From the NCBI GenBank assembly GCA_947478845.1, contig CANJXC010000011.1, positions 62,001-126,000 of the forward strand: DNA of 64,000 nucleotides, read 5' to 3'. Positions within the stretch are counted from its first letter, which is position 1; every line of letters begins with the position of its first letter. Below are positions 1 to 64,000 of the stretch, piece by piece. A program made the translations under genes and the position numbers. The stretch comes from Spirochaetales bacterium. Its GTDB lineage: Bacteria > Spirochaetota > Spirochaetia > JABEVK01. Under the pieces are notes generated by a model, which made no database searches, was not told the DNA's origin, and was given only the letters and a program-made list of their open reading frames with translations.

Positions 1-157
1 CTTGGCCCAGTCCGTATTGCAGGACAGTCAACTGAAAGAACACGATGTAGAGGCAAACGGGAACCACAACGATGAACTGTTCTTTGATGTTGTGATAAGC
101 ATAGGGCAAGATAAGTCGCGACTTTTCGATCATGGACAAGCGTACACGTTCCAACAT
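1..157 (-). CDS. Membrane protein, N-terminal part only (possibly DUF1538 family)
   Basis: The N-terminal 52 codons of a leftward gene are present; the rest lies outside the window. The ATG at 157 is preceded by GGAGG at 161-165, a strong but close ribosome site (3 nt). A second in-frame ATG at 133 has no such site. The peptide has a short basic N-terminus followed by a hydrophobic segment with the core VVVPVCLYIVFFQL. A lysine/glutamate-containing amphipathic stretch followed by such a helix resembles the repeat start of DUF1538 membrane proteins, which have no settled function. That family call rests on recall of a short pattern and is uncertain. It could be any polytopic membrane protein. 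Confidence 0.5.
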   Translation of the reverse strand, partial: MLERVRLSMIEKSRLILPYAYHNIKEQFIVVVPVCLYIVFFQLTVLQYGLGQ

Positions 158-189
158 CAACCTCCAGGCCGCTGAGACGGCCCTGTCTT

Positions 190-218
190 AGTATCGGTGA
201 GATCGGTAGCTCAGTCAA
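190..218 (-). promoter_or_regulatory. Sigma-70-type promoter for the leftward membrane protein gene
   Basis: Read on the minus strand, TTGACT (218-213) is followed after 17 nt by GATACT (195-190). The predicted start is about 25-30 nt upstream of the ATG at 157. The 88-bp gap between the two leftward genes holds nothing else I can see. Confidence 0.45.
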
Positions 219-245
219 ACTTAAGTTGCTTAGTCGCCTAGGTGT

Positions 246-923
246 TTATTGAAGTGGGTACTCCCGAACAGATACCACCCTCACCTGGAATCCCGCCGTA
301 CACCGGTAGCGCCCCGCGTCTATGGAGTACAGGGGCACCTGCCGGAGCAACGCGTCGCCTTTGATTTCTTGGGGTTTGTTGCCGTACTTCGGCCTTAAGA
401 GGTTTCTTACAGCCTCTTTGAGGGCTTGTCGCAGGGCCTCTACCCGGCTCTCGTAGCGGTCCACCACTGGCGAGAAGCCCGTCCCGGAACACTGGTCAAG
501 GTTGAAACTGGACCAAGAGTTCCGCCTTCCTGACTCGAAATCGGCCATTCGGTAACGAAACAGCACCGTGAGGACCGAGTTTTTTGTGTCATACCGCGTT
601 TGGACGACTTCCACCCTTCGAGAGCCCTGCTGGATTTCAAAAATCGGCTTGACCTCGAGCAATTCCTTCACGTTTCGGGCTTTGTCACTGGGTTTGTAGG
701 TGAAGCTCCAGCCGTAAATCATTCCCGAAAACACAGTGCGCATTTCAGCTAGCAGGGCGTCGAGCTTGGCTTTGTCGGGAGTACGGGTCTCCAGTTCGCC
801 GGGTGCAATCGGCTCGAAAGGTAGCCAGAGCTCCCCCTGAAGTACAGTGGATTCAAACTCCTCCTGCGCCAGACAAGGCACCGCCACGCTCCCAAGCGCG
901 ACAAACAGGACCAGGATTTTCAT
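246..923 (-). CDS. Exported protein of unknown function
   Basis: I do not recognise this 225-residue protein. The start at 923 is chosen because it makes an ATGA overlap with the stop of the rhomboid gene and because translation from there begins with a clean signal peptide (MKILVLFVALGSVAVPCLA, cleavage expected before QEEF). The mature part is soluble and mixed alpha/beta in character, with two cysteines in the middle and near the C-terminus (DQCSG, YRCTAG) that could form a disulphide in the periplasm. It is the last gene of the unit polyprenyl synthetase - rhomboid - this gene. Its location outside the cytoplasm is inference from the leader; no function is proposed. Confidence 0.75.
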   Translation of the reverse strand: MKILVLFVALGSVAVPCLAQEEFESTVLQGELWLPFEPIAPGELETRTPDKAKLDALLAEMRTVFSGMIYGWSFTYKPSDKARNVKELLEVKPIFEIQQGSRRVEVVQTRYDTKNSVLTVLFRYRMADFESGRRNSWSSFNLDQCSGTGFSPVVDRYESRVEALRQALKEAVRNLLRPKYGNKPQEIKGDALLRQVPLYSIDAGRYRCTAGFQVRVVSVREYPLQ

Positions 924-1585
924 ATCCAGAAGGCTTTCCACGCATTGAGACGGAATCGGATAAGAAGGTACAGAAATCCAAAGGCAAACCCGGCTAGGTG
1001 AGTGAGGTGCGCGATGCCTTCGTAGGGGTTAAACACCTGAGAGAACACCTCGATGGCCGTGTACACGATGACCATGCTTCGGGCGCGCAGCGGGATGACG
1101 AATAAGATCAGCACACGGGCTTGGGGGCGAAAAGCGGCAAAGCCGAGGATGACGGCGAAGATGGCGCCCGAGGCTCCCATCAAAAGACCCTGCATTTGCC
1201 CGGTGACTAGGTTAATGGCAAGGGAAGCCAAGCCGGCGAGCATGCCCGTCAGGTTGTAGAACAGGAGGAACTCCCAGCTCCCTAAATCCTCTTCCAGGGC
1301 CGTTCCAAAGAAGAATAGCCCCAGCATATTGAACAGAATGTGATTGAAGCTTCCGTGCACGTACATATAGGTGAACAACTGCCACCAGGCGTTTTCCTTG
1401 AGTACCATGGCCGGTTGGAGGGACATCAGGTACAAGCTCTCCGGGAAAAGAAGGTTGAGGAGGTAAACGAGCAGATTGGCGGCGATGAGGCCCAGTGTGG
1501 CGTAGAAATAGCTGCGGGGGAGTCGCTTGCGGTAAAAGGGGGTCTTCCGGAAAGCGGCTGAGCTAGAAGCTCGAAAATCACTCAT
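920..1585 (-). CDS. Rhomboid-family intramembrane serine protease
   Basis: This 221-residue integral membrane protein should cleave single-pass membrane proteins within the bilayer. The family motifs are intact: H77, H82 and N86 in the HGSFNHILFNM segment of the second helix, the catalytic serine S139 in GASGAIF, and the partner histidine H196 in HLTHLAGF, giving the Ser-His dyad. About six hydrophobic segments are visible, as in the core GlpG-type fold. The start at 1585 overlaps the polyprenyl synthetase stop (ATGA), with GGGAGGGG just upstream as ribosome site; a start 18 nt earlier is possible but less likely. It is translationally coupled to both neighbours. The substrate is unknown. Confidence 0.93.
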   Translation of the reverse strand: MSDFRASSSAAFRKTPFYRKRLPRSYFYATLGLIAANLLVYLLNLLFPESLYLMSLQPAMVLKENAWWQLFTYMYVHGSFNHILFNMLGLFFFGTALEEDLGSWEFLLFYNLTGMLAGLASLAINLVTGQMQGLLMGASGAIFAVILGFAAFRPQARVLILFVIPLRARSMVIVYTAIEVFSQVFNPYEGIAHLTHLAGFAFGFLYLLIRFRLNAWKAFWI

Positions 1586-2643
1586 CGTTTCAGCCCCTCC
1601 CAAAAGGTGTTCACCAGAAACTTCATGCCTTGATTGGCCTCGTTGGCGGGAAAGGTGGCTAACTTTGTTAGCGCCAACTCCAGCAGCCCTTCGCCGTGGC
1701 GGTAAGCAGCGTCTAGGCCACCCGATGCCTCCATAGCACCGATGGCCTGCTCGATCAGAGGTTGGACGGGACGCCCGGCGGCGTGTTCGGTGCTGACCGT
1801 TTCGAAAAGCGCTAGGAGTGAGGCTCCCTTGTCGGAAACCCTTTCTGCGTGCAGTAGCACAGGAAGGCTCTTCTTGCCCTCAATAATGTCGTCCCCCCGC
1901 AGTTTACCGGGGTTGCCGGTGACAAGGTTTTTCACATCGTCAAGAATCTGAAAGCCCACACCGATGTCTTCCCACAGGTCGCCTATCGCTTCAATGGCGT
2001 TAACCTCGGCCCCGGCAAGAGCTGCGCCTACTTCAGCGGCGAGGCGGCTCAGGGCCCCGGTCTTGAAACGGCACATCTGCAGGTATTCGTCGTGGGTGGG
2101 GAGAATGTCGTGGTCGTTATGCCATTGGATGTCGAGGCCCTGACCAAAATGCAGGCGGCGCATCACTCGCAGGTAGTACTTCATCACGCGGAACTGGCGT
2201 TCTTCGCTCAGTCCGCAGGTCTCAATCAAATACGTAGGCTCGAAGTAGAGGAAGTTTCCTGTATTGATAGCCATGTCGATGCCATGGACCAAATGTATGG
2301 CAGGCCCGCCCCGGCGCTCGCTGGCTTTGTCTTCGATGTCGTCGATGATGAGGCTACCGGTGTGGGGGAGTTCCACAAGAGCTGTAAGCTCATCAATGGT
2401 GGGCAGCTTGCCACCATAAAGCTCGTGGGCGAGGATCATCACCAGCGGTCGCCAGCGCTTTCCACCACGTTCCAACAACGTCCAGCCGGGGGCGTTGATC
2501 AGGTCGAGGCTTTCGGGGCGCAGAGGCAAAGAAGCCTGCCCGGCCACCGCGCGAGCCCAATCGAGAGAAGTGCGCCTGGGGAAAACCGAAATCAGGGAGT
2601 CTTCTACGTTTTGAAGGCGTCTGGTATACTCGGAGCTCGTCAT
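1582..2643 (-). CDS. Polyprenyl diphosphate synthase family protein
   Basis: A trans-isoprenyl diphosphate synthase of about 353 residues, expected to condense isopentenyl diphosphate onto an allylic primer for quinone or lipid-carrier synthesis. The GGKRWRP substrate-binding stretch and the first aspartate-rich motif (DDIED, in SLIIDDIEDKASERRGG) are intact. The second aspartate motif reads DDVKN, so its last aspartate is replaced by asparagine, which may affect Mg binding or chain length. The start is uncertain: ATG at 2643 is used here, and a GTG at 2658 with a G-rich stretch upstream is the alternative. It heads the leftward unit with the rhomboid gene and is divergent from rlmE; the two share about 40 bp between starts. 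Product length cannot be read from sequence. Confidence 0.88.
   Translation of the reverse strand: MTSSEYTRRLQNVEDSLISVFPRRTSLDWARAVAGQASLPLRPESLDLINAPGWTLLERGGKRWRPLVMILAHELYGGKLPTIDELTALVELPHTGSLIIDDIEDKASERRGGPAIHLVHGIDMAINTGNFLYFEPTYLIETCGLSEERQFRVMKYYLRVMRRLHFGQGLDIQWHNDHDILPTHDEYLQMCRFKTGALSRLAAEVGAALAGAEVNAIEAIGDLWEDIGVGFQILDDVKNLVTGNPGKLRGDDIIEGKKSLPVLLHAERVSDKGASLLALFETVSTEHAAGRPVQPLIEQAIGAMEASGGLDAAYRHGEGLLELALTKLATFPANEANQGMKFLVNTFWEGLKR
2622..2630 (+). promoter_or_regulatory. Extended -10 promoter for rlmE-apbE unit
   Basis: TGGTATACT is a textbook extended -10 element (TGn followed by TATACT). It lies inside the first codons of the divergent polyprenyl synthetase gene and about 65 nt upstream of the GTG of rlmE. 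No good -35 hexamer is seen at the expected distance, which extended -10 promoters tolerate. Confidence 0.4.
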
Positions 2644-2693
2644 GGGTGGGAATTTCACCCGTATTCCCCCCCGCCGTCAAGGAGCATTCTGCC

Positions 2694-3284
2694 GTGGGCC
2701 GAGAAAAACCCGACTTTTATGCGCTCAAGGCTCAGAAAGAGGGATATCCCGCACGGTCGGTTTACAAGCTTGAAGAGATTCAGCAGAAGTTTGCCGTGAT
2801 CAAGAAAGGCCACAGAGTTCTCGACGTGGGTTCGAGTCCCGGAAGCTGGAGTCTTTTTACCCTCAAACTCTTGGCAGGAACCGGTTTTGTGGTGGGCGTC
2901 GATCTCTCGGCTTCCACCCAAACACCCCCGGCCAACGCTTTCTACTTTCAGGGAGATATTTTTGAAGCCTCGGCCGAGGCAACGCTGGCGAAACTCGGTC
3001 CGTATGACGTCATTCTTAGCGACGCAGCGCCCCTCACCACAGGCAATCGCACCGTCGACACAGGGCGCAGCTATAACCTGTGCGAAAGGGTGATTCTGCT
3101 GACCGACGCCCACCTCAAACATCAGGGAAACCTGGTGATCAAGGTTTTTCAAGGGGGCGAGGAAAAGGTGCTTAAGAATCTGATGCTCGAGAGATTCTCC
3201 GTGGTGAAGGCCTTGCGCCCCAAAGCCGTCCGCAGCGAGAGTTTCGAAACCTACTTCATAGGGACGGGTAAACGCAATGTTTAG
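2694..3284 (+). CDS. rlmE: 23S rRNA (uridine-2'-O-)-methyltransferase RlmE/FtsJ
   Basis: An SAM-dependent 2'-O-methyltransferase of the RrmJ/FtsJ family, which in E. coli methylates U2552 in the A-loop of 23S rRNA in the 50S subunit. The 196-residue product carries the SAM site LDVGSSPGSWS and the K-D-K-E catalytic tetrad at K25 (SVYKL), D110 (ILSDAAP), K150 (LVIKVFQ) and E185 (SFETY). The GTG at 2694 is chosen because AAGGAG lies 9 nt upstream (2679-2684) and because the N-terminus then matches the family, with the DFYALKAQKEGYPARSVYKL stretch aligning with RlmE's start. An upstream ATG at 2646 would add a non-conserved extension. The stop overlaps apbE by 8 bp. Confidence 0.93.
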   Translation: MGREKPDFYALKAQKEGYPARSVYKLEEIQQKFAVIKKGHRVLDVGSSPGSWSLFTLKLLAGTGFVVGVDLSASTQTPPANAFYFQGDIFEASAEATLAKLGPYDVILSDAAPLTTGNRTVDTGRSYNLCERVILLTDAHLKHQGNLVIKVFQGGEEKVLKNLMLERFSVVKALRPKAVRSESFETYFIGTGKRNV

Positions 3285-4311
3285 ATTCGTTCTACCAGTG
3301 CTGAGTATCCTGGTCGTTGCGGGGTGTTCCCCTCCGTTGGACACGGCACCCTGGACCCGTAGTGCCCCGGTTTTCGGCGAGATTCCCTTCAATTTAACCC
3401 TCTACGGACCTGTGGATGAAACCCTTTTTGACGGTTCCACAGAAATATTGGTGAAGCTAGACAAGGAATTGTCGATGTGGGATCGGCCCTATGTGACCGA
3501 TGTCATGCGCCTCCAGGAAAACGCCGGAAAAGGACCTATCAGCGTTTCGGCCGATACTTTGGCGGTGGTCAAACGCGGTCTAGAGGTCGCAGCTGACACC
3601 AATGGAGCCCTGGACATCGCTATCGGCCCGCTGGTAAAGGCTTGGGGCATTGCTACAGACAAGCCTCGGGAACCGGCAAAAACAGAGATCGAGGCCCTGC
3701 TCCCCCTGACGCGTTGGCAAGACATCGAGGTCAATGCCGACCAGATTTTTTTAAAGACCGCTGGAATGGTGGTCGACCTCGGAGGTATTGCCAAGGGCTA
3801 TGCCGCCGACCTAGTAGCAGCCTACCTTACCGCTCGCGGCGTCAAATCGGCCATTGTTGACCTTGGGGGCAACATCCTCGTGGTGGGCTCAAAACCTGAC
3901 GGCAAACCTTTCCGCATCGGTATCCAAGACCCTCTGAACACCACCCGCGGGGTTTACCTCGGGGTGGCCGAGATTACCAACCAGTCCTTGGTAACCAGCG
4001 GCTCGTACGAGCGCCGTTTTACGGACCCCAAGACCGGTAAGACCTGGCACCACATCCTCGATCCGGTTACCGGCTACCCGGCCGACAACGAACTCGACAG
4101 CGTCAGCATCGTGGGAGATAAAAGCATCGACTGCGACGCCTACGCCAAGGTATTTGTGATGGGACTCAAGAAAGGTTGGGACTTTCTGAAGACTCATCCC
4201 GAATTGCAGGGCATTTTCATCACAAAAGACAAAAAAGTGTACGTTACGCCCCAATTGGCGAGGGTGTTCACTCTGACCAACAAAGATTATGCCCTGATGG
4301 ACCAACCGTGA
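3277..4311 (+). CDS. apbE: FAD:protein FMN transferase (ApbE), lipoprotein
   Basis: ApbE uses FAD to attach FMN covalently to a threonine of target flavoproteins such as Rnf/Nqr subunits and FMN-binding domains, outside the cytoplasmic membrane. This 344-residue protein begins with a lipoprotein signal ending in VVAGC (Cys17), consistent with anchoring in the periplasm. The core shows the expected motifs: the MVVDLGGIAKGYAAD segment, AIVDLGGNILVVG, a VTSGSYERRF-type loop and WHHILDPVTGYPA. The start overlaps rlmE by 8 bp and the stop overlaps the next gene (GTGA). NusG-II and Gx-transporter genes, often next to apbE in other genomes, occur here about 17 kb away. No obvious FMN acceptor protein is in the window. 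Confidence 0.95.
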   Translation: MFRFVLPVLSILVVAGCSPPLDTAPWTRSAPVFGEIPFNLTLYGPVDETLFDGSTEILVKLDKELSMWDRPYVTDVMRLQENAGKGPISVSADTLAVVKRGLEVAADTNGALDIAIGPLVKAWGIATDKPREPAKTEIEALLPLTRWQDIEVNADQIFLKTAGMVVDLGGIAKGYAADLVAAYLTARGVKSAIVDLGGNILVVGSKPDGKPFRIGIQDPLNTTRGVYLGVAEITNQSLVTSGSYERRFTDPKTGKTWHHILDPVTGYPADNELDSVSIVGDKSIDCDAYAKVFVMGLKKGWDFLKTHPELQGIFITKDKKVYVTPQLARVFTLTNKDYALMDQP

Positions 4312-5378
4312 AGCTGTTTCTTTTGGCCGCCTTAGTTCTCAGTTTGGCCGGTGTGGGCGCCCAAGAAGTGCTCGCACCCTCACTGTTCGTGGCTACCGAC
4401 CCATTAGGAGCCAACCTGCGGGTCGACGATCAACCCCGGAGCGAAACAACCCCGGTCTTGCTGCGCGGCCTTGGGACTGGGGTGCATCAACTCTTGGTGT
4501 ATAAGGCCGGATATCGGGCCGAGAGACTGACGGTTACAGTTGTGGCTGGTAAGACGGCTTCGATCACGATAACTATGGCTCCCGACTCGGTAGTGGCCGC
4601 GTTCCCCGCCAATACGGTTCTGAAAATCGCCGGTTCGAATCGCTCGACCACAGGGCTGCAGTTCCGTCTTCCCGGTGGTCGCTACGACCTTTCTACCGAA
4701 GGCACCACTGTGAAGGCCGAGCCAGTCTTTGAAGATGAGGCCCTTTTGACTCTCGCTCCGTGGCTTGGACTCGGGCTTGTAAGCGTTGCGGCTGGCTCGG
4801 CGGGAATTGACCTGTATTTTAAGAGTCAGAACTGGGGAGGTTTAACGCCCTTCACTCCGTTGTTGTGGGCTTCGGCTGCAGTGGAACTGGCATGGTACTG
4901 GGCCTTGTCAGACCGCAGGACCCGATGGGAAAAGTCAAGGATGCCCACTTATGGGCCTTTAGCTCAAGAAGGCGCCGAAAAAGCGGTTTTTTCCACAGCT
5001 CTTGCCGAGAGGGCCAACCTCTTGCTTTCTGAAGGCGATCTGGTAGGCTCGGAGGCGGTTTTGTCGCGTTTGGTGCACGAGTATCCCGAGGCCTATCAGG
5101 TGCCGGGTGCCTGGTTCCGATTGGCAAGAATCCACACCCTCAAGGGTGAGCGGGAACTTGCCCAAGGTGAGTACCGTTTGGTGGCCGAAACCCTCCAAGA
5201 TCCCGAATGGTACGATCGCGCGCACAAGGCTCTGGCCGACTTTGCTCTAGCCGACGCCCAGCCTGAAAAGGCTCTCTACCACCTGCGTCAACTGACCTTT
5301 GTCGACGGATATTTCGAGCCAGCCGTCATCGCAGCCCAAATCGACGAGCTCGTTAAGGGAACACCGAATGCGCCATAG
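4308..5378 (+). CDS. PEGA-domain membrane protein with TPR-like C-terminus
   Basis: A 356-residue envelope protein. It starts at the GTG at 4308 (GTGA overlap with apbE), giving a signal peptide ending near GVGAQ. Residues about 25-95 form a PEGA domain, recognised from PLGANLRVDD, a G-x-H-x-L-x-V-x-K-x-GY element and a short threonine-rich strand. PEGA is a surface/envelope module common in spirochaetes and archaea. Hydrophobic segments follow in the middle (around residues 145-205), then a helical C-terminal half with repeated ANLLLSEGD / WFRLARIHTLKGE / ALADFALADAQ units typical of TPR-like protein-protein interaction. It probably works with the small membrane protein encoded immediately after it. 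Function unknown. Confidence 0.8.
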   Translation: MKLFLLAALVLSLAGVGAQEVLAPSLFVATDPLGANLRVDDQPRSETTPVLLRGLGTGVHQLLVYKAGYRAERLTVTVVAGKTASITITMAPDSVVAAFPANTVLKIAGSNRSTTGLQFRLPGGRYDLSTEGTTVKAEPVFEDEALLTLAPWLGLGLVSVAAGSAGIDLYFKSQNWGGLTPFTPLLWASAAVELAWYWALSDRRTRWEKSRMPTYGPLAQEGAEKAVFSTALAERANLLLSEGDLVGSEAVLSRLVHEYPEAYQVPGAWFRLARIHTLKGERELAQGEYRLVAETLQDPEWYDRAHKALADFALADAQPEKALYHLRQLTFVDGYFEPAVIAAQIDELVKGTPNAP

Positions 5379-5901
5379 GTTTATTGCGTTGCTTTTTACC
5401 CTTCAAGTCGCCGTGCTGGCGCAGGATTACGATACGGCGAAACTCACTGTACGCCAAGTTTGGGACAACGTGACGACCTTGTATGGGACTGGACACTCCT
5501 TTACCCCGGAGGAGTTCGGTCAACTCAAGGCCTTCCAAAAGTCGCTGACTCAGGCCGGAGAGACTGAACTTTCGACTCGGCTAGACTTGCTGATGCTGGC
5601 TGCTTCGTTGGAAAATGCCCGGGCCGACACACGGCTCGAAACGGGGAGCCAAGCTTGGGAACTGGTCCTGTCCACCGAAAGACGGCGCCAAGACGCATTT
5701 TTTTGGCAAACCGTGCGCAATTTGGGGTTGGGCGGGTTTGCCTTATCAACGACCTCAGCTCTCACCCTGGCGGCAATCTGGCAGCGTAGCGACGGCAAAC
5801 TCACAACCGAACAGTCGGGCATCGAGGTGGCTTTCCTGTGTTTCTCCGCAACACTCCTGGCAACGCTGCTGCCAGTGGTTGCCGGCGAACTCAACCAGTG
5901 A
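5368..5901 (+). CDS. Small membrane protein of unknown function
   Basis: A 177-residue protein that I do not recognise. The ATG at 5368 overlaps the end of the PEGA gene by 11 bp and has AAGGGA about 8 nt upstream. It begins with a signal peptide (LLFTLQVAVLAQ, cleavage near AQD), has a helical charged middle (residues 30-115), and ends with two hydrophobic segments (LGLGGFALSTTSALTLAAIW and the VAFLCFSATLLATLLPVVAG stretch) that look like a hairpin in the membrane. The overlap with the PEGA/TPR gene suggests that the two proteins are made and used together. Nothing in the sequence indicates a catalytic role. Confidence 0.75.
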   Translation: MRHRFIALLFTLQVAVLAQDYDTAKLTVRQVWDNVTTLYGTGHSFTPEEFGQLKAFQKSLTQAGETELSTRLDLLMLAASLENARADTRLETGSQAWELVLSTERRRQDAFFWQTVRNLGLGGFALSTTSALTLAAIWQRSDGKLTTEQSGIEVAFLCFSATLLATLLPVVAGELNQ

Positions 5902-5938
5902 AGGGGCCAACACGGGGTTGAGGAAGCCTTGAAGGGGG

Positions 5939-6442
5939 ATGCTCCAAAATCTCTACTTGCGATACAGTGGAGATCAGGAGACTCAAGTGGTCTATCGCGG
6001 TGAAGATGGTAAAGTCCTGTTTGAGCTTGGCGCCGGCCACCACGCAAGGTTTTCAAAAGACTTTGGCAAGACTTGGCAAGCTTTAAAACCCGAAGTCAGC
6101 GAGTCCTCTCGTGGTCCGACGATTTTTTGCAGGGCATACACACCAGATGGGCAACATCAGCTCGTGGGAGAGAATCCCGGCTCGCTGTGGATTTCCAACG
6201 ACGCGGGGACAACTTGGCTTCGCCGCACTGTGGGGCCCGGTGGCCACCGACGGCAGTGGATGTCAGTCGCCATTTCTCCCGATGGCAAAACAATTTCTGC
6301 CATGGTAGTGCTGACACAGGCTTCCCTTGCCGTATTGTACGTCTCCCACGACTGGGGCCTCTATTGGTCCCGGGCTATGGAGTTTTCTACCGCCGAGTTC
6401 CAAAGCCAGATTGGGAGCGGCGCCAACGAGCTAAAAGCCTAG
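5939..6442 (+). CDS. BNR/Asp-box repeat protein, possibly truncated
   Basis: A 167-residue protein with three Asp-box-like motifs spaced along it: FSKDFGKTWQ, ISNDAGTTWL and VSHDWGLYWS. Such S/T-x-D-x-G-x-x-W turns occur in sialidase-type and photosystem-stability-type beta-propellers. Only about three blades would fit, so it is short for a closed propeller. No signal peptide is visible, and a TGA three codons upstream of the ATG rules out a longer N-terminus. The ribosome site (GAAGGGGG) abuts the ATG. The product may be a remnant of a larger secreted protein, or a partner that assembles with others. The 3' end overlaps the convergent amidotransferase-like gene by 12 bp. Confidence 0.6.
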   Translation: MLQNLYLRYSGDQETQVVYRGEDGKVLFELGAGHHARFSKDFGKTWQALKPEVSESSRGPTIFCRAYTPDGQHQLVGENPGSLWISNDAGTTWLRRTVGPGGHRRQWMSVAISPDGKTISAMVVLTQASLAVLYVSHDWGLYWSRAMEFSTAEFQSQIGSGANELKA

Positions 6443-7165
6443 ACTCTGAATCAGTTGCGTCAGCAATGGACGCGAGTCGACCCAAGTCTCTGCTCCCGGA
6501 AGGTCTTCTGAAAGCCAATCCTTCGTTGCCTCGGGATGCGGACCCAATAGAGCCACCTTACCCTTGCCATGGGTGTAGGTAAGCCCGGCAACCTTTCCAT
6601 TGCTATAAGTGGCAAAAGTTTCGGTGCCGCGAGGAAAACCCGCACCTTTCAAAAAAGTGGGACCGTACTGAAAAAACATCGGTACCGATTTGCCCGACCA
6701 GCGTATAGGCAGGATTTTGGCGCTCTGGTCCTCAATAAAACTCTCGCTTTCGGTTGGAAACAGCTCGAGAGTAGCGTGGTGACCCGTGTCGTCGTCCCAA
6801 CTGTCGCACGCCATGATGGCGCCCCCGCAAATACCAAGGTAGGTGCCTCCTGCCTCGAGCCACGTGTTGACGGCCTTTGCAACCTTAGGTGTGCACATCT
6901 GATTGATGGGAGCCAGGTCATCGGTGGTTCCGCCGATCGAAAACAGCGCCACACCCTTGAGTTGGCTGGGAAGCTTAGTGAGGTCGCTGCAGGTGCGCAC
7001 CTCGACTCCGATTCCCGTCAGGATCGCTGTCATCGACTCGACCCCGTCGGGGTCGGCGGCGGGCCCGTTGTAGAGAAGCGCTACTGGGGCTGCCCAAAGA
7101 GGGCCACCAGAAATTGTGAGAATCAGGGTGAAAAAGGCGGTAAGGGACAATTTGAAGGCTTTCAT
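6431..7165 (-). CDS. Exported glutamine-amidotransferase-like protein (BPL_N type)
   Basis: A 244-residue protein with a signal peptide (cleavage near LWAAP) followed by a class I glutamine-amidotransferase-like fold. The nucleophile-elbow motif YLGICGGAIM places a cysteine at position 113. An early VALLYNGPAADPDGV strand and a GPHPEATKDW segment near the end match proteins annotated as BPL_N (the N-terminal domain of some biotin-protein ligases). No ligase domain is present. The GPHPE stretch could supply the His-Glu pair of a class I catalytic triad. The substrate is unknown; an exported protein cannot use cytosolic glutamine channelling, so hydrolytic or sensing roles are as likely. It overlaps the convergent BNR gene by 12 bp. 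Confidence 0.75.
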   Translation of the reverse strand: MKAFKLSLTAFFTLILTISGGPLWAAPVALLYNGPAADPDGVESMTAILTGIGVEVRTCSDLTKLPSQLKGVALFSIGGTTDDLAPINQMCTPKVAKAVNTWLEAGGTYLGICGGAIMACDSWDDDTGHHATLELFPTESESFIEDQSAKILPIRWSGKSVPMFFQYGPTFLKGAGFPRGTETFATYSNGKVAGLTYTHGKGKVALLGPHPEATKDWLSEDLPGAETWVDSRPLLTQLIQSLGF

Positions 7166-7224
7166 ACTACTTATTTAATGAACGCGAGGACCAAAGTCAA
7201 ACTGTGGTCGAGTCGTCTTGCCTG

Positions 7225-8937
7225 CTACTTCTCGTGCATCACCGTCATGCCGTCCCAGTTTGGCGGAGGCGGAGTGGCCAGCATCTGGTCGCAACGACTG
7301 ACAAACTGCTCGGCCATGTGGTCGCCAGGTAGCCAGCGGTCGAGAGTTTCTTGTAGCAGGACTTTGGCTCCCGTGAAGTCACGGGCATAGTACTTCTCGA
7401 GGCCAGAGTGCCAAGTGGCCCAGCCGATTTTTTCAGCTTCGGTAAGGGACTTTTGCGCGGTGTAAATGCTCTCGCCCGTAGTTTTTCCCTTTACCATCAC
7501 TTTGTCGAGCATGCGGCAGTACACATACCGACCCACTTGCTGGTACACGCTATCGCTGAAGAGAAGTTGTTGGTGGTAGAGCTTGGTGAGGCCCTCAAGG
7601 CGACTGGCGAGGTTCACGTTGTCGCCGATGACGGTGTAGTTGAGTTTCTTCTCGCTTCCCATGTTTCCCACGGTCACTTTCCCGAAGTTGATACCGATGC
7701 CGATTTTGAACTCGACTCTGCCCTTGGCAAGTTGCTCGGAGTTGAACATTTTCAGCCCTTCGGTCATCTCTAGGGCGGTGATGACGCTCAACAGGGCGTC
7801 GTTTTCTGTTCGCACAGGAGCGCCAAAAAACGCCATAATGGCATCGCCGATGTACTTGTCGACCGTGCCACCACGGGCTATCACAATATCGACCATGACG
7901 CTGAAGTAGCGGTTGAGCGTCTTCACCAGTTGGTCGGGTTCCATGGTCTCGCTGATGGTGGTGAACCCGCGGATGTCGCTGAACAGGATGGCAATGGCAC
8001 GGTCGGTGCCCACAAGCATGCTTTCGGGGTGTCCCAACACAGCATCGATAACGTCGCTGGGTACGTACTTCTGAAAGATTGCCCGGATTTTCTGTTCCTT
8101 GCGCTTGGCGAGCACCGACTGAAACGCAAAGTTCTTAATCTGCTTGTTGGCCATGCCTAATTGGGCGAGCATCTGGTTGAAGGTATCGGCCATGCGCCCG
8201 ATCTCGTCGGGAAACTCGACCTCCACGCGCCGTTCAAGATTGTTGTCCACCATAATTTCTTCCATGGTGCGGACCATTTTGCTCACAGGGCGGGTGAGGT
8301 AACTGCTGAAGAAAAACAAAAGCACAAAGGCGAACAACAACGAGGCGCCGAGAATGAAGTAGTTCTGAGTGTTGATTTCGCGCACACCCTGAAAAAAAGT
8401 GTCTCGGGCTTCGCTCACCACCACATACCATTGAAAGGCAGTTTTTCGAGGAGCGGTTTCGGTGGGTCCGGCGCTGGCGACAAACTCAAACAGTTGTCCC
8501 ACACGCTCGATACCCTCCAAGGTAAAAGAGTTGTAGCCGGCCCTACCAGCCTTGCGCATCGCCTGAAGGGCTTCGAGTTCGCCCGGTTTCCAGTCGATGG
8601 TCCTGCTATTCATGGCCAGCTTTCCCTCCGCATCGATGGCAAAGATTAGTTCACTGTCGCTGCGGATAAGGCTTCTAGCAAAATCGGCGATGCCGGCTCG
8701 GGTTACTTCCACATATTTATCGTTGCCAGTCAGGTTGCTGGTAAGCAGCAGGCTCCACTGGTTATCGGCATTCTTCTTGAGCTCCTCTGCCTTGAATCCT
8801 AAGAAGTCGATAGCCACTTTGGTGATGCCAGTTTCGGCCGAAAACACCGCAGCAAGGCCGGAAATGAGCAGCGTTGTGACCAAGAGCGGAAGAACGATGA
8901 GAAGAATCTTCCATCGGATGTTGAGTCGGACTCTCAC
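7225..8937 (-). CDS. Membrane-bound class III adenylate cyclase with periplasmic sensor and HAMP
   Basis: A 570-residue receptor cyclase making cAMP from ATP. Order: transmembrane helix (about 10-30), periplasmic sensor region (about 32-190), second helix (about 194-213), HAMP linker (about 213-262), class III cyclase domain (about 310-500), and a C-terminal helical tail. Cyclase residues are complete: metal-binding D321 (FSDIRGF) and D365 (YIGDAIM), adenine-selecting K361 and T435 (LNYTVIGD), and transition-state N442 and R446. The K/T pair indicates ATP rather than GTP as substrate. GTG at 8937 is chosen so the first helix follows a short basic N-terminus; longer starts would run into the divergent gene. 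A second cyclase (39371-41383) shares the catalytic architecture but is soluble. Confidence 0.92.
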   Translation of the reverse strand: MRVRLNIRWKILLIVLPLLVTTLLISGLAAVFSAETGITKVAIDFLGFKAEELKKNADNQWSLLLTSNLTGNDKYVEVTRAGIADFARSLIRSDSELIFAIDAEGKLAMNSRTIDWKPGELEALQAMRKAGRAGYNSFTLEGIERVGQLFEFVASAGPTETAPRKTAFQWYVVVSEARDTFFQGVREINTQNYFILGASLLFAFVLLFFFSSYLTRPVSKMVRTMEEIMVDNNLERRVEVEFPDEIGRMADTFNQMLAQLGMANKQIKNFAFQSVLAKRKEQKIRAIFQKYVPSDVIDAVLGHPESMLVGTDRAIAILFSDIRGFTTISETMEPDQLVKTLNRYFSVMVDIVIARGGTVDKYIGDAIMAFFGAPVRTENDALLSVITALEMTEGLKMFNSEQLAKGRVEFKIGIGINFGKVTVGNMGSEKKLNYTVIGDNVNLASRLEGLTKLYHQQLLFSDSVYQQVGRYVYCRMLDKVMVKGKTTGESIYTAQKSLTEAEKIGWATWHSGLEKYYARDFTGAKVLLQETLDRWLPGDHMAEQFVSRCDQMLATPPPPNWDGMTVMHEK

Positions 8938-8971
8938 CCTGCAAGAATCGGCATGAAGACGGCCGACCTGA

Positions 8972-11122
8972 ATGCCGATAGTGAAACAAATGGCCGAGAC
9001 GCCCGCTCCCACCCTAGAAACCGAACTCCACTCGGGAGCCTTCACCGAGGAAGAACAGTCAGAGATCCTGAACGAGATCGAAACGGCGGCTTCTTCGGCA
9101 CACATGCAGGCCGCCACTGTCTTGGAAGCCTTTCAACCGGCCAAGCGGGGTGTACTTTTTCCAGTCGTGATCAATCTAATGGCGGTTGCCTTGGTGGTGG
9201 GAGCCTGGTTTGGCGCCCAAGCCTACTTCACAAACAGGCAAGATGGCCTAAAAATCAAGACAACTCAACTCTTTGGCGCCGAAAGTTCCCTGCTTGCCAA
9301 GGTTCTTGAGGATTCGAAGGCCCAGCTCGACGCCAAGAATGCCGAAATCGGGAGCATCCAGGCTAACCTCGATAAACTTTCCCAGGAAAAGAACCTCTTG
9401 GTAGCTAATTTTGATAGCCAGTTAAAGGCCAAGGAAAGCGCGCTCAGAGCCGACGTTGCCAAACAACTCGAAGCCGAAAAGGCCAGGTTGCTGGGCCTTG
9501 GGGTCAGTAAGAGTGATATTTCTGCCAAGCTCAGCGAGTTTGAGTCGCAGAGGACCGCCGAGTTGAAGCAAGCGTTGGACACTTACAAGAAATCCGCCCA
9601 GGCCGAGATTGACCAACGGACTAAGGAGGTGGACAGCCTCCAAGCCAAGGTGGCTTCCGCCCAGGCGGAAACGGCCAAGCTCAAGGCCGATTACGACAAG
9701 CAAAACCTGGCGCGGGAGAAAGACCTAAGGGGTCAATTCAGCATTCAGTTGGCGAGCCTCGACAAACTGTCGCAGGAGCGCGACGAACTGACTTTGTTCT
9801 TTCGCCAAACCGATGCCCAGTACGCTTCCGTGCGTACAGCCCTCTTAGGTGGCGATGTGGCCAAGGCTCAGGCCTCCGTCGGCCTGCTCAAAGGGGTGCT
9901 CAAAACGGGAGCGGCTTCGATGACGGAAGTGGTGCGTCAACGGTCGCAGGCAGACCTCGTGCTGGCTGTAGCCCTCGAGAGTGCAGTTAATCAACTCGCT
10001 GACAGTGCAAAAAAACCCGACGCCGATCCCAAATACGAAGCCTTCAAAGTTGCTGTTCGACGCGCCGGAACAGCACCAGTTGAAGAACGTTCCGCATTGA
10101 TGAGCAAGGCGTTAGCTAGCCTTCCCGAGGTGGATGCAGCCGTTACATTAGTGCAGGCTTGGGAAAGCCAGAAGGCGGCGGCTCAACTTGCCGATAAACT
10201 GAAGGCTGCGGAGACTCAACGCCTGCGAGAGGTTTCCAGCCTGAACACAACTGTTTCCGACCGCGAAAAGGACTTGTCGTTGTTGCGCTCCCAATGGGCC
10301 GAGCTCACCTCAAAAGCGGAGAGCAGCGACGCCAACCTGGTGTCGATATCAGGCATACTCAAGCAACAGGTTAGCGACCTTCAGAAGCAGCTCACCGACC
10401 TCGAGAGTCAAATGAAGGTGCTGGTTGCCGAAAAAGCCCAGTGGAAGGCTCTTTCCGCGCTCTACGAGGCGAGCCGAGACCAAGCGCTGGCTTCCCTCGT
10501 GGACCCCAAGAATGCGGACTTCGGGAGCGCCAAGACGCTATTCCTCCAACCGTTTACCAGCGACTCTGGAAAACAGTTCTTCCCGGACTACACAGCGACC
10601 TTCGATGCGTTAGTGGCAAAGCTCAGCCCGATTCCAGCGGCTGCCATCAGCCCCGTGGATCAGATGGCAAAGGGGCGACAACAGGCCTTTAAAGATGTGC
10701 TTTTGTTCACTTCTTACTTGCGAGGAGAGGCGGGAACCGCAGCCTCGCCGAAGGACGCTCAGGCCTCCACCGAAAAACTCTTCCGTACCGACGACGGCTA
10801 CAAGGAAGTTGTGGACGCCATCCAGAAACTTACCCAGTCGGGGGCCAAAGAAACGATTCTTCAGACCGACAAGTTCAAGCTCCTAGGCGCCGTGCTCTCC
10901 CGGTCGGGACTTCATCTGACGATTGAGCCATTGACGGCGGCCGGCGCCACGGTTGGTCAGTCCGTCGAAGTACGGCGCAGTTCGGGAAAAACTGAAACCG
11001 TACTGGCACGGGGAATCATCACTGTAGTAGGAACTAAGAAGATCGAAGCCGATTTGGCAACCGCTAGTGCACCCCGGACTGAACCGGCCGCTGGCGACAC
11101 CGTGTACCTGATTCTGAACTGA
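8972..11122 (+). CDS. Single-pass membrane protein with long coiled coil
   Basis: A 716-residue protein that I do not recognise. An acidic, glutamate-rich cytoplasmic start is followed by one transmembrane helix (VVINLMAVALVVGAW, about residues 62-80) and then a long region rich in K, E, Q, A and L with heptad-like spacing (about 105-270 and 390-500), expected to be an extended coiled coil in the periplasm. The C-terminal 150 residues look globular, ending in a beta-rich segment with a GIITVVGTKKIEAD turn. Neither ATG at 8972 nor ATG at 8990 has a clear ribosome site, so the start is uncertain by six codons. It is divergent from the receptor cyclase. A role in spanning or organising the envelope is plausible but unproven. 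Confidence 0.75.
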   Translation: MPIVKQMAETPAPTLETELHSGAFTEEEQSEILNEIETAASSAHMQAATVLEAFQPAKRGVLFPVVINLMAVALVVGAWFGAQAYFTNRQDGLKIKTTQLFGAESSLLAKVLEDSKAQLDAKNAEIGSIQANLDKLSQEKNLLVANFDSQLKAKESALRADVAKQLEAEKARLLGLGVSKSDISAKLSEFESQRTAELKQALDTYKKSAQAEIDQRTKEVDSLQAKVASAQAETAKLKADYDKQNLAREKDLRGQFSIQLASLDKLSQERDELTLFFRQTDAQYASVRTALLGGDVAKAQASVGLLKGVLKTGAASMTEVVRQRSQADLVLAVALESAVNQLADSAKKPDADPKYEAFKVAVRRAGTAPVEERSALMSKALASLPEVDAAVTLVQAWESQKAAAQLADKLKAAETQRLREVSSLNTTVSDREKDLSLLRSQWAELTSKAESSDANLVSISGILKQQVSDLQKQLTDLESQMKVLVAEKAQWKALSALYEASRDQALASLVDPKNADFGSAKTLFLQPFTSDSGKQFFPDYTATFDALVAKLSPIPAAAISPVDQMAKGRQQAFKDVLLFTSYLRGEAGTAASPKDAQASTEKLFRTDDGYKEVVDAIQKLTQSGAKETILQTDKFKLLGAVLSRSGLHLTIEPLTAAGATVGQSVEVRRSSGKTETVLARGIITVVGTKKIEADLATASAPRTEPAAGDTVYLILN

Positions 11123-11140
11123 ACCAAAAAGAGGGGTGCT

Positions 11141-11404
11141 ATGAACTATCTGCATTGGAAAATACCTGCCAGCAAGGGCGACACGATCCGGGTGAACAAG
11201 GATATTCCCGCCTTTGTGAGGCTGATCGACCCGCTAAACTTCGAGTACTACAAGGTGGGACGTAAGTTTGCGAGCTTAGGGGGTTGGGAAGATGGTCAGA
11301 ACATCGAGTTTGATGTTCCCTACAAAGGGACCTTTCACCTCACGATTGACCTGAATGGACAGCCGGGAACAGTTAAAGCGACTATCGACATCGCGCGCCT
11401 CTAA
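11141..11404 (+). CDS. DUF1883-family small protein
   Basis: An 87-residue all-beta protein resembling DUF1883: an N-terminal MNYLHWKI strand, the conserved R-L-x-D-x-x-N-F-x-x-Y-K-x-G-R block (VRLIDPLNFEYYKVGRKF), then a GG motif and two beta strands ending in GQPGTVKATI. The family has no defined biochemical role; some members sit beside TIR or other signalling domains. The ribosome site AAGAGGGGTGCT precedes the ATG. It lies 18 bp after the coiled-coil gene and 8 bp before the HAD gene, so all three are probably on one transcript. No signal peptide is present, so it is cytoplasmic. Confidence 0.75.
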   Translation: MNYLHWKIPASKGDTIRVNKDIPAFVRLIDPLNFEYYKVGRKFASLGGWEDGQNIEFDVPYKGTFHLTIDLNGQPGTVKATIDIARL

Positions 11405-11412
11405 CCGCTAAT

Positions 11413-12210
11413 ATGCCGTCCATGGAACGTAGTGGCCATGAAACCGTGCTCATTTTCGACTTGGACGACACACTCATTTTGCAAGACCGCATGACAGACG
11501 AGACGGTGCGCTATTGCACGGCGTTTCTTGGTGTGGATGACGTTGCCTTTGGAAAGACTTTCCGTGAAACCTGCCAAGCAGAGTTTGAGCTCTTGCCCAG
11601 CTACGACTACTGTGCCCAAGTGGGCATCAGTGCCCAAGAAGCACTCTGGGGAGACTTCGGTGGTCTGCATCCGGCGCTGAGTCAGCTTCGTCGTTCACTC
11701 CAGAGCTACCGTTTAAAGGCCTGGCTCGGGGCTCTGACGGTGCACGGCTTCCCCGAGCCCGAGCTTGCTCGCTCCATTTCGGACGACTTCGCCGATCTGC
11801 GGGGGCGTCGCTATTATCCGTTTCCGGAAGTGCGCGGGGTGCTCGAAAGACTTTCCAAACACTATAGCTTAGCCATCCTGACAAACGGGGCCCCCGAACT
11901 TCAGTGGAGCAAAGTGCACAAAAGCGGACTCGAGTCTTTTTTTGAAAGTGTTACGGTGTCAGGAGATTCGAGCATCGGCAAGCCACGCAAAGAGATTTTT
12001 GAAGTTGTCTTTGCCAAACACACGTCGGCGAAGAAGTTTGTGATGATTGGCAACAGCCTTGGTAGCGATATCCAAGGCGCCCGTAACGCAGGAATACCGT
12101 GCATTTGGTACGAGCAGGGTGACGAACCCAAAAATGTCCCGGTGCAGCCTGATGCAGTGATCAGGAACTTTGGTGAGTTGCCTGACGCTTTGCAACGGCT
12201 CGGGCTTTAA
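11413..12210 (+). CDS. HAD-superfamily hydrolase
   Basis: A 265-residue haloacid dehalogenase-type phosphatase. Motif I is FDLDDT with nucleophile D16 and acid/base D18; motif II is the threonine in ILTNGA (T157); motif III is K190 in GKPRKEIF; motif IV is IGNSLGSDIQGA with D219. The helical cap lies between motifs I and II (residues about 25-125), giving a C1-cap arrangement like YjjG or N-acylneuraminate-9-phosphatase. The phosphorylated substrate cannot be read from sequence. Start: ATG at 11413 lacks a clear ribosome site and ATG at 11422 is an alternative. The 3' end overlaps the convergent DUF1801 gene by 50 bp. Confidence 0.88.
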   Translation: MPSMERSGHETVLIFDLDDTLILQDRMTDETVRYCTAFLGVDDVAFGKTFRETCQAEFELLPSYDYCAQVGISAQEALWGDFGGLHPALSQLRRSLQSYRLKAWLGALTVHGFPEPELARSISDDFADLRGRRYYPFPEVRGVLERLSKHYSLAILTNGAPELQWSKVHKSGLESFFESVTVSGDSSIGKPRKEIFEVVFAKHTSAKKFVMIGNSLGSDIQGARNAGIPCIWYEQGDEPKNVPVQPDAVIRNFGELPDALQRLGL

Positions 12211-12556
12211 CCTCTTCCACGCGGAACTTGACCATTCGTTCAAGCAAATCCCAAGGCATGGGTTCGCTCAAGGGAAACTGCAACGAGCCCTTGGCCCATT
12301 TCCGGGAGCCGAACTCGCCCTGAAACGCCGCGATGGCACTACTGGTGGGGTAGAACCCGAGGTGTTTCACATAGGCAGCAAAATGAACTACGTTCTCACC
12401 GAGGAAGAAAGTGGGCATCCCGTAGGAGATACGTTCCTCGGCCCCGGGAATCCATTCGCCTAGACGCTCCCGCACCTCCTGCAAAAGTGGTTGCACTGTG
12501 GGGGAACAGGAGGCAATGTAGGCGTCTATGGTCAGGTTTCTAGGTTTTTCTTTCAT
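12161..12556 (-). CDS. DUF1801/YdhG-family protein
   Basis: A 131-residue cytoplasmic protein of the DUF1801 (YdhG) family. Recognisable features are the N-terminal TIDAYIASCSP segment, the ERISYGMPTFFL core, a FAAYVKHLGFYP strand and the SLQFPLSEPMPWDLLERMVKFR stretch that closes the fold. Some relatives are called iron chaperones (frataxin-like fold), but biochemical proof is thin. It is coupled to the upstream lipoprotein gene by an ATGA overlap (12553-12556), so the two are co-translated. Its 3' end runs 50 bp into the convergent HAD gene. Confidence 0.85.
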   Translation of the reverse strand: MKEKPRNLTIDAYIASCSPTVQPLLQEVRERLGEWIPGAEERISYGMPTFFLGENVVHFAAYVKHLGFYPTSSAIAAFQGEFGSRKWAKGSLQFPLSEPMPWDLLERMVKFRVEEVKARAVAKRQATHQSS

Positions 12557-13311
12557 GGGAGATTGAACGGCCTGAGCAACTTCTCAACTTCAGAGGTCTG
12601 CCCACCAGCGTCTTTTACCTTCACCTTGCTCAGTTTCCATCCTGCCAGTTTAGCAGGGTCGAGCCCAGCCTTGACCAGCGGTTCGGGGTTCAGCACAAAC
12701 ACGAGGTCCTTGTCGTTGCTCGCTAGCTCTTTGGCCCACTCCAGCATGTTGCCGTCGCCTAAAGCCAGACCAAAGTGGTCAAATTGTTCGTGGTAGCCAA
12801 CCCGGTCGCGGAACGTGCTGACCACTTGCTCAAAGCTCTGTATAGCCTGCCCCTGCACCGTGGTGGCCGGCACCGGAATAGCGGTGAATTGAGTGGAGCC
12901 CCAGTCAAAGTGGATCATGAACTTTCCGTCTTCCAACATGTACTGTACCTGCTCGTCTACAGGAAGTTTGGAGGCGTCTAAACCAGCGGCGATAAAAGGG
13001 GAGGCGTCGAACTCAAGCTCCAAGTCGGGGCTTTCCATTTTCGCAACCGGGGCCTTGCCATCGGCGACCCCCATCGAAGCCATTCCGTTGTCGCGGCTGA
13101 AGTCTTTGGCCATGAGGAACTTATCGCCCAAAGGAGATTCCAGCACGTAGCTCTGGTCGGCCTCGGCCCAGGTCACCCTCGGCCCTAAGGCTTTGATCAG
13201 CGCGTCATAGGTGGTCACAGGCGCCTTGCCCACAACATCGGATTCGGCGCACGAGCCTAAGCCCAGTGCCAAAACGAGGGCCCCAAAAGCCCACAACAAG
13301 GTTCTTTTCAT
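12553..13311 (-). CDS. Lipoprotein of unknown function
   Basis: A 252-residue lipoprotein: the signal ends in LGLGSC (Cys21) and AAGGAG lies just before the ATG. I do not recognise the mature domain, which has no cysteine beyond the lipid anchor. It contains repeated phrases of the type SPFIAAGLDASKL and EPLVKAGLDPAKL, separated by about 130 residues, so the protein may be an internal duplication of two similar halves. It lies 16 bp downstream of csoR on the same strand and is coupled to the DUF1801 gene. Read-through from the copper operon is possible. A copper-related role is a guess from position only. Confidence 0.75.
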   Translation of the reverse strand: MKRTLLWAFGALVLALGLGSCAESDVVGKAPVTTYDALIKALGPRVTWAEADQSYVLESPLGDKFLMAKDFSRDNGMASMGVADGKAPVAKMESPDLELEFDASPFIAAGLDASKLPVDEQVQYMLEDGKFMIHFDWGSTQFTAIPVPATTVQGQAIQSFEQVVSTFRDRVGYHEQFDHFGLALGDGNMLEWAKELASNDKDLVFVLNPEPLVKAGLDPAKLAGWKLSKVKVKDAGGQTSEVEKLLRPFNLP

Positions 13312-13327
13312 TTTGATCTCCTTTGTC

Positions 13328-13615
13328 TTATTTCCTCAAGGCACGAATAGTAACGACAAGTTCATCCACCACCTCGGTTTCACCAGCCTGAAGGCGTTCA
13401 ACAACACAAGTACGCAGGTGATTTTCCAACAGATTGCTACCCACAGCGTCGAGGGCTGCTTGGATAGCACTGATTTGGTGAAGCACCAAGTCGCAATAGG
13501 CGTCTTCTTCGACCATCCGCAACACCCCGCGTACCTGTCCCTCAACCTTTTTCAGCCTTAAGGTCAGGTCGGCCCTGGTTTTGTCTTCACGATGGGTATG
13601 CCTTACCTCGTTCAT
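13328..13615 (-). CDS. csoR: CsoR-family copper-sensing repressor
   Basis: A 95-residue helical repressor of the CsoR/RcnR family, which binds DNA as apo-protein and releases it on Cu(I) binding. The copper ligands of CsoR are all present: C41 (AYCDLV), H66 and C70 (ENHLRTCV), the Cys-His-Cys set that separates copper sensors from nickel or formaldehyde sensors. The N-terminal RLKKVEGQVRGVLRM helix is the family signature. It starts one base after the copZ stop and is the third gene of copA-copZ-csoR. A matching operator lies at the copA start (16083-16098), so the operon is probably autoregulated. Confidence 0.93.
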   Translation of the reverse strand: MNEVRHTHREDKTRADLTLRLKKVEGQVRGVLRMVEEDAYCDLVLHQISAIQAALDAVGSNLLENHLRTCVVERLQAGETEVVDELVVTIRALRK

Positions 13616-13616
13616 G

Positions 13617-13835
13617 TCAGGCCCTCAAGGTTTGGATGGTAGTGACGTCGTAGCCGGCCTCAGTGACTGCAGCCCGCAGATGGGCGTCGAGATCGCCCTC
13701 GGCTTCGAGTTCAGCGCGGGCTTTCTTGAGGTCGACGTTGACCTTGGAAACCCCGGCCACCCCGGAGAGGGCTTTGGTGACGTGGGCCACGCAGTGGGCG
13801 CAGGTCATTCCTTCAATGCTGACGATTTTTTTCAT
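13617..13835 (-). CDS. copZ: Copper chaperone CopZ-like (HMA domain)
   Basis: A 72-residue heavy-metal-associated domain protein that carries Cu(I) in the cytosol and hands it to the CopA ATPase. The metal site is GMTCAHC (Cys12 and Cys15), followed by the usual ferredoxin-like beta-alpha-beta pattern and a C-terminal AVTEAGYDV element. The start at 13835 forms an ATGA overlap with the copA stop and has AAGGAG inside the end of copA. Longer in-frame starts have no ribosome site and run through copA. csoR follows after one base. Confidence 0.93.
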
Positions 13836-16081
13836 AGTGTTCTCCTTATGGGTTGGAAACGTTTGAGTCGCAGGGCGTTGAGGAGCACCGACACCGAACT
13901 CATCGACATGGCGGCAGCGGCAATCACGGGATTCAGCAAGGGGCCACCGAACAGGTACAGCACCCCGGCGGCGATGGGGATTCCGAGCACATTGTAGCCA
14001 AAGGCCCAAAACAAGTTCTGCCGAATGTTACCTATGGTCCGTCGGCTCAACTGCAAGGCCGTCAGCACGCCTTCCAGATCGTCGCGCATCAGCACGACGT
14101 CGGCCGATTCCATCGCCACGTCGGTTCCCGTACCGATGGCGATGCCGACATCGGCTTGAGCGAGCGCAGGAGCGTCATTGATGCCGTCTCCCACCATGGC
14201 GATTTTCCGGCCACCGGCTTGGAGGGCCTTCACTGCGGAGGCTTTGTCACCGGGAAGCACTTCGGCCAACACACGCGTTATTCCCAAGGGCGCGGCAATT
14301 GCTTCGGCGGTAGCTCGGGCATCGCCGGTCATCATAACCACCTCGATTCCCATGCGCTTCAATTCGGCTACCACAGCGGCACTGCCCGGTTTTACCACGT
14401 CGGCGACAGCGATTAGACCTAAAACTTTGCCGTCGGCAGCCACAAACAGGGGTGTTTTGCCTTCTTGCGCAAAGCCCGAGGCGTCGGCTTCCAAGCCACC
14501 AACCTCGATGCCAAAACTCAGGAGAAAGCGCCGCGAGCCGACCAAGACTTCTTTTGTTCCAACTTTTGCCGAAAGGCCCTGCCCAGGAACCGCCTCGAAA
14601 GCCTTCAGGGGGCTCAACACTAACGATTCTGCTCGTGCCCGCCTCACCAAGGCCTGGCCCAAGGGGTGTTCCGACCCGGTTTCGGCGGCGGCAGCCAGAG
14701 CGAGCAAGTCTTTAGTTTCAATGCCCAGCGCAGCAAGGACATTGGTGACTTCGGGAGTTCCCTGCGTCAATGTCCCCGTTTTATCAAAAACGACGGTTTT
14801 GACGAGGTGGGCCATTTCGAGGGCTGCACCACTTTTAATGAGGACTCCGGTTTCGGCGCCTTTTCCCGTCCCCACCATGATGGCAGTGGGGGTTGCCAGC
14901 CCCAGAGCACAAGGGCACGCAATCACCAGAATTGCAATGAAGATGGTCAGAGAGAAGGCCACACTCTGACCCGAAATCAACCACGCAAGCCCAGCAAACA
15001 GGGCGATGGCGAACACCACGGGCACAAAGACTCCCGAAACCTGATCTGCCAAGTTGGCGATGGGCGCCTTCGAGCCCTGAGCTTCTTCTACTAAGTGGAT
15101 GATCTGCGCCAGGGCGGTGTCTTTTCCCACTTTGGTGGCCCGCACAACCAAACGGCCGTTTTTGTTGAGCGTGGCACCAAATACTGAATCGCCGACTGTT
15201 TTGTCGACGGGGAGGCTCTCACCGGTGAGCATGGCTTCATCAACGGCACTGTTTCCTTCGAGCACAACACTGTCGACGGGGATTTTTTCGCCAGGACGGA
15301 CCACCAACTGGTCGCCCACTTCCACGTCGCCGACTTCGATGTCACGTTCGATGCCACCAAGCAACAGGGTAGCTGTTTTGGGTGTAAGCCCCATCAGTGC
15401 CTTGATGGCAGCCGAGGTTTTCCCCTTGGTCACAGCCTCAAGCGACTTTCCCAAAAGAATCAGGGTGATGATGACCCCAGCGGTTTCGAAGTAAAGGTCG
15501 TTCACAAGCCGGAAGTCGCCCAGAGCGATGCGCAGGGTAGCAAAACCGCTCCACAACACGGCGGCACCCGTACCGAGCGCAACCAGAGAGTCCATGTTCG
15601 GATTCAGCCGAAAGAGGGCAGGCCCGCCCAAGGTATAGAATTGATACCCTGCCCCCAACACAGGCAGTACCAGCAAAAGTTCGAGCAAGGCGTAGCGCAG
15701 GGGAAACTGCATGGGGTTCAAGGCGGCGGGGAGAGGGAGTCCGAGCATGCCTCCCATGGCCAGGTAGAGCAAGGGGAGGGCAAAGACCGCAGACAGGGCA
15801 AACTTAAGCCACCAAACGCGAACTTCGTGGTCTTTGCGTTTCTGATGCTCATCGGTACCCAAGCCACCCTCGGTGAGGGCCTTATAGCCGGCGTTGGCAA
15901 CGGCCAACTTGATGTCGGAAAGGCGCACCATACTGGGCTCGAAGGTCACCTGTGCCTTTTCGGTGGCGAAGTTGACCGCCACGCTCTGAACGCCCGAAAC
16001 TTTGCCGACAGCCCTCTCGACGGCGCGCACGCACGCCGCACAGGTCATGCCCTGAATGTTCAGGGATTCCATTTTGACCAT
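13832..16081 (-). CDS. copA: Cu(I)-exporting P1B-type ATPase CopA
   Basis: A 749-residue copper-translocating ATPase that drives Cu(I) (and often Ag(I)) out of the cytoplasm. One N-terminal HMA domain carries C14 and C17 (GMTCAAC). The membrane copper site is the CPC triplet at 389-391 ([13 protein letters not shown]). Other family elements are TGES in the actuator domain (LTGESLPVD), the phosphorylated D433 in DKTGTLT, the SEHPLG nucleotide motif, [10 protein letters not shown], and the late membrane motifs YNVLGIP and MSMSSVSV, which contribute copper ligands. It is first in copA-copZ-csoR. The ATG at 16081 overlaps a CsoR-type operator, indicating copper-induced expression. A second ATG three codons on is possible. 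Confidence 0.96.
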
Positions 16082-16082
16082 A

Positions 16083-16098
16083 CCCTACCCCCGTAGGG
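16083..16098 (-). promoter_or_regulatory. CsoR operator at copA
   Basis: A 6-bp inverted repeat CCCTAC / GTAGGG flanks four C residues. On the coding strand it reads CCCTACGGGGGTAGGG, which contains the CCCTACGGGGGTA core of known CsoR operators such as that of Bacillus copZA (from memory). It sits directly before the copA ATG and overlaps the ribosome site, so repressor binding would block a transcript just after initiation. csoR is two genes downstream. Confidence 0.75.
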
Positions 16099-16102
16099 AA
16101 TA

Positions 16103-16134
16103 AGTTAACATAGATTTACTTAAAAGGCAAGCAA
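16103..16134 (-). promoter_or_regulatory. Candidate copA promoter
   Basis: On the minus strand TTGCTT (134-129) is followed after 16 nt by TATGTT (112-107). An alternative pair is TTGCCT with TTAACT, also 16 nt apart. Both lie just upstream of the CsoR site and overlap the last codons of the preceding gene. Neither is close to consensus. Confidence 0.35.
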
Positions 16135-17127
16135 GGGTTTGATCCATCGGAGAAGCACGAGAACACTTTGAAGTTGGAAAAGTCCCAGACCCAGAACGAC
16201 CACCCCGCTACCGGCAAGTAACCCGGCGCGGACTCGGCTTCCGAGTCCAGCGAGCACTGCAAAACTGACGAGCACCAAAACCGGCAGGGTCCCCAGCGCA
16301 AAGGCACCCATCAGCAGGCCGCCATTCCAGAACCCGCCCGCCGCCAAGGCTTGAAACTGAACCGTCTGGGTAAAGCCACAGGGCAAAAAGAAAGTGGCCA
16401 CACCCAAAAGGATTCCTCCTCCCACCGTTCCCATCGAAGCAAAACGCCGCGAAAGCCCGGTGGTCTTTTCGCGTTTCCCCCCCCAACTGGGGAGTACGCC
16501 GAGCAGGTTGAGGCCCAGAAGTATCATGGTGAGCGCTGCAAGGGCAAACAGCACGTTGAACACGCTCTGATCCAGAGTGAGGGCACTACCGAGGCCCCCC
16601 AAGACCCCGCCGAGCAGAAGGAAGGTCAACAGCCGCGACAAGTGGAACGCTACAAGAGCCGCCGGGAGAACCTTGGGGTTCCGGCGGCCCACAGCAGCCG
16701 TAAAGGTCAGCAGCACTCCGCCCACCAGCGCGAAGCAACTCGAAAGCGAGGCTAGAACGCCCAAGAGCAAAGCACCCGGCGCTTCCAGAGTATCGAAAGA
16801 AAACAGGGAAACGAACCCCGTGGCCTGCAGGGCCGCGAAGGCCATCAGAAAAAAAAGACCGCTCCCGGCTCCTATCCAGTATTCTCTGCCAAGCCGACCT
16901 TCCGAGCCACCGTGAGCCAGCAAAAGATAACCGTGGGGCTCAAGGATTTGGTTCCACCGGCTTCGCTCTTCGCCTTCAGGCTCGGCCAACAGCTGAACCG
17001 TTACCTGGGCCCCCCGGAGATTGGCGTTTACCCTCGCCACGGCCGCATCTTGGGAGAGTAGCTCTTCAATGAGGGCCGGGCAGGCAGCACAGTGCATGCC
17101 TTTCACCCGAAAAATGAGTTCGCCCAT
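16120..17127 (-). CDS. HMA-domain fused to TauE/SafE-DsbD-like membrane protein
   Basis: A 335-residue fusion. Residues 1-70 are a heavy-metal-associated domain with GMHCAAC as Cu(I) site. The rest is a polytopic membrane domain of the type annotated as sulfite exporter TauE/SafE or DsbD_2, with about six to seven helices. Each half of that domain has one cysteine in a helix (SLSSCFALVGG and FFLPCGFTQTV), the placement used by CcdA/DsbD proteins to pass electrons across the membrane. Such genes commonly accompany copper ATPases. It overlaps the cupredoxin stop by 1 bp (TGATG) and ends 38 bp before copA. Role inferred: copper handling or thiol-redox across the membrane; direct transport is not shown. 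Confidence 0.85.
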   Translation of the reverse strand: MGELIFRVKGMHCAACPALIEELLSQDAAVARVNANLRGAQVTVQLLAEPEGEERSRWNQILEPHGYLLLAHGGSEGRLGREYWIGAGSGLFFLMAFAALQATGFVSLFSFDTLEAPGALLLGVLASLSSCFALVGGVLLTFTAAVGRRNPKVLPAALVAFHLSRLLTFLLLGGVLGGLGSALTLDQSVFNVLFALAALTMILLGLNLLGVLPSWGGKREKTTGLSRRFASMGTVGGGILLGVATFFLPCGFTQTVQFQALAAGGFWNGGLLMGAFALGTLPVLVLVSFAVLAGLGSRVRAGLLAGSGVVVLGLGLFQLQSVLVLLRWIKPLLAF

Positions 17128-17537
17128 CAGGTGAACAGGATTTCAAACGTGTACATCCCCATTCCGCAAACTCCGAACAGAGTTTGCCCCTTCTTCATGG
17201 ACGGAATAGCAAACTCTTTGAAGCCTTTGGGCGGAAGTACCGTTTGGACCTTAAGATCTGGCAGGAGGAACACGCGCGAGCAATCGTTGGTCTTGTTGGT
17301 ATAGACGCGCAAGATTGACTTCACACCGGCTTTGGCGGTCAACTGCACGGGAAAGTACCCGCCACGCGCCAGAACGGCCAGATTCTGCGTACCGTCGGTC
17401 TCAAAGCCCGTCTTCACCAATACGCCATCGGCAGCCCAGTCGATGGTCCACTGTTTGGCGGTCGATTCGGATCGGGTTTCGGCCGGTAGGGCCAGCACGC
17501 AACTGACAGCAATGAACAGAAAAAGAAAGCTCTTCAT
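17127..17537 (-). CDS. Exported cupredoxin-like protein
   Basis: A 136-residue protein with a signal peptide (cleavage near ALPAE) and a cupredoxin-type beta-sandwich. Features matching the small cupredoxin family found with copper pumps are a YFPVQLTAKAG strand, a cysteine in NDCSRVFLLPD, a LPPKGFKEFAIP turn and a C-terminal GVCGMGMYTFEI segment. The last segment supplies a cysteine and two methionines, while the histidine often present in blue-copper sites is missing, so a Cys/Met-rich Cu(I) site is more likely than a redox blue-copper centre. GGGAGGAG precedes the ATG. It is translationally coupled to the HMA-TauE gene, suggesting a periplasmic copper relay. Confidence 0.82.
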   Translation of the reverse strand: MKSFLFLFIAVSCVLALPAETRSESTAKQWTIDWAADGVLVKTGFETDGTQNLAVLARGGYFPVQLTAKAGVKSILRVYTNKTNDCSRVFLLPDLKVQTVLPPKGFKEFAIPSMKKGQTLFGVCGMGMYTFEILFT

Positions 17538-17624
17538 GACGCTCCTCCCTCGACTCTTTTCAATATACCTGTTTTCCCAGACACCTGTTGCTTCAGGTAA
17601 ACAAAGAGTGCTAGTTTTCCGAAA

Positions 17625-20138
17625 ATGGACCCTTCGCAGATTCCAGCCTTGCTCCTTCTGGAAGAACCAGAGCTCATGCCCCAGAAGCTCAATCCCGAGC
17701 TCGGTAGACTGGGGTGGAACGTCCGGAGGGTGCCTTCTTTGAAAGCGGCTTTGGAGGCTTTTCGGAGCGCAACCTTTGCAGCCCTGCTACTGCCGTGGGG
17801 GAAAAAAGAACCCATTGTAGATTCCTTAGGCATTCCTGTGGTGTTCTACAGCCCCGAGAGCGACGGAGAAGCGGTTCTCGGTACCCTTCAGGCAGCCGTA
17901 AGGCTGCAAACCAAGAATCGCGCCCTAGACACCCAGGAGCGTCTGGCGCGCATGTTCTTTGACCTCACGCCGGAGGCAGTTCTTCTCACTAGCCTCGATG
18001 GCCTGGTGATGGCCATCAACGCGGGCTTCACAGACTCTTTGGGCTATGCACCGGAAGACATTATCGGAACACCCAACATGGCCCAGGAACTTTGGGCCCA
18101 CCCCCAAGAGCTGGAAGCGACCAACAAACTCCTGAGCAACGGAGGCTCGGCCAAAAATGTAAAGGTGACGCTCAAGGCCAAGGATGGATCACCAAGGCAG
18201 ATGGTGTTGTCGGCCAGGCTGTTGGAGGTTGACCGCGTCGAATGCCTGCTCGCCATCGCCATGGATGTCACCACAGTATTTGAAGCCGAGGCGCGGCTCG
18301 AAGAACAGAATGAATTGCTTGACACCTTGTTCCAGCAGGCGGCCGACTCGGTGTTCCTTCTCGACGGAGAGGGAACGATCCTTTCTTTAAATCTCACCGC
18401 AAGCACACTCCTCGGCTATCTACCCGGTAACCTCGAAGGTCACAGTTTTTCGGAAGTCTATCAGCCGGCCGATGCCCCGAAAATGAGGGCTTTGCTCGAG
18501 TCACTGCGTTCGCGGAGTCAACTGCTGACCGAGTTAGTCCTCCTGGCTCGAAATGGAACATTGATACCTACGGAAGTGAATGTGCGCTTCGTGGAGATTC
18601 GTGGTCAGCCGAGGATATTGGCTGTTGCGCGAGACCTCCGAGACCGCCTTGAGTACCAAAGGGCCCTGCGGGAGTCGGAGGAACGTTACACCAATATTTT
18701 TGAAAACTCGGGCACGCTGAACATGATATTTAGCTTGGACGGGCATTTGGTCCTCCAAAACTCCCTTTCACGGAAGTCGCTTGATCAACTGAGTGATGCA
18801 GTCGGAAAGCCAGTAGAAACTATTTTTGGTGCTGAACGCGGTGCCCAGATGAAGCGGCAAATCGATGAGGTGGCAAGAACCAAAAAAAGTGTGGTGATCG
18901 AACTGAGGTTCGACCGGCCCGAGGGAGAAAAAGTCTACAACTCGACAGCTCTCCCCTTGGTGAACAGTTCGGGTAAAGTGGATAGCGTGCAGGTGATCTC
19001 CCGAGATGTCACCGACACAAAACAGTGGACTGATCGATTGCTTCACAGCGAGCGTCTGGATTCCATCGGCGTCTTGGCTGGTGGCTTGGCCCATGATTTC
19101 AACAACCTGCTGGCTGGGCTTTCCGGTAACCTGGAATTGGCCCGGATGCTCCTGACAACCGGCAACACCACCCAAGCCATTGAGCGCCTCGACAAAGCCG
19201 GGCAGGTGTTCCAGAGAGCCAAGGGTCTCACCAGGCAACTGCTCACTTTTTCCAAAGGCGGGATTACCCAGCGGGAGCAACACCTCCTAGGACCCTTTTT
19301 GCGCGATTGGGCGGAGTTTGCCTTCAGTGGATCCGACGTTGGGTTGTCTGTCTCGATTGCACCGGAGCTCTGGCCGTGTGAGTGCGACGCCATGCAGATT
19401 GCGCAAGCGGTTGACAACCTGTTGATCAACGCGAAGCAGGCCTCGCCACCCGGGGGCAGGGTGGAGCTCAGAGCCGAGAACCTCACCGCCGAGGGCCGCT
19501 TTCTGGCCATTCACGTCGTCGATCACGGTTCCGGGATCCCTGACGAGCTGCGCAAGAAAATTTTTGATCCTTTCTTCACCACCAAAAAAACAGGGACAGG
19601 CCTCGGGCTCGCCTCGACCTTGTCGATTGCCAAACAGCATCATGGTCGGATTGAGCTTGAGACAACTGAGGGTGGAGGCTGCATGTTTTCACTGATCTTG
19701 CCGGCTACGGCTGGCGCCGAGGTGACTGCGGTCGAAGAAAAACAGGTTCTTGGTCGGCATGAAGGCTGGGCCCTGGTGATGGACGACAACGAAGACCTCC
19801 GAGATGCCGTGGGTTCGTTGCTGGAGGTGTTAGGGTTGCAGGTGAAAGTCGCCAGTGAGGGAGAAGAGGCCCTTCGGATTTTCGACAAGGCCCGCGAGCT
19901 GGGTGAAGAACCCTTCCTTATTCTGCTAGACCTGACCATTCCCGGTGGCCTGGGAGGACGCGATACCGCGCTGGCCCTGCGCAAGCGGGAGGCGCGGGGT
20001 TGTTTGGTGGCCATGAGTGGCTATACGGACCACAAGGATTCGGATGAAACTGAGCTCGCCGTGTTCGATGACACCCTCGACAAACCTTTCCGGTTGAGCG
20101 ATGTGCAACATATCCTGGAAAGGCTTCGAGAGACCTGA
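17625..20138 (+). CDS. Hybrid sensor histidine kinase, PAS-rich, soluble
   Basis: An 837-residue cytoplasmic hybrid kinase. Order: degenerate receiver-like region (about 5-95), three PAS domains (about 105-220, 228-345, 350-465), dimerisation/phosphoacceptor domain with H490 in [11 protein letters not shown], ATPase domain with the N box ([10 protein letters not shown]), DHGSGIP, FDPFFTT and GTGLGLAS, then a C-terminal receiver with acidic pair at MDDNED, phospho-acceptor D769 in LLDLTIPGG and LDKPF lysine. No transmembrane helix is visible, so it senses an internal signal through PAS. No ribosome site precedes the ATG, and a TTGCTT-18-TAGTTT promoter would start transcription almost at the ATG, so the mRNA may be leaderless. 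No cognate regulator is adjacent. Confidence 0.93.
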
Positions 20139-20144
20139 CCAGCG

Positions 20145-21002
20145 CTAGAAAGAAGTCAGGTTTCGAATGACCTGAGCAGCCTCAGGGCTGGGGGCCATGA
20201 TGATGTTGTCGATGCTGTTCCAACGGTCGACACCGGGTTCGAGAAGAATGTTCCGGCTGTCCATCTCGAGATTCATGGAGCCACCCCCGTGAAACTCCAA
20301 GGTCCATCCCAGGTTTTTCAGCATCGGCAGGCAGGCTGCAAAGTCCCAAATCCGGGCCCTCGTGATGACCGCACCGTAGCTTCCCGCCGCCAACCTCACC
20401 ATATTGAAAACAGAACTGCCGGTAACCTGGACGTAGAAAGGGAGTCGGTAATTGCCTTCTCGAGCGAGTTGCTGGCTAATGGATATCATGCAACCGCGGG
20501 GAAGCTCTCTGTGTCGGTTTGCTTGCAATTCGTGGGGCGAACCCAGTTTGGCCCGCCACAGGTCTGGGTCGCAGCCTAGCTTTTCACGGTAGGTCTTCGG
20601 TCCTTTGGTGTAGTAGAGCTCGCCGAGGGCCGCCAGAAACACCGCGCCTTCCTTTAAGACTCCGGTTTCCATGAACCCTACCGACACCCCCCAGTTGGGC
20701 AGGGCATTGGCAAACGGGGCTGTGCCGTCAATAGGGTCGATGATCCAAGCTTTTTTCCGGAACGCTTGCGCTAGGTAGTCTTCGGTCTGTTGAGCGATCG
20801 TTTCTTCCCCGAGCAGGTAGACACCCTGTTCGACCTGTTGAAGTTGATCGGTCAGAAATGCCTCGATGGATTTGTCGGCGAGGGTGACGATGGAGTCGTC
20901 GGCTTTATATTCACGCACCGGAGAGTCAAAATACGACAGGGCAATGCGCCCGCTGTCGAGCATCAGCGGCAAAAGCCGCTCCAAGTTCCAAGTAGTCATC
21001 AT
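20145..21002 (-). CDS. Inositol-monophosphatase-family phosphatase
   Basis: A 285-residue member of the Li-sensitive, Mg-dependent FIG superfamily. Metal-binding motifs are present: GEET (LLGEETIAQQ), DPIDGT in WIIDPIDGTAPFANALPNWG, and a later WDFAACLPML block with the third aspartate. The family includes inositol monophosphatase, histidinol phosphatase and CysQ (3'-phosphoadenosine 5'-phosphate phosphatase); the sequence does not decide which. Two adjacent ATG codons (21002 and 20999) are both usable. It converges on the hybrid kinase gene (6 bp apart) and is divergent from the NusG-II gene. Confidence 0.88.
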   Translation of the reverse strand: MMTTWNLERLLPLMLDSGRIALSYFDSPVREYKADDSIVTLADKSIEAFLTDQLQQVEQGVYLLGEETIAQQTEDYLAQAFRKKAWIIDPIDGTAPFANALPNWGVSVGFMETGVLKEGAVFLAALGELYYTKGPKTYREKLGCDPDLWRAKLGSPHELQANRHRELPRGCMISISQQLAREGNYRLPFYVQVTGSSVFNMVRLAAGSYGAVITRARIWDFAACLPMLKNLGWTLEFHGGGSMNLEMDSRNILLEPGVDRWNSIDNIIMAPSPEAAQVIRNLTSF

Positions 21003-21058
21003 TCAACCTACCCTTCGATGGCCTTTTCTTCAAGGACGTGGTACAAACGGAGCTTCGG

Positions 21059-21421
21059 ATGAAACCTTTCGACATTGTGTTTCTGTTGCTGAGCCTCGTG
21101 CTTACGGCGGGCTCCGCTTGGGCGGCTCTCGCACCAACCAATGCGCCGCTTCGCTTGGAAGTTCAAACCGACGGAGGCCTCTACACCTACCCTCTCGATA
21201 CCGACCAGGAGATTAAAGCCGTGGGGCCACTTGGGACGACGCTCGTTCATGTGGAAGGCCGGGCCGTGCACGTGGAGGTCTCTCCGTGTGCCAATAAAGT
21301 GTGTCTGGCCATGGGAACTATCCGCCAGGGCGGCCAGTGGCTAGCTTGCCTACCCAACCACGTCTTCATACGCATCTCTGGCGGATCGGCCGAGGCGAGC
21401 ATCGATGCCGGGGTCTTCTAA
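21059..21421 (+). CDS. NusG domain II-containing membrane-anchored protein
   Basis: A 120-residue protein with an N-terminal signal or membrane anchor (IVFLLLSLVLTAGSAWA) and a single NusG_II domain outside the membrane. The domain shows the conserved cysteine pattern SPCANKVCLAMG followed by ACLPNHVFIRI. This family is unrelated in function to the elongation factor NusG; it is usually found beside ApbE and Gx-transporter genes. GGAG lies 6 nt before the ATG at 21059, favouring it over the ATG at 21038. It overlaps the next gene by 17 bp if that gene starts at 21405. Role unknown; the cysteines could be redox-active. Confidence 0.88.
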   Translation: MKPFDIVFLLLSLVLTAGSAWAALAPTNAPLRLEVQTDGGLYTYPLDTDQEIKAVGPLGTTLVHVEGRAVHVEVSPCANKVCLAMGTIRQGGQWLACLPNHVFIRISGGSAEASIDAGVF

Positions 21422-21947
21422 AAAAATGGCGCAGGCACGCCTCCCCCTTGTGGCCTTCTTTGGGGCTTTAAGTCTATTTTTTGCCACCTTGGAGTATTTG
21501 TTTCCCACTCCGCCTTGGTTCCGCCTGGGCCTGGCGAACCTGCCAATCCTGTTGGCTCTTGATTTTTTCACCTTTCCTGAACTGCTCCTGTTGCTCCTGC
21601 TCAAGGTTATTGGCCAAGGCATCGTGAACGGGACTTTAGCCAGTCAAGCGTTTCTACTCTCGAGCTCGGGCAGTTTGGCGAGTTTTGTGGTGATGTACAT
21701 GGCCTTCCGGTTGATTCCGCGAGGGTGGATCTCGCTCATAGGCCTGAGCCTTGCGGGGTCGATGGCCAGCAACACCGTGCAAGTTGGCCTCTCCATGGTT
21801 TTGATCTTTGGTCCGGCTTCGGGGATCATCGCCCCGTGGTTTCTCGGGCTGGGAACCCTCAGCGGTCTAGGGATCGGCTGGGGAGCCGAAACCCTCAAGA
21901 GGTATTCGCGATGGCTCAGGAGGGTGAAGCTTGGCCAAAGCTCGTAA
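21405..21947 (+). CDS. Gx transporter family protein (HepI-like membrane protein)
   Basis: A 180-residue polytopic membrane protein with five to six hydrophobic segments, matching the family once called heptaprenyl diphosphate synthase component I and now Gx transporter. Typical features are FRLGLANLPILLAL near residue 40 and the KVIGQGIVNGTLASQAFLLS segment. It resembles the substrate-binding (S) components of ECF importers in size and topology. The start is either ATG 21405, overlapping the NusG-II gene by 17 bp, or ATG 21426 just after that gene's stop. It is followed by a membrane protein gene with a 17-bp overlap. Confidence 0.85.
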   Translation: MPGSSKKMAQARLPLVAFFGALSLFFATLEYLFPTPPWFRLGLANLPILLALDFFTFPELLLLLLLKVIGQGIVNGTLASQAFLLSSSGSLASFVVMYMAFRLIPRGWISLIGLSLAGSMASNTVQVGLSMVLIFGPASGIIAPWFLGLGTLSGLGIGWGAETLKRYSRWLRRVKLGQSS

Positions 21948-22566
21948 CTCGAAGCACCCTGACCGGCTGGATGCACTTTTGCACCCGACACCACGCTTCC
22001 TCTGGGGTCTAGCGCTTCTCGGTGTGCTGGTGCTAGCTCCCCGCTGGGAAACCCGCGCAGCTGTGATGCTGTTCGGGGGTGTTCTGGCGACGCTGGCGGG
22101 AAAACGCATCAGCTTCAGTTACTTTCTTCTGCTTGCCGGGACAGTGGTTGTGTTTCATGCTTTGGCACCTTTCGGCAAAGTCCTCATCATGCTGGGAAAC
22201 TTTCCGCTCACCGAGGGTGCCTTGCTGGGAGGCTGGAAGAACGGGCTCACCATGGCTGGGCTGGTTTTTGTGAGTCTGGGGACAATTAGCCGTCAGTTGC
22301 ACCTCCCTGGCCGGTTCGGCAAATTGTGGGCGCTCACTTTCTCTTGGTACGAACAACTCATGGAATCCAAAAGTCGGGTGCACCCGGGTGCCATCCTTTT
22401 GTCCATAGACAGAATTCTAGAACAGCATTACCCCACCAGGCCCGGAAGCTCCCCAGTTTGGACCCAAGAGCAGAGATCACCCCATGGGCCAACGAAGGCG
22501 AGCGGCTGGGCGTTGGTGATATTGAGCACTTTGGCGGCTGTGACCCTGGCAGTGGCACTTCGATGA
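21931..22566 (+). CDS. Membrane protein, possibly EcfT-like
   Basis: A 211-residue membrane protein starting at TTG 21931, which is supported by AGGAGGG seven nucleotides upstream inside the preceding gene. Hydrophobic segments cover residues about 24-60, 65-90, 100-120 and 192-210. The middle part (GNFPLTEGALLGG, SLGTISRQLHLPG, then a charged WYEQLMESKSR stretch) is reminiscent of EcfT/CbiQ transmembrane subunits, which have an LTxxG segment followed by cytoplasmic coupling helices. No ECF ATPase gene is nearby. The resemblance is only suggestive; what is secure is that it is coupled to the Gx-transporter gene and to flavodoxin. Confidence 0.7.
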   Translation: MAKARNSKHPDRLDALLHPTPRFLWGLALLGVLVLAPRWETRAAVMLFGGVLATLAGKRISFSYFLLLAGTVVVFHALAPFGKVLIMLGNFPLTEGALLGGWKNGLTMAGLVFVSLGTISRQLHLPGRFGKLWALTFSWYEQLMESKSRVHPGAILLSIDRILEQHYPTRPGSSPVWTQEQRSPHGPTKASGWALVILSTLAAVTLAVALR

Positions 22567-23033
22567 AAACACCAGCAAGGAAACCTGTCCTCATCGCTTG
22601 GGCAAGCAAGAATGGAGGCACAGAAACCCTCGCACAGCGTCTGAGTGAAGTGCTGGGAAAATACCCATTTGCGGTGGAACTCAGAAACATCAAGGACGTC
22701 GAATTGACCTTGCTCCACCAGTGGAGAGCTTTGATCTTTGGAAGCCCGACGTACGGCGCCGGTGACCTGCACCCGGCTTGGGACAAACCCGAAAGGGTTC
22801 TGCGCGACTTCGACCTGACGGGGATGCCTTTTGCGGCTTTCGGCACCGGAGCATCCCGGTACCCGACTCCGCACTGGGCCGTGGACATCCTCGAGAACCG
22901 CCTCAAAAACTGCGGCGGCGTTCGTCTCATCCCCGGCTTGAAAATGGATACCTTGATCGGGCTTCGCGTACGCGACGCCGACCCTTGGGCCCACGATCTT
23001 GCCCAGGCCCTCACCGATCACCAGCCTGCTTAG
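22563..23033 (+). CDS. Flavodoxin-like protein
   Basis: A 156-residue protein of short-chain flavodoxin size. The FMN phosphate loop is WASKNGGTETLAQ, a variant of the T/S-x-T-G-x-T-E signature, and the second isoalloxazine loop is GSPTYGAGDLHPAWD. A third loop carries FGTGASRYPTPHWAVD. It should act as a one-electron carrier in the cytosol. The ATG at 22563 overlaps the stop of the preceding membrane protein gene (ATGA), which sets the start. Convergent ndk overlaps its last 4 bp. Its place after NusG-II and Gx-transporter genes hints at a redox task for that unit. Confidence 0.88.
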   Translation: MKTPARKPVLIAWASKNGGTETLAQRLSEVLGKYPFAVELRNIKDVELTLLHQWRALIFGSPTYGAGDLHPAWDKPERVLRDFDLTGMPFAAFGTGASRYPTPHWAVDILENRLKNCGGVRLIPGLKMDTLIGLRVRDADPWAHDLAQALTDHQPA

Positions 23034-23527
23034 TTCAGGAAGTGCTCGTTTTGGTCGTTAGTGCGGTAAGTTTGATAGTCGGCACTTGTGAACCACAGGG
23101 CCAATTCGCGTTCGGCGTCGTTGGCATCGGCCGAGGCGTGGATGAGGTTGCGCACCGCTAACCCTAGGGGCTTCGTGGCGGCAAACGTGTGGTGGGCGTA
23201 GTCGCCGCGGATGGTGCCGGGGGCCGACTTCAAAGGTTCGGTGGCACCGCACAGCTTACGAACATTCTCGATGGCGGAAACTCCTTCGACGGCAAAAACC
23301 ACCACCGGACCAGAGACAATAAACTCTATCAAGGCATTGCGCACGGGCTCACCGTGCCTTACGGCGATGTCCTCGTAGGTGTAATGCTGACCGGCCAATT
23401 CTTTCGAGGGAGTCAGCATTTTGAGAGCTCGGATTTTGAGACCCATTCTCTCGAACCTCGAGAGAATCTCGCCCACCAACCCTCGGCGTACGCCATCGGG
23501 CTTGATCAGGCAGAAGGTAGTTTCCAT
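23030..23527 (-). CDS. ndk: Nucleoside-diphosphate kinase
   Basis: A 165-residue Ndk that transfers the gamma-phosphate of ATP to other nucleoside diphosphates through a phosphohistidine. The catalytic histidine is H130 in RNLIHASADANDAERE, and the N-terminal TFCLIKPDGVRRG, the GPVVVFAVEG strand and TIRGDYA are all typical. It is somewhat longer than the usual 140-150 residues, with an extended C-terminus (WFTSADYQTYR). The ATG at 23527 is the family start. It converges on the flavodoxin gene with a 4-bp overlap and is divergent from the esterase-like lipoprotein gene. Confidence 0.96.
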   Translation of the reverse strand: METTFCLIKPDGVRRGLVGEILSRFERMGLKIRALKMLTPSKELAGQHYTYEDIAVRHGEPVRNALIEFIVSGPVVVFAVEGVSAIENVRKLCGATEPLKSAPGTIRGDYAHHTFAATKPLGLAVRNLIHASADANDAERELALWFTSADYQTYRTNDQNEHFLN

Positions 23528-23591
23528 GGCCGATATTTTCCTGTTTTTCGGGCCTTTGACAAGACCCCTGTTCCGAGCTACGGTCAAACGC

Positions 23592-24596
23592 ATGCGCCTC
23601 GTTGGGCTGGCAGTCTTTTTCTTTTCCCTCCTCGAGACTTCTTGTGGCCCTTCACAACCGACTTATACCGACCGTGTTCAAGACGTTGCCCCCGATGGGG
23701 TGGATCCACGCTTGGCTGAGCTGACAAAACTCGCAGCCGGAAAAAGCTTTAACGAGTTCACGAGCTTGGTGGTCGTCTGGAAAGATTGGCTGGACTCGAC
23801 CGAGACGCCCATACCGCTGGTAGAAGGTAACCGCCTGACGTTCGTTTACTACGATTCTACCGACAGTCTAGACCAGGTGTGGCTGGCCGCTTCTTTTTGT
23901 CCGGCACCCTTGCCCCTTCTGCGTTGGGAGGCCACTCGTCTGTTCTTCCGCACGTTCGTGATTCCTAAACCTGCAGGGGTAAAGTATCAGTTTGTAGCCT
24001 CTCCCGCGCATCCAAAGGCTAGCATTTTGTCCGACGTATTTCACCCCGATGTGACTTCGGGAGTAGCACCTCTAAGCTGGTTCCCTTCTTCGACGAGCCC
24101 GCGGATCCATTCCATCGACGCTTCCTTGATTCCCGCTCTGGCGTCTCAAAACCTTCGGATCCTGTTGCCCCCGGACTACGACCGCGACCTTTCGCACTCT
24201 TGGCCACTGATGGTTCTCACCGGTCAGTCCGACCTTGTCTGGGATCAGGTCCCAACGGCGGCCATCGCTAACGGTACGGTCATTCCTCTGGTTATTGTGG
24301 CTTTGGTACCAGACAGCTCACACCCGTTGACAGCTCAGTCTCTTCCGATTCACTGGAACCGGAATGTCCTCCCGTGGTTGTCGAGCCACTATAGGGTGGT
24401 CACCTCGGCCGGCAGTGTGTTCTGGCTGGCCTGGGGCGACACAGGGCCTGCCGTCAGCGAGGCCGCGGCGACACATCCGGAACTGTTCGGCAATGTCTGG
24501 ACTCCTCCTGCAGGGATGAAAACTGAAGATCCGGCCGTGTGGAATCAGAGCATGGCGCAAGTCCTCAGAACCTCGTTTCCCAAGGTGGCCCCATGA
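23592..24596 (+). CDS. Lipoprotein with degenerate enterochelin-esterase-like domain
   Basis: A 334-residue lipoprotein: the signal ends LLETSC (Cys18). Residues about 60-165 resemble the N-terminal beta-domain of esterase/CBM48-type proteins (RLTFVYYDSTDSLDQVWLAASF). Residues about 180-330 follow the alpha/beta-hydrolase pattern of Fes/esterase-D-like proteins, with RILLPPDYDRDLSHSWPLMV and NVLPWLSSHYRV. Where active members have a G-x-S-x-G elbow, this one reads SAGSVFWLAWGD, so no conventional nucleophile is visible. It is probably non-catalytic, perhaps binding a ligand at the outer or inner membrane. It is coupled to the M18 aminopeptidase gene by an ATGA overlap. Confidence 0.75.
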   Translation: MRLVGLAVFFFSLLETSCGPSQPTYTDRVQDVAPDGVDPRLAELTKLAAGKSFNEFTSLVVVWKDWLDSTETPIPLVEGNRLTFVYYDSTDSLDQVWLAASFCPAPLPLLRWEATRLFFRTFVIPKPAGVKYQFVASPAHPKASILSDVFHPDVTSGVAPLSWFPSSTSPRIHSIDASLIPALASQNLRILLPPDYDRDLSHSWPLMVLTGQSDLVWDQVPTAAIANGTVIPLVIVALVPDSSHPLTAQSLPIHWNRNVLPWLSSHYRVVTSAGSVFWLAWGDTGPAVSEAAATHPELFGNVWTPPAGMKTEDPAVWNQSMAQVLRTSFPKVAP

Positions 24597-25837
24597 ATCT
24601 TCTGCCCTTCCTTCAAGAATGTTTGACCCCGTTCCACACCACCCAAACTTTGGCGCTGGCCTTCAGGGCGGCTGGGTACCGTGAACTGGCGGAATCCGAT
24701 GCCTGGTCTCTCGGGCCCGGCGACAAAGTATTTTTGCGTCGTGGCTCGGGAGCACTGGCTGCTTGGGTGGTGGGTGATGAACCGCACGCCGGGTTTCGAC
24801 TGGCGGCGGCCCACACCGACAGCCCGGGTTGGAAGCTGAAGTTGGCGGGCCAGAGCGTTGTGGCCCCAGGCTTGCTCCGCATTGGCACGGAAGTGTACGG
24901 CGGGCCTATTCATGCCACTTGGTTCGACCGCCCCTTGGCCGTTGCCGGGCGAATCTTTGTCCGCTTTCAGGGGGGGCTGGCCGAGTTGCTGGTCCGCACA
25001 CCGGCGCTGGGAATGTTCCCAAACTTGGCCATCCATTACAACCGTGAGGTCAACAAAGGGTTCGCCTACGATCTTCAGGAACACCTCTGTCTGGTGGCCG
25101 CGTTGGGAGCTCATCCTGACCTGCAAAGCTGGCTCGCCTCTGAATACGGCTTTGCGGCCCGGGACTTCGTCTCGGGAGAACTTTTTGCCGTCGACGCAGA
25201 ACCTCCTTCGGTGCTAGGTACCGACGGCCTTTATCTGGCTCCTCGCGTCGACAATTTGGCCGGATGCCATGCGGTGGCCGAGGCTCTGTTAGGCCTCTCG
25301 AAACCGGCGCGGACAACCCGGGTGGCAGTGTTTTTCGACCACGAAGAAATCGGTTCTCGCACGCAAACCGGGGCCGATTCGGTGCTCGTAACCGACCTGG
25401 TCGAGCGCATCACGCTGGCGAGGGGCGGAAATCGAGAAGACACCTTCCGGGCGAAGGCCGCGAGCTTTCTTTTGAGTGTGGACGCCGCCCACGGGCAACA
25501 CCCCAATTGGGCTGGCATGCACGACAAATCCTATGCCCCCCAACTCGGAGGTGGCCCGGTGCTCAAGTCGAGTGCTCGCTTTAGTTATGCCACCAATGGT
25601 GCCAGCGAAGCCTTGGTCCGCGAAGCAGCGACCAAAGCCGGGGTCACGCTACAAAACTTTGTGATGAAATCCAGCCTGGTTCCTGGTAGTACCGTTGGTC
25701 CGCTAGCAACTGCTGCGTCGGGGATTGCCGGAGCCGATGTGGGGATCCCCCTTTGGGCCATGCACTCGGTGCGGGAAACGGCCCATCAACGCGACCAAGA
25801 GGGGATGATAGCTCTCGTAGGTCAACTCTTTGGTTGA
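24593..25837 (+). CDS. M18-family aminopeptidase (aspartyl aminopeptidase type)
   Basis: A 414-residue zinc aminopeptidase of peptidase family M18, which removes N-terminal residues (often acidic) from peptides in the cytosol. Metal and catalytic motifs are visible: AAHTDSPG near the start, RVDNLAGCHAV, DHEEIGS, and LLSVDAAHGQHPN with its histidine. Length is typical of bacterial ApeB proteins. The start at 24593 is set by an ATGA overlap with the esterase-like lipoprotein gene. The 3' end overlaps convergent mazG by 16 bp. Preference for acidic residues is a family expectation, not something the sequence shows. Confidence 0.92.
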   Translation: MNLLPFLQECLTPFHTTQTLALAFRAAGYRELAESDAWSLGPGDKVFLRRGSGALAAWVVGDEPHAGFRLAAAHTDSPGWKLKLAGQSVVAPGLLRIGTEVYGGPIHATWFDRPLAVAGRIFVRFQGGLAELLVRTPALGMFPNLAIHYNREVNKGFAYDLQEHLCLVAALGAHPDLQSWLASEYGFAARDFVSGELFAVDAEPPSVLGTDGLYLAPRVDNLAGCHAVAEALLGLSKPARTTRVAVFFDHEEIGSRTQTGADSVLVTDLVERITLARGGNREDTFRAKAASFLLSVDAAHGQHPNWAGMHDKSYAPQLGGGPVLKSSARFSYATNGASEALVREAATKAGVTLQNFVMKSSLVPGSTVGPLATAASGIAGADVGIPLWAMHSVRETAHQRDQEGMIALVGQLFG

Positions 25838-26322
25838 GTTGTAGACCTCGACCGCCTCAGCACCTCGACCGCGTCAAAACCCCGTTTATAGCCCCAGCGG
25901 TCGAGAACAGACAACAAGTCGGCGAACCCGTGCTCATCTAAAGGCGTTGGGACGGTTTTACCGGCCCTTTCTGCCGCCTTGATGACTTCCCATTGCTGTT
26001 TGACGGCTTCGGAGGTTTCTGCCGAAGTGTTTGCGAACACGTGGGGATGCCTGCGGATTAGCTTGTCGCAGATAGCCCGCACCACATCGTCTATCGCAAA
26101 TTGTCCATTTTCCTGAGCGATCTGCGCATGGAAGACCACTTGGAGCAGAATATCTCCCAGTTCGTCCTTCAGGTGATCCATTTGGCCCGACCGGCTGGCT
26201 TCAAAAACTTCCGCCGACTCCTCCAAGAGGTACTGAAGCAGACTTTCGTGGGTTTGTTCGCGGTCCCAAGGGCATCCGTTGGGAGACCTCAGCCGGGCCA
26301 TGATATTGATCAGTTCCTGCAT
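25822..26322 (-). CDS. mazG: MazG nucleotide pyrophosphohydrolase, single-domain
   Basis: A 166-residue all-alpha NTP pyrophosphohydrolase, hydrolysing (d)NTPs to monophosphates as a house-cleaning or stringent-response enzyme. The N-terminal LRSPNGCPWDREQTHESL and metal-binding helices LLEESAEVFEA and LKDELGDILLQVVFHA (E-x-x-E and E-x-x-D type) are intact. E. coli MazG (about 263 residues) has two such domains; this protein has one plus a short tail, as in many other bacteria. GAGG lies 5 nt before the ATG at 26322, favouring it over an upstream start. It overlaps the convergent M18 gene by 16 bp. Confidence 0.92.
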   Translation of the reverse strand: MQELINIMARLRSPNGCPWDREQTHESLLQYLLEESAEVFEASRSGQMDHLKDELGDILLQVVFHAQIAQENGQFAIDDVVRAICDKLIRRHPHVFANTSAETSEAVKQQWEVIKAAERAGKTVPTPLDEHGFADLLSVLDRWGYKRGFDAVEVLRRSRSTTQPKS

Positions 26323-26375
26323 GGTTACCTCGGTCTCCAATCTAAACCAAAAAGTCAACTTAAGGAGCTAGCCCC

Positions 26376-28541
26376 TTAAGCAGGTAGTTTAACGGTAAAG
26401 GTGGTACCCCGCCCGACGGCTGAGTTGAGGTCGATGGTACCGCGGTGATCTTCAATGATGCCCATCGAGATCGAGAGGCCGAGGCCAGTTCCTTTCCCGA
26501 CATCCTTTGTGGTAAAGAAAGGTTCAAACACCCGTTTGACCAGCTCAGGAGGCATTCCCTGGCCGTCATCGGTGACAGAAAGGCACACGCTGCTGGGCTC
26601 AGCCCAAGTCTTGACGATTATGGTGCCCCTGGTGGGTATGGCGTCGGCAGCGTTGGTGAGCAAGTTGATCACCACCTGTTCCAGTCGCCCCGATTGGGCC
26701 ATGAAAGGTCGCAGAACTCCCAGTTGAACATCCAGTGTGCAATGGTATTTGAGCTTGTTGTTGACGATCTTCAACGACTCCTGGACAATCTCGTTGAGAT
26801 CGCTCATCACCGGTTCGGAGTTTTCCCCATGGGCAAAGGACCGCAAACCCTGCACGATGTCGCGGATGCGAATTGCCCCTTTGTTGGAATCCGATAGCAA
26901 TTGCGTAGCGTCCCCTAGAATATAGTCGAGGTCGTCCTTGCTCAAGGCCTCCTCGAAGAGCCGGGCGGCTTCGATCATCGCCTGCGGATCGGCATTGAGG
27001 GAATGTTGCAGGTTAACCGCCGCCTTAGACAACTCGGACATGTAGCTGAAGTATTCCCCTAGCGTTGCCATGTTCGACAGAATATAGCCCGTGGGATTGT
27101 TGATCTCGTGCGCGATTCCCGCCGCCAACCGCCCCAAAGAGGCCATCTTTTCCTGCTGAACGAGCGATCCCCTGGTGAGTTGCACCACTTCGAGGGCCTC
27201 GCTGAGTTCAGCCGTCCGTTCCTGCACACGCTCCTCAAGGCTCTCGTTCAACTTTTGAAGGCGCTGTTCAAGCTCGAGGTGCTCTTTCTCGGAGGCCCGG
27301 CGCGCGGTTATGTCGGCAAAGGTCACGACGGCACCGATAGTAACTCCGTTATCAAGCTGGGGATACGACCGATACTCCACGGGGAACGCGGTTCCATCCG
27401 CCTTCCAGAACACCTCGTTGTCTGCATGGGTGGCTTCCGCTTGGGTGAAGACTTGATAGATTCTGCAGTCTTCAACGGGGATAACTTCTCCTGCCTCGTT
27501 GTGGTGGTGAATCAGTTCGTGCATGTGTTGGCCAATGAGTTCCGATGCGCTGGCATACCCCAATAGCCGCGCACAGGCCGGGTTGGCAAAGGTGCAACAG
27601 CCGTCCAGAGACATTCCGTAAATGGCCTCGCCCGTGGAGTCGAGCAGCAGCTTCACGTGCTGCGCACTGCTAAGGAAATCCGATTCCAGATGGTTTCGCA
27701 ACTCCACTTCGGTAGAGGCCCGCCGGAATAACCGAACGACAAAAACCAGCAACAGCGAGACCAACGCCCCTGAGAAAGCGACAACTTCAGGAAGCAGGGT
27801 TTTCCCGCGGCTGACGAAAGCCTTCGTCGGTCGTAAACTAAGGTCCCAGGTTTGGTCGAGTACTCTCACCTTGGATTTACCTTCGATTTTTTGGGCAGAC
27901 AATTCGAGAAAGCCCTTATTTTCATAAATTGGCAATCCGCCCCAAGCCACTGAAATCTGGAAGTCGTCGGTGAACGGACCAGGCGACCGGGCAGAAAATA
28001 CAAAATCAAGCCAAGCATCAAAGCGGAACACGGCCAACACAAAACCCGGAAGTTCGCCGGCTTGGTTCCGCGGTAGGTACATCAGAGTTCCTCGACCTCC
28101 CTGAACCAGGTTCAACGGCTCAGTCATGGCCGGCAACAGGGTTTTTTCAGCCCGTTCAAAGGCCTTGCGCCGGCTGTTCTCAATACTGGGGTCGAGACCC
28201 AAAGCGTTCTGGTATCCCTTGGGGGGAACCACTTGGCGCACAAGGCCGTTAAAATCAATCCAGCCGAGCACCGGAATGCCGGGCATGTCGTTGAGGTAGG
28301 TGGTGGCCTCAGCTTCAAAGTTGGTTCGGGACAACCTCTGCAGCACGGGTAACCGGCTGCGGAAGTCGGCCTCGATTTGTACCGTTAGATAACTGGCTTC
28401 TAGGTTAACCTTACTCCGAAGGTTCTGCAGTTCCCTGTCGGACAACAGGAACCACAGATACACAACCAAGGTCAGTAGGGCTGCAGCAGCAGCAAACTCG
28501 AGGAGAAGGGGTTGGTAGGCTGAGTTCGACCTATTTTTCAC
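26376..28541 (-). CDS. CHASE-PAS sensor histidine kinase
   Basis: A 721-residue membrane kinase. Order: transmembrane helix (about 15-33), extracytoplasmic CHASE-like sensor (about 45-240, with LGWIDFNGLVRQVVPP), second helix (about 252-270), PAS (about 295-412), a coiled coil (LNESLEERVQERTAELSEA), phosphoacceptor H478 in AAGIAHEINNPTGYI, and the ATPase domain with N box (NLLTNAADA), DDGQGMP, FEPFFTT and GTGLGLSI. CHASE domains bind small ligands such as cytokinin-like molecules or peptides in the periplasm; the ligand here is unknown. No receiver is fused and no regulator gene is adjacent, so its partner lies elsewhere. It is divergent from the pullulanase gene. Confidence 0.93.
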   Translation of the reverse strand: MKNRSNSAYQPLLLEFAAAAALLTLVVYLWFLLSDRELQNLRSKVNLEASYLTVQIEADFRSRLPVLQRLSRTNFEAEATTYLNDMPGIPVLGWIDFNGLVRQVVPPKGYQNALGLDPSIENSRRKAFERAEKTLLPAMTEPLNLVQGGRGTLMYLPRNQAGELPGFVLAVFRFDAWLDFVFSARSPGPFTDDFQISVAWGGLPIYENKGFLELSAQKIEGKSKVRVLDQTWDLSLRPTKAFVSRGKTLLPEVVAFSGALVSLLLVFVVRLFRRASTEVELRNHLESDFLSSAQHVKLLLDSTGEAIYGMSLDGCCTFANPACARLLGYASASELIGQHMHELIHHHNEAGEVIPVEDCRIYQVFTQAEATHADNEVFWKADGTAFPVEYRSYPQLDNGVTIGAVVTFADITARRASEKEHLELEQRLQKLNESLEERVQERTAELSEALEVVQLTRGSLVQQEKMASLGRLAAGIAHEINNPTGYILSNMATLGEYFSYMSELSKAAVNLQHSLNADPQAMIEAARLFEEALSKDDLDYILGDATQLLSDSNKGAIRIRDIVQGLRSFAHGENSEPVMSDLNEIVQESLKIVNNKLKYHCTLDVQLGVLRPFMAQSGRLEQVVINLLTNAADAIPTRGTIIVKTWAEPSSVCLSVTDDGQGMPPELVKRVFEPFFTTKDVGKGTGLGLSISMGIIEDHRGTIDLNSAVGRGTTFTVKLPA

Positions 28542-28584
28542 GGCTTGTCCTTGAGGATACGAGCACCTCTGATTCTAACCGAAG

Positions 28585-28613
28585 TTGACGGAGTGAATAG
28601 ACGGGTATACACT
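28585..28613 (+). promoter_or_regulatory. Pullulanase promoter
   Basis: TTGACG (28585-28590) and TACACT (28608-28613) are 17 nt apart, giving a predicted transcription start near 28620. The AACCGGTT palindrome follows immediately, where a bound repressor would block elongation. Confidence 0.55.
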
Positions 28614-28626
28614 TTTTCACAATTGA

Positions 28627-28638
28627 TAAACCGGTTCA
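28627..28638 (+). promoter_or_regulatory. Candidate LacI-type operator at pullulanase
   Basis: TAAACCGGTTCA contains the perfect 8-bp palindrome AACCGGTT with a central CG, the hallmark of LacI/GalR-family sites. It lies just after the predicted start point and 25 bp before the pullulanase ATG. The same core recurs in the malE promoter (38537-38546), so one regulator may control both. No regulator gene is in the window. Confidence 0.5.
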
Positions 28639-28662
28639 AAGGTTGTGACCTCAGGGGGTCTC

Positions 28663-31398
28663 ATGCGGTATTTTTTCCTTTTCAGCCTCGTGACGTTACT
28701 CTCGGTTGCGGTTTGGGCTGACCCAGAGGTAACACCGGGAACCCTTGAAAACCTGGCCAATCCCAAAATGGACCTTATAACGGCGGCACACAACGAACTG
28801 GCGCCTGGAGCCGACGAAATTGTGCTCTACTACTACCGCGCCGATGGGAAGTACAACGACTGGGGCTTCTGGACCTGGGCGTTTCCGGGTGGGGACGGTG
28901 CCCTGTCGTGGGATCGAACCCAGCACCTCAAGGTCAGCAATGGTGTTGGTTACCTCAGGTTCAAAAAAGATGGCTCTGACCTAGGCCTTTCGCTGATGGG
29001 TGCCAACGGAACCGGGCTGATTCCCCGACGTGTGGGCGGTTGGACCAAAGACGGCGACGCCGACCGCTTCTTCAACACCGTGGTCACCAACGAATGGGTG
29101 GTATTTTCAGGCGACCAGAAAACCTACCCTTACGGCAAGTACCGACCGAGCATCGAAACCGCCAAACTTACCAAACCCGATACCCTCCAACTTGAATTAT
29201 CGGGAAAACAGGCCCTCACCGTGGAGCCTGGGCCCAATGGGTTTGAGGTGGGTACGCTCGACAGCACCGACAAATACACGATTAAAGACGCCTACACGGG
29301 CTCCGGCGAAGACCGCCAGAAAAACTTCGCCAAGCGGCTGACGCTGGTTCTCGACAGGCCGGTTGACCTGACTAAGACTCTGACCGTTTCTCACCCGCTG
29401 TACCAACTCCCCAAGGTGATCAGCACCCAAGCGGTTTCCATTCAGGTGCTCGAGAAGACCCTTCCCCCTGCGGACTACCAGCTAGGCGCGGTGTACGATG
29501 CCAAAGCGCGCAGTGTTGATTTCCGCGTTTGGTCGCCCCTTGCCTCGGGAGTCACGGCGAAGCTGTACAGGGCCAATGAGGCCAAGACTCCGGATTATTT
29601 GGTTAAGCTCAAACTCAACTCCGAAACGGGTGTCTGGTCGGCCACTTTCGCGGAAACCGACCCGGACGGCTTTTTTTACGACTATGAGGTGGCTACTGGT
29701 TCGGTACGCAAAACCGTGCTCGACCCTTACGCCAGGTCGCTCGACGTTTACCGCGGTACGGGCAATGGACGTGGCGCCATTGTAAACCCGGCCAAGAGCG
29801 AACCCGCAGGGGGCTGGGAATCTTTTGCCGATGTCAAACTCGCCAGTCGCACCGACGCCATTATTTACGAGGTGTCGGTGCGCGACTTCACCATCGATAA
29901 GTCCTCGGGAGTGAGCAGCCGGCCCGGGTCTTACCTTGCTTTCCTGGAAAAACTGCCTTACCTAAAAAAACTCGGGGTGACTCACCTCCAACTGATGCCC
30001 GTCCTCGCCTACGGCTGGCACGATGAGACCAAGACGGCCTACGAAGCTGGCGGGGTTTCCGAGGGTGCCAATTACAACTGGGGCTATGGAAGCCGCAATT
30101 ATTTTTCGCCGGAAGGGTGGCTGGCCAGCGACCCCAAAGATCCCTACGCCCGCATGAGAGAACTGAAGACGCTCATCAAGGAAGCCCACAAAGCCGGCCT
30201 GGGAGTGTTGCTCGATGTGGTGTACAACCACACAGCCAACACCAGCCTGCTCGAAGACCTTGTGCCCGGCTACTTTTACCGACTCGATTCCGACGGCCGA
30301 TTCACCAGCAATTCCGGCGTGGGTAACGATGTGGCCTCCGACAGGGTGATGGCCCGCCGCCTCATCAGCGACTCGCTCGCCTATTGGGCGCAGGAGTACA
30401 AGGTCGACGGGTTCCGCTTCGACCTGATGGGTCTGATGGACGTTACCACGATTCTGCAAGCCCGTGAGCGGGTGGCAAAATTGCCCGGCAAGGACGACAT
30501 CCTGTTTGAAGGCGAAGGCTGGAAGAACTATACCGGACCGAGAAACCTTTCGGTGATGAACCAGAACTACATGGACAAGACCGACTTGGTGTCGGTGTTT
30601 AACGACGAGTTCCGCGACATGCTGAAAGGCGGGGGCATGGACGATAGGGCGAAGGGCTTTATTACCGACAAAGCCATATCGCCCAAGCATTTGCTCACCA
30701 ACCTTCTCGGGGCCCCAGAGCTCAATTACAAGACTCCCTTTCCGGGCAACAACATGAACTACATTGAGGCCCACGACAACCTCACCTTGCACGACAACAT
30801 CGCGCTCAATACCGGACTCAGCGATGCCGACCCGGCCGGGAGAGCCGAGCTGGCAGCACGCATCCGGCTGGGAAACTTCTTTGTCCTCACCAGTCAGGGT
30901 ATTGCCTTCCTCCATGCAGGGCAGGAGAGTGGCCGCACAAAACCCAAGCTGAACGGGGTTTCCAAAACCCTTGGCGACTTCAACTACGACAGTTACAACG
31001 CCGGCGACGACGTGAACCATTACGTATGGAACAAACTGCCCGAGTATCAAAGCACCACCGACTACACAGGTGGGCTCATCGCCATCCGCAAGGCCTTTAC
31101 GGCGTTCCGTCTCGGTGATGCCAAAGTGATCAAGGCGGCCGCCAAAGCCCTCGACCTCGATCAGAACTTCGCCATCGCCTGGAGCCTGAAAACCAATGAG
31201 GGGACGTTTACCATGCTCGTTAACTCTTCCAAGGCCCAGCCACGTACCTTCAACATCGACCCCGCTTTGGCCAAAGGCCGAGTGCTCGTCGACCGTGACC
31301 GAGCCTCTGTAGACGGCCTCAATGACCCCAAGGGGTTTTCCTTCACAGGCAAGACCATCACGCTCGAACCGTTGACGGCCGTGATGATCAGGAACTAA
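28663..31398 (+). CDS. pulA: Exported type I pullulanase
   Basis: A 911-residue debranching enzyme that hydrolyses alpha-1,6 links in pullulan and branched maltodextrins outside the cytoplasm. Order: signal peptide (cleavage near VWAD), CBM41/PUD starch-binding domain (about 45-145, with YYYRADGKYNDWGFWTW), a linker beta region, CBM48-like domain (about 275-380) and the GH13_14 catalytic domain. Signatures are YNWGY-type YNWGYGSRNYF and region I DVVYNHT. Catalytic residues by position are nucleophile D587 (GFRFDLMG), acid/base E618 (GEGW) and D705 (EAHDN). AGGGGG precedes ATG 28663, favouring it over 28645. The amylase gene follows after 1 bp. Confidence 0.94.
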   Translation: MRYFFLFSLVTLLSVAVWADPEVTPGTLENLANPKMDLITAAHNELAPGADEIVLYYYRADGKYNDWGFWTWAFPGGDGALSWDRTQHLKVSNGVGYLRFKKDGSDLGLSLMGANGTGLIPRRVGGWTKDGDADRFFNTVVTNEWVVFSGDQKTYPYGKYRPSIETAKLTKPDTLQLELSGKQALTVEPGPNGFEVGTLDSTDKYTIKDAYTGSGEDRQKNFAKRLTLVLDRPVDLTKTLTVSHPLYQLPKVISTQAVSIQVLEKTLPPADYQLGAVYDAKARSVDFRVWSPLASGVTAKLYRANEAKTPDYLVKLKLNSETGVWSATFAETDPDGFFYDYEVATGSVRKTVLDPYARSLDVYRGTGNGRGAIVNPAKSEPAGGWESFADVKLASRTDAIIYEVSVRDFTIDKSSGVSSRPGSYLAFLEKLPYLKKLGVTHLQLMPVLAYGWHDETKTAYEAGGVSEGANYNWGYGSRNYFSPEGWLASDPKDPYARMRELKTLIKEAHKAGLGVLLDVVYNHTANTSLLEDLVPGYFYRLDSDGRFTSNSGVGNDVASDRVMARRLISDSLAYWAQEYKVDGFRFDLMGLMDVTTILQARERVAKLPGKDDILFEGEGWKNYTGPRNLSVMNQNYMDKTDLVSVFNDEFRDMLKGGGMDDRAKGFITDKAISPKHLLTNLLGAPELNYKTPFPGNNMNYIEAHDNLTLHDNIALNTGLSDADPAGRAELAARIRLGNFFVLTSQGIAFLHAGQESGRTKPKLNGVSKTLGDFNYDSYNAGDDVNHYVWNKLPEYQSTTDYTGGLIAIRKAFTAFRLGDAKVIKAAAKALDLDQNFAIAWSLKTNEGTFTMLVNSSKAQPRTFNIDPALAKGRVLVDRDRASVDGLNDPKGFSFTGKTITLEPLTAVMIRN

Positions 31399-31399
31399 C

Positions 31400-33091
31400 T
31401 TGGCCTTTTCCAGCGCTAAAGGGTCAATAGCGCCACTACTGGGAGGTGTTCTCGGGCTCCTAGCTCCCGAAGCCGGGGCTAACCCCTGGTGGGCGCAGAC
31501 CACGGGCCCGGCCTACCAAGTGATCGTGTATTCCTATGCTGATTCCGACGGCGATGGCTGGGGCGACTTGCAAGGCCTGCAGAACCGGCTCGACACCCTC
31601 GATAAGCTGGGGGTTCAAACCCTCTGGTTGTCTCCGGTACAGCCGGCAAGCTCTTACCACGGCTACGATGTTACCAACTACCTCGATATTGACCCCCGTC
31701 TTGGCACCCTCGAGAACTTCGACCATCTGGTGGCAGCGGCGCACAAGCGCGGCATGCACATCCTGCTCGACCTAGTGATCAATCACACCTCGTCAAAACA
31801 TCCGTGGTTTCAGGAGTTTTTGGCGCATCCGGAAGGACCGTACGGCGACTACTACGTGTGGAAGCGTCCTGAAGTCACCTATGGCAATTCCGAGAATGCT
31901 CACTGGTACCCCACTGCTTCCGGGCGCTCCTATTTCAGCGCCTTCACCGAAACCATGCCCGACCTCAACCACAACAGCCTTGGTGTGCAAAACGAAGTAC
32001 AGAACCTTGTGCGTTTTTGGTTGGAGAGAGGGGTCGATGGCTTTCGCTTCGATGCCGCTAAGCACATTTTCGACCCAGGCGAGATTCCAGCAACCCAGTC
32101 AGCCCTGGCGCTCAACAAAGCCTTCTGGGTCAAACTGAGAAACTTTGCCCGCTCGGTGAATCCCGAGGTGTTTTTCTTGGGAGAAGTGCTCACCTACGAT
32201 GCCTCAACGCTCAAGGCCTACGCCGGGGGCTTTGACTCGCTGTTTGATTACCCGAACAACCCGCCGCTAGTGCGCTACACCACCAGCGACCGCAGTTTCT
32301 CGGCCTCAGCGGCCGACGCCGACCTCGCGACTAAGCTTTTGCGAAACTTAAGAGTTTACTCAGGAGTTCCCGGCTACGTGAACTCGCCATTTTTGGGCAA
32401 CCACGACCTCGACCGCACTCTTACCATTAACCTCAGTGGCCTCGGGCTGGCAAAAGTGACAGGCTGGGCACCCGCCACCACCGACAACGTGCCCGTGTTG
32501 GAGGCCAAAGCCGCTGCCGTGGCCCGTTCGAAGCTTCAGGCCGCCTTGCTGTTCACCCTTCCCGGTATGCCCTGGATTTACTATGGCGATGAGCTTGGCA
32601 TGAGCGGACGTAAGTACCAGAATACCGACGTAGCTCGGCGGGATGCTTTCCCGTGGGGCGACGCGAATCCACTGGGCGACAACACCACTTGGGCGGCAGA
32701 CTCGGGGCACCTAGAAACCCGTCAAAACGAGGACACTCCCTCGTGGGCCGACCAACTGACCGATCCCACCTCTCTTCTGGCCGTTTACCGCCAATGGGGA
32801 AGTTTCCGACGCGATCACACCGTGCTGGCCGGTGGCTCATTCACGCTTCCCGAGGCCAAACTTTGGAAAGGGCTCAACGTGGGGGCGCTGGTGGCTTGGC
32901 AACGTGGAGAGAAGCAGGCACTCCTGGTTACGGCGAACTTGGGGCCCGCACCGGTTAGCTTCAGCGTGCCCGAGAGCAAAGCCCTGAAAGTGGAACTTTG
33001 GCTGGCCACCTCTACCGATTCCGACCCTCCGGTGCCCGGCAACACGATAACTCTGCCCCCCATGAGTGTGACGTTGTGGAGCCTCGAGTAA
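31400..33091 (+). CDS. Exported GH13 alpha-amylase-type glycosidase
   Basis: A 563-residue glycoside hydrolase of family 13, expected to cut alpha-1,4 links in starch or maltodextrin. The start is TTG 31400, supported by AGGA six nucleotides upstream; it yields a short hydrophobic leader ending near EAGANP, a plausible but weakly charged signal peptide. Catalytic residues are D218 (GFRFDAAKH), E262 (FLGEVLT) and D336 (GNHDLDR), with region I LLDLVINHTSSKH. The DSDGDGWGDLQGL opening is typical of oligo-glucosidase, neopullulanase and related subfamilies, so exact specificity is open. It is co-transcribed with pullulanase. Confidence 0.9.
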   Translation: MAFSSAKGSIAPLLGGVLGLLAPEAGANPWWAQTTGPAYQVIVYSYADSDGDGWGDLQGLQNRLDTLDKLGVQTLWLSPVQPASSYHGYDVTNYLDIDPRLGTLENFDHLVAAAHKRGMHILLDLVINHTSSKHPWFQEFLAHPEGPYGDYYVWKRPEVTYGNSENAHWYPTASGRSYFSAFTETMPDLNHNSLGVQNEVQNLVRFWLERGVDGFRFDAAKHIFDPGEIPATQSALALNKAFWVKLRNFARSVNPEVFFLGEVLTYDASTLKAYAGGFDSLFDYPNNPPLVRYTTSDRSFSASAADADLATKLLRNLRVYSGVPGYVNSPFLGNHDLDRTLTINLSGLGLAKVTGWAPATTDNVPVLEAKAAAVARSKLQAALLFTLPGMPWIYYGDELGMSGRKYQNTDVARRDAFPWGDANPLGDNTTWAADSGHLETRQNEDTPSWADQLTDPTSLLAVYRQWGSFRRDHTVLAGGSFTLPEAKLWKGLNVGALVAWQRGEKQALLVTANLGPAPVSFSVPESKALKVELWLATSTDSDPPVPGNTITLPPMSVTLWSLE

Positions 33092-33103
33092 CGCACTGGG
33101 GGG

Positions 33104-34018
33104 CTATTCTCCCAGGCTCGGTTTCTTTTTCTTGTTTGGGAAGCGTGCGGTGTACACCAGAATAAGGCGCACTGCGTAGACCAAGGTGAACGCCGCCCAA
33201 CTGACGGAGCCAGCTCCCGGAAAGGGTGATAGGAGCACGCAAATCAGGAGGGCCGGACCAACAGCCACCGCCGCAGCCGTTCGCAAACTCGAAGAGAAGC
33301 CTATTCCCCGCAACCGGTTCACCGCCAGCCCACGCACCTGAACCCTTGAAAGTGACAAGAGGAAGCCGAGCACAAAGACCAAGAAGACCATTTGCACCAA
33401 CATCAGCATCGAGACAGCTGCCTGCATTTGAGGCAAACCGGCCGTGGCGCTCATAAACAAAAACCGCTTGGTCAGTTCTCGGGGGCTAAGTTTCCCTAGG
33501 CTTTCGGCGCCAAACCAGCCCAAGAGTTCGTAAGTGCCGTCGAACTGGTGCCCTGTAGACTGGTCTAGCAAGCCAAAATGGCTCGCGCCGAAGAAGGCTA
33601 TCTTTTGATTGGCGGTGCCGCTATTGGAGCCAAAGGCGGCGCTGAGCACCTCCCCTGACCCTCCGGCCGGCTCCACCACAACCAACCAGTCGCCGAAGCG
33701 AGTCTGAGGCGGCACGTCTTTTCCGGCGACAAGCCGACCCTCTTCGACCTTGAGGCTCCAGTTTGCTTGTGCAACCTCCTTAAACACTTCCATGATGCCG
33801 GGATAAAGCGCAGGATTGGTCGACTCGATAGCTGTACGCTGCTTATCGTTCACAAACGGAAACGCAGTGAGAAGGGCGGTGACTAGAATAAGCCCGCAGA
33901 ACAGCACCCAAGGTGAGCCTCCCATGTCTTCAGCGGCCAAGTTTTGCACCTGAGCCTTGATCAAGGTCAGGAGCCACCGGGTTTTTACTGGCCCCAAAGG
34001 CCTTGCATCATCACCCAT
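33104..34018 (-). CDS. DUF1189-like membrane protein of the maltose operon
   Basis: A 304-residue membrane protein. One helix near the N-terminus (SPWVLFCGLILVTALLTAFP) is followed by an extracytoplasmic domain of about 150 residues (with GIMEVFKEVAQANWSLKVEEG) and a cluster of three to four C-terminal helices, ending in a lysine-rich tail. This layout and the position directly after malG match DUF1189 proteins, which sit at the end of maltose/maltodextrin operons in many bacteria. Function is unknown; sensing of transport state is a guess. The ATG at 34018 has no clear ribosome site. It converges on the amylase gene with 12 bp between the stops. Confidence 0.7.
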   Translation of the reverse strand: MGDDARPLGPVKTRWLLTLIKAQVQNLAAEDMGGSPWVLFCGLILVTALLTAFPFVNDKQRTAIESTNPALYPGIMEVFKEVAQANWSLKVEEGRLVAGKDVPPQTRFGDWLVVVEPAGGSGEVLSAAFGSNSGTANQKIAFFGASHFGLLDQSTGHQFDGTYELLGWFGAESLGKLSPRELTKRFLFMSATAGLPQMQAAVSMLMLVQMVFLVFVLGFLLSLSRVQVRGLAVNRLRGIGFSSSLRTAAAVAVGPALLICVLLSPFPGAGSVSWAAFTLVYAVRLILVYTARFPNKKKKPSLGE

Positions 34019-34028
34019 CGATGGGGCA

Positions 34029-34922
34029 TCAACCCTTGTCGGCGCCGGCGGTGAGGCCGTAGACCACAAAGCGCTGCATGTAAAATTGCACCAACATGAT
34101 CGGTATACCCACAAGGAGGCCACCGGCCATGAAGTTAAGGGGGCTGTAGGTCAAGGTCGTGAACTTATCGGTCCAGCGGTACAACAGCACGGCCAAAGTC
34201 TCGCTCTTCTTGTCGAGAAACACACTCGGCAGCATGAAGTCCATCCAAGGCGCCATGAAGGCATTGACGGCCATGAAGCCGATGATGGGAAGGGTGACGG
34301 GCAAAAGAATCCTGATAAAAGTTGTGGTGCGGGAAGCCCCGTCTATCATCGCGGCCTCGTCGAGCGACAACGGAATCGAGGCCATGAAACCCCGGAACAT
34401 GAACACGTTGAGAGGAATCATTCCCGCTGCATACACCAGCACGAAATAGTTGGCGTTCCGCAACCAGCCGAAATCGCGGAAAATCACCATGATGGCCACC
34501 ATTCCCATAAAGGCGGGAAACAACTGAAGAATCAGCAACGTGTACATGATCAACTTCTTGCCCCGAAATCGGAAGCGGGAAACGGCGTACCCAAACATCA
34601 CGCTGAGGGTTAACACCACCACGGTGTTCAAAAGCGCCACCGTGAGGGTGCGGCCAAAGGCAGCCACAAAGTCGGAAATGGCCCCCTCTTTTTGGGTACT
34701 GCTGTAGGTGAAAAGGTATTCGTAGTGTTCCCAGGAAAAGCTGGACAAGTTCGGTATCAGCGACACGCCGGTGACGAGCTTGCCCTTCGAGAGGGAGGCC
34801 CAAACCATCCATAGGAGGGGAATCAGGGTGATGAGGCAGAAGAGGATCAGCCAGCTGTAAAGGAGTATCGACGCCAAAACGTTGCGGGTGCCTGGCATCA
34901 GGCGGCGGGTTGTCTTTGTCAT
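34029..34922 (-). CDS. malG: Maltodextrin-type ABC transporter permease MalG
   Basis: A 297-residue inner-membrane permease with six predicted helices. The cytoplasmic EAA loop that docks the ATPase reads DEAAMIDGASRTTTFIRILL with the conserved G spaced as in MalG, at about residue 185. The N-terminal SLSKGKLVTGVSLIPNLSSFSWEHY segment after helix 1 and the C-terminal QRFVVYGLTAGADKG end match MalG of maltose systems (the QRFLVxGLTAGxVKG pattern of E. coli). This strengthens the maltose/maltodextrin assignment over other sugars. It is 3 bp after malF. No MalK gene is in the window. Confidence 0.92.
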   Translation of the reverse strand: MTKTTRRLMPGTRNVLASILLYSWLILFCLITLIPLLWMVWASLSKGKLVTGVSLIPNLSSFSWEHYEYLFTYSSTQKEGAISDFVAAFGRTLTVALLNTVVVLTLSVMFGYAVSRFRFRGKKLIMYTLLILQLFPAFMGMVAIMVIFRDFGWLRNANYFVLVYAAGMIPLNVFMFRGFMASIPLSLDEAAMIDGASRTTTFIRILLPVTLPIIGFMAVNAFMAPWMDFMLPSVFLDKKSETLAVLLYRWTDKFTTLTYSPLNFMAGGLLVGIPIMLVQFYMQRFVVYGLTAGADKG

Positions 34923-34925
34923 GGC

Positions 34926-37001
34926 TTATTCCTCCCCTTCCTCGTCAAAGGCTTTGGTCAGGCGCATGTTGACCACCGAGAAGATCCCCAAAATAAGGAA
35001 GATAAACACGGTATAGACCGCTGCCTTGTTGTAGAGCTGAGAGTTCGCATTAAACGAAATTTTGTACACCCACGTCATCAGGATGTCGGTTTGCCCCGGC
35101 ATGGAGTTAGTCCAGGTGCGAAGCGCATCGGGTAAGTTTTCCAAAAGCCACGCGGGCCCACCTCCGGTGAGGAAATAGAGCGCCCCGAAGTTGTTGAAGT
35201 TGAACGTGACCGTCATCACCATCGCAGGAATGGTTGCGGTGACCACCAGCGGAAGGGTAATGTAGCGGAACTTCTGGAAGGCACTGGCTCCGTCGATCAT
35301 GGCAGCCTCATAGCGGTCGGCCGGAATGGTCGACATGATGCCGGTCATGAGCATCATGAAATAGGGTGCTCCCACCCAAAGGTTCACCATGATGGCCACA
35401 AACTTCGCGAGGTTGGCGTTGTAGGGCGGGTCGAACCAAAAGATGATGTCGTCAGGTTTCCCTTCCAGCCCTATGCCGTAGAGGAGGTCGGAGAGGGGTT
35501 TCATCATCCCTGTGGCCAAGAGAATTTGGTTCATCAGGCCGTCTTTGTCGAACACATTGCGGAAGGCCAAGAGCGAAACCAAGGCAGGGAAAGCCCACGG
35601 GATGATTAAGATGGTCCGCCAAAGCTTTTTGCCCCGCACCAAAGGCGACTCAATCACCAAGGCATGGGCGAAGCCGAGAACATAAACCGTTACCGAGCTT
35701 GCAAGGGCCCAGATAATGGTCCAGCCAAAGACTTGAAAAAACACGCTCAACCACGCTGGCTCGGCAAAAACCGTAAGGTACTCGGCGATGCCTTTCCACG
35801 AAACCAACATCTGTATGAGGTAAATCTTATAGGTCCAGTTGGTGAAGGAACAGAGAAAGGTGTAGACGAAGGGAATCACTGTGAAAAACGCGATGAGCAC
35901 CATCGAAGGAGCGATGAGAATCCAAACGTAGGAGCGCTCCCAGAGGTCTTTCACGTACTCGACAAACCCTTGCACAGTCCCGGTTTTCAGGTACTGCTTT
36001 CGCGACTTGTAGGCATCCAGGATGTTCATCAGCCACGCAAACAGCAGGAAGGCAATCACGACGCTCGCGATAAGTCCGCGCGCCAGGAGCTTCGAGGAGT
36101 CGTCGGCAGATGCCCAGGGTTTGTCGGCGTTGAAGGCTTCCATGGTAAGCCCGCGGTAATCGTTTCCGATGACCAGCGCGCCCAGGGTCACCATGCCCCA
36201 AATGCCCCGGGTGAAGTAGCCACCGTAGTCGCGGACGGGGTAGCGAACTTCGCCGTCTCTGGGTACCGGTCCGACAGCGTTTTGCGCTAAGGTCGCCGCA
36301 ACATATTCGTAATAGGAGCCCACGTCGTTGCCATCGAGGTTCAGGTCGTAGCGCACCCGAACCAGAGGCTGCGTACCTTCTAGCTTGGCGTCGGTGCGCA
36401 GTTGGGCGCCACCGGGCGTCATGGCCAAGGATTTGCCTTCGAGCTCGCCTAATTTCGCCGTAAAGGGAACACCCCAAGCGGGAATCAGGCCCCCCAACTG
36501 GGCGAGCTCGGCGTCGCTGAGGCTACTCACCTCGCTGCCGGTTTTGGCCGAAACCAAGGCCAGCGCCACCGATTCCGGAATCAGGTAACCGTGAGGCTGG
36601 CCTTCGTAGTTGGCAGTAACCTGCACATAAGCTCCGTCGATATCCTTGCCGCCTTGCGAGGGTGCCACCAAATCGGTCATAGGATTGGAGAGCACGGCAT
36701 CCTTGGTGACTACCGTGGTGAGGGCAGAGTTCTGGTCCTCGAGGGTAGAAAGGGCCAACTGGCCGAAGTAGTTCACGTAGTCGCTGTGGTAGCCCTGGTC
36801 CATTTTGTCCCAAGACCCTGTTCCGAACTCGATGCCCACAAAAAGCAACGGGATAGCGAGAAATAACACACCCTTGGCCCATTGGCGGTTAAGGAACTGC
36901 CCAAGGCCCATGAGCAAGACGGACGCGACGGCAATCAGAAGTGCACTGGAATCCTTGGGGTGATCTTGGACGAGGGTTGCCTTGACCGGTTGGTTCGACA
37001 T
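34926..37001 (-). CDS. malF: Maltodextrin-type ABC transporter permease MalF
   Basis: A 691-residue permease, longer than E. coli MalF (514). A first helix pair (about 20-45) is followed by a large extracytoplasmic region (about 48-300), including a TRGIWGMVTLG-like re-entry, then the main membrane domain (about 310-680). The EAA loop YEAAMIDGASAFQKFRYITL lies at about residue 562. The long periplasmic part is in the place of the MalF P2 domain that holds the binding protein, but it is N-terminal to the first conserved permease helices. AGGAGG precedes the ATG. A terminator-like hairpin separates malF from malE. Confidence 0.92.
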   Translation of the reverse strand: MSNQPVKATLVQDHPKDSSALLIAVASVLLMGLGQFLNRQWAKGVLFLAIPLLFVGIEFGTGSWDKMDQGYHSDYVNYFGQLALSTLEDQNSALTTVVTKDAVLSNPMTDLVAPSQGGKDIDGAYVQVTANYEGQPHGYLIPESVALALVSAKTGSEVSSLSDAELAQLGGLIPAWGVPFTAKLGELEGKSLAMTPGGAQLRTDAKLEGTQPLVRVRYDLNLDGNDVGSYYEYVAATLAQNAVGPVPRDGEVRYPVRDYGGYFTRGIWGMVTLGALVIGNDYRGLTMEAFNADKPWASADDSSKLLARGLIASVVIAFLLFAWLMNILDAYKSRKQYLKTGTVQGFVEYVKDLWERSYVWILIAPSMVLIAFFTVIPFVYTFLCSFTNWTYKIYLIQMLVSWKGIAEYLTVFAEPAWLSVFFQVFGWTIIWALASSVTVYVLGFAHALVIESPLVRGKKLWRTILIIPWAFPALVSLLAFRNVFDKDGLMNQILLATGMMKPLSDLLYGIGLEGKPDDIIFWFDPPYNANLAKFVAIMVNLWVGAPYFMMLMTGIMSTIPADRYEAAMIDGASAFQKFRYITLPLVVTATIPAMVMTVTFNFNNFGALYFLTGGGPAWLLENLPDALRTWTNSMPGQTDILMTWVYKISFNANSQLYNKAAVYTVFIFLILGIFSVVNMRLTKAFDEEGEE

Positions 37002-37047
37002 CCTGAAGTCCTCCTGTTGTCTTTGGGGGTTTCTCGCCTAACTACCT

Positions 37048-37094
37048 AAAAAAGCGGGAGTTTGCCCCCCGCCAAGGCGGTGAACAAACTCCCG
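37048..37094 (-). terminator. Intercistronic terminator/attenuator between malE and malF
   Basis: On the transcribed strand a 10-bp stem CGGGAGTTTG / CAAACTCCCG encloses a second hairpin (CCGCC AA GGCGG) and is followed by TTTTTT. It should end a share of transcripts after malE, so that the binding protein is made in excess over the permeases, and protect the malE mRNA 3' end. Confidence 0.8.
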
Positions 37095-37113
37095 GGTATC
37101 CAATCAAGCCGCG

Positions 37114-38487
37114 TTATTGCTTCTTGTTGTTTTCAGAAATCCACTTGTCGGCCGCAGCCACAATCTTGGTCTGAGCGTCGGCAGGGGTCAATTTGCCGTC
37201 CCAGACGTCTTTGTAGAACTGGTTCATACCAATGTTGTAGTACACGTCCATGGCCTGCTTGGTCGGATTATCGGGCAGGGTCACGGTGACGGGTTCCACA
37301 TAGCTGGTCGCGAAGGCAGCCGCCATTTCTTTTTTCACAACGTCTTCGCTGTAGTCGGGGGCAATCTTGGCACCAGCCTTGAGGGCGGGAACGTAAGCAG
37401 AGTTGGCAATCATGGCCTGCATACCTTCCTTGGTGAAGATGATGCGCAGCAATTCAGCCGAGGCGGAAGGGTACTTCGAGTAAGCGTTCAGCACGTACAC
37501 CTTGACCTTGAGCAGGGGCTTGAGAGTAACGCCACCCCAAGTGGGCATATTGCCGAAGTGCAGTTCGTGTCCGCCCTTGGTCAGAGCACCATTAACATCC
37601 ATCCAAGTACCAACCAGACCAAATGGAGCCGACTGGTCGTTCAGGTAGGGGTCCCAGCGCCAGCCCATCGAAGCACCAGGGGTTACCTGACCATCAGCTT
37701 CCACCGAAACCTTGGCGTCGTGCGCGGCCTTGATAAACTCGAGGCCCTTGGCGAATTTCGGATCTTTGAAGCCGGGGTCAAGGGGCTTGCCGGCGGAGAA
37801 AATGCCCCAGCCTGAGGAGGTAACCGAAGAGAAGCCAGACCAAGGTTCATCGAGCGACATGGGAAACACGATGTTCACTCTCTTGTCCATGTACGTAGGG
37901 CGCTGGGCATCCCACTTCTTTGAAAGGGCAAAAATCTTTTCCCAAGTGTCGAACTCAACAGGAAGGTTGTTCTTGGTGACCTTGCCCGTTATCAGGCCCA
38001 ATTTGGTGAGCATGGTCTTGTTCCAAGCGAAGGCCATGCCGTCGTAGGCGAAGGGCAAAGCCAGAATTTGGCCTTTGAACATGGCATTTGCCGACTTGTA
38101 GAATTGCTGGTCAGCGTCGGCACTGACAATTTTGACGGTGTTGGACTCGATGGGAGCCATGGCACCGGCGAACTTAGGCACGTCGGAAGTAAGGGCCATC
38201 ACCACGTCGGGAGCATCGCCCTGAAGGTCGGCCAATTTTTTGGCGGACGAGTCAGAGGGGGTGTTGAGGAACTCAACGGCATCGGCGGCTTCCGGGTGAA
38301 CCTTGTTCCAAAGAGCAACGAGGGCAGCACCATACTTGTCGTTATCGATCCCGAGAACGATGTGCGCGTCGGCCTCAACCGTGTAACTGCCTTTTTTGGC
38401 GTCCCACTTAGCCTTGCTCTTGGCCTGAGCCATGGCACCACCGGCAACCAGCGAGAGAGTGAGTAGTACAAACAGAGTCTTCTTCAT
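37114..38487 (-). CDS. malE: Extracellular maltodextrin-binding protein MalE-like
   Basis: A 457-residue type I extracellular solute-binding protein. Signal peptide MKKTLFVLLTLSLVAGGAMA precedes QAKSK. The mature protein has the family features: an early GIDNDKYGAALVALWNKVHPEA strand-helix that starts the N-lobe, DAPDVVMALTSDVPKF, the ALPFAYDGMAFAWNKTML hinge segment, and a C-terminal FYKDVWDGKLTPADAQTKI helix. It is larger than E. coli MalE (396). No lipobox is seen, so it is likely soluble in the periplasm. TGGAGG precedes the ATG. It is the first gene of malE-F-G-DUF1189, with a terminator-like hairpin right after it. Confidence 0.9.
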   Translation of the reverse strand: MKKTLFVLLTLSLVAGGAMAQAKSKAKWDAKKGSYTVEADAHIVLGIDNDKYGAALVALWNKVHPEAADAVEFLNTPSDSSAKKLADLQGDAPDVVMALTSDVPKFAGAMAPIESNTVKIVSADADQQFYKSANAMFKGQILALPFAYDGMAFAWNKTMLTKLGLITGKVTKNNLPVEFDTWEKIFALSKKWDAQRPTYMDKRVNIVFPMSLDEPWSGFSSVTSSGWGIFSAGKPLDPGFKDPKFAKGLEFIKAAHDAKVSVEADGQVTPGASMGWRWDPYLNDQSAPFGLVGTWMDVNGALTKGGHELHFGNMPTWGGVTLKPLLKVKVYVLNAYSKYPSASAELLRIIFTKEGMQAMIANSAYVPALKAGAKIAPDYSEDVVKKEMAAAFATSYVEPVTVTLPDNPTKQAMDVYYNIGMNQFYKDVWDGKLTPADAQTKIVAAADKWISENNKKQ

Positions 38488-38531
38488 CCTTTTACCTCCA
38501 CTTGATCAAAGGAATAATCCAATTACACAGA

Positions 38532-38569
38532 ACGGTAAACCGGTTTTGGTGTGCCGTCAAGCCGGTTAT
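38532..38569 (-). promoter_or_regulatory. malE promoter with AACCGGTT operator(s)
   Basis: On the minus strand TTGACG (38560-38555) and TACCGT (38537-38532) are 17 nt apart. The perfect palindrome AAACCGGTTT (38537-38546) fills part of the spacer up to the -10, and a degenerate copy AACCGGCTTG overlaps the -35, its centre 22 bp (two helical turns) away. Binding of a LacI-type repressor there would exclude RNA polymerase. The same core lies downstream of the pullulanase promoter. Confidence 0.55.
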
Positions 38570-38658
38570 TTGGACTTTTCATGAAAGAAGATCTGGCCGA
38601 TCTGGTCCTGATACTGGGCAACCCCACTGGGGCGTCTGCCGAACAATTGGGCCATTCT

Positions 38659-38688
38659 TTGGGTGCAGGGCTGAGCTCGAGGTAAAAT
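38659..38688 (+). promoter_or_regulatory. Promoter for the small membrane protein at 38750
   Basis: TTGGGT (38659-38664) and TAAAAT (38683-38688) are 18 nt apart on the plus strand, with the start expected near 38695. The rest of the 262-bp gap (38488-38749) holds the malE control region on the left and no further gene. Confidence 0.4.
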
Positions 38689-38749
38689 CTGTCGCATGAG
38701 TTTCATTTTTGTGTACCAAAACCGCCGGCGGCAGTAATTTCTGCTCACA

Positions 38750-39286
38750 ATGGAACTGACTAAACGGAGACTCTTTTTCCTACTCGCGATGCTTTTGCCT
38801 CTCGTCGGTAGCCTCGTGGCGCAGACTCCTGCCGAGGCTCTCCCCGATTACCCGACGCTACCGCCGGGGGGTGGCTTCATCGGTGCGCCGTTGAGTAGTA
38901 AGATTTGGGACGATCCGAGCCTCCAAAACCTGGCCTCCAAGGGCCACAAGGCTCTGGGGTACGCCACAATGACGCTGGCAACTTCGGCTTTTGTGCTGCA
39001 ACAGGTCCTCACAGCGGACACCACTTCTGGGCAGGCCATCGACTTGGTTTCCGCCTCGGCGGCAGTTTCAGGCAGCTCAACGGTATTGGCGGGCATCGTG
39101 TCTCACTGGGGCAAGTTGACCTTCTCGGGTGACCTAGTGACTTGGAACAATCTTCATGCCCTCACGGGAGCAACAGGCACGAGCCTGATTGTCGCCGGTC
39201 AAGTGGCGCAAGACAGATCGCAGCGCACCTCCATCGGTTTGGCAGGCGCCCTGCTCCTGCTGCTGGCCGTCATGTTTGAGGGCTGA
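38750..39286 (+). CDS. Small exported four-helix membrane protein with paired histidines
   Basis: I do not recognise this 178-residue protein. It has a signal peptide (LLPLVGSLVAQ), a proline-rich segment (PDYPTLPPGGGF), then four hydrophobic stretches. Histidines sit at or near helix ends: SKGHKALGYATMTL, VSHWGKLTF and NNLHALTGATG. Four helices with histidines at opposed ends are the layout of cytochrome b561-type haem proteins, so haem binding is possible, though I cannot place it in a family. The ribosome site before the ATG is weak. It stands alone between the mal operon control region and the convergent chemosensory operon. Confidence 0.65.
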   Translation: MELTKRRLFFLLAMLLPLVGSLVAQTPAEALPDYPTLPPGGGFIGAPLSSKIWDDPSLQNLASKGHKALGYATMTLATSAFVLQQVLTADTTSGQAIDLVSASAAVSGSSTVLAGIVSHWGKLTFSGDLVTWNNLHALTGATGTSLIVAGQVAQDRSQRTSIGLAGALLLLLAVMFEG

Positions 39287-39370
39287 GCCTTCCCTCGTAT
39301 TGCTCAAAGGTCTCAGGCCGCAGGCGAGCGGACCACGCTAGAACCTGGTTCCGTCGGCGTCAAGGCCCAG

Positions 39371-41383
39371 CTATTTCGAGGTGAGCGTCCAAACCCCGTC
39401 CCAAGCTTCTGGCGGGTTGGCCGTCAGGGTCTGGCAACGTTCCTGCATAAGGCTCGAAGGGTTGAGTTTGGTCGGATGGCGCTCCAAGGGAGCCGAGGCT
39501 TCGAAGGCTGCCATGGCCTCCGGAAATTTCCCTGCGCGGAAAGCGCGGACACCAGAGGTGAAGGTGTCCACCAGGGTTTGCTGCTCGGGGGTCACCTGAC
39601 CGGGCAAGCCTATCAACTCGAACACTTCCACCGGCTCAACTTTGCCTTTAACCCGAATCAGGTCGATGGGTCGGGACACAAACTCGCCGTGGAGACTCCC
39701 CAACGAAAAACTGCTCACCAAGTTGTCCAGACCATATTGCTTGGAAGCCGATTCCAAGCGGGCGGCCAGGTTCACGGGGTCGCCAATCATAGTGAGGTCT
39801 ATGCGGGCGTCGGCAGAGCCGATATCGCACAAAATCACATCGCCAGTGTTCACTCCCATGCGTATGAGAATGGGATCCTCCTTGAGCAGGGGATCTTTTT
39901 CGTTCATCTCGTTGAGGGCGCCACGGATGCGCAGCAAAAATCCCATGGCCGATCGCGCTGAGCGCACGGGATCTTCGTCCATCCAGAACGCCATGCAGGC
40001 GTCGCCGATGAACTTGTCGATGTCGCCTCCCGACTCTGTGATGACGCGGGTCATCACTGAGAACAGAGTGTTGATCTGGTCAACGATTTCACGAGGGGTA
40101 TAGCGTTCGCAGCGGGCCGTAAAATTGACAATATCGCTGAAGAAAATGGTGGCGTTCTTGCGATAAGCCCGCGCCGCGTTGTCGGAACCTGAGAGAATCG
40201 ACTTCTCAAGGGCCATCTTGCGTGAGGCCTTCGAAACGTATTTCTCCATGTGGGCTTTTTCCACTTCGGCCTTGAGTTTGGCGAGGGTTCGCTCAACGGC
40301 GGCCAAGAGGCTATCGTGGTTAAACGGCTTGGTAATGGTTCCCCGGGCACCGGCCTGCGTGAGCATCTTGGCCTCGCTCTCCCCTTCCGCCTCGGTAAAC
40401 ACGAGCATACCGCTGTTTCCGGCCGCGGGAAGATCTTTCATGGCTTTGAGCAGATCGAGCGCACTGCCGTCAGAAAGCTCGGACTCGCAGAGAACCAATT
40501 CATGGCTGAAGCGCCGCAGCACCTTGACCGCCTCACCGAGTGTGGAGCAAACCCGGGGAGAAAACCCTTGGCGGCTGAGTACCTGCACGGTGGCTCGGGC
40601 CAAGGTAGGGTCTGATTCCACCACCAAGATGTTTTCGCGGCCCGCCAAATTGCGTTTGAAAATCAGGTCAAGGCGGGCAAGCAGATCAGGAATATGCACC
40701 GGCTTGGTAACGTAGTCGTCTACCCCGGCGGCGAACCCTCGGCGTTGGTCGGCCACAGAACTCAGGGTACTCGACATAATAATAGGCACTTCGCGGAGAG
40801 CAGGAACAGAACGGATAGCGCGCACGGCCTCGAACCCGTTCATCACCGGCATTTCGATGTCAGAGATAATGAGGTCGGGTGGGCTCTTCTTGGCAGCCTC
40901 GACCCCTTGGGAACCATCGTAGGCGGACACAACTTCGTAGCCCTCGGCTTCCAGTGGCGGCACCAGATGCTTGTGGACCAACTTGGAATCGTCGATGACC
41001 AGAATGCGGCGCTTCTTTTCGGAAAGGGCCCTGATGGTCTCCACCAGGTCGTCTTTCGAAATCGGAAAATGGACAAACGCGTCGACCACCGTGCGGGCAT
41101 ATTCGTACACCTGGTAGTCAGCAGACAAAAGCACGACGCGGATAGTATCAGAAAAAAGGCGCTTCAGCTTTTTGCAGATTTCGATGAGCTCGTTCTCATG
41201 GCTATCGGACTGGAGAATGAGAATCCCTTGCGGGTTTTCGGCTACCTGAAACACGAACTGCTCGTAGGGCACGAACGAGTCGTCGCCGAGTTTGAACTCG
41301 GAGGCCACGTAGGCCTTGTAACTTTCGTCTTCCAAGCAAAAAAGGAGTTTTTGCGAGAGGGGCTGTTTGCGTTTCTCACTCAT
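39371..41383 (-). CDS. Multi-receiver response regulator with adenylate cyclase output
   Basis: A 670-residue soluble regulator, last gene of the chemosensory operon. Residues 1-118 form a degenerate receiver-like domain; 125-243 a canonical receiver with acidic pair D131/D132, phospho-acceptor D175 (LIISDIEMPVMNG) and K227; 250-370 a third receiver in which the acceptor is replaced by E300 (LVLCESELSDG) while K352 remains. A short helix leads to a class III cyclase domain (about 408-560) with metal ligands D417 and D461, adenine-selecting K457 and T531, and N538/R542 for transition-state binding. It should make cAMP under control of phosphorylation by the adjacent CheA. A helical tail follows. 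The ATG overlaps the cheA stop (ATGA). Confidence 0.92.
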   Translation of the reverse strand: MSEKRKQPLSQKLLFCLEDESYKAYVASEFKLGDDSFVPYEQFVFQVAENPQGILILQSDSHENELIEICKKLKRLFSDTIRVVLLSADYQVYEYARTVVDAFVHFPISKDDLVETIRALSEKKRRILVIDDSKLVHKHLVPPLEAEGYEVVSAYDGSQGVEAAKKSPPDLIISDIEMPVMNGFEAVRAIRSVPALREVPIIMSSTLSSVADQRRGFAAGVDDYVTKPVHIPDLLARLDLIFKRNLAGRENILVVESDPTLARATVQVLSRQGFSPRVCSTLGEAVKVLRRFSHELVLCESELSDGSALDLLKAMKDLPAAGNSGMLVFTEAEGESEAKMLTQAGARGTITKPFNHDSLLAAVERTLAKLKAEVEKAHMEKYVSKASRKMALEKSILSGSDNAARAYRKNATIFFSDIVNFTARCERYTPREIVDQINTLFSVMTRVITESGGDIDKFIGDACMAFWMDEDPVRSARSAMGFLLRIRGALNEMNEKDPLLKEDPILIRMGVNTGDVILCDIGSADARIDLTMIGDPVNLAARLESASKQYGLDNLVSSFSLGSLHGEFVSRPIDLIRVKGKVEPVEVFELIGLPGQVTPEQQTLVDTFTSGVRAFRAGKFPEAMAAFEASAPLERHPTKLNPSSLMQERCQTLTANPPEAWDGVWTLTSK

Positions 41384-44277
41384 ACTGGTACTTCCTGGGC
41401 GGTATGCTCTTGCAAGGCTCTTAGTAGCTCGTCCGGGTCCACGGGCTTCTGGAAGACCCCGCTGATGCCGAGTCCAGCGATACGGCTTTGCTCGACGTGC
41501 CTGCCCGAAATCAGGAAGACAGGGATGTTGGAGTAGGAAGGAACTTTTCGCAGGCGCTCGACGAGTTCGTAACCGTCCATCAGCGGCATTACGATATCGA
41601 CAAAAAGCGCTGAAAACACTTTATTGCGACAGACCTTGAGGGCATCAAAACCATTTTCTGCCATCTCGATTTGATAATCGCCGCGCTTGAGGATGTTCCT
41701 TAAGTTTTCACGCTGAATTGAGGAGTCATCGACGATGAGTACCGAGGGCCGCAAACGGGTGCCACTGCCCGGCTGTCTGTCGTTGAGTGCCGGCGAGCCC
41801 GAGGCCCTCACGGCGTCGAGAATCTGCCGCGGGTCGAGAATCTGCACGAGCTTGCTGTCGCGCAAGATGGTGCAACCCATCACAAAAGGAACTTTTTTGA
41901 GCAGGGTTCCCAAGTTCTTGATAAGAATTTCCTGGCGGCCAATCACCGAATCGACAAGCACACCCACCAAGCGGGAGTTCTCTCCGAGGATAATCAGGGG
42001 AATACGCTCGTCCGCGAACGAACTGGGAGAAAACTCCAAGAGGGTGGAGAGGCTGGTAACGGGCAAGGTTTGGCCCTGCAGGTTGTACAGCAAGTGGCCG
42101 TCAATGCGCTGCAGTTCGCTTCGGCTCACCGTAAGCAGAGTTTCGATATTCAAGATGGGCAACGCGAACTGACGCGAAGACTCCTGCACCAAAAGGATCT
42201 TGACGATAGCCAGTGTGAGTGGAAGTTTTAGTTTGAAGCGCGAACCTTGCCCGGCGATGGTGGAACTTTCGATGGTTCCCTGCAGCTGGTGGATGGCCGT
42301 TTTCACGACGTCCATTCCCACACCGCGACCAGAAAGCTCTGTCACCTTGTCGTTGGTAGAAAACCCAGGAAGGAACAGCAGATCCAGAATCTCGGGTTCG
42401 GTGAGCGGCTCGGCCCGATTGGCGGGGATCAGGCCCTTTTCTCGGGCTTTTGCCTCGACTCGGGCCAAATCGATGCCACGTCCGTCGTCGCGAACTTCAA
42501 TTACGGCATGCGAACCGTAGTAGTAGGTCTCGAGGGTGATGACGCCGACTTCTGGCTTTCCGGCCGCCAGCCGCGTTTCAGGATCTTCGATGCCATGGTC
42601 GATCGAGTTGCGAAGCATGTGCAACAGCGGGTCGGCAATCCGGTTGATGAGAACCTTGTCGAGCTCGGTTTCACCACCAACAATCTGCACTTTGACCTTC
42701 TTGCCAATCGTCCGGGCCAAGTCGCGAAGCTGTTGGGGGAACCTGTCAAGAAGGCTGGCAATGGGCACCATGCGGAAGCTCATGGCTCCGTTTTGTAGCC
42801 TGGTGGAAAGCCGTCCCAAAGTTTCCACGTTCTTCTGAAGCTGCTTTTGGATCTCATCGAGCATTAGGTGGTTGAGGTTGAGTTCCTCTTGCAGGGTGAG
42901 TTCCCCCTCGTTGGGCTGGGGCAAAAGAGGCGCCATTTCGGTGGCACGCTCGATGACGGCTTTCGAAGAAGCAAGGTACTGGGTAATGGCCGAAACTTCG
43001 TTTTGGAAGCGGATGCGGCCGATGAAAATCTCGGAAGCGGTATTGAGCACTTCATCGAGCTTTTCAGAGCTGATGCGAAGGCTCTCTCCTCCCTTCTCTT
43101 TTTCCTTTTCCGGGTGGGGCGCTGCGGCCGGGGCACGCGCTGCGGGGGCTGCAGCCACAGCCGGCAAATTGCCGGGTTGCACATTATCCGCATGCGGGGC
43201 GCCGCTGTGTGCTTCGCCTTGGGTGGGCTCAGGGCGGGCCACTGGAGAGGCTGCCGGGGCACTCATGCCCCCCGCTAGGGCTTGAATTTTGGCCACGGTG
43301 GGGCCGATGCGGGTGAGGAAAGGTCCCCGTCCAGCGGCTTCTGTGAGCATTTCTCCGAGCAAGTCTTTGCCTTCGAGAAGTAGGTCCACCGCTTCGGGGG
43401 TGGCCTTGGCCGTTCCTTGGCGGATTCTATCGAGCACCGACTCCATCACGTGCGACAAGGACTCCATCTTGCGGATGCGCATCATGCGCGCCCCACCCTT
43501 GAAGGTGTGGATCATGCGAAACAGGTCTTGCACCAAGGTAGGGGAATCACCGGCGGACTCGAGTTCCACCAAAGCATTGGCAAACTGGGCCAGAATGTCT
43601 GAGTTCTCTTCAAAGAAGTCGCTGAGCATGCCCACTTTGTCGTCGGGTAGGTTGAGCGCCTCAGGGCCGTCGTCAAACTCCGGAACCGGGGGTCCCTGTA
43701 CGGCCACGGAAGCAGGAGCAGACTCGGTAGAGGAAGCACCCTCAGAGGTTGGCTCGCTTGGGGGTGCATAAATTGGTTCGGGGTCGGGCTCGGGTTGAGT
43801 CTGAGCTGCCTCGATGCGGAGGTTCCATTCTTTCAAAGGGCCAGTGAGGTAGTTTCCAGCCTCGTCCACCAAATCGCCTACCTCGGGAGGGGCCACTTCA
43901 GCGCCGCCCTCAAAAGAAGCCAGAGTTTCCAGCTTCTCGTAGAACAACGTGATCAAGTAGTCGATCGAGTGCACCTTCACGGTTTGGAGCTGGCGGGCCA
44001 AGTCGAGGGCGAAATCCAGGATCTGCAGCAGATGATCAATGCGCGCCAAACCAAACAAACCAGCCATACCGGCCAGGATGTGGTTCTGCCTATAAAAATG
44101 ATCCAGCTGCATCTCCAAATCATCACCAGGGGCGATCTTATTGAAGCTCTCTCGCAGCCCCTTGAGCCTCGGCGGCAAGCTCTGAACAAAGGTGAGGGCA
44201 CCAGCTTTGGCTTTGAGTCGAAGAGTTTCGCCGCGTTCGAGGTCGCGTACAACAAACAGGTCTGAGGGATAGGTCAT
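41380..44277 (-). CDS. cheA: Hybrid chemosensory histidine kinase CheA with two Hpt domains and a receiver
   Basis: A 965-residue CheA. Order: an Hpt-like domain with H66 in NHILAGMAGLFGL (the usual lysine after His-x-Leu is alanine), a proline/serine-rich linker (about 160-205), a canonical Hpt with H257 in MIHTFKGGARMM, a second linker (about 335-398), dimerisation (about 400-510), ATPase with HMLRNSIDHGIE, DDGRGID and GRGVGMDVVK, a CheW-like regulatory domain (about 690-825) and a C-terminal receiver with D894 (LFVDIVMPLMDG) and K944. No CheY-binding P2 domain is evident. GGGAG precedes the ATG 3 bp after the CheW gene. The fused receiver may act as phosphate sink or relay to the cyclase encoded next. 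Confidence 0.94.
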   Translation of the reverse strand: MTYPSDLFVVRDLERGETLRLKAKAGALTFVQSLPPRLKGLRESFNKIAPGDDLEMQLDHFYRQNHILAGMAGLFGLARIDHLLQILDFALDLARQLQTVKVHSIDYLITLFYEKLETLASFEGGAEVAPPEVGDLVDEAGNYLTGPLKEWNLRIEAAQTQPEPDPEPIYAPPSEPTSEGASSTESAPASVAVQGPPVPEFDDGPEALNLPDDKVGMLSDFFEENSDILAQFANALVELESAGDSPTLVQDLFRMIHTFKGGARMMRIRKMESLSHVMESVLDRIRQGTAKATPEAVDLLLEGKDLLGEMLTEAAGRGPFLTRIGPTVAKIQALAGGMSAPAASPVARPEPTQGEAHSGAPHADNVQPGNLPAVAAAPAARAPAAAPHPEKEKEKGGESLRISSEKLDEVLNTASEIFIGRIRFQNEVSAITQYLASSKAVIERATEMAPLLPQPNEGELTLQEELNLNHLMLDEIQKQLQKNVETLGRLSTRLQNGAMSFRMVPIASLLDRFPQQLRDLARTIGKKVKVQIVGGETELDKVLINRIADPLLHMLRNSIDHGIEDPETRLAAGKPEVGVITLETYYYGSHAVIEVRDDGRGIDLARVEAKAREKGLIPANRAEPLTEPEILDLLFLPGFSTNDKVTELSGRGVGMDVVKTAIHQLQGTIESSTIAGQGSRFKLKLPLTLAIVKILLVQESSRQFALPILNIETLLTVSRSELQRIDGHLLYNLQGQTLPVTSLSTLLEFSPSSFADERIPLIILGENSRLVGVLVDSVIGRQEILIKNLGTLLKKVPFVMGCTILRDSKLVQILDPRQILDAVRASGSPALNDRQPGSGTRLRPSVLIVDDSSIQRENLRNILKRGDYQIEMAENGFDALKVCRNKVFSALFVDIVMPLMDGYELVERLRKVPSYSNIPVFLISGRHVEQSRIAGLGISGVFQKPVDPDELLRALQEHTAQEVPV

Positions 44278-44279
44278 GG

Positions 44280-45194
44280 TCACTCCCTGTAAGCGGCCAA
44301 ATGCCGGCTGGAAAAGAGCTGGGCGCCCGAGAGCACGAAGATTCGCTGTTCGGTAGTTTCGATGATACCCCGCAAGTATTCCGACAGTTCTCCCATCATG
44401 ATTTCTCCGGGGACAGAGACACGGTCGTTGGGTATACGGAGTTTGTGCGAAACCTGGTCGATGCACAGAGCGAGGTCGAGTCCATCGCCTTGCAGAACGA
44501 GGAACTGGTTTTTCTCTTCCAGCAGACGAGGCGGAGCCCCCAAGGCTGCTGAAAGGTCGACGCAGGCCAGAATTTGGCCCCGCAGATTGACCAAACCCCT
44601 CAGGAACGGGTCAACCCGGAACAAGGGCTCCACTGTATACCCTTCGATCACTTCGGTGAGGTCAACGATGGGAAGGGCGAAGTTGAGACCGGCCAGCGTG
44701 AAGCCGATCAGTTCGGCTTCTTCTACTGGTGCCGCAAGGACGGCGATTTCTACTTTTTGGGCTTCCCTCAGCTCCTGTAACTCTTTCGCTATCCAATCTA
44801 CAAGAACCCGGGTATCGAGCCGGTGGACGGCTTCGCCGTCCTGCCGGTAGAGCCGGTCGACCACCTTATCGTTGGAAGAACCCAAGGGCTCCTCCAAAAT
44901 GGCATTGGCCAAAAACTTATCGATGCGGATGGCGAAAATGCTCTCACCGACACCCAAAACAATCACCAGGCAGGGGTTTGCCGGGACCTCTGGTACTTGC
45001 ATATCGATCCAAGCCGGGAGGTCGATTACCGGGCAAAACGACGCGCGGAAGTCTAGAAAACCCACGAAACCCGGCTTCGCCAGCGGCGAAGGCAGGATTC
45101 GCTGCGCCATCACCACCTCTCGCACCAAACCAATGGGAACAGCGTAGCGAAAGCTATTTCTCAGGAAGAGGGAATGCTGGCGCTCATCATGCAT
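44280..45194 (-). CDS. Tandem double-CheW coupling protein
   Basis: A 304-residue protein made of two CheW domains in a row, instead of the usual single domain of about 160 residues. The first (about 8-150) contains [13 protein letters not shown] and [18 protein letters not shown]; the second (about 158-295) has [36 protein letters not shown] and [16 protein letters not shown]. The second matches the family better, with the NLRG motif that contacts the receptor; in the first this reads DFRA. It should link receptors to CheA. The ATG overlaps the MCP gene by 8 bp. Two fused CheWs could hold an array with unequal receptor and kinase contacts. Confidence 0.9.
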
Positions 45195-46818
45195 GGTGGG
45201 TGTGGGCCAATTTGAAGAACGAGATGGTCTTGTTCAACTGTTCCATCTGAGCCGAAGTTTCCTCTGAAATCGAGGCCAGTTCCTCAGAGACGGCAGCATT
45301 GGTCTGAACGTTCCCATTCATGTCTTGCAGCGCGTTATTAATTTGCGACGAGGCGGCGCTTTGCTCGCCGGAGGCTTCGGTAATGCTCTTCACCATGCTC
45401 GAGGTTTTCTGAATGTCGGGAATCAGGCTGTTGAGCTTCTGACCGGCGGCCTCAGAAACTTGCATGCTGTAGGCCGTTAGGTTGGTGATGTCGACGGCTG
45501 CGGCCTGGCTCCTTTCGGCGAGTTTTTGCACCTCCGAGGCGACAACGGCGAAGCCTCGGCCATGCTCACCGGCGCGGGCGGCCTCGATGGCGGCATTGAT
45601 GGCCAGCAGGTTGGTTTGGCCAGCGATTTCTTCGATGATGGAGATCTTGGTGGCGATCTCTTTCATCGCCTTCACTGTGTTGCGCACGGCTTCGCCGGTC
45701 TCCTTGGTATCGAGAGCGGCCTGCTCGGCGATGGCTTCGGTCTTCACGGCATTTTCGGCGTTGCCTCGCACTCCTGAGGCCATCTGCTCCATGGAGGCGG
45801 AAACTTCTTCGAGAGACGCGGCCTGCGCACTGGCTGCCTGGGAGATTTCCTGAGACGAGGAACTGATCTGGTTGGAAGCCTCGAGTAGCGCCGCAATTGA
45901 CTGCTGTACATCGGTCATCACATCGGTGAGTGATTTCTTCATATGAATCAAAGACTGGCCCAAGGCGTCATTATCGGCCGCAGGGGCAATGTCGGTATCG
46001 AGCCTTCCCTCGGAAATTGACTGCATGGAGGAGGCGCGGGATTGCAGAGAAGCCACCATGGCCAGTAACGACCGGGCCAAATCGCCAATTTCGTCGCGAC
46101 GTTTGAGGTCGGCATCGCGGGGTTTGACATCAAAGTTCCCGCCAGCCACCATCTGCGACAATCTCACGCCGGAGGTGAGCGCTCTGGAAAGTGACATCGC
46201 CAGAATGAGGCCGATAACCAAAGACAGGACAATACCGGCCACGACGCAAACCAACAAAAACAGGGAAGCATTTTGAGAAACTAGCGTGTCATCCTTATGA
46301 CCTTGGTCTAGGGAGGCCTTCATGTAGTCGAGCAGCACCTTCAGCTTCTCGGCCAAGACTTTGCGGGCGGCTACCATTTCGGAGCCGAGCAGGCCCTTGA
46401 TCAGCTGCTTGTTCTTGCCGTTGAGCCCCAAGAGCATCAACGGTTCCAAGTTATCTAAGTACGTTTGGGTGGCTTTGACCAACGCTAGGTAGTTGGCGCG
46501 GTCGGTTTCATCGAGGATGGTGGTTTCGTAGCCTTTCAGGGCGTCACGCATCTTTTGCTGGGAATCTTTGTAGGTCTTATCGATAGCTAAGGTTTCGGCC
46601 TCGGTAAGCGTGATCGCCTGGTCGCGGGCCGCGACGCGGATAGCGCCATAGGCTGTGTTGAAGTCCTGCATGTAATACAGCGACACAACACCGTATTGGT
46701 AAGCGTTGGTCTGATTCGTTTGAAGGGTGGAAAGGCCAAAGAGGCCGGTCAAACCAGTTGCCAAGCCCACCAGGGCGACCGCCAGAAATCCGGCCAAGAG
46801 CTTTATTCGAATTGACAT
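45187..46818 (-). CDS. Methyl-accepting chemotaxis protein (4HB sensor), operon head
   Basis: A 543-residue transmembrane chemoreceptor. Order: helix 1 (about 7-28), four-helix-bundle periplasmic sensor (about 30-185), helix 2 (about 187-212), HAMP (about 212-265), a second HAMP-like segment (about 266-305, [18 protein letters not shown]), and the kinase-control domain with the conserved hairpin [20 protein letters not shown]. No C-terminal CheR/CheB-tethering pentapeptide is present. It starts the operon MCP - double CheW - CheA - cyclase, behind a near-perfect sigma-28 promoter. The receptor at 55009-56523 is a close paralogue lacking the second HAMP-like segment. Ligand unknown. Confidence 0.95.
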
Positions 46819-46885
46819 GGGTCCTCCAAAGGAATCGGAAGGATTCTGGAGGGACTTAGAGCGCCTCCAGAACCTGTTTTAGGAA

Positions 46886-46912
46886 GTATCGGCTTACAGG
46901 GCCGAAACTTTA
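46886..46912 (-). promoter_or_regulatory. Sigma-28 (FliA-type) promoter of the chemosensory operon
   Basis: Minus strand: TAAAGTTT (46912-46905), an 11-nt spacer, then GCCGATAC (46893-46886). The E. coli FliA consensus is TAAAGTTT-N11-GCCGATAA, so 15 of 16 positions match with ideal spacing. It spans the stop codon of the carbonic anhydrase gene and lies about 65 bp before the MCP ATG. It ties the operon to flagellar-class expression. Confidence 0.85.
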
Positions 46913-48066
46913 CCTGTTTCGATATCGTAGTAGGCGGCTTTGAAGTTCAATTTGCCGCTTTTGAAGGCTTCGCTCAGGATATCCGAGCCTTTAATCTTCT
47001 TAAGCACCAGTTTGGCGTTCTCGCGGATGGAGTTATCGAGGAGGTCGCCCTTGAAAAAACGGGCTGATTCGACAGCCGGACGGATCTGCTCGGCAATCGC
47101 CTCAATATTGGGGGGCAATTCCCCCCCCTTGACTGTCGCGTCAACCGCTCCGCACTTTTTGTGGCCCATCGCCACGATGTATTGGGCACCTAAGTGTTCG
47201 ATGGCGTACTCGATGCTCCCGAGTTCCACTTCCGTAACTACTTCGCCGGCCGTGCGAACTACAAACAGGTCACCCAAGCCCTGGTCAAACAAAATTTCAG
47301 GAGGAAGGCGCGAGTCGGAGCAGCACACCACGACTGCAAACGGCTTCTGCCCCTTCGCTGTTTCAGCGACTCGTGCCATGGTTTGGTTCGGGCGGGTGAC
47401 TTTTCCGCTGGTAAATCGCAGGTTTCCCTCCACCAGTTTCTGCCAGGTAGCGTCGCCCACCGGTTGCGAGGCCTTAGCTTCGGCGGTAACCTCAGTGGTT
47501 TTTGCCGAGGTGCCATGGGTGGCCGTCTTCTCTGCGGTGGCAGTTTTTTCGGCCGTGGAGTGAGTGTTGGCGGTGGCAGTTTTTTCGGCCGTGGAATGGG
47601 TTTCAGCGGTGGCAGTTGCCATCTGGGCTACAAACACCGGCAGTTCGGTACGCACCCTCTCGAGGTATCCCAATGCAAGATGCACCGCATGCTCGGCATC
47701 TTGGGCTTTGTTCATCCCTGACCAATCGACCCCCTTTTGCACACTCACCACCCCCTTCGAGCTCACCTGGGCCCGAAAATTGAACTCGTTGGTTTCATCG
47801 TGAATCTGGAGGAGCCAACCTGCGCCCTTGCGGGTGACGGCCATCCAGTGTTCGGGGTTCAGGCGCGCCACAAACGAGGTGGCATCCTGCTTGAGAAGAT
47901 TTCCCACTCCAGCGATGTAGGTGAGGTTGTCGCCCGTCACTTTGACTGGCGGTACCTGATCATTGGGGCTGTAGGTGACGTAGTCGACAAATGTGGCTTC
48001 TGCGGAAACCAAGGTTGCGCAGGCCAAAAAAAGAGCCGCGGCCAGGACTCGATAGGTAAACTTCAT
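46894..48066 (-). CDS. Exported beta-carbonic anhydrase with novel N-terminal domain
   Basis: A 390-residue protein interconverting CO2 and bicarbonate. Signal peptide (ALFLACATLVSA; Cys16 could alternatively be a loose lipobox) is followed by an unrecognised domain (about 23-150), a low-complexity Thr/Ala/Glu linker (about 150-200) encoded by 36-bp repeats, and a beta-class carbonic anhydrase domain (about 205-390). Zinc ligands are C249 (CCSDSR), H302 and C305 (GHKKCGAV), with the catalytic D251-R253 pair. The AKLVLKKIKGSD and AAYYDIETGKV end is typical. Own promoter: TTGACT-17-TACACT; GAGG before the ATG. Export and the extra domain are unusual for this class. Confidence 0.9.
   Translation of the reverse strand: MKFTYRVLAAALFLACATLVSAEATFVDYVTYSPNDQVPPVKVTGDNLTYIAGVGNLLKQDATSFVARLNPEHWMAVTRKGAGWLLQIHDETNEFNFRAQVSSKGVVSVQKGVDWSGMNKAQDAEHAVHLALGYLERVRTELPVFVAQMATATAETHSTAEKTATANTHSTAEKTATAEKTATHGTSAKTTEVTAEAKASQPVGDATWQKLVEGNLRFTSGKVTRPNQTMARVAETAKGQKPFAVVVCCSDSRLPPEILFDQGLGDLFVVRTAGEVVTEVELGSIEYAIEHLGAQYIVAMGHKKCGAVDATVKGGELPPNIEAIAEQIRPAVESARFFKGDLLDNSIRENAKLVLKKIKGSDILSEAFKSGKLNFKAAYYDIETGKVSAL
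47534..47620 (+). repeat. 36-bp in-frame tandem repeat, about 2.4 copies
   Basis: The unit starts with GCGGTGGCAGTTTTTTCGGC at 47534 and again at 47570, and partly at 47606. It lies in the carbonic anhydrase gene and encodes 12-residue repeats (THSTAEKTATA plus one residue) on the minus strand. The length of this linker may vary between strains by slippage. Confidence 0.85.
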
Positions 48067-48084
48067 GAATGCACCTCGTGAAAA

Positions 48085-48113
48085 AGTGTAAGCGAGAGCC
48101 TTGGCGTAGTCAA
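48085..48113 (-). promoter_or_regulatory. Carbonic anhydrase gene promoter
   Basis: On the minus strand TTGACT (48113-48108) and TACACT (48090-48085) are 17 nt apart. The ATG is about 19 bp below the -10, with a GAGG ribosome site between them. Confidence 0.5.
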
Positions 48114-48176
48114 ACTTTGATTTTTCGAATCTTGTACCGGCGAATCTTTCTGCAAAACCTGTTAGTATCGCGCCCA

Positions 48177-49499
48177 ATGACATTTTCCTCTTTAGGCCTG
48201 ATTCCCGAGCTTCTGCAAGCTGTCGCGGACAAAGGCTACGATACACCCACTTCCATACAGTCCCAAGCCATACCGGTGATCCTTGCCGGTCGCGATGTGC
48301 TCGGGGGCTCGCAAACCGGCACCGGCAAAACCGCGGCTTTCACCCTTCCCTTGTTGCAGCGCCTGCGCGGCATGATGCGCAACCCAGCCAAACCTGTGAT
48401 AAGGGCGCTGGTGCTTACCCCCACACGCGAACTCGCCCTTCAGGTGGAAGAAAGCATTCGCCATTACGGCAAACACCTCCACTTCAAGTCGATGACCATC
48501 TTTGGTGGGGTAAACGTGAACACCCAGGTGCGCACCCTGAAAACTGGCGTGGACATCATTGTGGCCACCCCGGGCCGCTTCCTCGACCCCGACATTCAAC
48601 AGCACCTCGATTTGGGCAGCGTGGAGTTTTTGATTCTCGACGAAGCCGACCGAATGCTCGATATGGGCTTCATCCGGGATATCCGCAAGGTGATCACCCT
48701 TTTGCCCAAACGCCGACAAAACCTGATGTTCAGCGCCACCTACAACGACGAAATTAGGGCCTTGGCCGAAAGCCTGCTCGACAACCCGGCCTCGATCGAT
48801 GTGGCCCCGCGCAATTCCGGAGTCGAGCTCATCACCCACGTCGTGCACCCGGTAGACCGCGAACGTAAGGCCGAACTGCTGATTCACCTGGCCAAGGTGC
48901 ACAACTTGAAGCAGGCCTTGGTGTTCACGCGCACCAAACACATGGCCAACCGGGTGGCCGACAAACTCAACGAGGCCGGCATCACGGCAATGGCCATCCA
49001 CGGTAACAAGAGCCAGCCCAAGCGGGTGCAGGCCTTGGGCGATTTCAAGTCTGGAAAAATCCGTATTCTGGTGGCCACCGACATTGCAGCACGAGGCCTC
49101 GACATTGTCGACCTGCCGCATGTGGTGAACTTTGAGCTGCCGTATGTGGCCGAAGACTTTGTGCACCGCACCGGCCGTACCGGCCGCAACGGGCAGGAAG
49201 GCGACGCCATCGCTCTGGTGTGCATCGATGAAGAACACCTGCTGCGGGGTATAGAACGCCTGATGAAGAAAGACCTTCCGCGCCAAACAATAGCCGGTTT
49301 TGCCCCCGACCCGCGCATTAAAGCCGAACCCATTTTGCGCAACTCCCGCTCTGGCGGCGGTGGCGGAAGACCTCAAGGTGGCCACCGACCCCCGGGAGCC
49401 CGCGGCCCGAGCGGCCATGCGGCCCCTGCTGGTTCGGCGAGGCCAACTGGTAGCGCGCGCCCGGGCTCGTTTGGCGGACGCGGGCAGCCCCGACGGTAG
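48177..49499 (+). CDS. rhlE: DEAD-box RNA helicase, RhlE-like
   Basis: A 440-residue ATP-dependent RNA helicase. Motifs in order are the Q motif ([14 protein letters not shown]), I (SQTGTGKT), Ia (PTRELA), Ib (TPGR), II (DEAD in [12 protein letters not shown]), III (SAT), IV (ALVFTRTK), V ([11 protein letters not shown]) and VI ([10 protein letters not shown]). The last 60 residues form a glycine/proline/arginine-rich tail typical of RhlE proteins, used for non-specific RNA contact. Role: ribosome assembly or RNA turnover. The ATG at 48177 matches the family start ([15 protein letters not shown]). There is no clear ribosome site, and a TGTTAGTAT extended -10 ends 9 bp before the ATG, so a near-leaderless mRNA is possible. 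Confidence 0.94.
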
Positions 49500-49514
49500 A
49501 GGACCGCAGGACGC

Positions 49515-50207
49515 ATGAAGCTGGTACTGGTTGAAGACGATACGAAGATCCGTTCCTTGTTGCGCCAGGCTCTCGAACTTGATGCCCACACGGTGCATGA
49601 GTCGGATTCAGCCGAGCAATATCAGCAAAACTATGGCACTCAGAAGTTTGACCTCTACATCCTTGATGTGATGCTCCCGGCCCAATCGGGTTACGACCTG
49701 TGTCGGTGGCTGAGACATCAGGGAGTTAAAGACCCAATACTGATGCTTACGGCACGAAACGGGCTTTCCGATAAAATCGAGGGCCTCGAATCCGGAGCCG
49801 ATGACTACCTGACCAAGCCTTTTGAAATTGCCGAGATTCGGGCGAGGGTACGAGCCATCGCGCGCAAGGTGCAGGGCTATCCTCAAGAGATCATGCGAGT
49901 TGGAGATCTGCACTTGGATCCCAATACCCGGTCCGCCCGACGGGGAGAAGTATTGCTCGAACTCTCCAAAAAGGAATATGCCCTGCTTGAGTTTCTCGTC
50001 AGGAACAAGGAGAGTCTGGTAACCCGAGGCATGATCGCGCAAGCGGTGTGGGAATCGGGGACTTCCCTTTACACCAACGTGATCGACGTTCTGCTCAATT
50101 CTTTGCGCAAGAAGGTGGACCCGGAAGGCTCGGTAGGTCTTATCCAGACCGTTCGAGGAAAAGGCTTCAAGATTTCTGGCCGCCAACCAAACGATAAAGA
50201 TAATTAG
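49515..50207 (+). CDS. OmpR/PhoB-family response regulator, first of tandem pair
   Basis: A 230-residue DNA-binding regulator. Receiver domain (1-115) with acidic pair in VEDD, phospho-acceptor D51 (LYILDVMLPAQSG), T79-region LTARNG and K101 in LTKPFE; winged-helix domain (about 130-222) with LELSKKEYALLEFL, the SLYTNVIDVLLNSLRKK recognition helix and VRGKGFKI wing. It lies 15 bp after the helicase gene and may be read from its transcript. It is closely similar to the next gene, sharing QGVKDPILMLTA, GADDYLTKPFE and TSLYTNVIDV word for word. The only kinase gene in the group follows the second regulator, so both may be its targets. Confidence 0.93.
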   Translation: MKLVLVEDDTKIRSLLRQALELDAHTVHESDSAEQYQQNYGTQKFDLYILDVMLPAQSGYDLCRWLRHQGVKDPILMLTARNGLSDKIEGLESGADDYLTKPFEIAEIRARVRAIARKVQGYPQEIMRVGDLHLDPNTRSARRGEVLLELSKKEYALLEFLVRNKESLVTRGMIAQAVWESGTSLYTNVIDVLLNSLRKKVDPEGSVGLIQTVRGKGFKISGRQPNDKDN

Positions 50208-50290
50208 TATTTATACAAATATTTAATAATAAATACTTGTTATTTTTAATTTGTAATATTATTTTTTTCTTATGAACTTTTTGAGGCAAT
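50208..50290. other. AT-rich island between the tandem regulators
   Basis: About 83 bp with only about 15% G+C in a segment that is otherwise near 57%. It contains runs of T and several short palindromes (TAATATTA, AAATATTT). It must hold the promoter or operator of the kinase operon starting at 50295, because the first regulator ends at 50207. Low-GC DNA like this is typical of UP elements, of bendable operator regions, or of sites bound by nucleoid proteins; the sequence does not decide. Confidence 0.6.
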
Positions 50291-50294
50291 TGTT

Positions 50295-50984
50295 ATGAAG
50301 CTGCTCGTTGTTGAAGACGAGAAGCAGATTCGCGACCTGTTGTTCCATTCGTTGACTTCTGCAGGGCACGAGGTGCTTTCGGCGGGATCGACCGAAGAGG
50401 CAATGACCCTGCTGCAGCGCTCAAGGGTAGAGGGCTACGTACTCGATGTTACTTTGCCAGGGCTTTCTGGCATCGAACTTTGCCGCTGGTTGCGAAACCA
50501 AGGTGTAAAAGACCCTATTTTGATGCTCACTGCAAGTTCCGGACTCACCGACAAGCTCAAGGGCCTGGACTCCGGGGCAGATGACTACCTCACTAAACCA
50601 TTTGAGCTGGCAGAGCTCAAAGCACGGCTGAACGCTTTTGAACGCAAGGCGCGAGGTTATCCTCGACCAATCGTCCGGTTGTCCGATCTGGTGATCGACC
50701 CCAACGAAATGACGGTTTGCCGGGGCGGGGTTGCAATCGAACTCTCGAGAAAGGAGTTCCTCCTGCTCGATTACCTGGCTCGTAACCAGGACAGGGTAGT
50801 CACGCGGGCCATGATTGGCGCTGCAGTGTGGGATTCCAACACTTCCTTGTACACCAACGTCATCGACGTCTTTATCGCCAATCTGCGCAAGAAAATCGAC
50901 GAAGGTAGGGACGTCCGGTTGATTCACACGGTGAGGGGAAAAGGTTTCCTGTTAGCTGAAGTGGGTCTGGAGGTTAAAAAATGA
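50295..50984 (+). CDS. OmpR/PhoB-family response regulator, second of tandem pair
   Basis: A 229-residue paralogue of the preceding regulator. The receiver has VEDEK, acceptor D51 (YVLDVTLPGLSG) and K101 (LTKPFE); the winged helix has IELSRKEFLLLDYL, SLYTNVIDVFIANLRKK and VRGKGFLL. The recognition helices of the two paralogues differ at a few positions (LLNSL against FIANL), so their DNA sites may overlap but not coincide. It overlaps the histidine kinase gene by ATGA, which makes it the most likely partner of that kinase. An AT-rich island lies immediately upstream. Confidence 0.93.
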   Translation: MKLLVVEDEKQIRDLLFHSLTSAGHEVLSAGSTEEAMTLLQRSRVEGYVLDVTLPGLSGIELCRWLRNQGVKDPILMLTASSGLTDKLKGLDSGADDYLTKPFELAELKARLNAFERKARGYPRPIVRLSDLVIDPNEMTVCRGGVAIELSRKEFLLLDYLARNQDRVVTRAMIGAAVWDSNTSLYTNVIDVFIANLRKKIDEGRDVRLIHTVRGKGFLLAEVGLEVKK

Positions 50985-52426
50985 AGCTGAAGCTATCTAT
51001 CACCACCAAGCTGTTCGTGGGTTTTGTCGCACTGCTGGTCTTGGGGCTGGGAAGCTTGGCCTTGATTTCCACGTTCTGGTTCATACAGCAGGAGTCACGG
51101 AATCTGAGCACCTTTCTCGACTCTGAGGCCAAAGTGGTAGCCCTGACGCTGAGTAGCCTGGTGGATGGTGTGGCGCTCGAGGGCAACCTTCGCCCTACAG
51201 ACGCCCGTGATGCTCTGCGGGCCAAGATTGGTGAATACTTGGCTCAGCGTCTGAACCGGCCGATTCCCTACAAAACCACCCTCCTTATTTTGGATGAAGC
51301 CAACTTGATTCTGGGTCAGTCCAACCGGGCACTGGAGTTGTTGGGGCCGCTTCCCCAGGTTCCCGAGGGTGGCGTCGCACTCGAAGATGTTCAGGATACC
51401 GGTCCTGCCTACCGGGTACTGACCACACACTTCAGCTTGGGGCCAAATGTTCAGGGCACCTTTCGCGTAGCAAGCTTACTTTCCAGTTTGACTACCCCCC
51501 TTCTGAGCTTTTTGACCAGCTTGTGTCTGGCTCTTGGAGGAAGTTTTCTCCTCCTTACGGGTTTGGGCTATTGGCTGATCGTAGAGATCATGAAGCCGGT
51601 TAGGAACATGGCCCATGCGGCGACCTTGATTTCAGACCAGAATCTTGGGGCGAGGATTCCCCTTCCAGCGGGACAGGATGACCTGTCGAGGTTGGCAACA
51701 ACCCTTAACTCCCTGCTCGCACGACTGGAAAGCGAGTTTGTTTTCCAAGAACGGCTAGTGGGCGAATTGACTCACCAGCTTAAGACTCCTTTGACGATTC
51801 TTCGGGGCCGCAACGAGCTTGGCTTGGCCACCCGCCGAGACTCTCAGGACCTCCGAGAGCTCGTGGAAGACAACCTGTCGGACATCGACTCAATGGTAAA
51901 TCTTCTGAACTCCATCCTGGAACTAGCCCGTTACGAAAGCCACATCGACAAACTCCACTACCAAAGCCTGGATCTGAAGGCGTTGGTGGCGGGTCTTGGG
52001 GTCGAGCTTGAGCCTCTGTGGGCTTCGAAAAGCTTCACCTTTCACTGCGAGGGTCCCGAGATCATGGTCCAAGCCGACCCAACAGCGCTGAGGCAGATTC
52101 TGGTCAATCTATTTGACAACGCCTGGAAATACGGTGCTCAGGGGAGCTTAGTAACGGCTATTTGGTCGGTGGAGGGAGACAAACTCCGGTTGGTCGTTTC
52201 AAACCAGGGCGGGCCCATTCCCGAGGAGGATCTTGAGCTGATCTTCCGGCGGTTTTACCGGTCCTCGCAAGTCCAGCCGGAAGTCTCCGGTTCGGGGTTG
52301 GGCCTGTGCATTGTGCGCAGTCTTGTGAATCTGCACGGTGGCACGGTTCGGGCTTTCAACGCTCCCCCTGGGCGGGTTTCGTTCGAAGTTCTGTGGCCGC
52401 TGACGCCCCCGGCCTTGGTCGATTAG
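50981..52426 (+). CDS. Sensor histidine kinase of the tandem-regulator system
   Basis: A 481-residue membrane kinase. Transmembrane helix (about 10-33), extracytoplasmic sensor (about 35-170), second helix (about 178-200), HAMP (about 200-252), phosphoacceptor domain with H265 in GELTHQLKTPLTIL, and ATPase domain with N box (NLFDNAWKYG), a shortened G1 region (SNQGGPIP), the F box FRRFYRSS and GSGLGLCI. This is the OmpR-partner type. In the G1 box the usual D-x-G reads N-Q-G, so the conserved aspartate is asparagine (about residue 407), which might lower ATP binding. It is coupled to the second regulator (ATGA) and 16 bp from the envelope protein gene. Confidence 0.93.
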   Translation: MKLKLSITTKLFVGFVALLVLGLGSLALISTFWFIQQESRNLSTFLDSEAKVVALTLSSLVDGVALEGNLRPTDARDALRAKIGEYLAQRLNRPIPYKTTLLILDEANLILGQSNRALELLGPLPQVPEGGVALEDVQDTGPAYRVLTTHFSLGPNVQGTFRVASLLSSLTTPLLSFLTSLCLALGGSFLLLTGLGYWLIVEIMKPVRNMAHAATLISDQNLGARIPLPAGQDDLSRLATTLNSLLARLESEFVFQERLVGELTHQLKTPLTILRGRNELGLATRRDSQDLRELVEDNLSDIDSMVNLLNSILELARYESHIDKLHYQSLDLKALVAGLGVELEPLWASKSFTFHCEGPEIMVQADPTALRQILVNLFDNAWKYGAQGSLVTAIWSVEGDKLRLVVSNQGGPIPEEDLELIFRRFYRSSQVQPEVSGSGLGLCIVRSLVNLHGGTVRAFNAPPGRVSFEVLWPLTPPALVD

Positions 52427-52442
52427 TCCAAAGGAGAAGATT

Positions 52443-54962
52443 GTGAAAAAGTTACTACGCCTTATTGTACTCCTGTTCGTTTCGACTTCCGTGTTTGCCA
52501 ACGGAGTCGCCGAGAAGCCCCCGGTACTGCAAATGCAGGAACAGCCGCGGCTTTTTATCTCACCGGGCAATCCCTATGCCGAGGTGCGAACACTGTTGCT
52601 GCCTTTTTCCACCATCACACTGACTCAAAAAGGTCAGGTCATCCAGTCTTGGACCTTCAGCATCTACGACTCCTCGGGCAAGCTAGTTTCAGAAGACTCG
52701 AGGCTGGAAACCCGTGATCGCGGCTTCTTCGGAGAATTATTCAACATCGGCGATAGGCCCCAAGTGGAAGTTCCCAGCGACTTAAGCTGGGATGGCACCT
52801 TTCACTTACCCGGTAATGCTCTCAATGGAGGCCTGGTGCCCGACGGAAACTATACCTATCAATTAACGGTGGCCGATAGTGCCGGCAAGCGTGCCCAGAC
52901 GCCACCGTTTAACGTTACCGTCAAGAATACCGCCTTGGTCATCGACTACCTGCAAATCCCCCAAACGGTCTTTTCGCCTTCCGGCCAACGGAAGACGATC
53001 CTGATTGAGCAGTCCAGTAGCCCCGAGAAGCGGTGGAAAGGTCAGATTTTGGACGCCAGTGGCAAGGTGATTCGGACTTGGTCGTGGGAAAATCCAGCCG
53101 AGCTTCAACTCAACGATGTACGGGCCAGCACCGTTCAGTGGGACGGAAGGGCCGATGACGGTACCGTTGTCCCCGACGGCGAATACACCTACCAGGTTGA
53201 AGGTCAGAACCGAGCACGAGCAAGCTTGACGCAGCGTTTTCCAGGAACCATTTCCGTAGATTCCAATTCGGGAGTGGTTAAATTAGGCGCTTCGGGGAGG
53301 TTGCTTTCACCCAATGGAGATGCCCTGCTCGAGACGCTTGACCTGCTACCAGACGCCGGTGACGGCCGCGGAATGGTCAGCTGGACTGTCCGGGTATCAA
53401 ATGTCGGCTCGCCGGCAGACATACGCTGGTATCGAAGCGGCAAGGCACCGTTACCTTTGAAGATCGTTTTTAACGGCAGGGACCAGGTAGGAAGTCCGCT
53501 CCCCGATGGCCACTACCAAGCCGAACTCACAGCCACCTACGAGAACGGAGACAAGCTGGGCTCGGGTACAGTCGTTCTAGAACAATCCACTAAACCTCCC
53601 AAAGCCTTAATTTCGGCAGACTATACCGTCTTTGGAGGCACTGGACGGGCGGGTGTTAACCTCGAGGTTACGGCGGAACCCGGCACGGCCTGGAAACTGG
53701 AAATCTTTGACAAAACAGGAACTCCAATGAGGACCTACGACTTGGGAGATTCCGGAACCGGTGCGATCGAGTTTCAGGGGTTTGACGAAAAGGCCCTTGC
53801 CTTTGCTGATGGCCCATTCACGGCCAAGGTGAGCGGACGCAATAAGTTTGGCAGCCTCGGTATGGCTCTGCTGCAGCTTCAGAAGGACAGTCGCGCGATG
53901 ACCGCGAGCCTCGAACTCTCCCGGGCTCTGCTGATTCCCGGTGTCGGCGCGCGCTCGACGGTGCGGGTCACTCCCATTTTGGCCATCGTCGATTCCATTG
54001 TTCACACACGGTTGACCATCGCCGGGCCAAATGGCCAGACCGTCGCGATGCGGGAGGCCGAGAGCATCGTCCCCTTCTGGGACTGGAACGGCAAGAATAA
54101 GGCTGGTACCACGGTTGCCGACGGAACCTACGACGTTGGTGTGGAAGTCAGTTACTCAAACGGTACAGTGGCCAAGGCCCAGATGGCGCTCTTGGTCGAT
54201 TCCACAGCCGGAAACGATCAGGGACCGCAGGTGGACCTCAAGTTGTCGTCTAAGACGTTTGCGCCTGAGAACATCGATGGCCCGCAAACGCTGACGCTCA
54301 GCCTCCAGGCTACGGCCGGTAGCGATCCTTTGGCCCTGTGGAAGGTCACGGTACTTGATCCTCGAGGAAGGCCGTTTCAGACTTTTTCGGGAATCGGAAA
54401 CCCGCCAAGCCAGCTCGTCTGGGACGGGCGGGCCAAGTCTGGAGAGTTCGTGGAATCGGGTGAGGAATATCAGATCACTTTTACCGTCACTGACGCCAAG
54501 AAGCGCGAAGCTCAAAAACAGGCACAAGTGACGACCGATATCCTGGTGTCGAACATCGCCGATGGACGCTACAAGATTGTGATCAGCTCCATACAGTACT
54601 CAGGTTACAGTTCCGATCTTTTCAAGGTTGCTCCCGAGCTTCTGTTACGAAATATCGACGTTTTACAGAAGTTGTCGGCCGTGTTCAAAAAGTTTCCCGA
54701 CTATACCATTCAGCTCCAGGGCTACGCTGTCAGTGAGTACTGGAGTGACCCGGCAATGGCCCTCACCGAACAGCGTGACCAACTGCTGCCTCTATCTTTT
54801 GACCGCGCAGAAGAAGTAAGGAACGCCCTAGTGCTGCTGGGGGTTGTTGGGACTCGTTTTACCGTCGATGGCTTCGGGTCGGAAAGTCCCCTGGTGCCTC
54901 ATGGCGACCTTGAGAACCGCTGGAAGAACCGCCGGGTAGAGTTTTACCTGCAGAAAAACTAG
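52443..54962 (+). CDS. Exported multi-Ig (FlgD-like) protein with OmpA C-terminal domain
   Basis: An 839-residue periplasmic or outer-membrane-associated protein. GTG start with AAAGGAG ahead; signal peptide ends near VFANG. The body is a string of FlgD-type Ig-like units, each closing with a W/F-D/N-G-x-x-x-x-G-x-x-x-x-D-G-x-Y signature: WDGTFHLPG, WDGRADDGTVVPDGEYTY, FNGRDQVGSPLPDGHYQ, WNGKNKAGTTVADGTYD and WDGRAKSGEFVESGEEY. The last 150 residues form an OmpA-like peptidoglycan-binding domain ending in ENRWKNRRVEFYL. It probably tethers the envelope to the wall, and may be the target or signal source of the adjacent two-component genes (16 bp upstream). Confidence 0.87.
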   Translation: MKKLLRLIVLLFVSTSVFANGVAEKPPVLQMQEQPRLFISPGNPYAEVRTLLLPFSTITLTQKGQVIQSWTFSIYDSSGKLVSEDSRLETRDRGFFGELFNIGDRPQVEVPSDLSWDGTFHLPGNALNGGLVPDGNYTYQLTVADSAGKRAQTPPFNVTVKNTALVIDYLQIPQTVFSPSGQRKTILIEQSSSPEKRWKGQILDASGKVIRTWSWENPAELQLNDVRASTVQWDGRADDGTVVPDGEYTYQVEGQNRARASLTQRFPGTISVDSNSGVVKLGASGRLLSPNGDALLETLDLLPDAGDGRGMVSWTVRVSNVGSPADIRWYRSGKAPLPLKIVFNGRDQVGSPLPDGHYQAELTATYENGDKLGSGTVVLEQSTKPPKALISADYTVFGGTGRAGVNLEVTAEPGTAWKLEIFDKTGTPMRTYDLGDSGTGAIEFQGFDEKALAFADGPFTAKVSGRNKFGSLGMALLQLQKDSRAMTASLELSRALLIPGVGARSTVRVTPILAIVDSIVHTRLTIAGPNGQTVAMREAESIVPFWDWNGKNKAGTTVADGTYDVGVEVSYSNGTVAKAQMALLVDSTAGNDQGPQVDLKLSSKTFAPENIDGPQTLTLSLQATAGSDPLALWKVTVLDPRGRPFQTFSGIGNPPSQLVWDGRAKSGEFVESGEEYQITFTVTDAKKREAQKQAQVTTDILVSNIADGRYKIVISSIQYSGYSSDLFKVAPELLLRNIDVLQKLSAVFKKFPDYTIQLQGYAVSEYWSDPAMALTEQRDQLLPLSFDRAEEVRNALVLLGVVGTRFTVDGFGSESPLVPHGDLENRWKNRRVEFYLQKN

Positions 54963-55008
54963 CACAAGAGTTGGTTGGCCCCCTGAAGACAAAGGCAGCC
55001 GGCTCTGG

Positions 55009-56523
55009 TTAGGAATGCCGGCTAGGGGCCAGTTTGAAGAAGGCTATGGTCTTGTTCAACTGTTGCATCTGAGCCGAGGTCTCCTCGGAAATCGAGGCAA
55101 GTTCCTCGGAGACCGCAGCGTTGGTCTGGACGTGATTATTCATGTCCTGCAATGCATGGTTGATTTGGGACGACGCGGCACTCTGCTCAGCCGAAGCTTC
55201 GGTGATGTTCTTTACCATGCCCGAAGTCTTCTGGATGTCGGGAATCAGGCTATCGAGCTTCATCCCGGCTGACTCAGAAACCTGCATGCTAAAAACGGTT
55301 AGTTCGGTGATCTCCCCGGCAGCAGCCTGGCAGCGTTCGGCCAATTTTTGCACTTCCGAGGCTACCACCGCGAACCCTCTCCCATGCTCACCGGCACGGG
55401 CGGCTTCGATGGCAGCGTTGATAGCCAGCAGGTTGGTTTGACCCGCAATTTCCTGGATGATCGAGATTTTGGTGGCAGTTTCTTTCATGGCCTTTACCGT
55501 GTTGCGCACGGCTTCGCCGGTCTCCTTGGTGTCGAGGGCTGCCTTATCGGCAATCGATTCCGTCTTGACGGCATTCTCAGCATTCCCTCGGATTCCGGCG
55601 GACATCTGTTCCATGGAGGCGGAAACTTCTTCGAGCCCGGCCGCTTGGGCACTGGCCGACTGCGCGATTTCTTGGGACGACGAACTGATCTGAGTGGAGG
55701 CCTCGAGGAGCGACGCAATGGATTGCTGCACCTCGGTCATCACCTCGGTTAGTGAGCCCACCATGCTTCGCAGCGCACGGGCGAGATCGCCGATTTCGTC
55801 GCGGCGTTTGAGGTCAGTCTCCCGGAGTTCAACATCAAGATTTCCTTGGGCCACCAACTGCGATACCCGCACTCCAGCCGTAAGGGCACTTGAAAGAGAC
55901 AAAGCTAAGATTAAGCCAATGATGAGGGAGAGCAGGAGACCGACTGCCACGCCAACCATCAAAAACAGGGAGGCATTTTGAGACTCTAACACATCATCTT
56001 TATAAGATTGTTCGAGGGACGCTCTATTGAACTCGAGCCAGACCCTAACTTTTTCGGCCAAGGTTTGGCTCACTGACGCGATTTCGGGGCCGAGCAAGGC
56101 TTTGAGCAGCAACTTTTTCTTGCCGTTCAGGCCCAAAAGCATCGCGGGCTCGAGTTGTGCAAAATAGGCTTTCGAGGCCTCGACGAGGGCTTCGTAGTCC
56201 GCCCTGTCGGTCGAGTCAGCTTTTATAGCGTCGTATTCTTTCAGGGCATCGCGCATAGACTGCTCAGCTTCTTTGTACTTTTTGTCATAGGTGAGTGTTT
56301 CGGCAGGGCTGGTGGTGGTAGCCTGATCAAAAGCGGCAACCCGGATGGCCCCGTAGGCGGCCGTAAAATCCTGAAGGACGTGAGAAGCAACGGTACCTGT
56401 CTCGTGGGAAGTTTTCAGATTTTGCCCAAGGGTTGAAAAACCAGAAATGCCAATCCAACCAGTTGCCAAACCCACCAGGGCAACCGCCAAAAATCCGGCC
56501 AAGAGCTTGATGCGTATCGACAT
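55009..56523 (-). CDS. Methyl-accepting chemotaxis protein, paralogue of operon MCP
   Basis: A 504-residue receptor with the same plan as the one at 45187-46818: helix 1, 4HB sensor, helix 2, HAMP, kinase-control domain with [20 protein letters not shown]. Its first 22 residues are identical to that paralogue, and the signalling domains are nearly the same, while the sensor domains differ at many positions. It lacks the 39-residue second HAMP-like segment, so the HAMP runs directly into the helical bundle. A sigma-28-like element precedes it. No che genes adjoin it, so it likely feeds the CheA at 41380-44277 with a different ligand range. Confidence 0.95.
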
Positions 56524-56590
56524 AATCCCCCCAAAAGTATCGGACGGATTTTAAAGGGTTTTTGCGCTCCTTTAGAGACCGTTTGGGGTA

Positions 56591-56618
56591 TGATCGGCAC
56601 AAACGAGGCAAAACTTGA
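56591..56618 (-). promoter_or_regulatory. Sigma-28-like promoter of the second MCP gene
   Basis: Minus strand: TCAAGTTT (56618-56611), a 12-nt spacer, GCCGATCA (56598-56591). Against TAAAGTTT-N11-GCCGATAA, 14 of 16 positions match, with the spacer one longer than ideal. It lies about 70 bp before the MCP ATG, just after trpA. Confidence 0.6.
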
Positions 56619-56625
56619 ACTGATT

Positions 56626-57377
56626 TTAAATTGGGGAGAGCAACTCGAGCACTTTGTTTTCAACTGCTGGCCGGACGGCGGTGATGCCACCCAGCTCGAA
56701 GGCAGCAGCTACCACACGCACCAGCGCGCTACCGCAGACAATGGTATGGGCGCTTGTCGCTAGGTCGCGCACCTGTTGCGCACTGTCGATGCCAAACCCC
56801 GCCATCACCTTAGTTCGCGCGTTGAGGGCCGAAAGGAAGGCCTTCAACTCGGGGGTCAGCGTTGTGTGCACCCCGGTGATTCCGGCCCGGATTGCGGTGT
56901 ACACCCACTCTGGCTCGTCGGCGAGCAACTTCTCCAACCGCGAGGCCGGAACCGAGGGAACGATAACCGGTACGATGGACACTCCGTGCTTTTTGCCGGC
57001 TTCAGCAAGCCCCTCGTCGGCTCCCGGCGCCAGATCAGGAATGATCAGGCCCGTCACACCTCCGGCCTTCGCTTGGGCGACAAAAGCCTCCACGCCCTTG
57101 GTAACCACGATACTGGCGTAGCTCATGACAAAAACAGGTACCATGGGGAACTCGCCGCGCACTTTGGCCACCAAGCGCCAACCGTCCTCGACTTTGAAAC
57201 CAGCTGCCAACGCTTGCGTACAGGCCGCCTGAATTGCCGGGCCGTCGGCACTTGGATCGCTGAAGGGAAACTGGATTTCCAGAAAAGACGCTCCGCCGGC
57301 AACCAGGCCACGGGCGGTCTCGAGGCTGATTTCGTAGGTGGGGTACCCAGCCACTAGATGGGCCATAAGCGAAGTTT

Positions 57378-57381
<4 letters not shown>
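56626..57381 (-). CDS. trpA: Tryptophan synthase alpha chain
   Basis: A 251-residue TIM barrel that splits indole-3-glycerol phosphate to indole and glyceraldehyde-3-phosphate. Catalytic E35 and D46 lie in LEIQFPFSDPSADGP; the loop GVTGLIIPDLA and phosphate-binding GFGIDSAQQV and VCGSALV are present. It is slightly shorter than E. coli TrpA (268). The ATG overlaps the trpB stop (ATGA), as expected for the alpha-beta complex. It is the last gene of the trp operon; no strong terminator is visible before the second MCP promoter. Confidence 0.96.
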
Positions 57382-58632
<1,251 letters not shown>

Positions 58633-58652
<20 letters not shown>

Positions 58653-60102
58653 GGTCAATCTCCTGAAAATAGTTACGCATCTTCGTCTCGTCTTTGATAC
58701 CGGGCGAGGATTCTAACCCGCTCGAAGCATCAACTAGCTCGGGCCTCCAACGCCCTATGATGGCACCGATGTTTTCGGGGTTCAGCCCTCCAGCCAGCCA
58801 CAGTCGCGGGCCGCCAAAAGTTGAAGCTTCTAGAGCCTCGAGTTCGCTTTCGGCGATGGTTTGACCGGTGCCTCCGCTAGAGCCGTCTAGCCCCTTGGCG
58901 TCCATCAGGATGCGCGGCGCAGAGGTCTGTCCCCAGGAAGACCAACTCGCTTCGCCTAGCAAACCGACGGCCTTGTAGGCGTGGGAGCTCCAGCTTTCTG
59001 CCAGCTCAGGGTCCTCTTCGCCGTGAAATTGCAGGGCATCGAGCAAGCCCGCATCGACTAGTTCAGCGATGTCGTCGGGGACGCCGGAGCCGGGGACGAT
59101 GTGCACCACGCCCACCTTGAGGGCTCGGGTTGGTAGCAGGCTTCTTACGAACTCCGGTGTGATGCGTCGCTTCGAACCTTCGGCAAAGATGAAGCCCAAT
59201 AAGTCGGCCCCCAAGGCGTCTGCCAGGAGCACGTCTTTGGCGCGAGTCAGGCCGCAGATCTTCACGTAAGGCCCACCCGGAGGGCGCAATGTTGCCCCCG
59301 GGCTACGAGCGTAGAGCTTGGCCCAGAAAGACAAGCCTGGCGTGGGTCGGAACTGGTCCACGAGCTCGGCGGCCAACTTTGGGTTCCTCACGACCCCTTC
59401 TCCAACGAGCACCCCTTGAAAGCCCGAGGCACCCGCCCATTGGGCATGGTCGGCGCGAAAAATGCCTGATTCGTACACCAATTTGGTGGGCCAGTCGACG
59501 TAGCGACGGGTCTTTAGTGGGATGGCCCGGTCGATTCCGAAGTCGGTAAGGTCGCGGCAGTTGATACCCGTGAAGGCAGGCGCCAGCGGTCGGGCCTTAT
59601 CGCAATCAGCCTCGTTGTGCACCTCGAGAAACACAGCCAACCCCAATCCCTCGGCGTAGGCCCTGAGCTCGGTCATCTCGGTAACATTGAGCAAGCTAGC
59701 GATGAGGAGCACAGCATCTGCTCCCGCGCGCCAAGAGACCTCGATATCTTCTTTTCTAACAAGGAAATCTTTGCGGAGAACAGCGATTTCTGGAAAAGCG
59801 TGTTTGACGTCCATCAGGTCGACCAGCGAGCCACCAAACTGGTCTTCTTCGGTGAGCACCGAAATGGTCTTCACGCCTGCCTCGACATAGCGCCGTGCCT
59901 GGGCCACCGCGTCGAGGTCGCCGGCGATGACGCCTTTGCTCGGGCTGCGTCGCTTGACCTCGCAGATCACGAACGGCGGGCGGTCGAAGGGCACCAGCGG
60001 TGCCTGCCTTGTAGCAGGAACCGGGTGTCCTAACTCGAAACCTTCGATGGCAATGCGCTCCAGACGCCGGTGAACGATGTCGCGTTTGATGTCAGAGGGC
60101 AT
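58633..60102 (-). CDS. trpCF: Fused indole-3-glycerol-phosphate synthase / phosphoribosylanthranilate isomerase
   Basis: A 489-residue bifunctional enzyme. TrpC half (about 1-255) has the substrate lysine in EVKRRSPSKG, VLRKDFLV and GINCRDL. TrpF half (about 280-480) begins with VKICGLTR (the general base cysteine C in this motif), continues with LQFHGEED and ends with WLAGGLNPENI and VDASSGLESSPGIKD. The order C-F matches the enteric fusion. The start is at 60102 (ATG), overlapping trpGD by 11 bp. The linker (about 255-280) is proline-rich. It catalyses two successive steps of tryptophan synthesis. Confidence 0.95.
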
Positions 60103-61684
60103 GGATGGCGGCCTTCACCTCGTTGACCTTTTCCGCAAGGCTCCCGTCGACAAACGACTTGCGGGCCAGGGCAAAGCCGTCCTCGATGCTCACAGCCAGG
60201 CCTATTAACCAGAGGGCGGCACCAGCATTCAGGCAAACCGCATCGCGAAGCGCCGGACGCCCCTTGCCCCCAAGGAGGTCTCGGGCTAAATCGGCATTTT
60301 CGTTGGCCGTTCCCCCTTGAAGATCGCTGAGGCTATAGCCCTTTAGCCCCACCTGCGCGGGGTCAAACAGGCTTTCGGTGATCTCGTCGGGAGTCACCAA
60401 CCAGAGTTTCGTTAGTGCGCCAATGGAAATCTCATCTAGCCCCTCGGTGCCATAAACAATCAGGGCCCGTTTCACCCCCAGCATTTGGGCGGCCTTGGCC
60501 AAGAGCGGACCGAGCGATTCCTCATACACTCCGATCACCTGATGGCTAGCTTGCGCGGGGTTCACCAGCGGACCGAGAAGATTCATGATTGTTTTGACGC
60601 CCAATTCTTTTCGCACCGGCGCCGCATGTTTCATCGCCCCGTGGTAGACGGGGGCAAACAGAAACGAAAAACCGGTCTTTTCGAGCACCTGCACGGTTTG
60701 CGCGGGGGTGAGGTCGATGCGCAGTCCGAGAGCGGAGTAGAAATCTGCCGAACCCGAACGCGAGGAAACGGCGCGGTTGCCGTGTTTGGCCACTTTGGCC
60801 CCGCAGGCTGCTGCCGCCAATGCGGCCATCGAGCTGATGTTGAACGTTCCGTGCTCGTCGCCACCGGTACCCACAATGTCGAGGTAATTGCCTCTTACGG
60901 GCAAGGGCGTCCGCTTGCGCTGGAGCACCGATGCGCATCCAGCGACTTCCTCGGGCTGTATGCCCTTGAGGCTCAGGCCCACCAAAATGGCTGCAATTTG
61001 GGCTCCCGATAGTGTTCCATCGGTGAGCTCCTCCATAAAGGCCTCGGCCTCGAGTCGCGTCAGGTGTTGACGGCTGGTTATTTTGCGCAGCAGAGGAGGG
61101 TAATCAAAGCCTTCCCTGCGGTAGTTGAGGAAATTCCCAAGAAGCTGTTTGCCTCCTTCGCTAGCAATCGATTCGGGATGGAACTGCACGCCTTCGATGG
61201 GGAGAGTCTTGTGGCGTACTCCCATGATTTCACCGTCGGGGCTGCGGGCGCTGACTTCAAGCTCGCTGGGCAAGCTTTGCTCCTCGATGACAAGGCTATG
61301 GTAGCGCGTGAACACGGAGGGGTTTGTCAGGCCCCGAAACACTCCCCGCCCATCGATCGTGATCGGTTGGGTCTTGCCATGGACAATTTCCTTGGCGCCG
61401 ATGATGTTGCCGCCAAACGCGTAGCCAATGGCCTGATGACCCAAGCAGATGCCGAGCAGCGGCACTTTGCCAGCAAACTCGCGAATCACCTCGATCATGC
61501 AGCCCGCCTCTTCCGGCCGCCCTGGACCGGGGCTCAGTACGATTGCACGGGGATTAAGCGCCTTTATGCCGGCCACATCAATCGCGTTGTTGCGGACCAC
61601 CCTAACTTCCTCCTCGGTGAGCTCACAGAGGTACTGGTAGATGTTGTAAGTAAACGAGTCGAAGTTGTCGAGCAGCAAATACAT
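60092..61684 (-). CDS. trpGD: Fused anthranilate synthase amidotransferase / anthranilate phosphoribosyltransferase
   Basis: A 530-residue bifunctional enzyme. The TrpG glutaminase half (about 1-190) has nucleophile C80 (LLGICLGHQ) and the H169/E171 pair in GVQFHPES. The TrpD half (about 195-530) has the phosphoribosyl motif DIVGTGGDEHGTFNIS, KHGNRAVSSRSGSAD and the LGPLVNPA loop. The G-D fusion is the enteric arrangement. TrpG supplies ammonia to TrpE; TrpD adds phosphoribosyl to anthranilate. Start ATG 61684, one base after the trpE stop. Confidence 0.95.
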   Translation of the reverse strand: MYLLLDNFDSFTYNIYQYLCELTEEEVRVVRNNAIDVAGIKALNPRAIVLSPGPGRPEEAGCMIEVIREFAGKVPLLGICLGHQAIGYAFGGNIIGAKEIVHGKTQPITIDGRGVFRGLTNPSVFTRYHSLVIEEQSLPSELEVSARSPDGEIMGVRHKTLPIEGVQFHPESIASEGGKQLLGNFLNYRREGFDYPPLLRKITSRQHLTRLEAEAFMEELTDGTLSGAQIAAILVGLSLKGIQPEEVAGCASVLQRKRTPLPVRGNYLDIVGTGGDEHGTFNISSMAALAAAACGAKVAKHGNRAVSSRSGSADFYSALGLRIDLTPAQTVQVLEKTGFSFLFAPVYHGAMKHAAPVRKELGVKTIMNLLGPLVNPAQASHQVIGVYEESLGPLLAKAAQMLGVKRALIVYGTEGLDEISIGALTKLWLVTPDEITESLFDPAQVGLKGYSLSDLQGGTANENADLARDLLGGKGRPALRDAVCLNAGAALWLIGLAVSIEDGFALARKSFVDGSLAEKVNEVKAAIHAL

Positions 61685-61685
61685 G

Positions 61686-63080
61686 TCAGACCTCCAGTCC
61701 TAAGGATTTCGCGGTGGCCCGCATTTTCTCGTAGGTTTCTTCCAGCTCCCGTTCGGGGTTGGAATCGTAGACCACTCCACCACCGGCCTGGAGGACCATC
61801 GTGTCGCCAACCTTGAGCGCACAGCGAATGGCAATGCAAGTGTCGACGTCGCCGTTGGGGCTGAGGTGACCCACAACCCCAGCATAGAACCGGCGGGGAA
61901 CGGGTTCCAAGCGGTCGATGGTTTCAATGGCGCGAATTTTGGGCGCTCCGCTCACCGTTCCTGCGGGAAAACTAGCCCGCAGGGCATCGATGCCCACCTT
62001 GTCGGCCCTCAGCTTTGCTTCAACGCGGCTCACGATGTGCATCACATGGCTGTAGCGTTCGATGAAATACGAATCGGTCACTTTTACCGACCCGGGGGCC
62101 GCGATCCGCCCTAAGTCGTTGCGGGCTAGGTCGACGAGCATTAGGTGCTCGGCCCGTTCCTTTTTGTCCGCCAGCAGTTCGACCTCGAGGGCCCGGTCTT
62201 CGGCTTCGTTGGCGCCGCGGCGGCGTGTTCCGGCAATCGGGCGGATCTCGGCAAAACCATTTTTGACTTTCACGTGGACTTCGGGTGAGGCACCAAAAAG
62301 CTGGTAACGGCCAAAATCGAGGTAGAACATGTAGGGTGAGGGGTTGGAAGACCTCAGCCTTCTGTAGGCTTCCAACGCAGGCATCTTGGTTTTCACCAGC
62401 ATCCGCCGGCTAGGAACAGCCTGAAGCAAGTTGCCGGCAACGATTTCTGCTTTGACATCCGTCACATTGCTGCGGTAGGTGGCGTTCGCATCGTATTTGG
62501 GAGAGATAAGTTCGGCCGGATAATCGGTTCCCGAGGCATCGAGGGATTTCCAGTTCCCATCGCCAATGTGAGCCTCAACTTCGGCCAACGCCTGAGCAAG
62601 ATCAATGGAACTTTCTTTGTAGTTGAGGCCGACCAGGTAGATCAGATCGGTGTAGTGGTCGTAGATGAGAAACACGTGGCCAAAGAGAAACACCGCGTCG
62701 GGAAGGTTCAGCGGGTCCTCTTTGGGGCGCAGCGCTATGGTGTCGCAAAAACGGCAGAACTCGAAACTAAGGAAGCCCACTCCACCGGCGGGAAAAGGAA
62801 AATCCTGAGCGGGATCGGCGTGTTGGCGGGCGAAATACAGCAGAACGTCTAGGATGTCCCGGTGGGTTGATTGGACACGGAACCGCTTACCGTTTTTTTC
62901 TAGGTAGACCTTCTGTCCGGTCTGACTAACCCGGAAGGCTTCTTGGAGCATAAGGAGGCTATAGCGTTCGCGGCCCTTTTTGTAAGACGACGACTCCAGC
63001 ACGACCTTGGCCCCGAGTTTCATAGCCAAACCATAAGGAGTGTAGCGTTCGCCAGGAATCACCTTGATCACCGTTTCCAC
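61686..63080 (-). CDS. trpE: Anthranilate synthase component I
   Basis: A 464-residue chorismate-utilising enzyme, making anthranilate with ammonia from TrpG. The C-terminal catalytic half carries EIRPIAGTRRRG, EHLMLVDLARNDLGRI, RASFPAGTVSGAPKIRAIE and the GGGVVYDSNPE end. The N-terminal half should hold the tryptophan feedback site; an LESS-like element (VVLESSSYKKGRERYS) is present as in feedback-sensitive enzymes. GTG start at 63080 is set by AAGGAG five nt upstream. It is first in the trp operon, behind a TTGACA promoter and a 20-bp palindrome. Confidence 0.95.
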   Translation of the reverse strand: METVIKVIPGERYTPYGLAMKLGAKVVLESSSYKKGRERYSLLMLQEAFRVSQTGQKVYLEKNGKRFRVQSTHRDILDVLLYFARQHADPAQDFPFPAGGVGFLSFEFCRFCDTIALRPKEDPLNLPDAVFLFGHVFLIYDHYTDLIYLVGLNYKESSIDLAQALAEVEAHIGDGNWKSLDASGTDYPAELISPKYDANATYRSNVTDVKAEIVAGNLLQAVPSRRMLVKTKMPALEAYRRLRSSNPSPYMFYLDFGRYQLFGASPEVHVKVKNGFAEIRPIAGTRRRGANEAEDRALEVELLADKKERAEHLMLVDLARNDLGRIAAPGSVKVTDSYFIERYSHVMHIVSRVEAKLRADKVGIDALRASFPAGTVSGAPKIRAIETIDRLEPVPRRFYAGVVGHLSPNGDVDTCIAIRCALKVGDTMVLQAGGGVVYDSNPERELEETYEKMRATAKSLGLEV

Positions 63081-63090
63081 ATCGACTCCT

Positions 63091-63110
63091 TGTTTCTACG
63101 CATAGAAACA
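63091..63110 (-). promoter_or_regulatory. 20-bp palindrome at the trp operon start: candidate operator
   Basis: TGTTTCTA, four bases, TAGAAACA: a perfect 8-bp inverted repeat. It overlaps the edge of the predicted -10 and the start point of the trpE promoter, the typical place of a repressor site. It does not resemble the E. coli TrpR operator (GTACTAGTT-type). A short RNA hairpin in the leader is the alternative. Confidence 0.55.
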
Positions 63111-63136
63111 TATCGAGGCTCTTATCAGACTGTCAA
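63107..63136 (-). promoter_or_regulatory. trp operon promoter
   Basis: Minus strand: consensus TTGACA (63136-63131), 18 nt, TATGTT (63112-63107). The start falls near 63100, inside the palindrome. The leader to the GTG is only about 20 nt, too short for a classical leader-peptide attenuator. Confidence 0.65.
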
Positions 63137-63150
63137 CCCCGAGCAACACC

Positions 63151-63786
63151 CTATCCGAACACGATCTGACCAAAGCCTTCTGGCTGATGAAACCACACGG
63201 GAGATCCCGGGGCGAGGCCTGACCACGTCGATAGACTGGTCCGTCCTTGGCGGTCGAGGTCGATGCGGTTGAAGGTGGCACGCCACGAATCGCCCCGTTT
63301 GGGATTTTTTCCAAAATCCTTGGCCCAGGGGATGCGCACCTCGACGACGAAGCCGGCGTCATGGCGACGCATTTTCGATTGCGCCGCACTCTTCCAGTGG
63401 TAATCAAAGTGCTTGTACTCCACCGGACCTTCACCCCAGCCCTGAGCCAGGTATTCGAGCAGCACCCCGTTGGCGTTGATCTCCCAGCCAAAGTAAGACC
63501 CCGAGGAATCCGGGCTAACAAAGATCTCAAGACAATCGTCTTCGTAGACTTTGCCTTTGGCCTTGGTTTCTTTCGCGACGATCCAACTGTCTTTGGCCCA
63601 CTGGTGCACATAAAGGTATTTGTCTGACCAGGCTAAGCGGACTTCGGTCAACTGCCGCTCAAAGGTATGGGCGGCCCAAGGGTAATCGAACTCCCGAATC
63701 GCCTGGCACTTCAGGTACACCTCAGGCAAGATATCCGCGCTCAATTCATGGTCTTTCGCCAATCGCAAGACTGTTACTGCTTTCAT
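63151..63786 (-). CDS. Carbohydrate-binding family 9-like domain protein
   Basis: A 211-residue beta-sandwich protein of CBM9 type (DOMON/CBM9-like). Typical features are LTEVRLAWSDKYLYVHQWAKD, the DDCLEIFVSPDSSG metal/sugar strand and FVVEVRIPWAKDFG, followed by WRATFNRIDLDRQGR and WFHQPEGFGQIVFG at the end. No signal peptide is visible, although CBM9 modules are usually secreted with glycosidases. It may therefore act in the cytoplasm or be exported by another route. GGGAG precedes the ATG. It stands between trpE and a divergent tRNA gene. Confidence 0.85.
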   Translation of the reverse strand: MKAVTVLRLAKDHELSADILPEVYLKCQAIREFDYPWAAHTFERQLTEVRLAWSDKYLYVHQWAKDSWIVAKETKAKGKVYEDDCLEIFVSPDSSGSYFGWEINANGVLLEYLAQGWGEGPVEYKHFDYHWKSAAQSKMRRHDAGFVVEVRIPWAKDFGKNPKRGDSWRATFNRIDLDRQGRTSLSTWSGLAPGSPVWFHQPEGFGQIVFG

Positions 63787-63827
63787 ACAGCTCCCAGAAT
63801 ATCATAGCACGAGGCTCCCTCGCAGCC

Positions 63828-63856
63828 TTGCCAACACCCCCCATTTCCGCTATAAA
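63828..63856 (+). promoter_or_regulatory. tRNA-Leu promoter
   Basis: TTGCCA (63828-63833), 17 nt, TATAAA (63851-63856). The start falls close to the 5' end of the tRNA at 63867, as is usual for short stable-RNA leaders. Confidence 0.7.
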
Positions 63857-63866
63857 CACTAGACAA

Positions 63867-63949
63867 GCCAGCCTGGCGAAATGGTAGACGCAGCGGACTC
63901 AAAATCCGCCGGTGGCGACACCGTGAGAGTTCAAGTCTCTCGGCTGGTA
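63867..63949 (+). tRNA. tRNA-Leu (anticodon CAA)
   Basis: An 83-nt class II tRNA. The acceptor stem GCCAGCC pairs with GGCTGGT, with A as discriminator base. The anticodon stem GCGGA/TCCGC encloses CTCAAAA, so the anticodon is CAA (63900-63902), reading UUG. A long variable arm (GGTG GCGA CACC) and a T-arm GAGAG TTCAAGT CTCTC are present. The 3' CCA is not encoded. A promoter and a terminator frame it, so it is a single-gene transcript. Confidence 0.96.
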
Positions 63950-63953
63950 AAAC

Positions 63954-63985
63954 AAAACCCCTTCAACGAGGGGTTTTGCTTTCTC
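63954..63985 (+). terminator. Rho-independent terminator after tRNA-Leu
   Basis: A 9-bp stem AAAACCCCT / AGGGGTTTT with loop TCAACG, followed by GCTTTCTCT. It lies 4 bp after the tRNA. Confidence 0.85.
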
Positions 63986-64000
63986 TATACCAGCCGTCAA

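Follow-up and report, generated by a model that had tools for sequence, protein, structure and literature searches.

A four-gene operon encoding a chemoreceptor (MCP), a double CheW, a hybrid CheA and a receiver-cyclase probably constitutes a compact chemosensory pathway with cAMP as its output, in which CheA would phosphorylate the second receiver (REC2) of the cyclase protein and thereby set cyclase activity. The operon occupies positions 39371-46818 (reverse strand; ORFs and Pfam) of the window, the 64,000-nucleotide stretch analysed here (contig 11, 62001-126000, of a 2.99 Mb genome with a completeness of 99.75%). Support comes from gene order, from the co-occurrence of CheA and cyclase, and from the conservation of catalytic and phosphotransfer residues; on these grounds the cyclase is likely to be the output of CheA, as a sequence-only reading of the window had proposed.

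Organization of the operon

The four leftward genes have the order and domains assigned to them by that reading, as judged from ORFs and Pfam:

45187..46818, reverse strand: chemoreceptor (MCP), 543 aa; Pfam 4HB_MCP_1, HAMP and MCPsignal
44280..45194, reverse strand: double CheW coupling protein, 304 aa; two CheW stretches, conserved in loci L009, L153 and L154
41380..44277, reverse strand: hybrid CheA, 965 aa, cryptic P1/Hpt - Hpt - dimerisation - HATPase - CheW - REC; Pfam, with invariant catalytic residues
39371..41383, reverse strand: REC1-REC2-REC3-adenylate cyclase, 670 aa; Pfam Response_reg and Guanylate_cyc, with five orthologues aligned

The genes had been described as joined by overlaps or a 3-bp gap. 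The overlaps stand (8 bp for MCP/cheW and 4 bp for cheA/cyclase), and the gap between cheW and cheA was corrected to 2 bp. A longer CheA reading frame of 1028 aa, starting at GTG, was rejected because it overlaps cheW and because its extra N-terminus is missing in the orthologues, whose alignment with CheA starts at the ATG (44277). The reported lack of CheY, CheB, CheR, CheC and CheD holds within the operon; CheR (5 matches) and CheB genes occur elsewhere in the genome.

The receiver-cyclase

Pfam recognises two receivers in the cyclase protein, and alignment combined with structure prediction gives three:

41018..41347, reverse strand: REC1, residues 13-122, receiver fold with D60 conserved and the lysine lost; alignment and a predicted alternating beta-alpha order
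40670..41005, reverse strand: REC2, residues 127-238, intact receiver with D131, D132, D175, S204 and K227; Pfam and alignment
40280..40633, reverse strand: REC3, residues 251-368, with an invariant E300 replacing the phospho-acceptor Asp; alignment and structure prediction
39635..40159, reverse strand: class III cyclase catalytic domain, residues 409-583; PF00211, nearest solved structure and invariance
39374..39589, reverse strand: C-terminal three-helix TPR-like tail, with predicted helices at 599-616, 620-633 and 642-655

The five REC2 pocket residues are unchanged across five orthologues, and D175, named earlier as the site to be phosphorylated, indeed lies at the invariant phospho-acceptor position of the alignment. 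The REC1 lysine is absent from every one of the aligned orthologues, while D60 is kept. Given the intact pocket of REC2, the loss of the lysine in REC1 and the Glu for Asp in REC3, REC2 is probably able to switch, whereas REC1 and REC3 probably are not.

Aligned with CyaB, the catalytic domain carries all the residues of a class III adenylate cyclase of the K/T type (IIIb): D417 and D461 (metal), K457 and T531 (adenine type), and N538 and R542 (transition state) are invariant in five orthologues. This signature makes the protein a likely, predicted producer of cAMP. The nearest solved structure is Pseudomonas aeruginosa CyaB (3r5g); the structure model of the cyclase domain is itself poor, with large stretches of pLDDT <50.

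CheA and its receptors

Three features of CheA bear on phosphotransfer:

43798..44205, reverse strand: N-terminal cryptic Hpt-like domain, residues 25-160, with invariant H66; helical bundle model, pLDDT 76
43342..43629, reverse strand: canonical Hpt, residues 217-312, with invariant H257; PF01627, E 4.7e-20
41413..41742, reverse strand: C-terminal receiver, residues 846-955, DD/D/K intact; PF00072, with D850, D851, D894 and K944 invariant

Residues 1-160 have no Pfam recognition. The top Foldseek matches of the cryptic domain are CheA P1 domains, with a target TM of ~0.7 and weak E values (0.009-0.3). No P2 domain was found in this CheA.

The operon MCP combines two TM-like segments, a 4HB module, HAMP and an MCP signalling domain, with methylation-type motifs at 333 and 340; the pentapeptide that tethers CheR is absent from its C-terminus. 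A close relative is encoded 8 kb away:

55009..56523, reverse strand: second chemoreceptor, 504 aa, a paralogue 68% identical to the operon MCP

The other MCPs in the genome reach at best ~30% identity to the operon MCP. The paralogue probably feeds into the same CheA pathway as an additional input.

Promoters and the region upstream of the MCP gene

Both receptor genes are preceded by a candidate site for the flagellar sigma factor:

46886..46912, reverse strand: sigma-28 (FliA)-type promoter TAAAGTTT-N11-GCCGATAC upstream of the MCP gene, 15/16 match
56591..56618, reverse strand: sigma-28-like site TCAAGTTT-N12-GCCGATCA upstream of the second receptor gene, 14/16 match

We took membership of a sigma-28 regulon to mean a promoter near TAAAGTTT-N11-GCCGATAA together with FliA in the genome. 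The operon site matches at 15/16 positions, the runner-up in the window matches at 12, and no match in shuffled windows exceeds 12-13; FliA scores 287.6 bits against a cut-off of 189.6. The flagellar-type promoter noticed earlier is thus real as a sequence match, and the operon promoter is sigma-28-like by sequence. Genome-wide, a strict form of the pattern gave 3 matches and the reversed control also 3; such counts are uninformative, and the claim is carried by the local 15/16 match and the site of the second receptor gene. The upstream regions of the orthologous operons yielded no sigma-28 site, so that a link to motile cells is not shared among them and sigma-28 control would be local to this genome.

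The gene next upstream, at window 46894-48246, encodes a beta-carbonic anhydrase extended by a long additional N-terminal part, and 75 bp separate it from the MCP gene. The end of the anhydrase gene falls inside the sigma-28 site, such that the -35 element lies within it. Between promoter and MCP start (window 46815-46905), a strong hairpin is predicted, together with a second one that pairs the Shine-Dalgarno stretch (z -4.2). The region was considered as a terminator and rejected: despite its good folding, it was not called by the terminator scan.

Conservation of the four-gene order

A search for genomes with the same adjacency of MCP, CheW, CheA and receiver-cyclase, as the sequence-only reading had advised, recovered the order in three other loci, far beyond chance. 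Two of these genomes belong to the same phylum as the window genome (probably Spirochaetota), with cyclases 59% (L153, genome G250) and 42% (L154, genome G035) identical to that of the window; the third (L009) was deposited as an uncultured proteobacterium and its cyclase is 52% identical. The assignment to Spirochaetota is suggested by a canonical cluster of CheA, CheW-CheR and CheX-like genes in the window genome and by small genome sizes in other families of its class. L155 (genome G105) is consistent with the operon, the assembly being broken there, and in G184 and G225 the contig stops just upstream of the cyclase. No CheY, CheR or CheB gene was found in the operons of L009, L153 and L154. 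The receptor input is swapped from locus to locus, from 4HB in the window to PAS (L009), dCache (L153) and a tandem MCP-tip/dCache arrangement (L154). The last of these (L154:14383-16419) contains the combination of short MCP tip and dCache twice, lacks a TM-like segment and a methylation motif, and on its sequence is possibly a soluble, non-adapting receptor.

Cyclase orthologues were found in 6 of 393 genomes of the phylum. Across the same genomes, CheA matches above 700 bits occur only in the window genome (G000), G250, G035 and G105, the next best match scoring 396 bits, and all four of these CheA orthologues adjoin the cyclase. The cyclase is missing from six other genomes of the same order and present in 2 of 395 genomes of the class; such a rare and patchy distribution suggests horizontal spread or repeated loss. 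In the search of genome contigs, most matches beyond L009 and the Magnetospirillum locus L010 cover mainly the receiver domain.

Other CheA and receiver-cyclase pairings

Receiver-cyclases accompany CheA in further lineages. A second family (alignment A4) comprises proteins of ~630 aa in which a single receiver and a cyclase flank a middle region that Pfam does not match, and occurs in 17 of the 393 genomes (L194, L195, L196, L197, L198, L203, L208-L225). In 17 of 18 loci a CheA-REC gene lies directly upstream on the same strand; in L216 a reverse ORF masks the stretch. The more fully covered loci also encode CheB, CheR and one or two MCPs. We found no description of these CheA-REC and REC-cyclase clusters in the literature. 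Taken together, the two families are present in 22 of the 393 genomes, G250 having both. A third set (L200, L201 and L206) has CheA-REC and CheB together with a REC-cyclase that carries a Lys/Asp pair; the catalytic domains score far higher against PF00211, at 191 bits (L200) and 178 bits (L201). These receiver-cyclases follow CheB at:

L200:8764-9960, PF00211
L201:3867-5237, PF00211
L206:3743-4945, PF00211

Finally, a Magnetospirillum MAG (L010:4768-15343) encodes CheW, CheA, a CheW-like gene, REC-PAS-cyclase, MCP, CheR and CheB in one run.

In the CheA tree, the window type is a separate clade (100/100), distinct from those of the second family and the third set and from the canonical clade. 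The canonical clade holds the C13 CheA of the same genome, and the operon CheA falls outside it. That different CheA lineages are repeatedly paired with receiver-cyclases is the strongest indirect support for CheA driving the cyclase, and suggests that cAMP output of chemoreceptor arrays is commoner in the phylum than described.

Proposed pathway and alternatives

We propose that the operon MCP and its paralogue, made under the flagellar sigma factor, would assemble into arrays with the double CheW and CheA, and that receptor state would control CheA autophosphorylation on the Hpt histidine or histidines. Phosphate would pass to D175 of REC2, and also to the C-terminal REC of CheA itself, a probable phosphate drain that ends the signal. 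Phosphorylated REC2 would change the arrangement of the cyclase dimer and hence the rate of cAMP synthesis, with REC1 and the D-to-E REC3 as fixed, non-switching modules that probably serve dimerisation and coupling. The cAMP would act on cNMP-binding proteins, for which the genome has thirteen matches. Counting in favour of this pathway is the invariance of the REC2 pocket, of Hpt H257, of the CheA REC residues and of all cyclase catalytic residues.

The sign of control is not fixed by the sequence, and in an unlikely though serious variant of the pathway, phosphorylation of REC2 inhibits the cyclase, such that active arrays lower cAMP. The Glu that replaces Asp in REC3 could mimic a permanently activated receiver, consistent with this variant. 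Against it stands the precedent of WspR- and PleD-type receiver cyclases, in which phosphorylation activates.

The intact receiver of CheA could itself be the main phosphate target, which counts against the proposed pathway. It is improbable, on balance, that CheA mainly phosphorylates this receiver and a CheY elsewhere, as a branch of taxis, with the cyclase co-transcribed and under the control of a different kinase or of small molecules. The genome does encode a cluster of canonical CheA, CheW-CheR and CheX-like genes and other chemotaxis clusters with CheY-like receivers; these other CheA and CheY proteins make cross-talk possible, and receptors behind a flagellar-type promoter would suit a role in taxis. 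However, the orthologous operons all lack CheY, the operon-type CheA is found only with the operon-type cyclase among the 393 genomes, REC2 is invariantly intact, and the operon CheA is not of the canonical type represented by the C13 protein.

Very improbable is a cyclase set chiefly by bicarbonate or CO2 and tied to the carbonic anhydrase gene, with receiver input secondary: some class III cyclases of the K/T type do respond to bicarbonate, the K457/T531 pair is present, and the anhydrase gene lies directly upstream, but inspection of ORFs recognised no carbonic anhydrase beside the L153, L154 and L009 operons, and the conserved partner of the cyclase is CheA.

Beyond control of the cyclase by CheA, a wider interpretation, held tentatively at a little short of an even chance, is that these operons represent a distinct class free of adaptation genes, in which flagellum-linked arrays would act as absolute sensors that set cAMP through one receiver-cyclase, the two non-switching receivers would provide coupling, and the wiring would have arisen several times in spirochaete-like bacteria.

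Relation to known systems

The Pil-Chp/CyaB system of P. aeruginosa likewise places cAMP under chemosensory control, and the operon catalytic domain is closest to CyaB among solved structures. CyaB is a separate cyclase, and PilG and PilH are stand-alone receivers; in contrast, receiver and cyclase are here one protein encoded beside CheA, and no stand-alone receiver of the PilG/PilH kind lies between or directly beside the four genes. The Wsp system of Pseudomonas (WspA-F, WspR) is alike in joining an array and a hybrid CheA to a response regulator that is itself a nucleotide-messenger cyclase. It differs in that WspR makes c-di-GMP and CheR/CheB homologues are present, whereas the operon encodes a three-receiver class III cyclase and neither CheR nor CheB; its output domain is PF00211 and not the GGDEF of a REC-GGDEF regulator. 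The second family described above (e.g. L194, L196 and L203) shares the direct succession of CheA-REC and REC-cyclase, but has one receiver, the Pfam-less middle region, a CheA of another clade and, usually, CheB, CheR and extra MCPs.

Mononucleotidyl cyclases are listed among the response-regulator outputs of CheR-TPR clusters assigned to the ACF (alternative cellular function) family (PMC3447774, 2012). In such clusters, too, the response regulator has several domains and a nucleotidyl cyclase as its output, which here takes the form REC-REC-REC-cyclase; the clusters were selected for cheR-TPR, whereas the operon lacks CheR and CheB and its CheA forms a clade of its own in our sample. Multiple Hpt domains, a C-terminal receiver and the lack of P2 are trends of ACF and Tfp CheAs (PMC10782961). 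The operon CheA shows all three, the second Hpt being a weak fold match only, and this combination is frequent in the ACF class, not exclusive to it. CheR and CheB, which are usual in ACF clusters (often as CheR-TPR) and not strictly required, are absent from the operon in the window and in L009, L153 and L154. The operon is probably a compact variant of the ACF kind without adaptation genes; the tree sets its CheA apart from the canonical clade of the phylum.

Two earlier claims of novelty fail on this comparison. The layout does not stand alone, since further CheA lineages of the phylum, and Magnetospirillum as well, have REC-cyclases adjoining CheA, and cyclase outputs are already listed (PMC3447774). 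Nor is it the case that known ACF pathways lack a cyclase as response regulator, as WspR is a REC-GGDEF diguanylate cyclase (PMC3447774). The operon is therefore not a new kind of system; what is new is the set of four genes without adaptation enzymes, the three-receiver cyclase, the swapped receptors and, in this genome, the sigma-28-type promoter. We found no description of the operon in the searchable literature, a scope that leaves out most subscription papers. It unites chemoreceptor arrays and cAMP, both well known in bacterial signalling, in a set of four genes that can be transferred intact to a laboratory strain, and a system without CheR or CheB offers a direct test of whether arrays signal usefully without methylation-based adaptation.

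Further cyclase genes in the genome

On contig 2 of the window genome (~142.0-152.2 kb; L094:4023-14212), a separate run encodes MCP, CheW, CheB, CheR, CheA-REC, and two tandem cyclases, a and b. No Hpt was recognised in this CheA-REC. Cyclase a keeps the metal Asp residues and has lost Asn/Arg; in cyclase b, Asn/Arg remain and the first metal Asp is gone, so that the two have the look of an obligate heterodimer. The window itself holds a further class III cyclase ORF, which lies at 7225-9117 (match at contig 11:69477-69998), and carries a similar PPxxWDG C-terminal tail.
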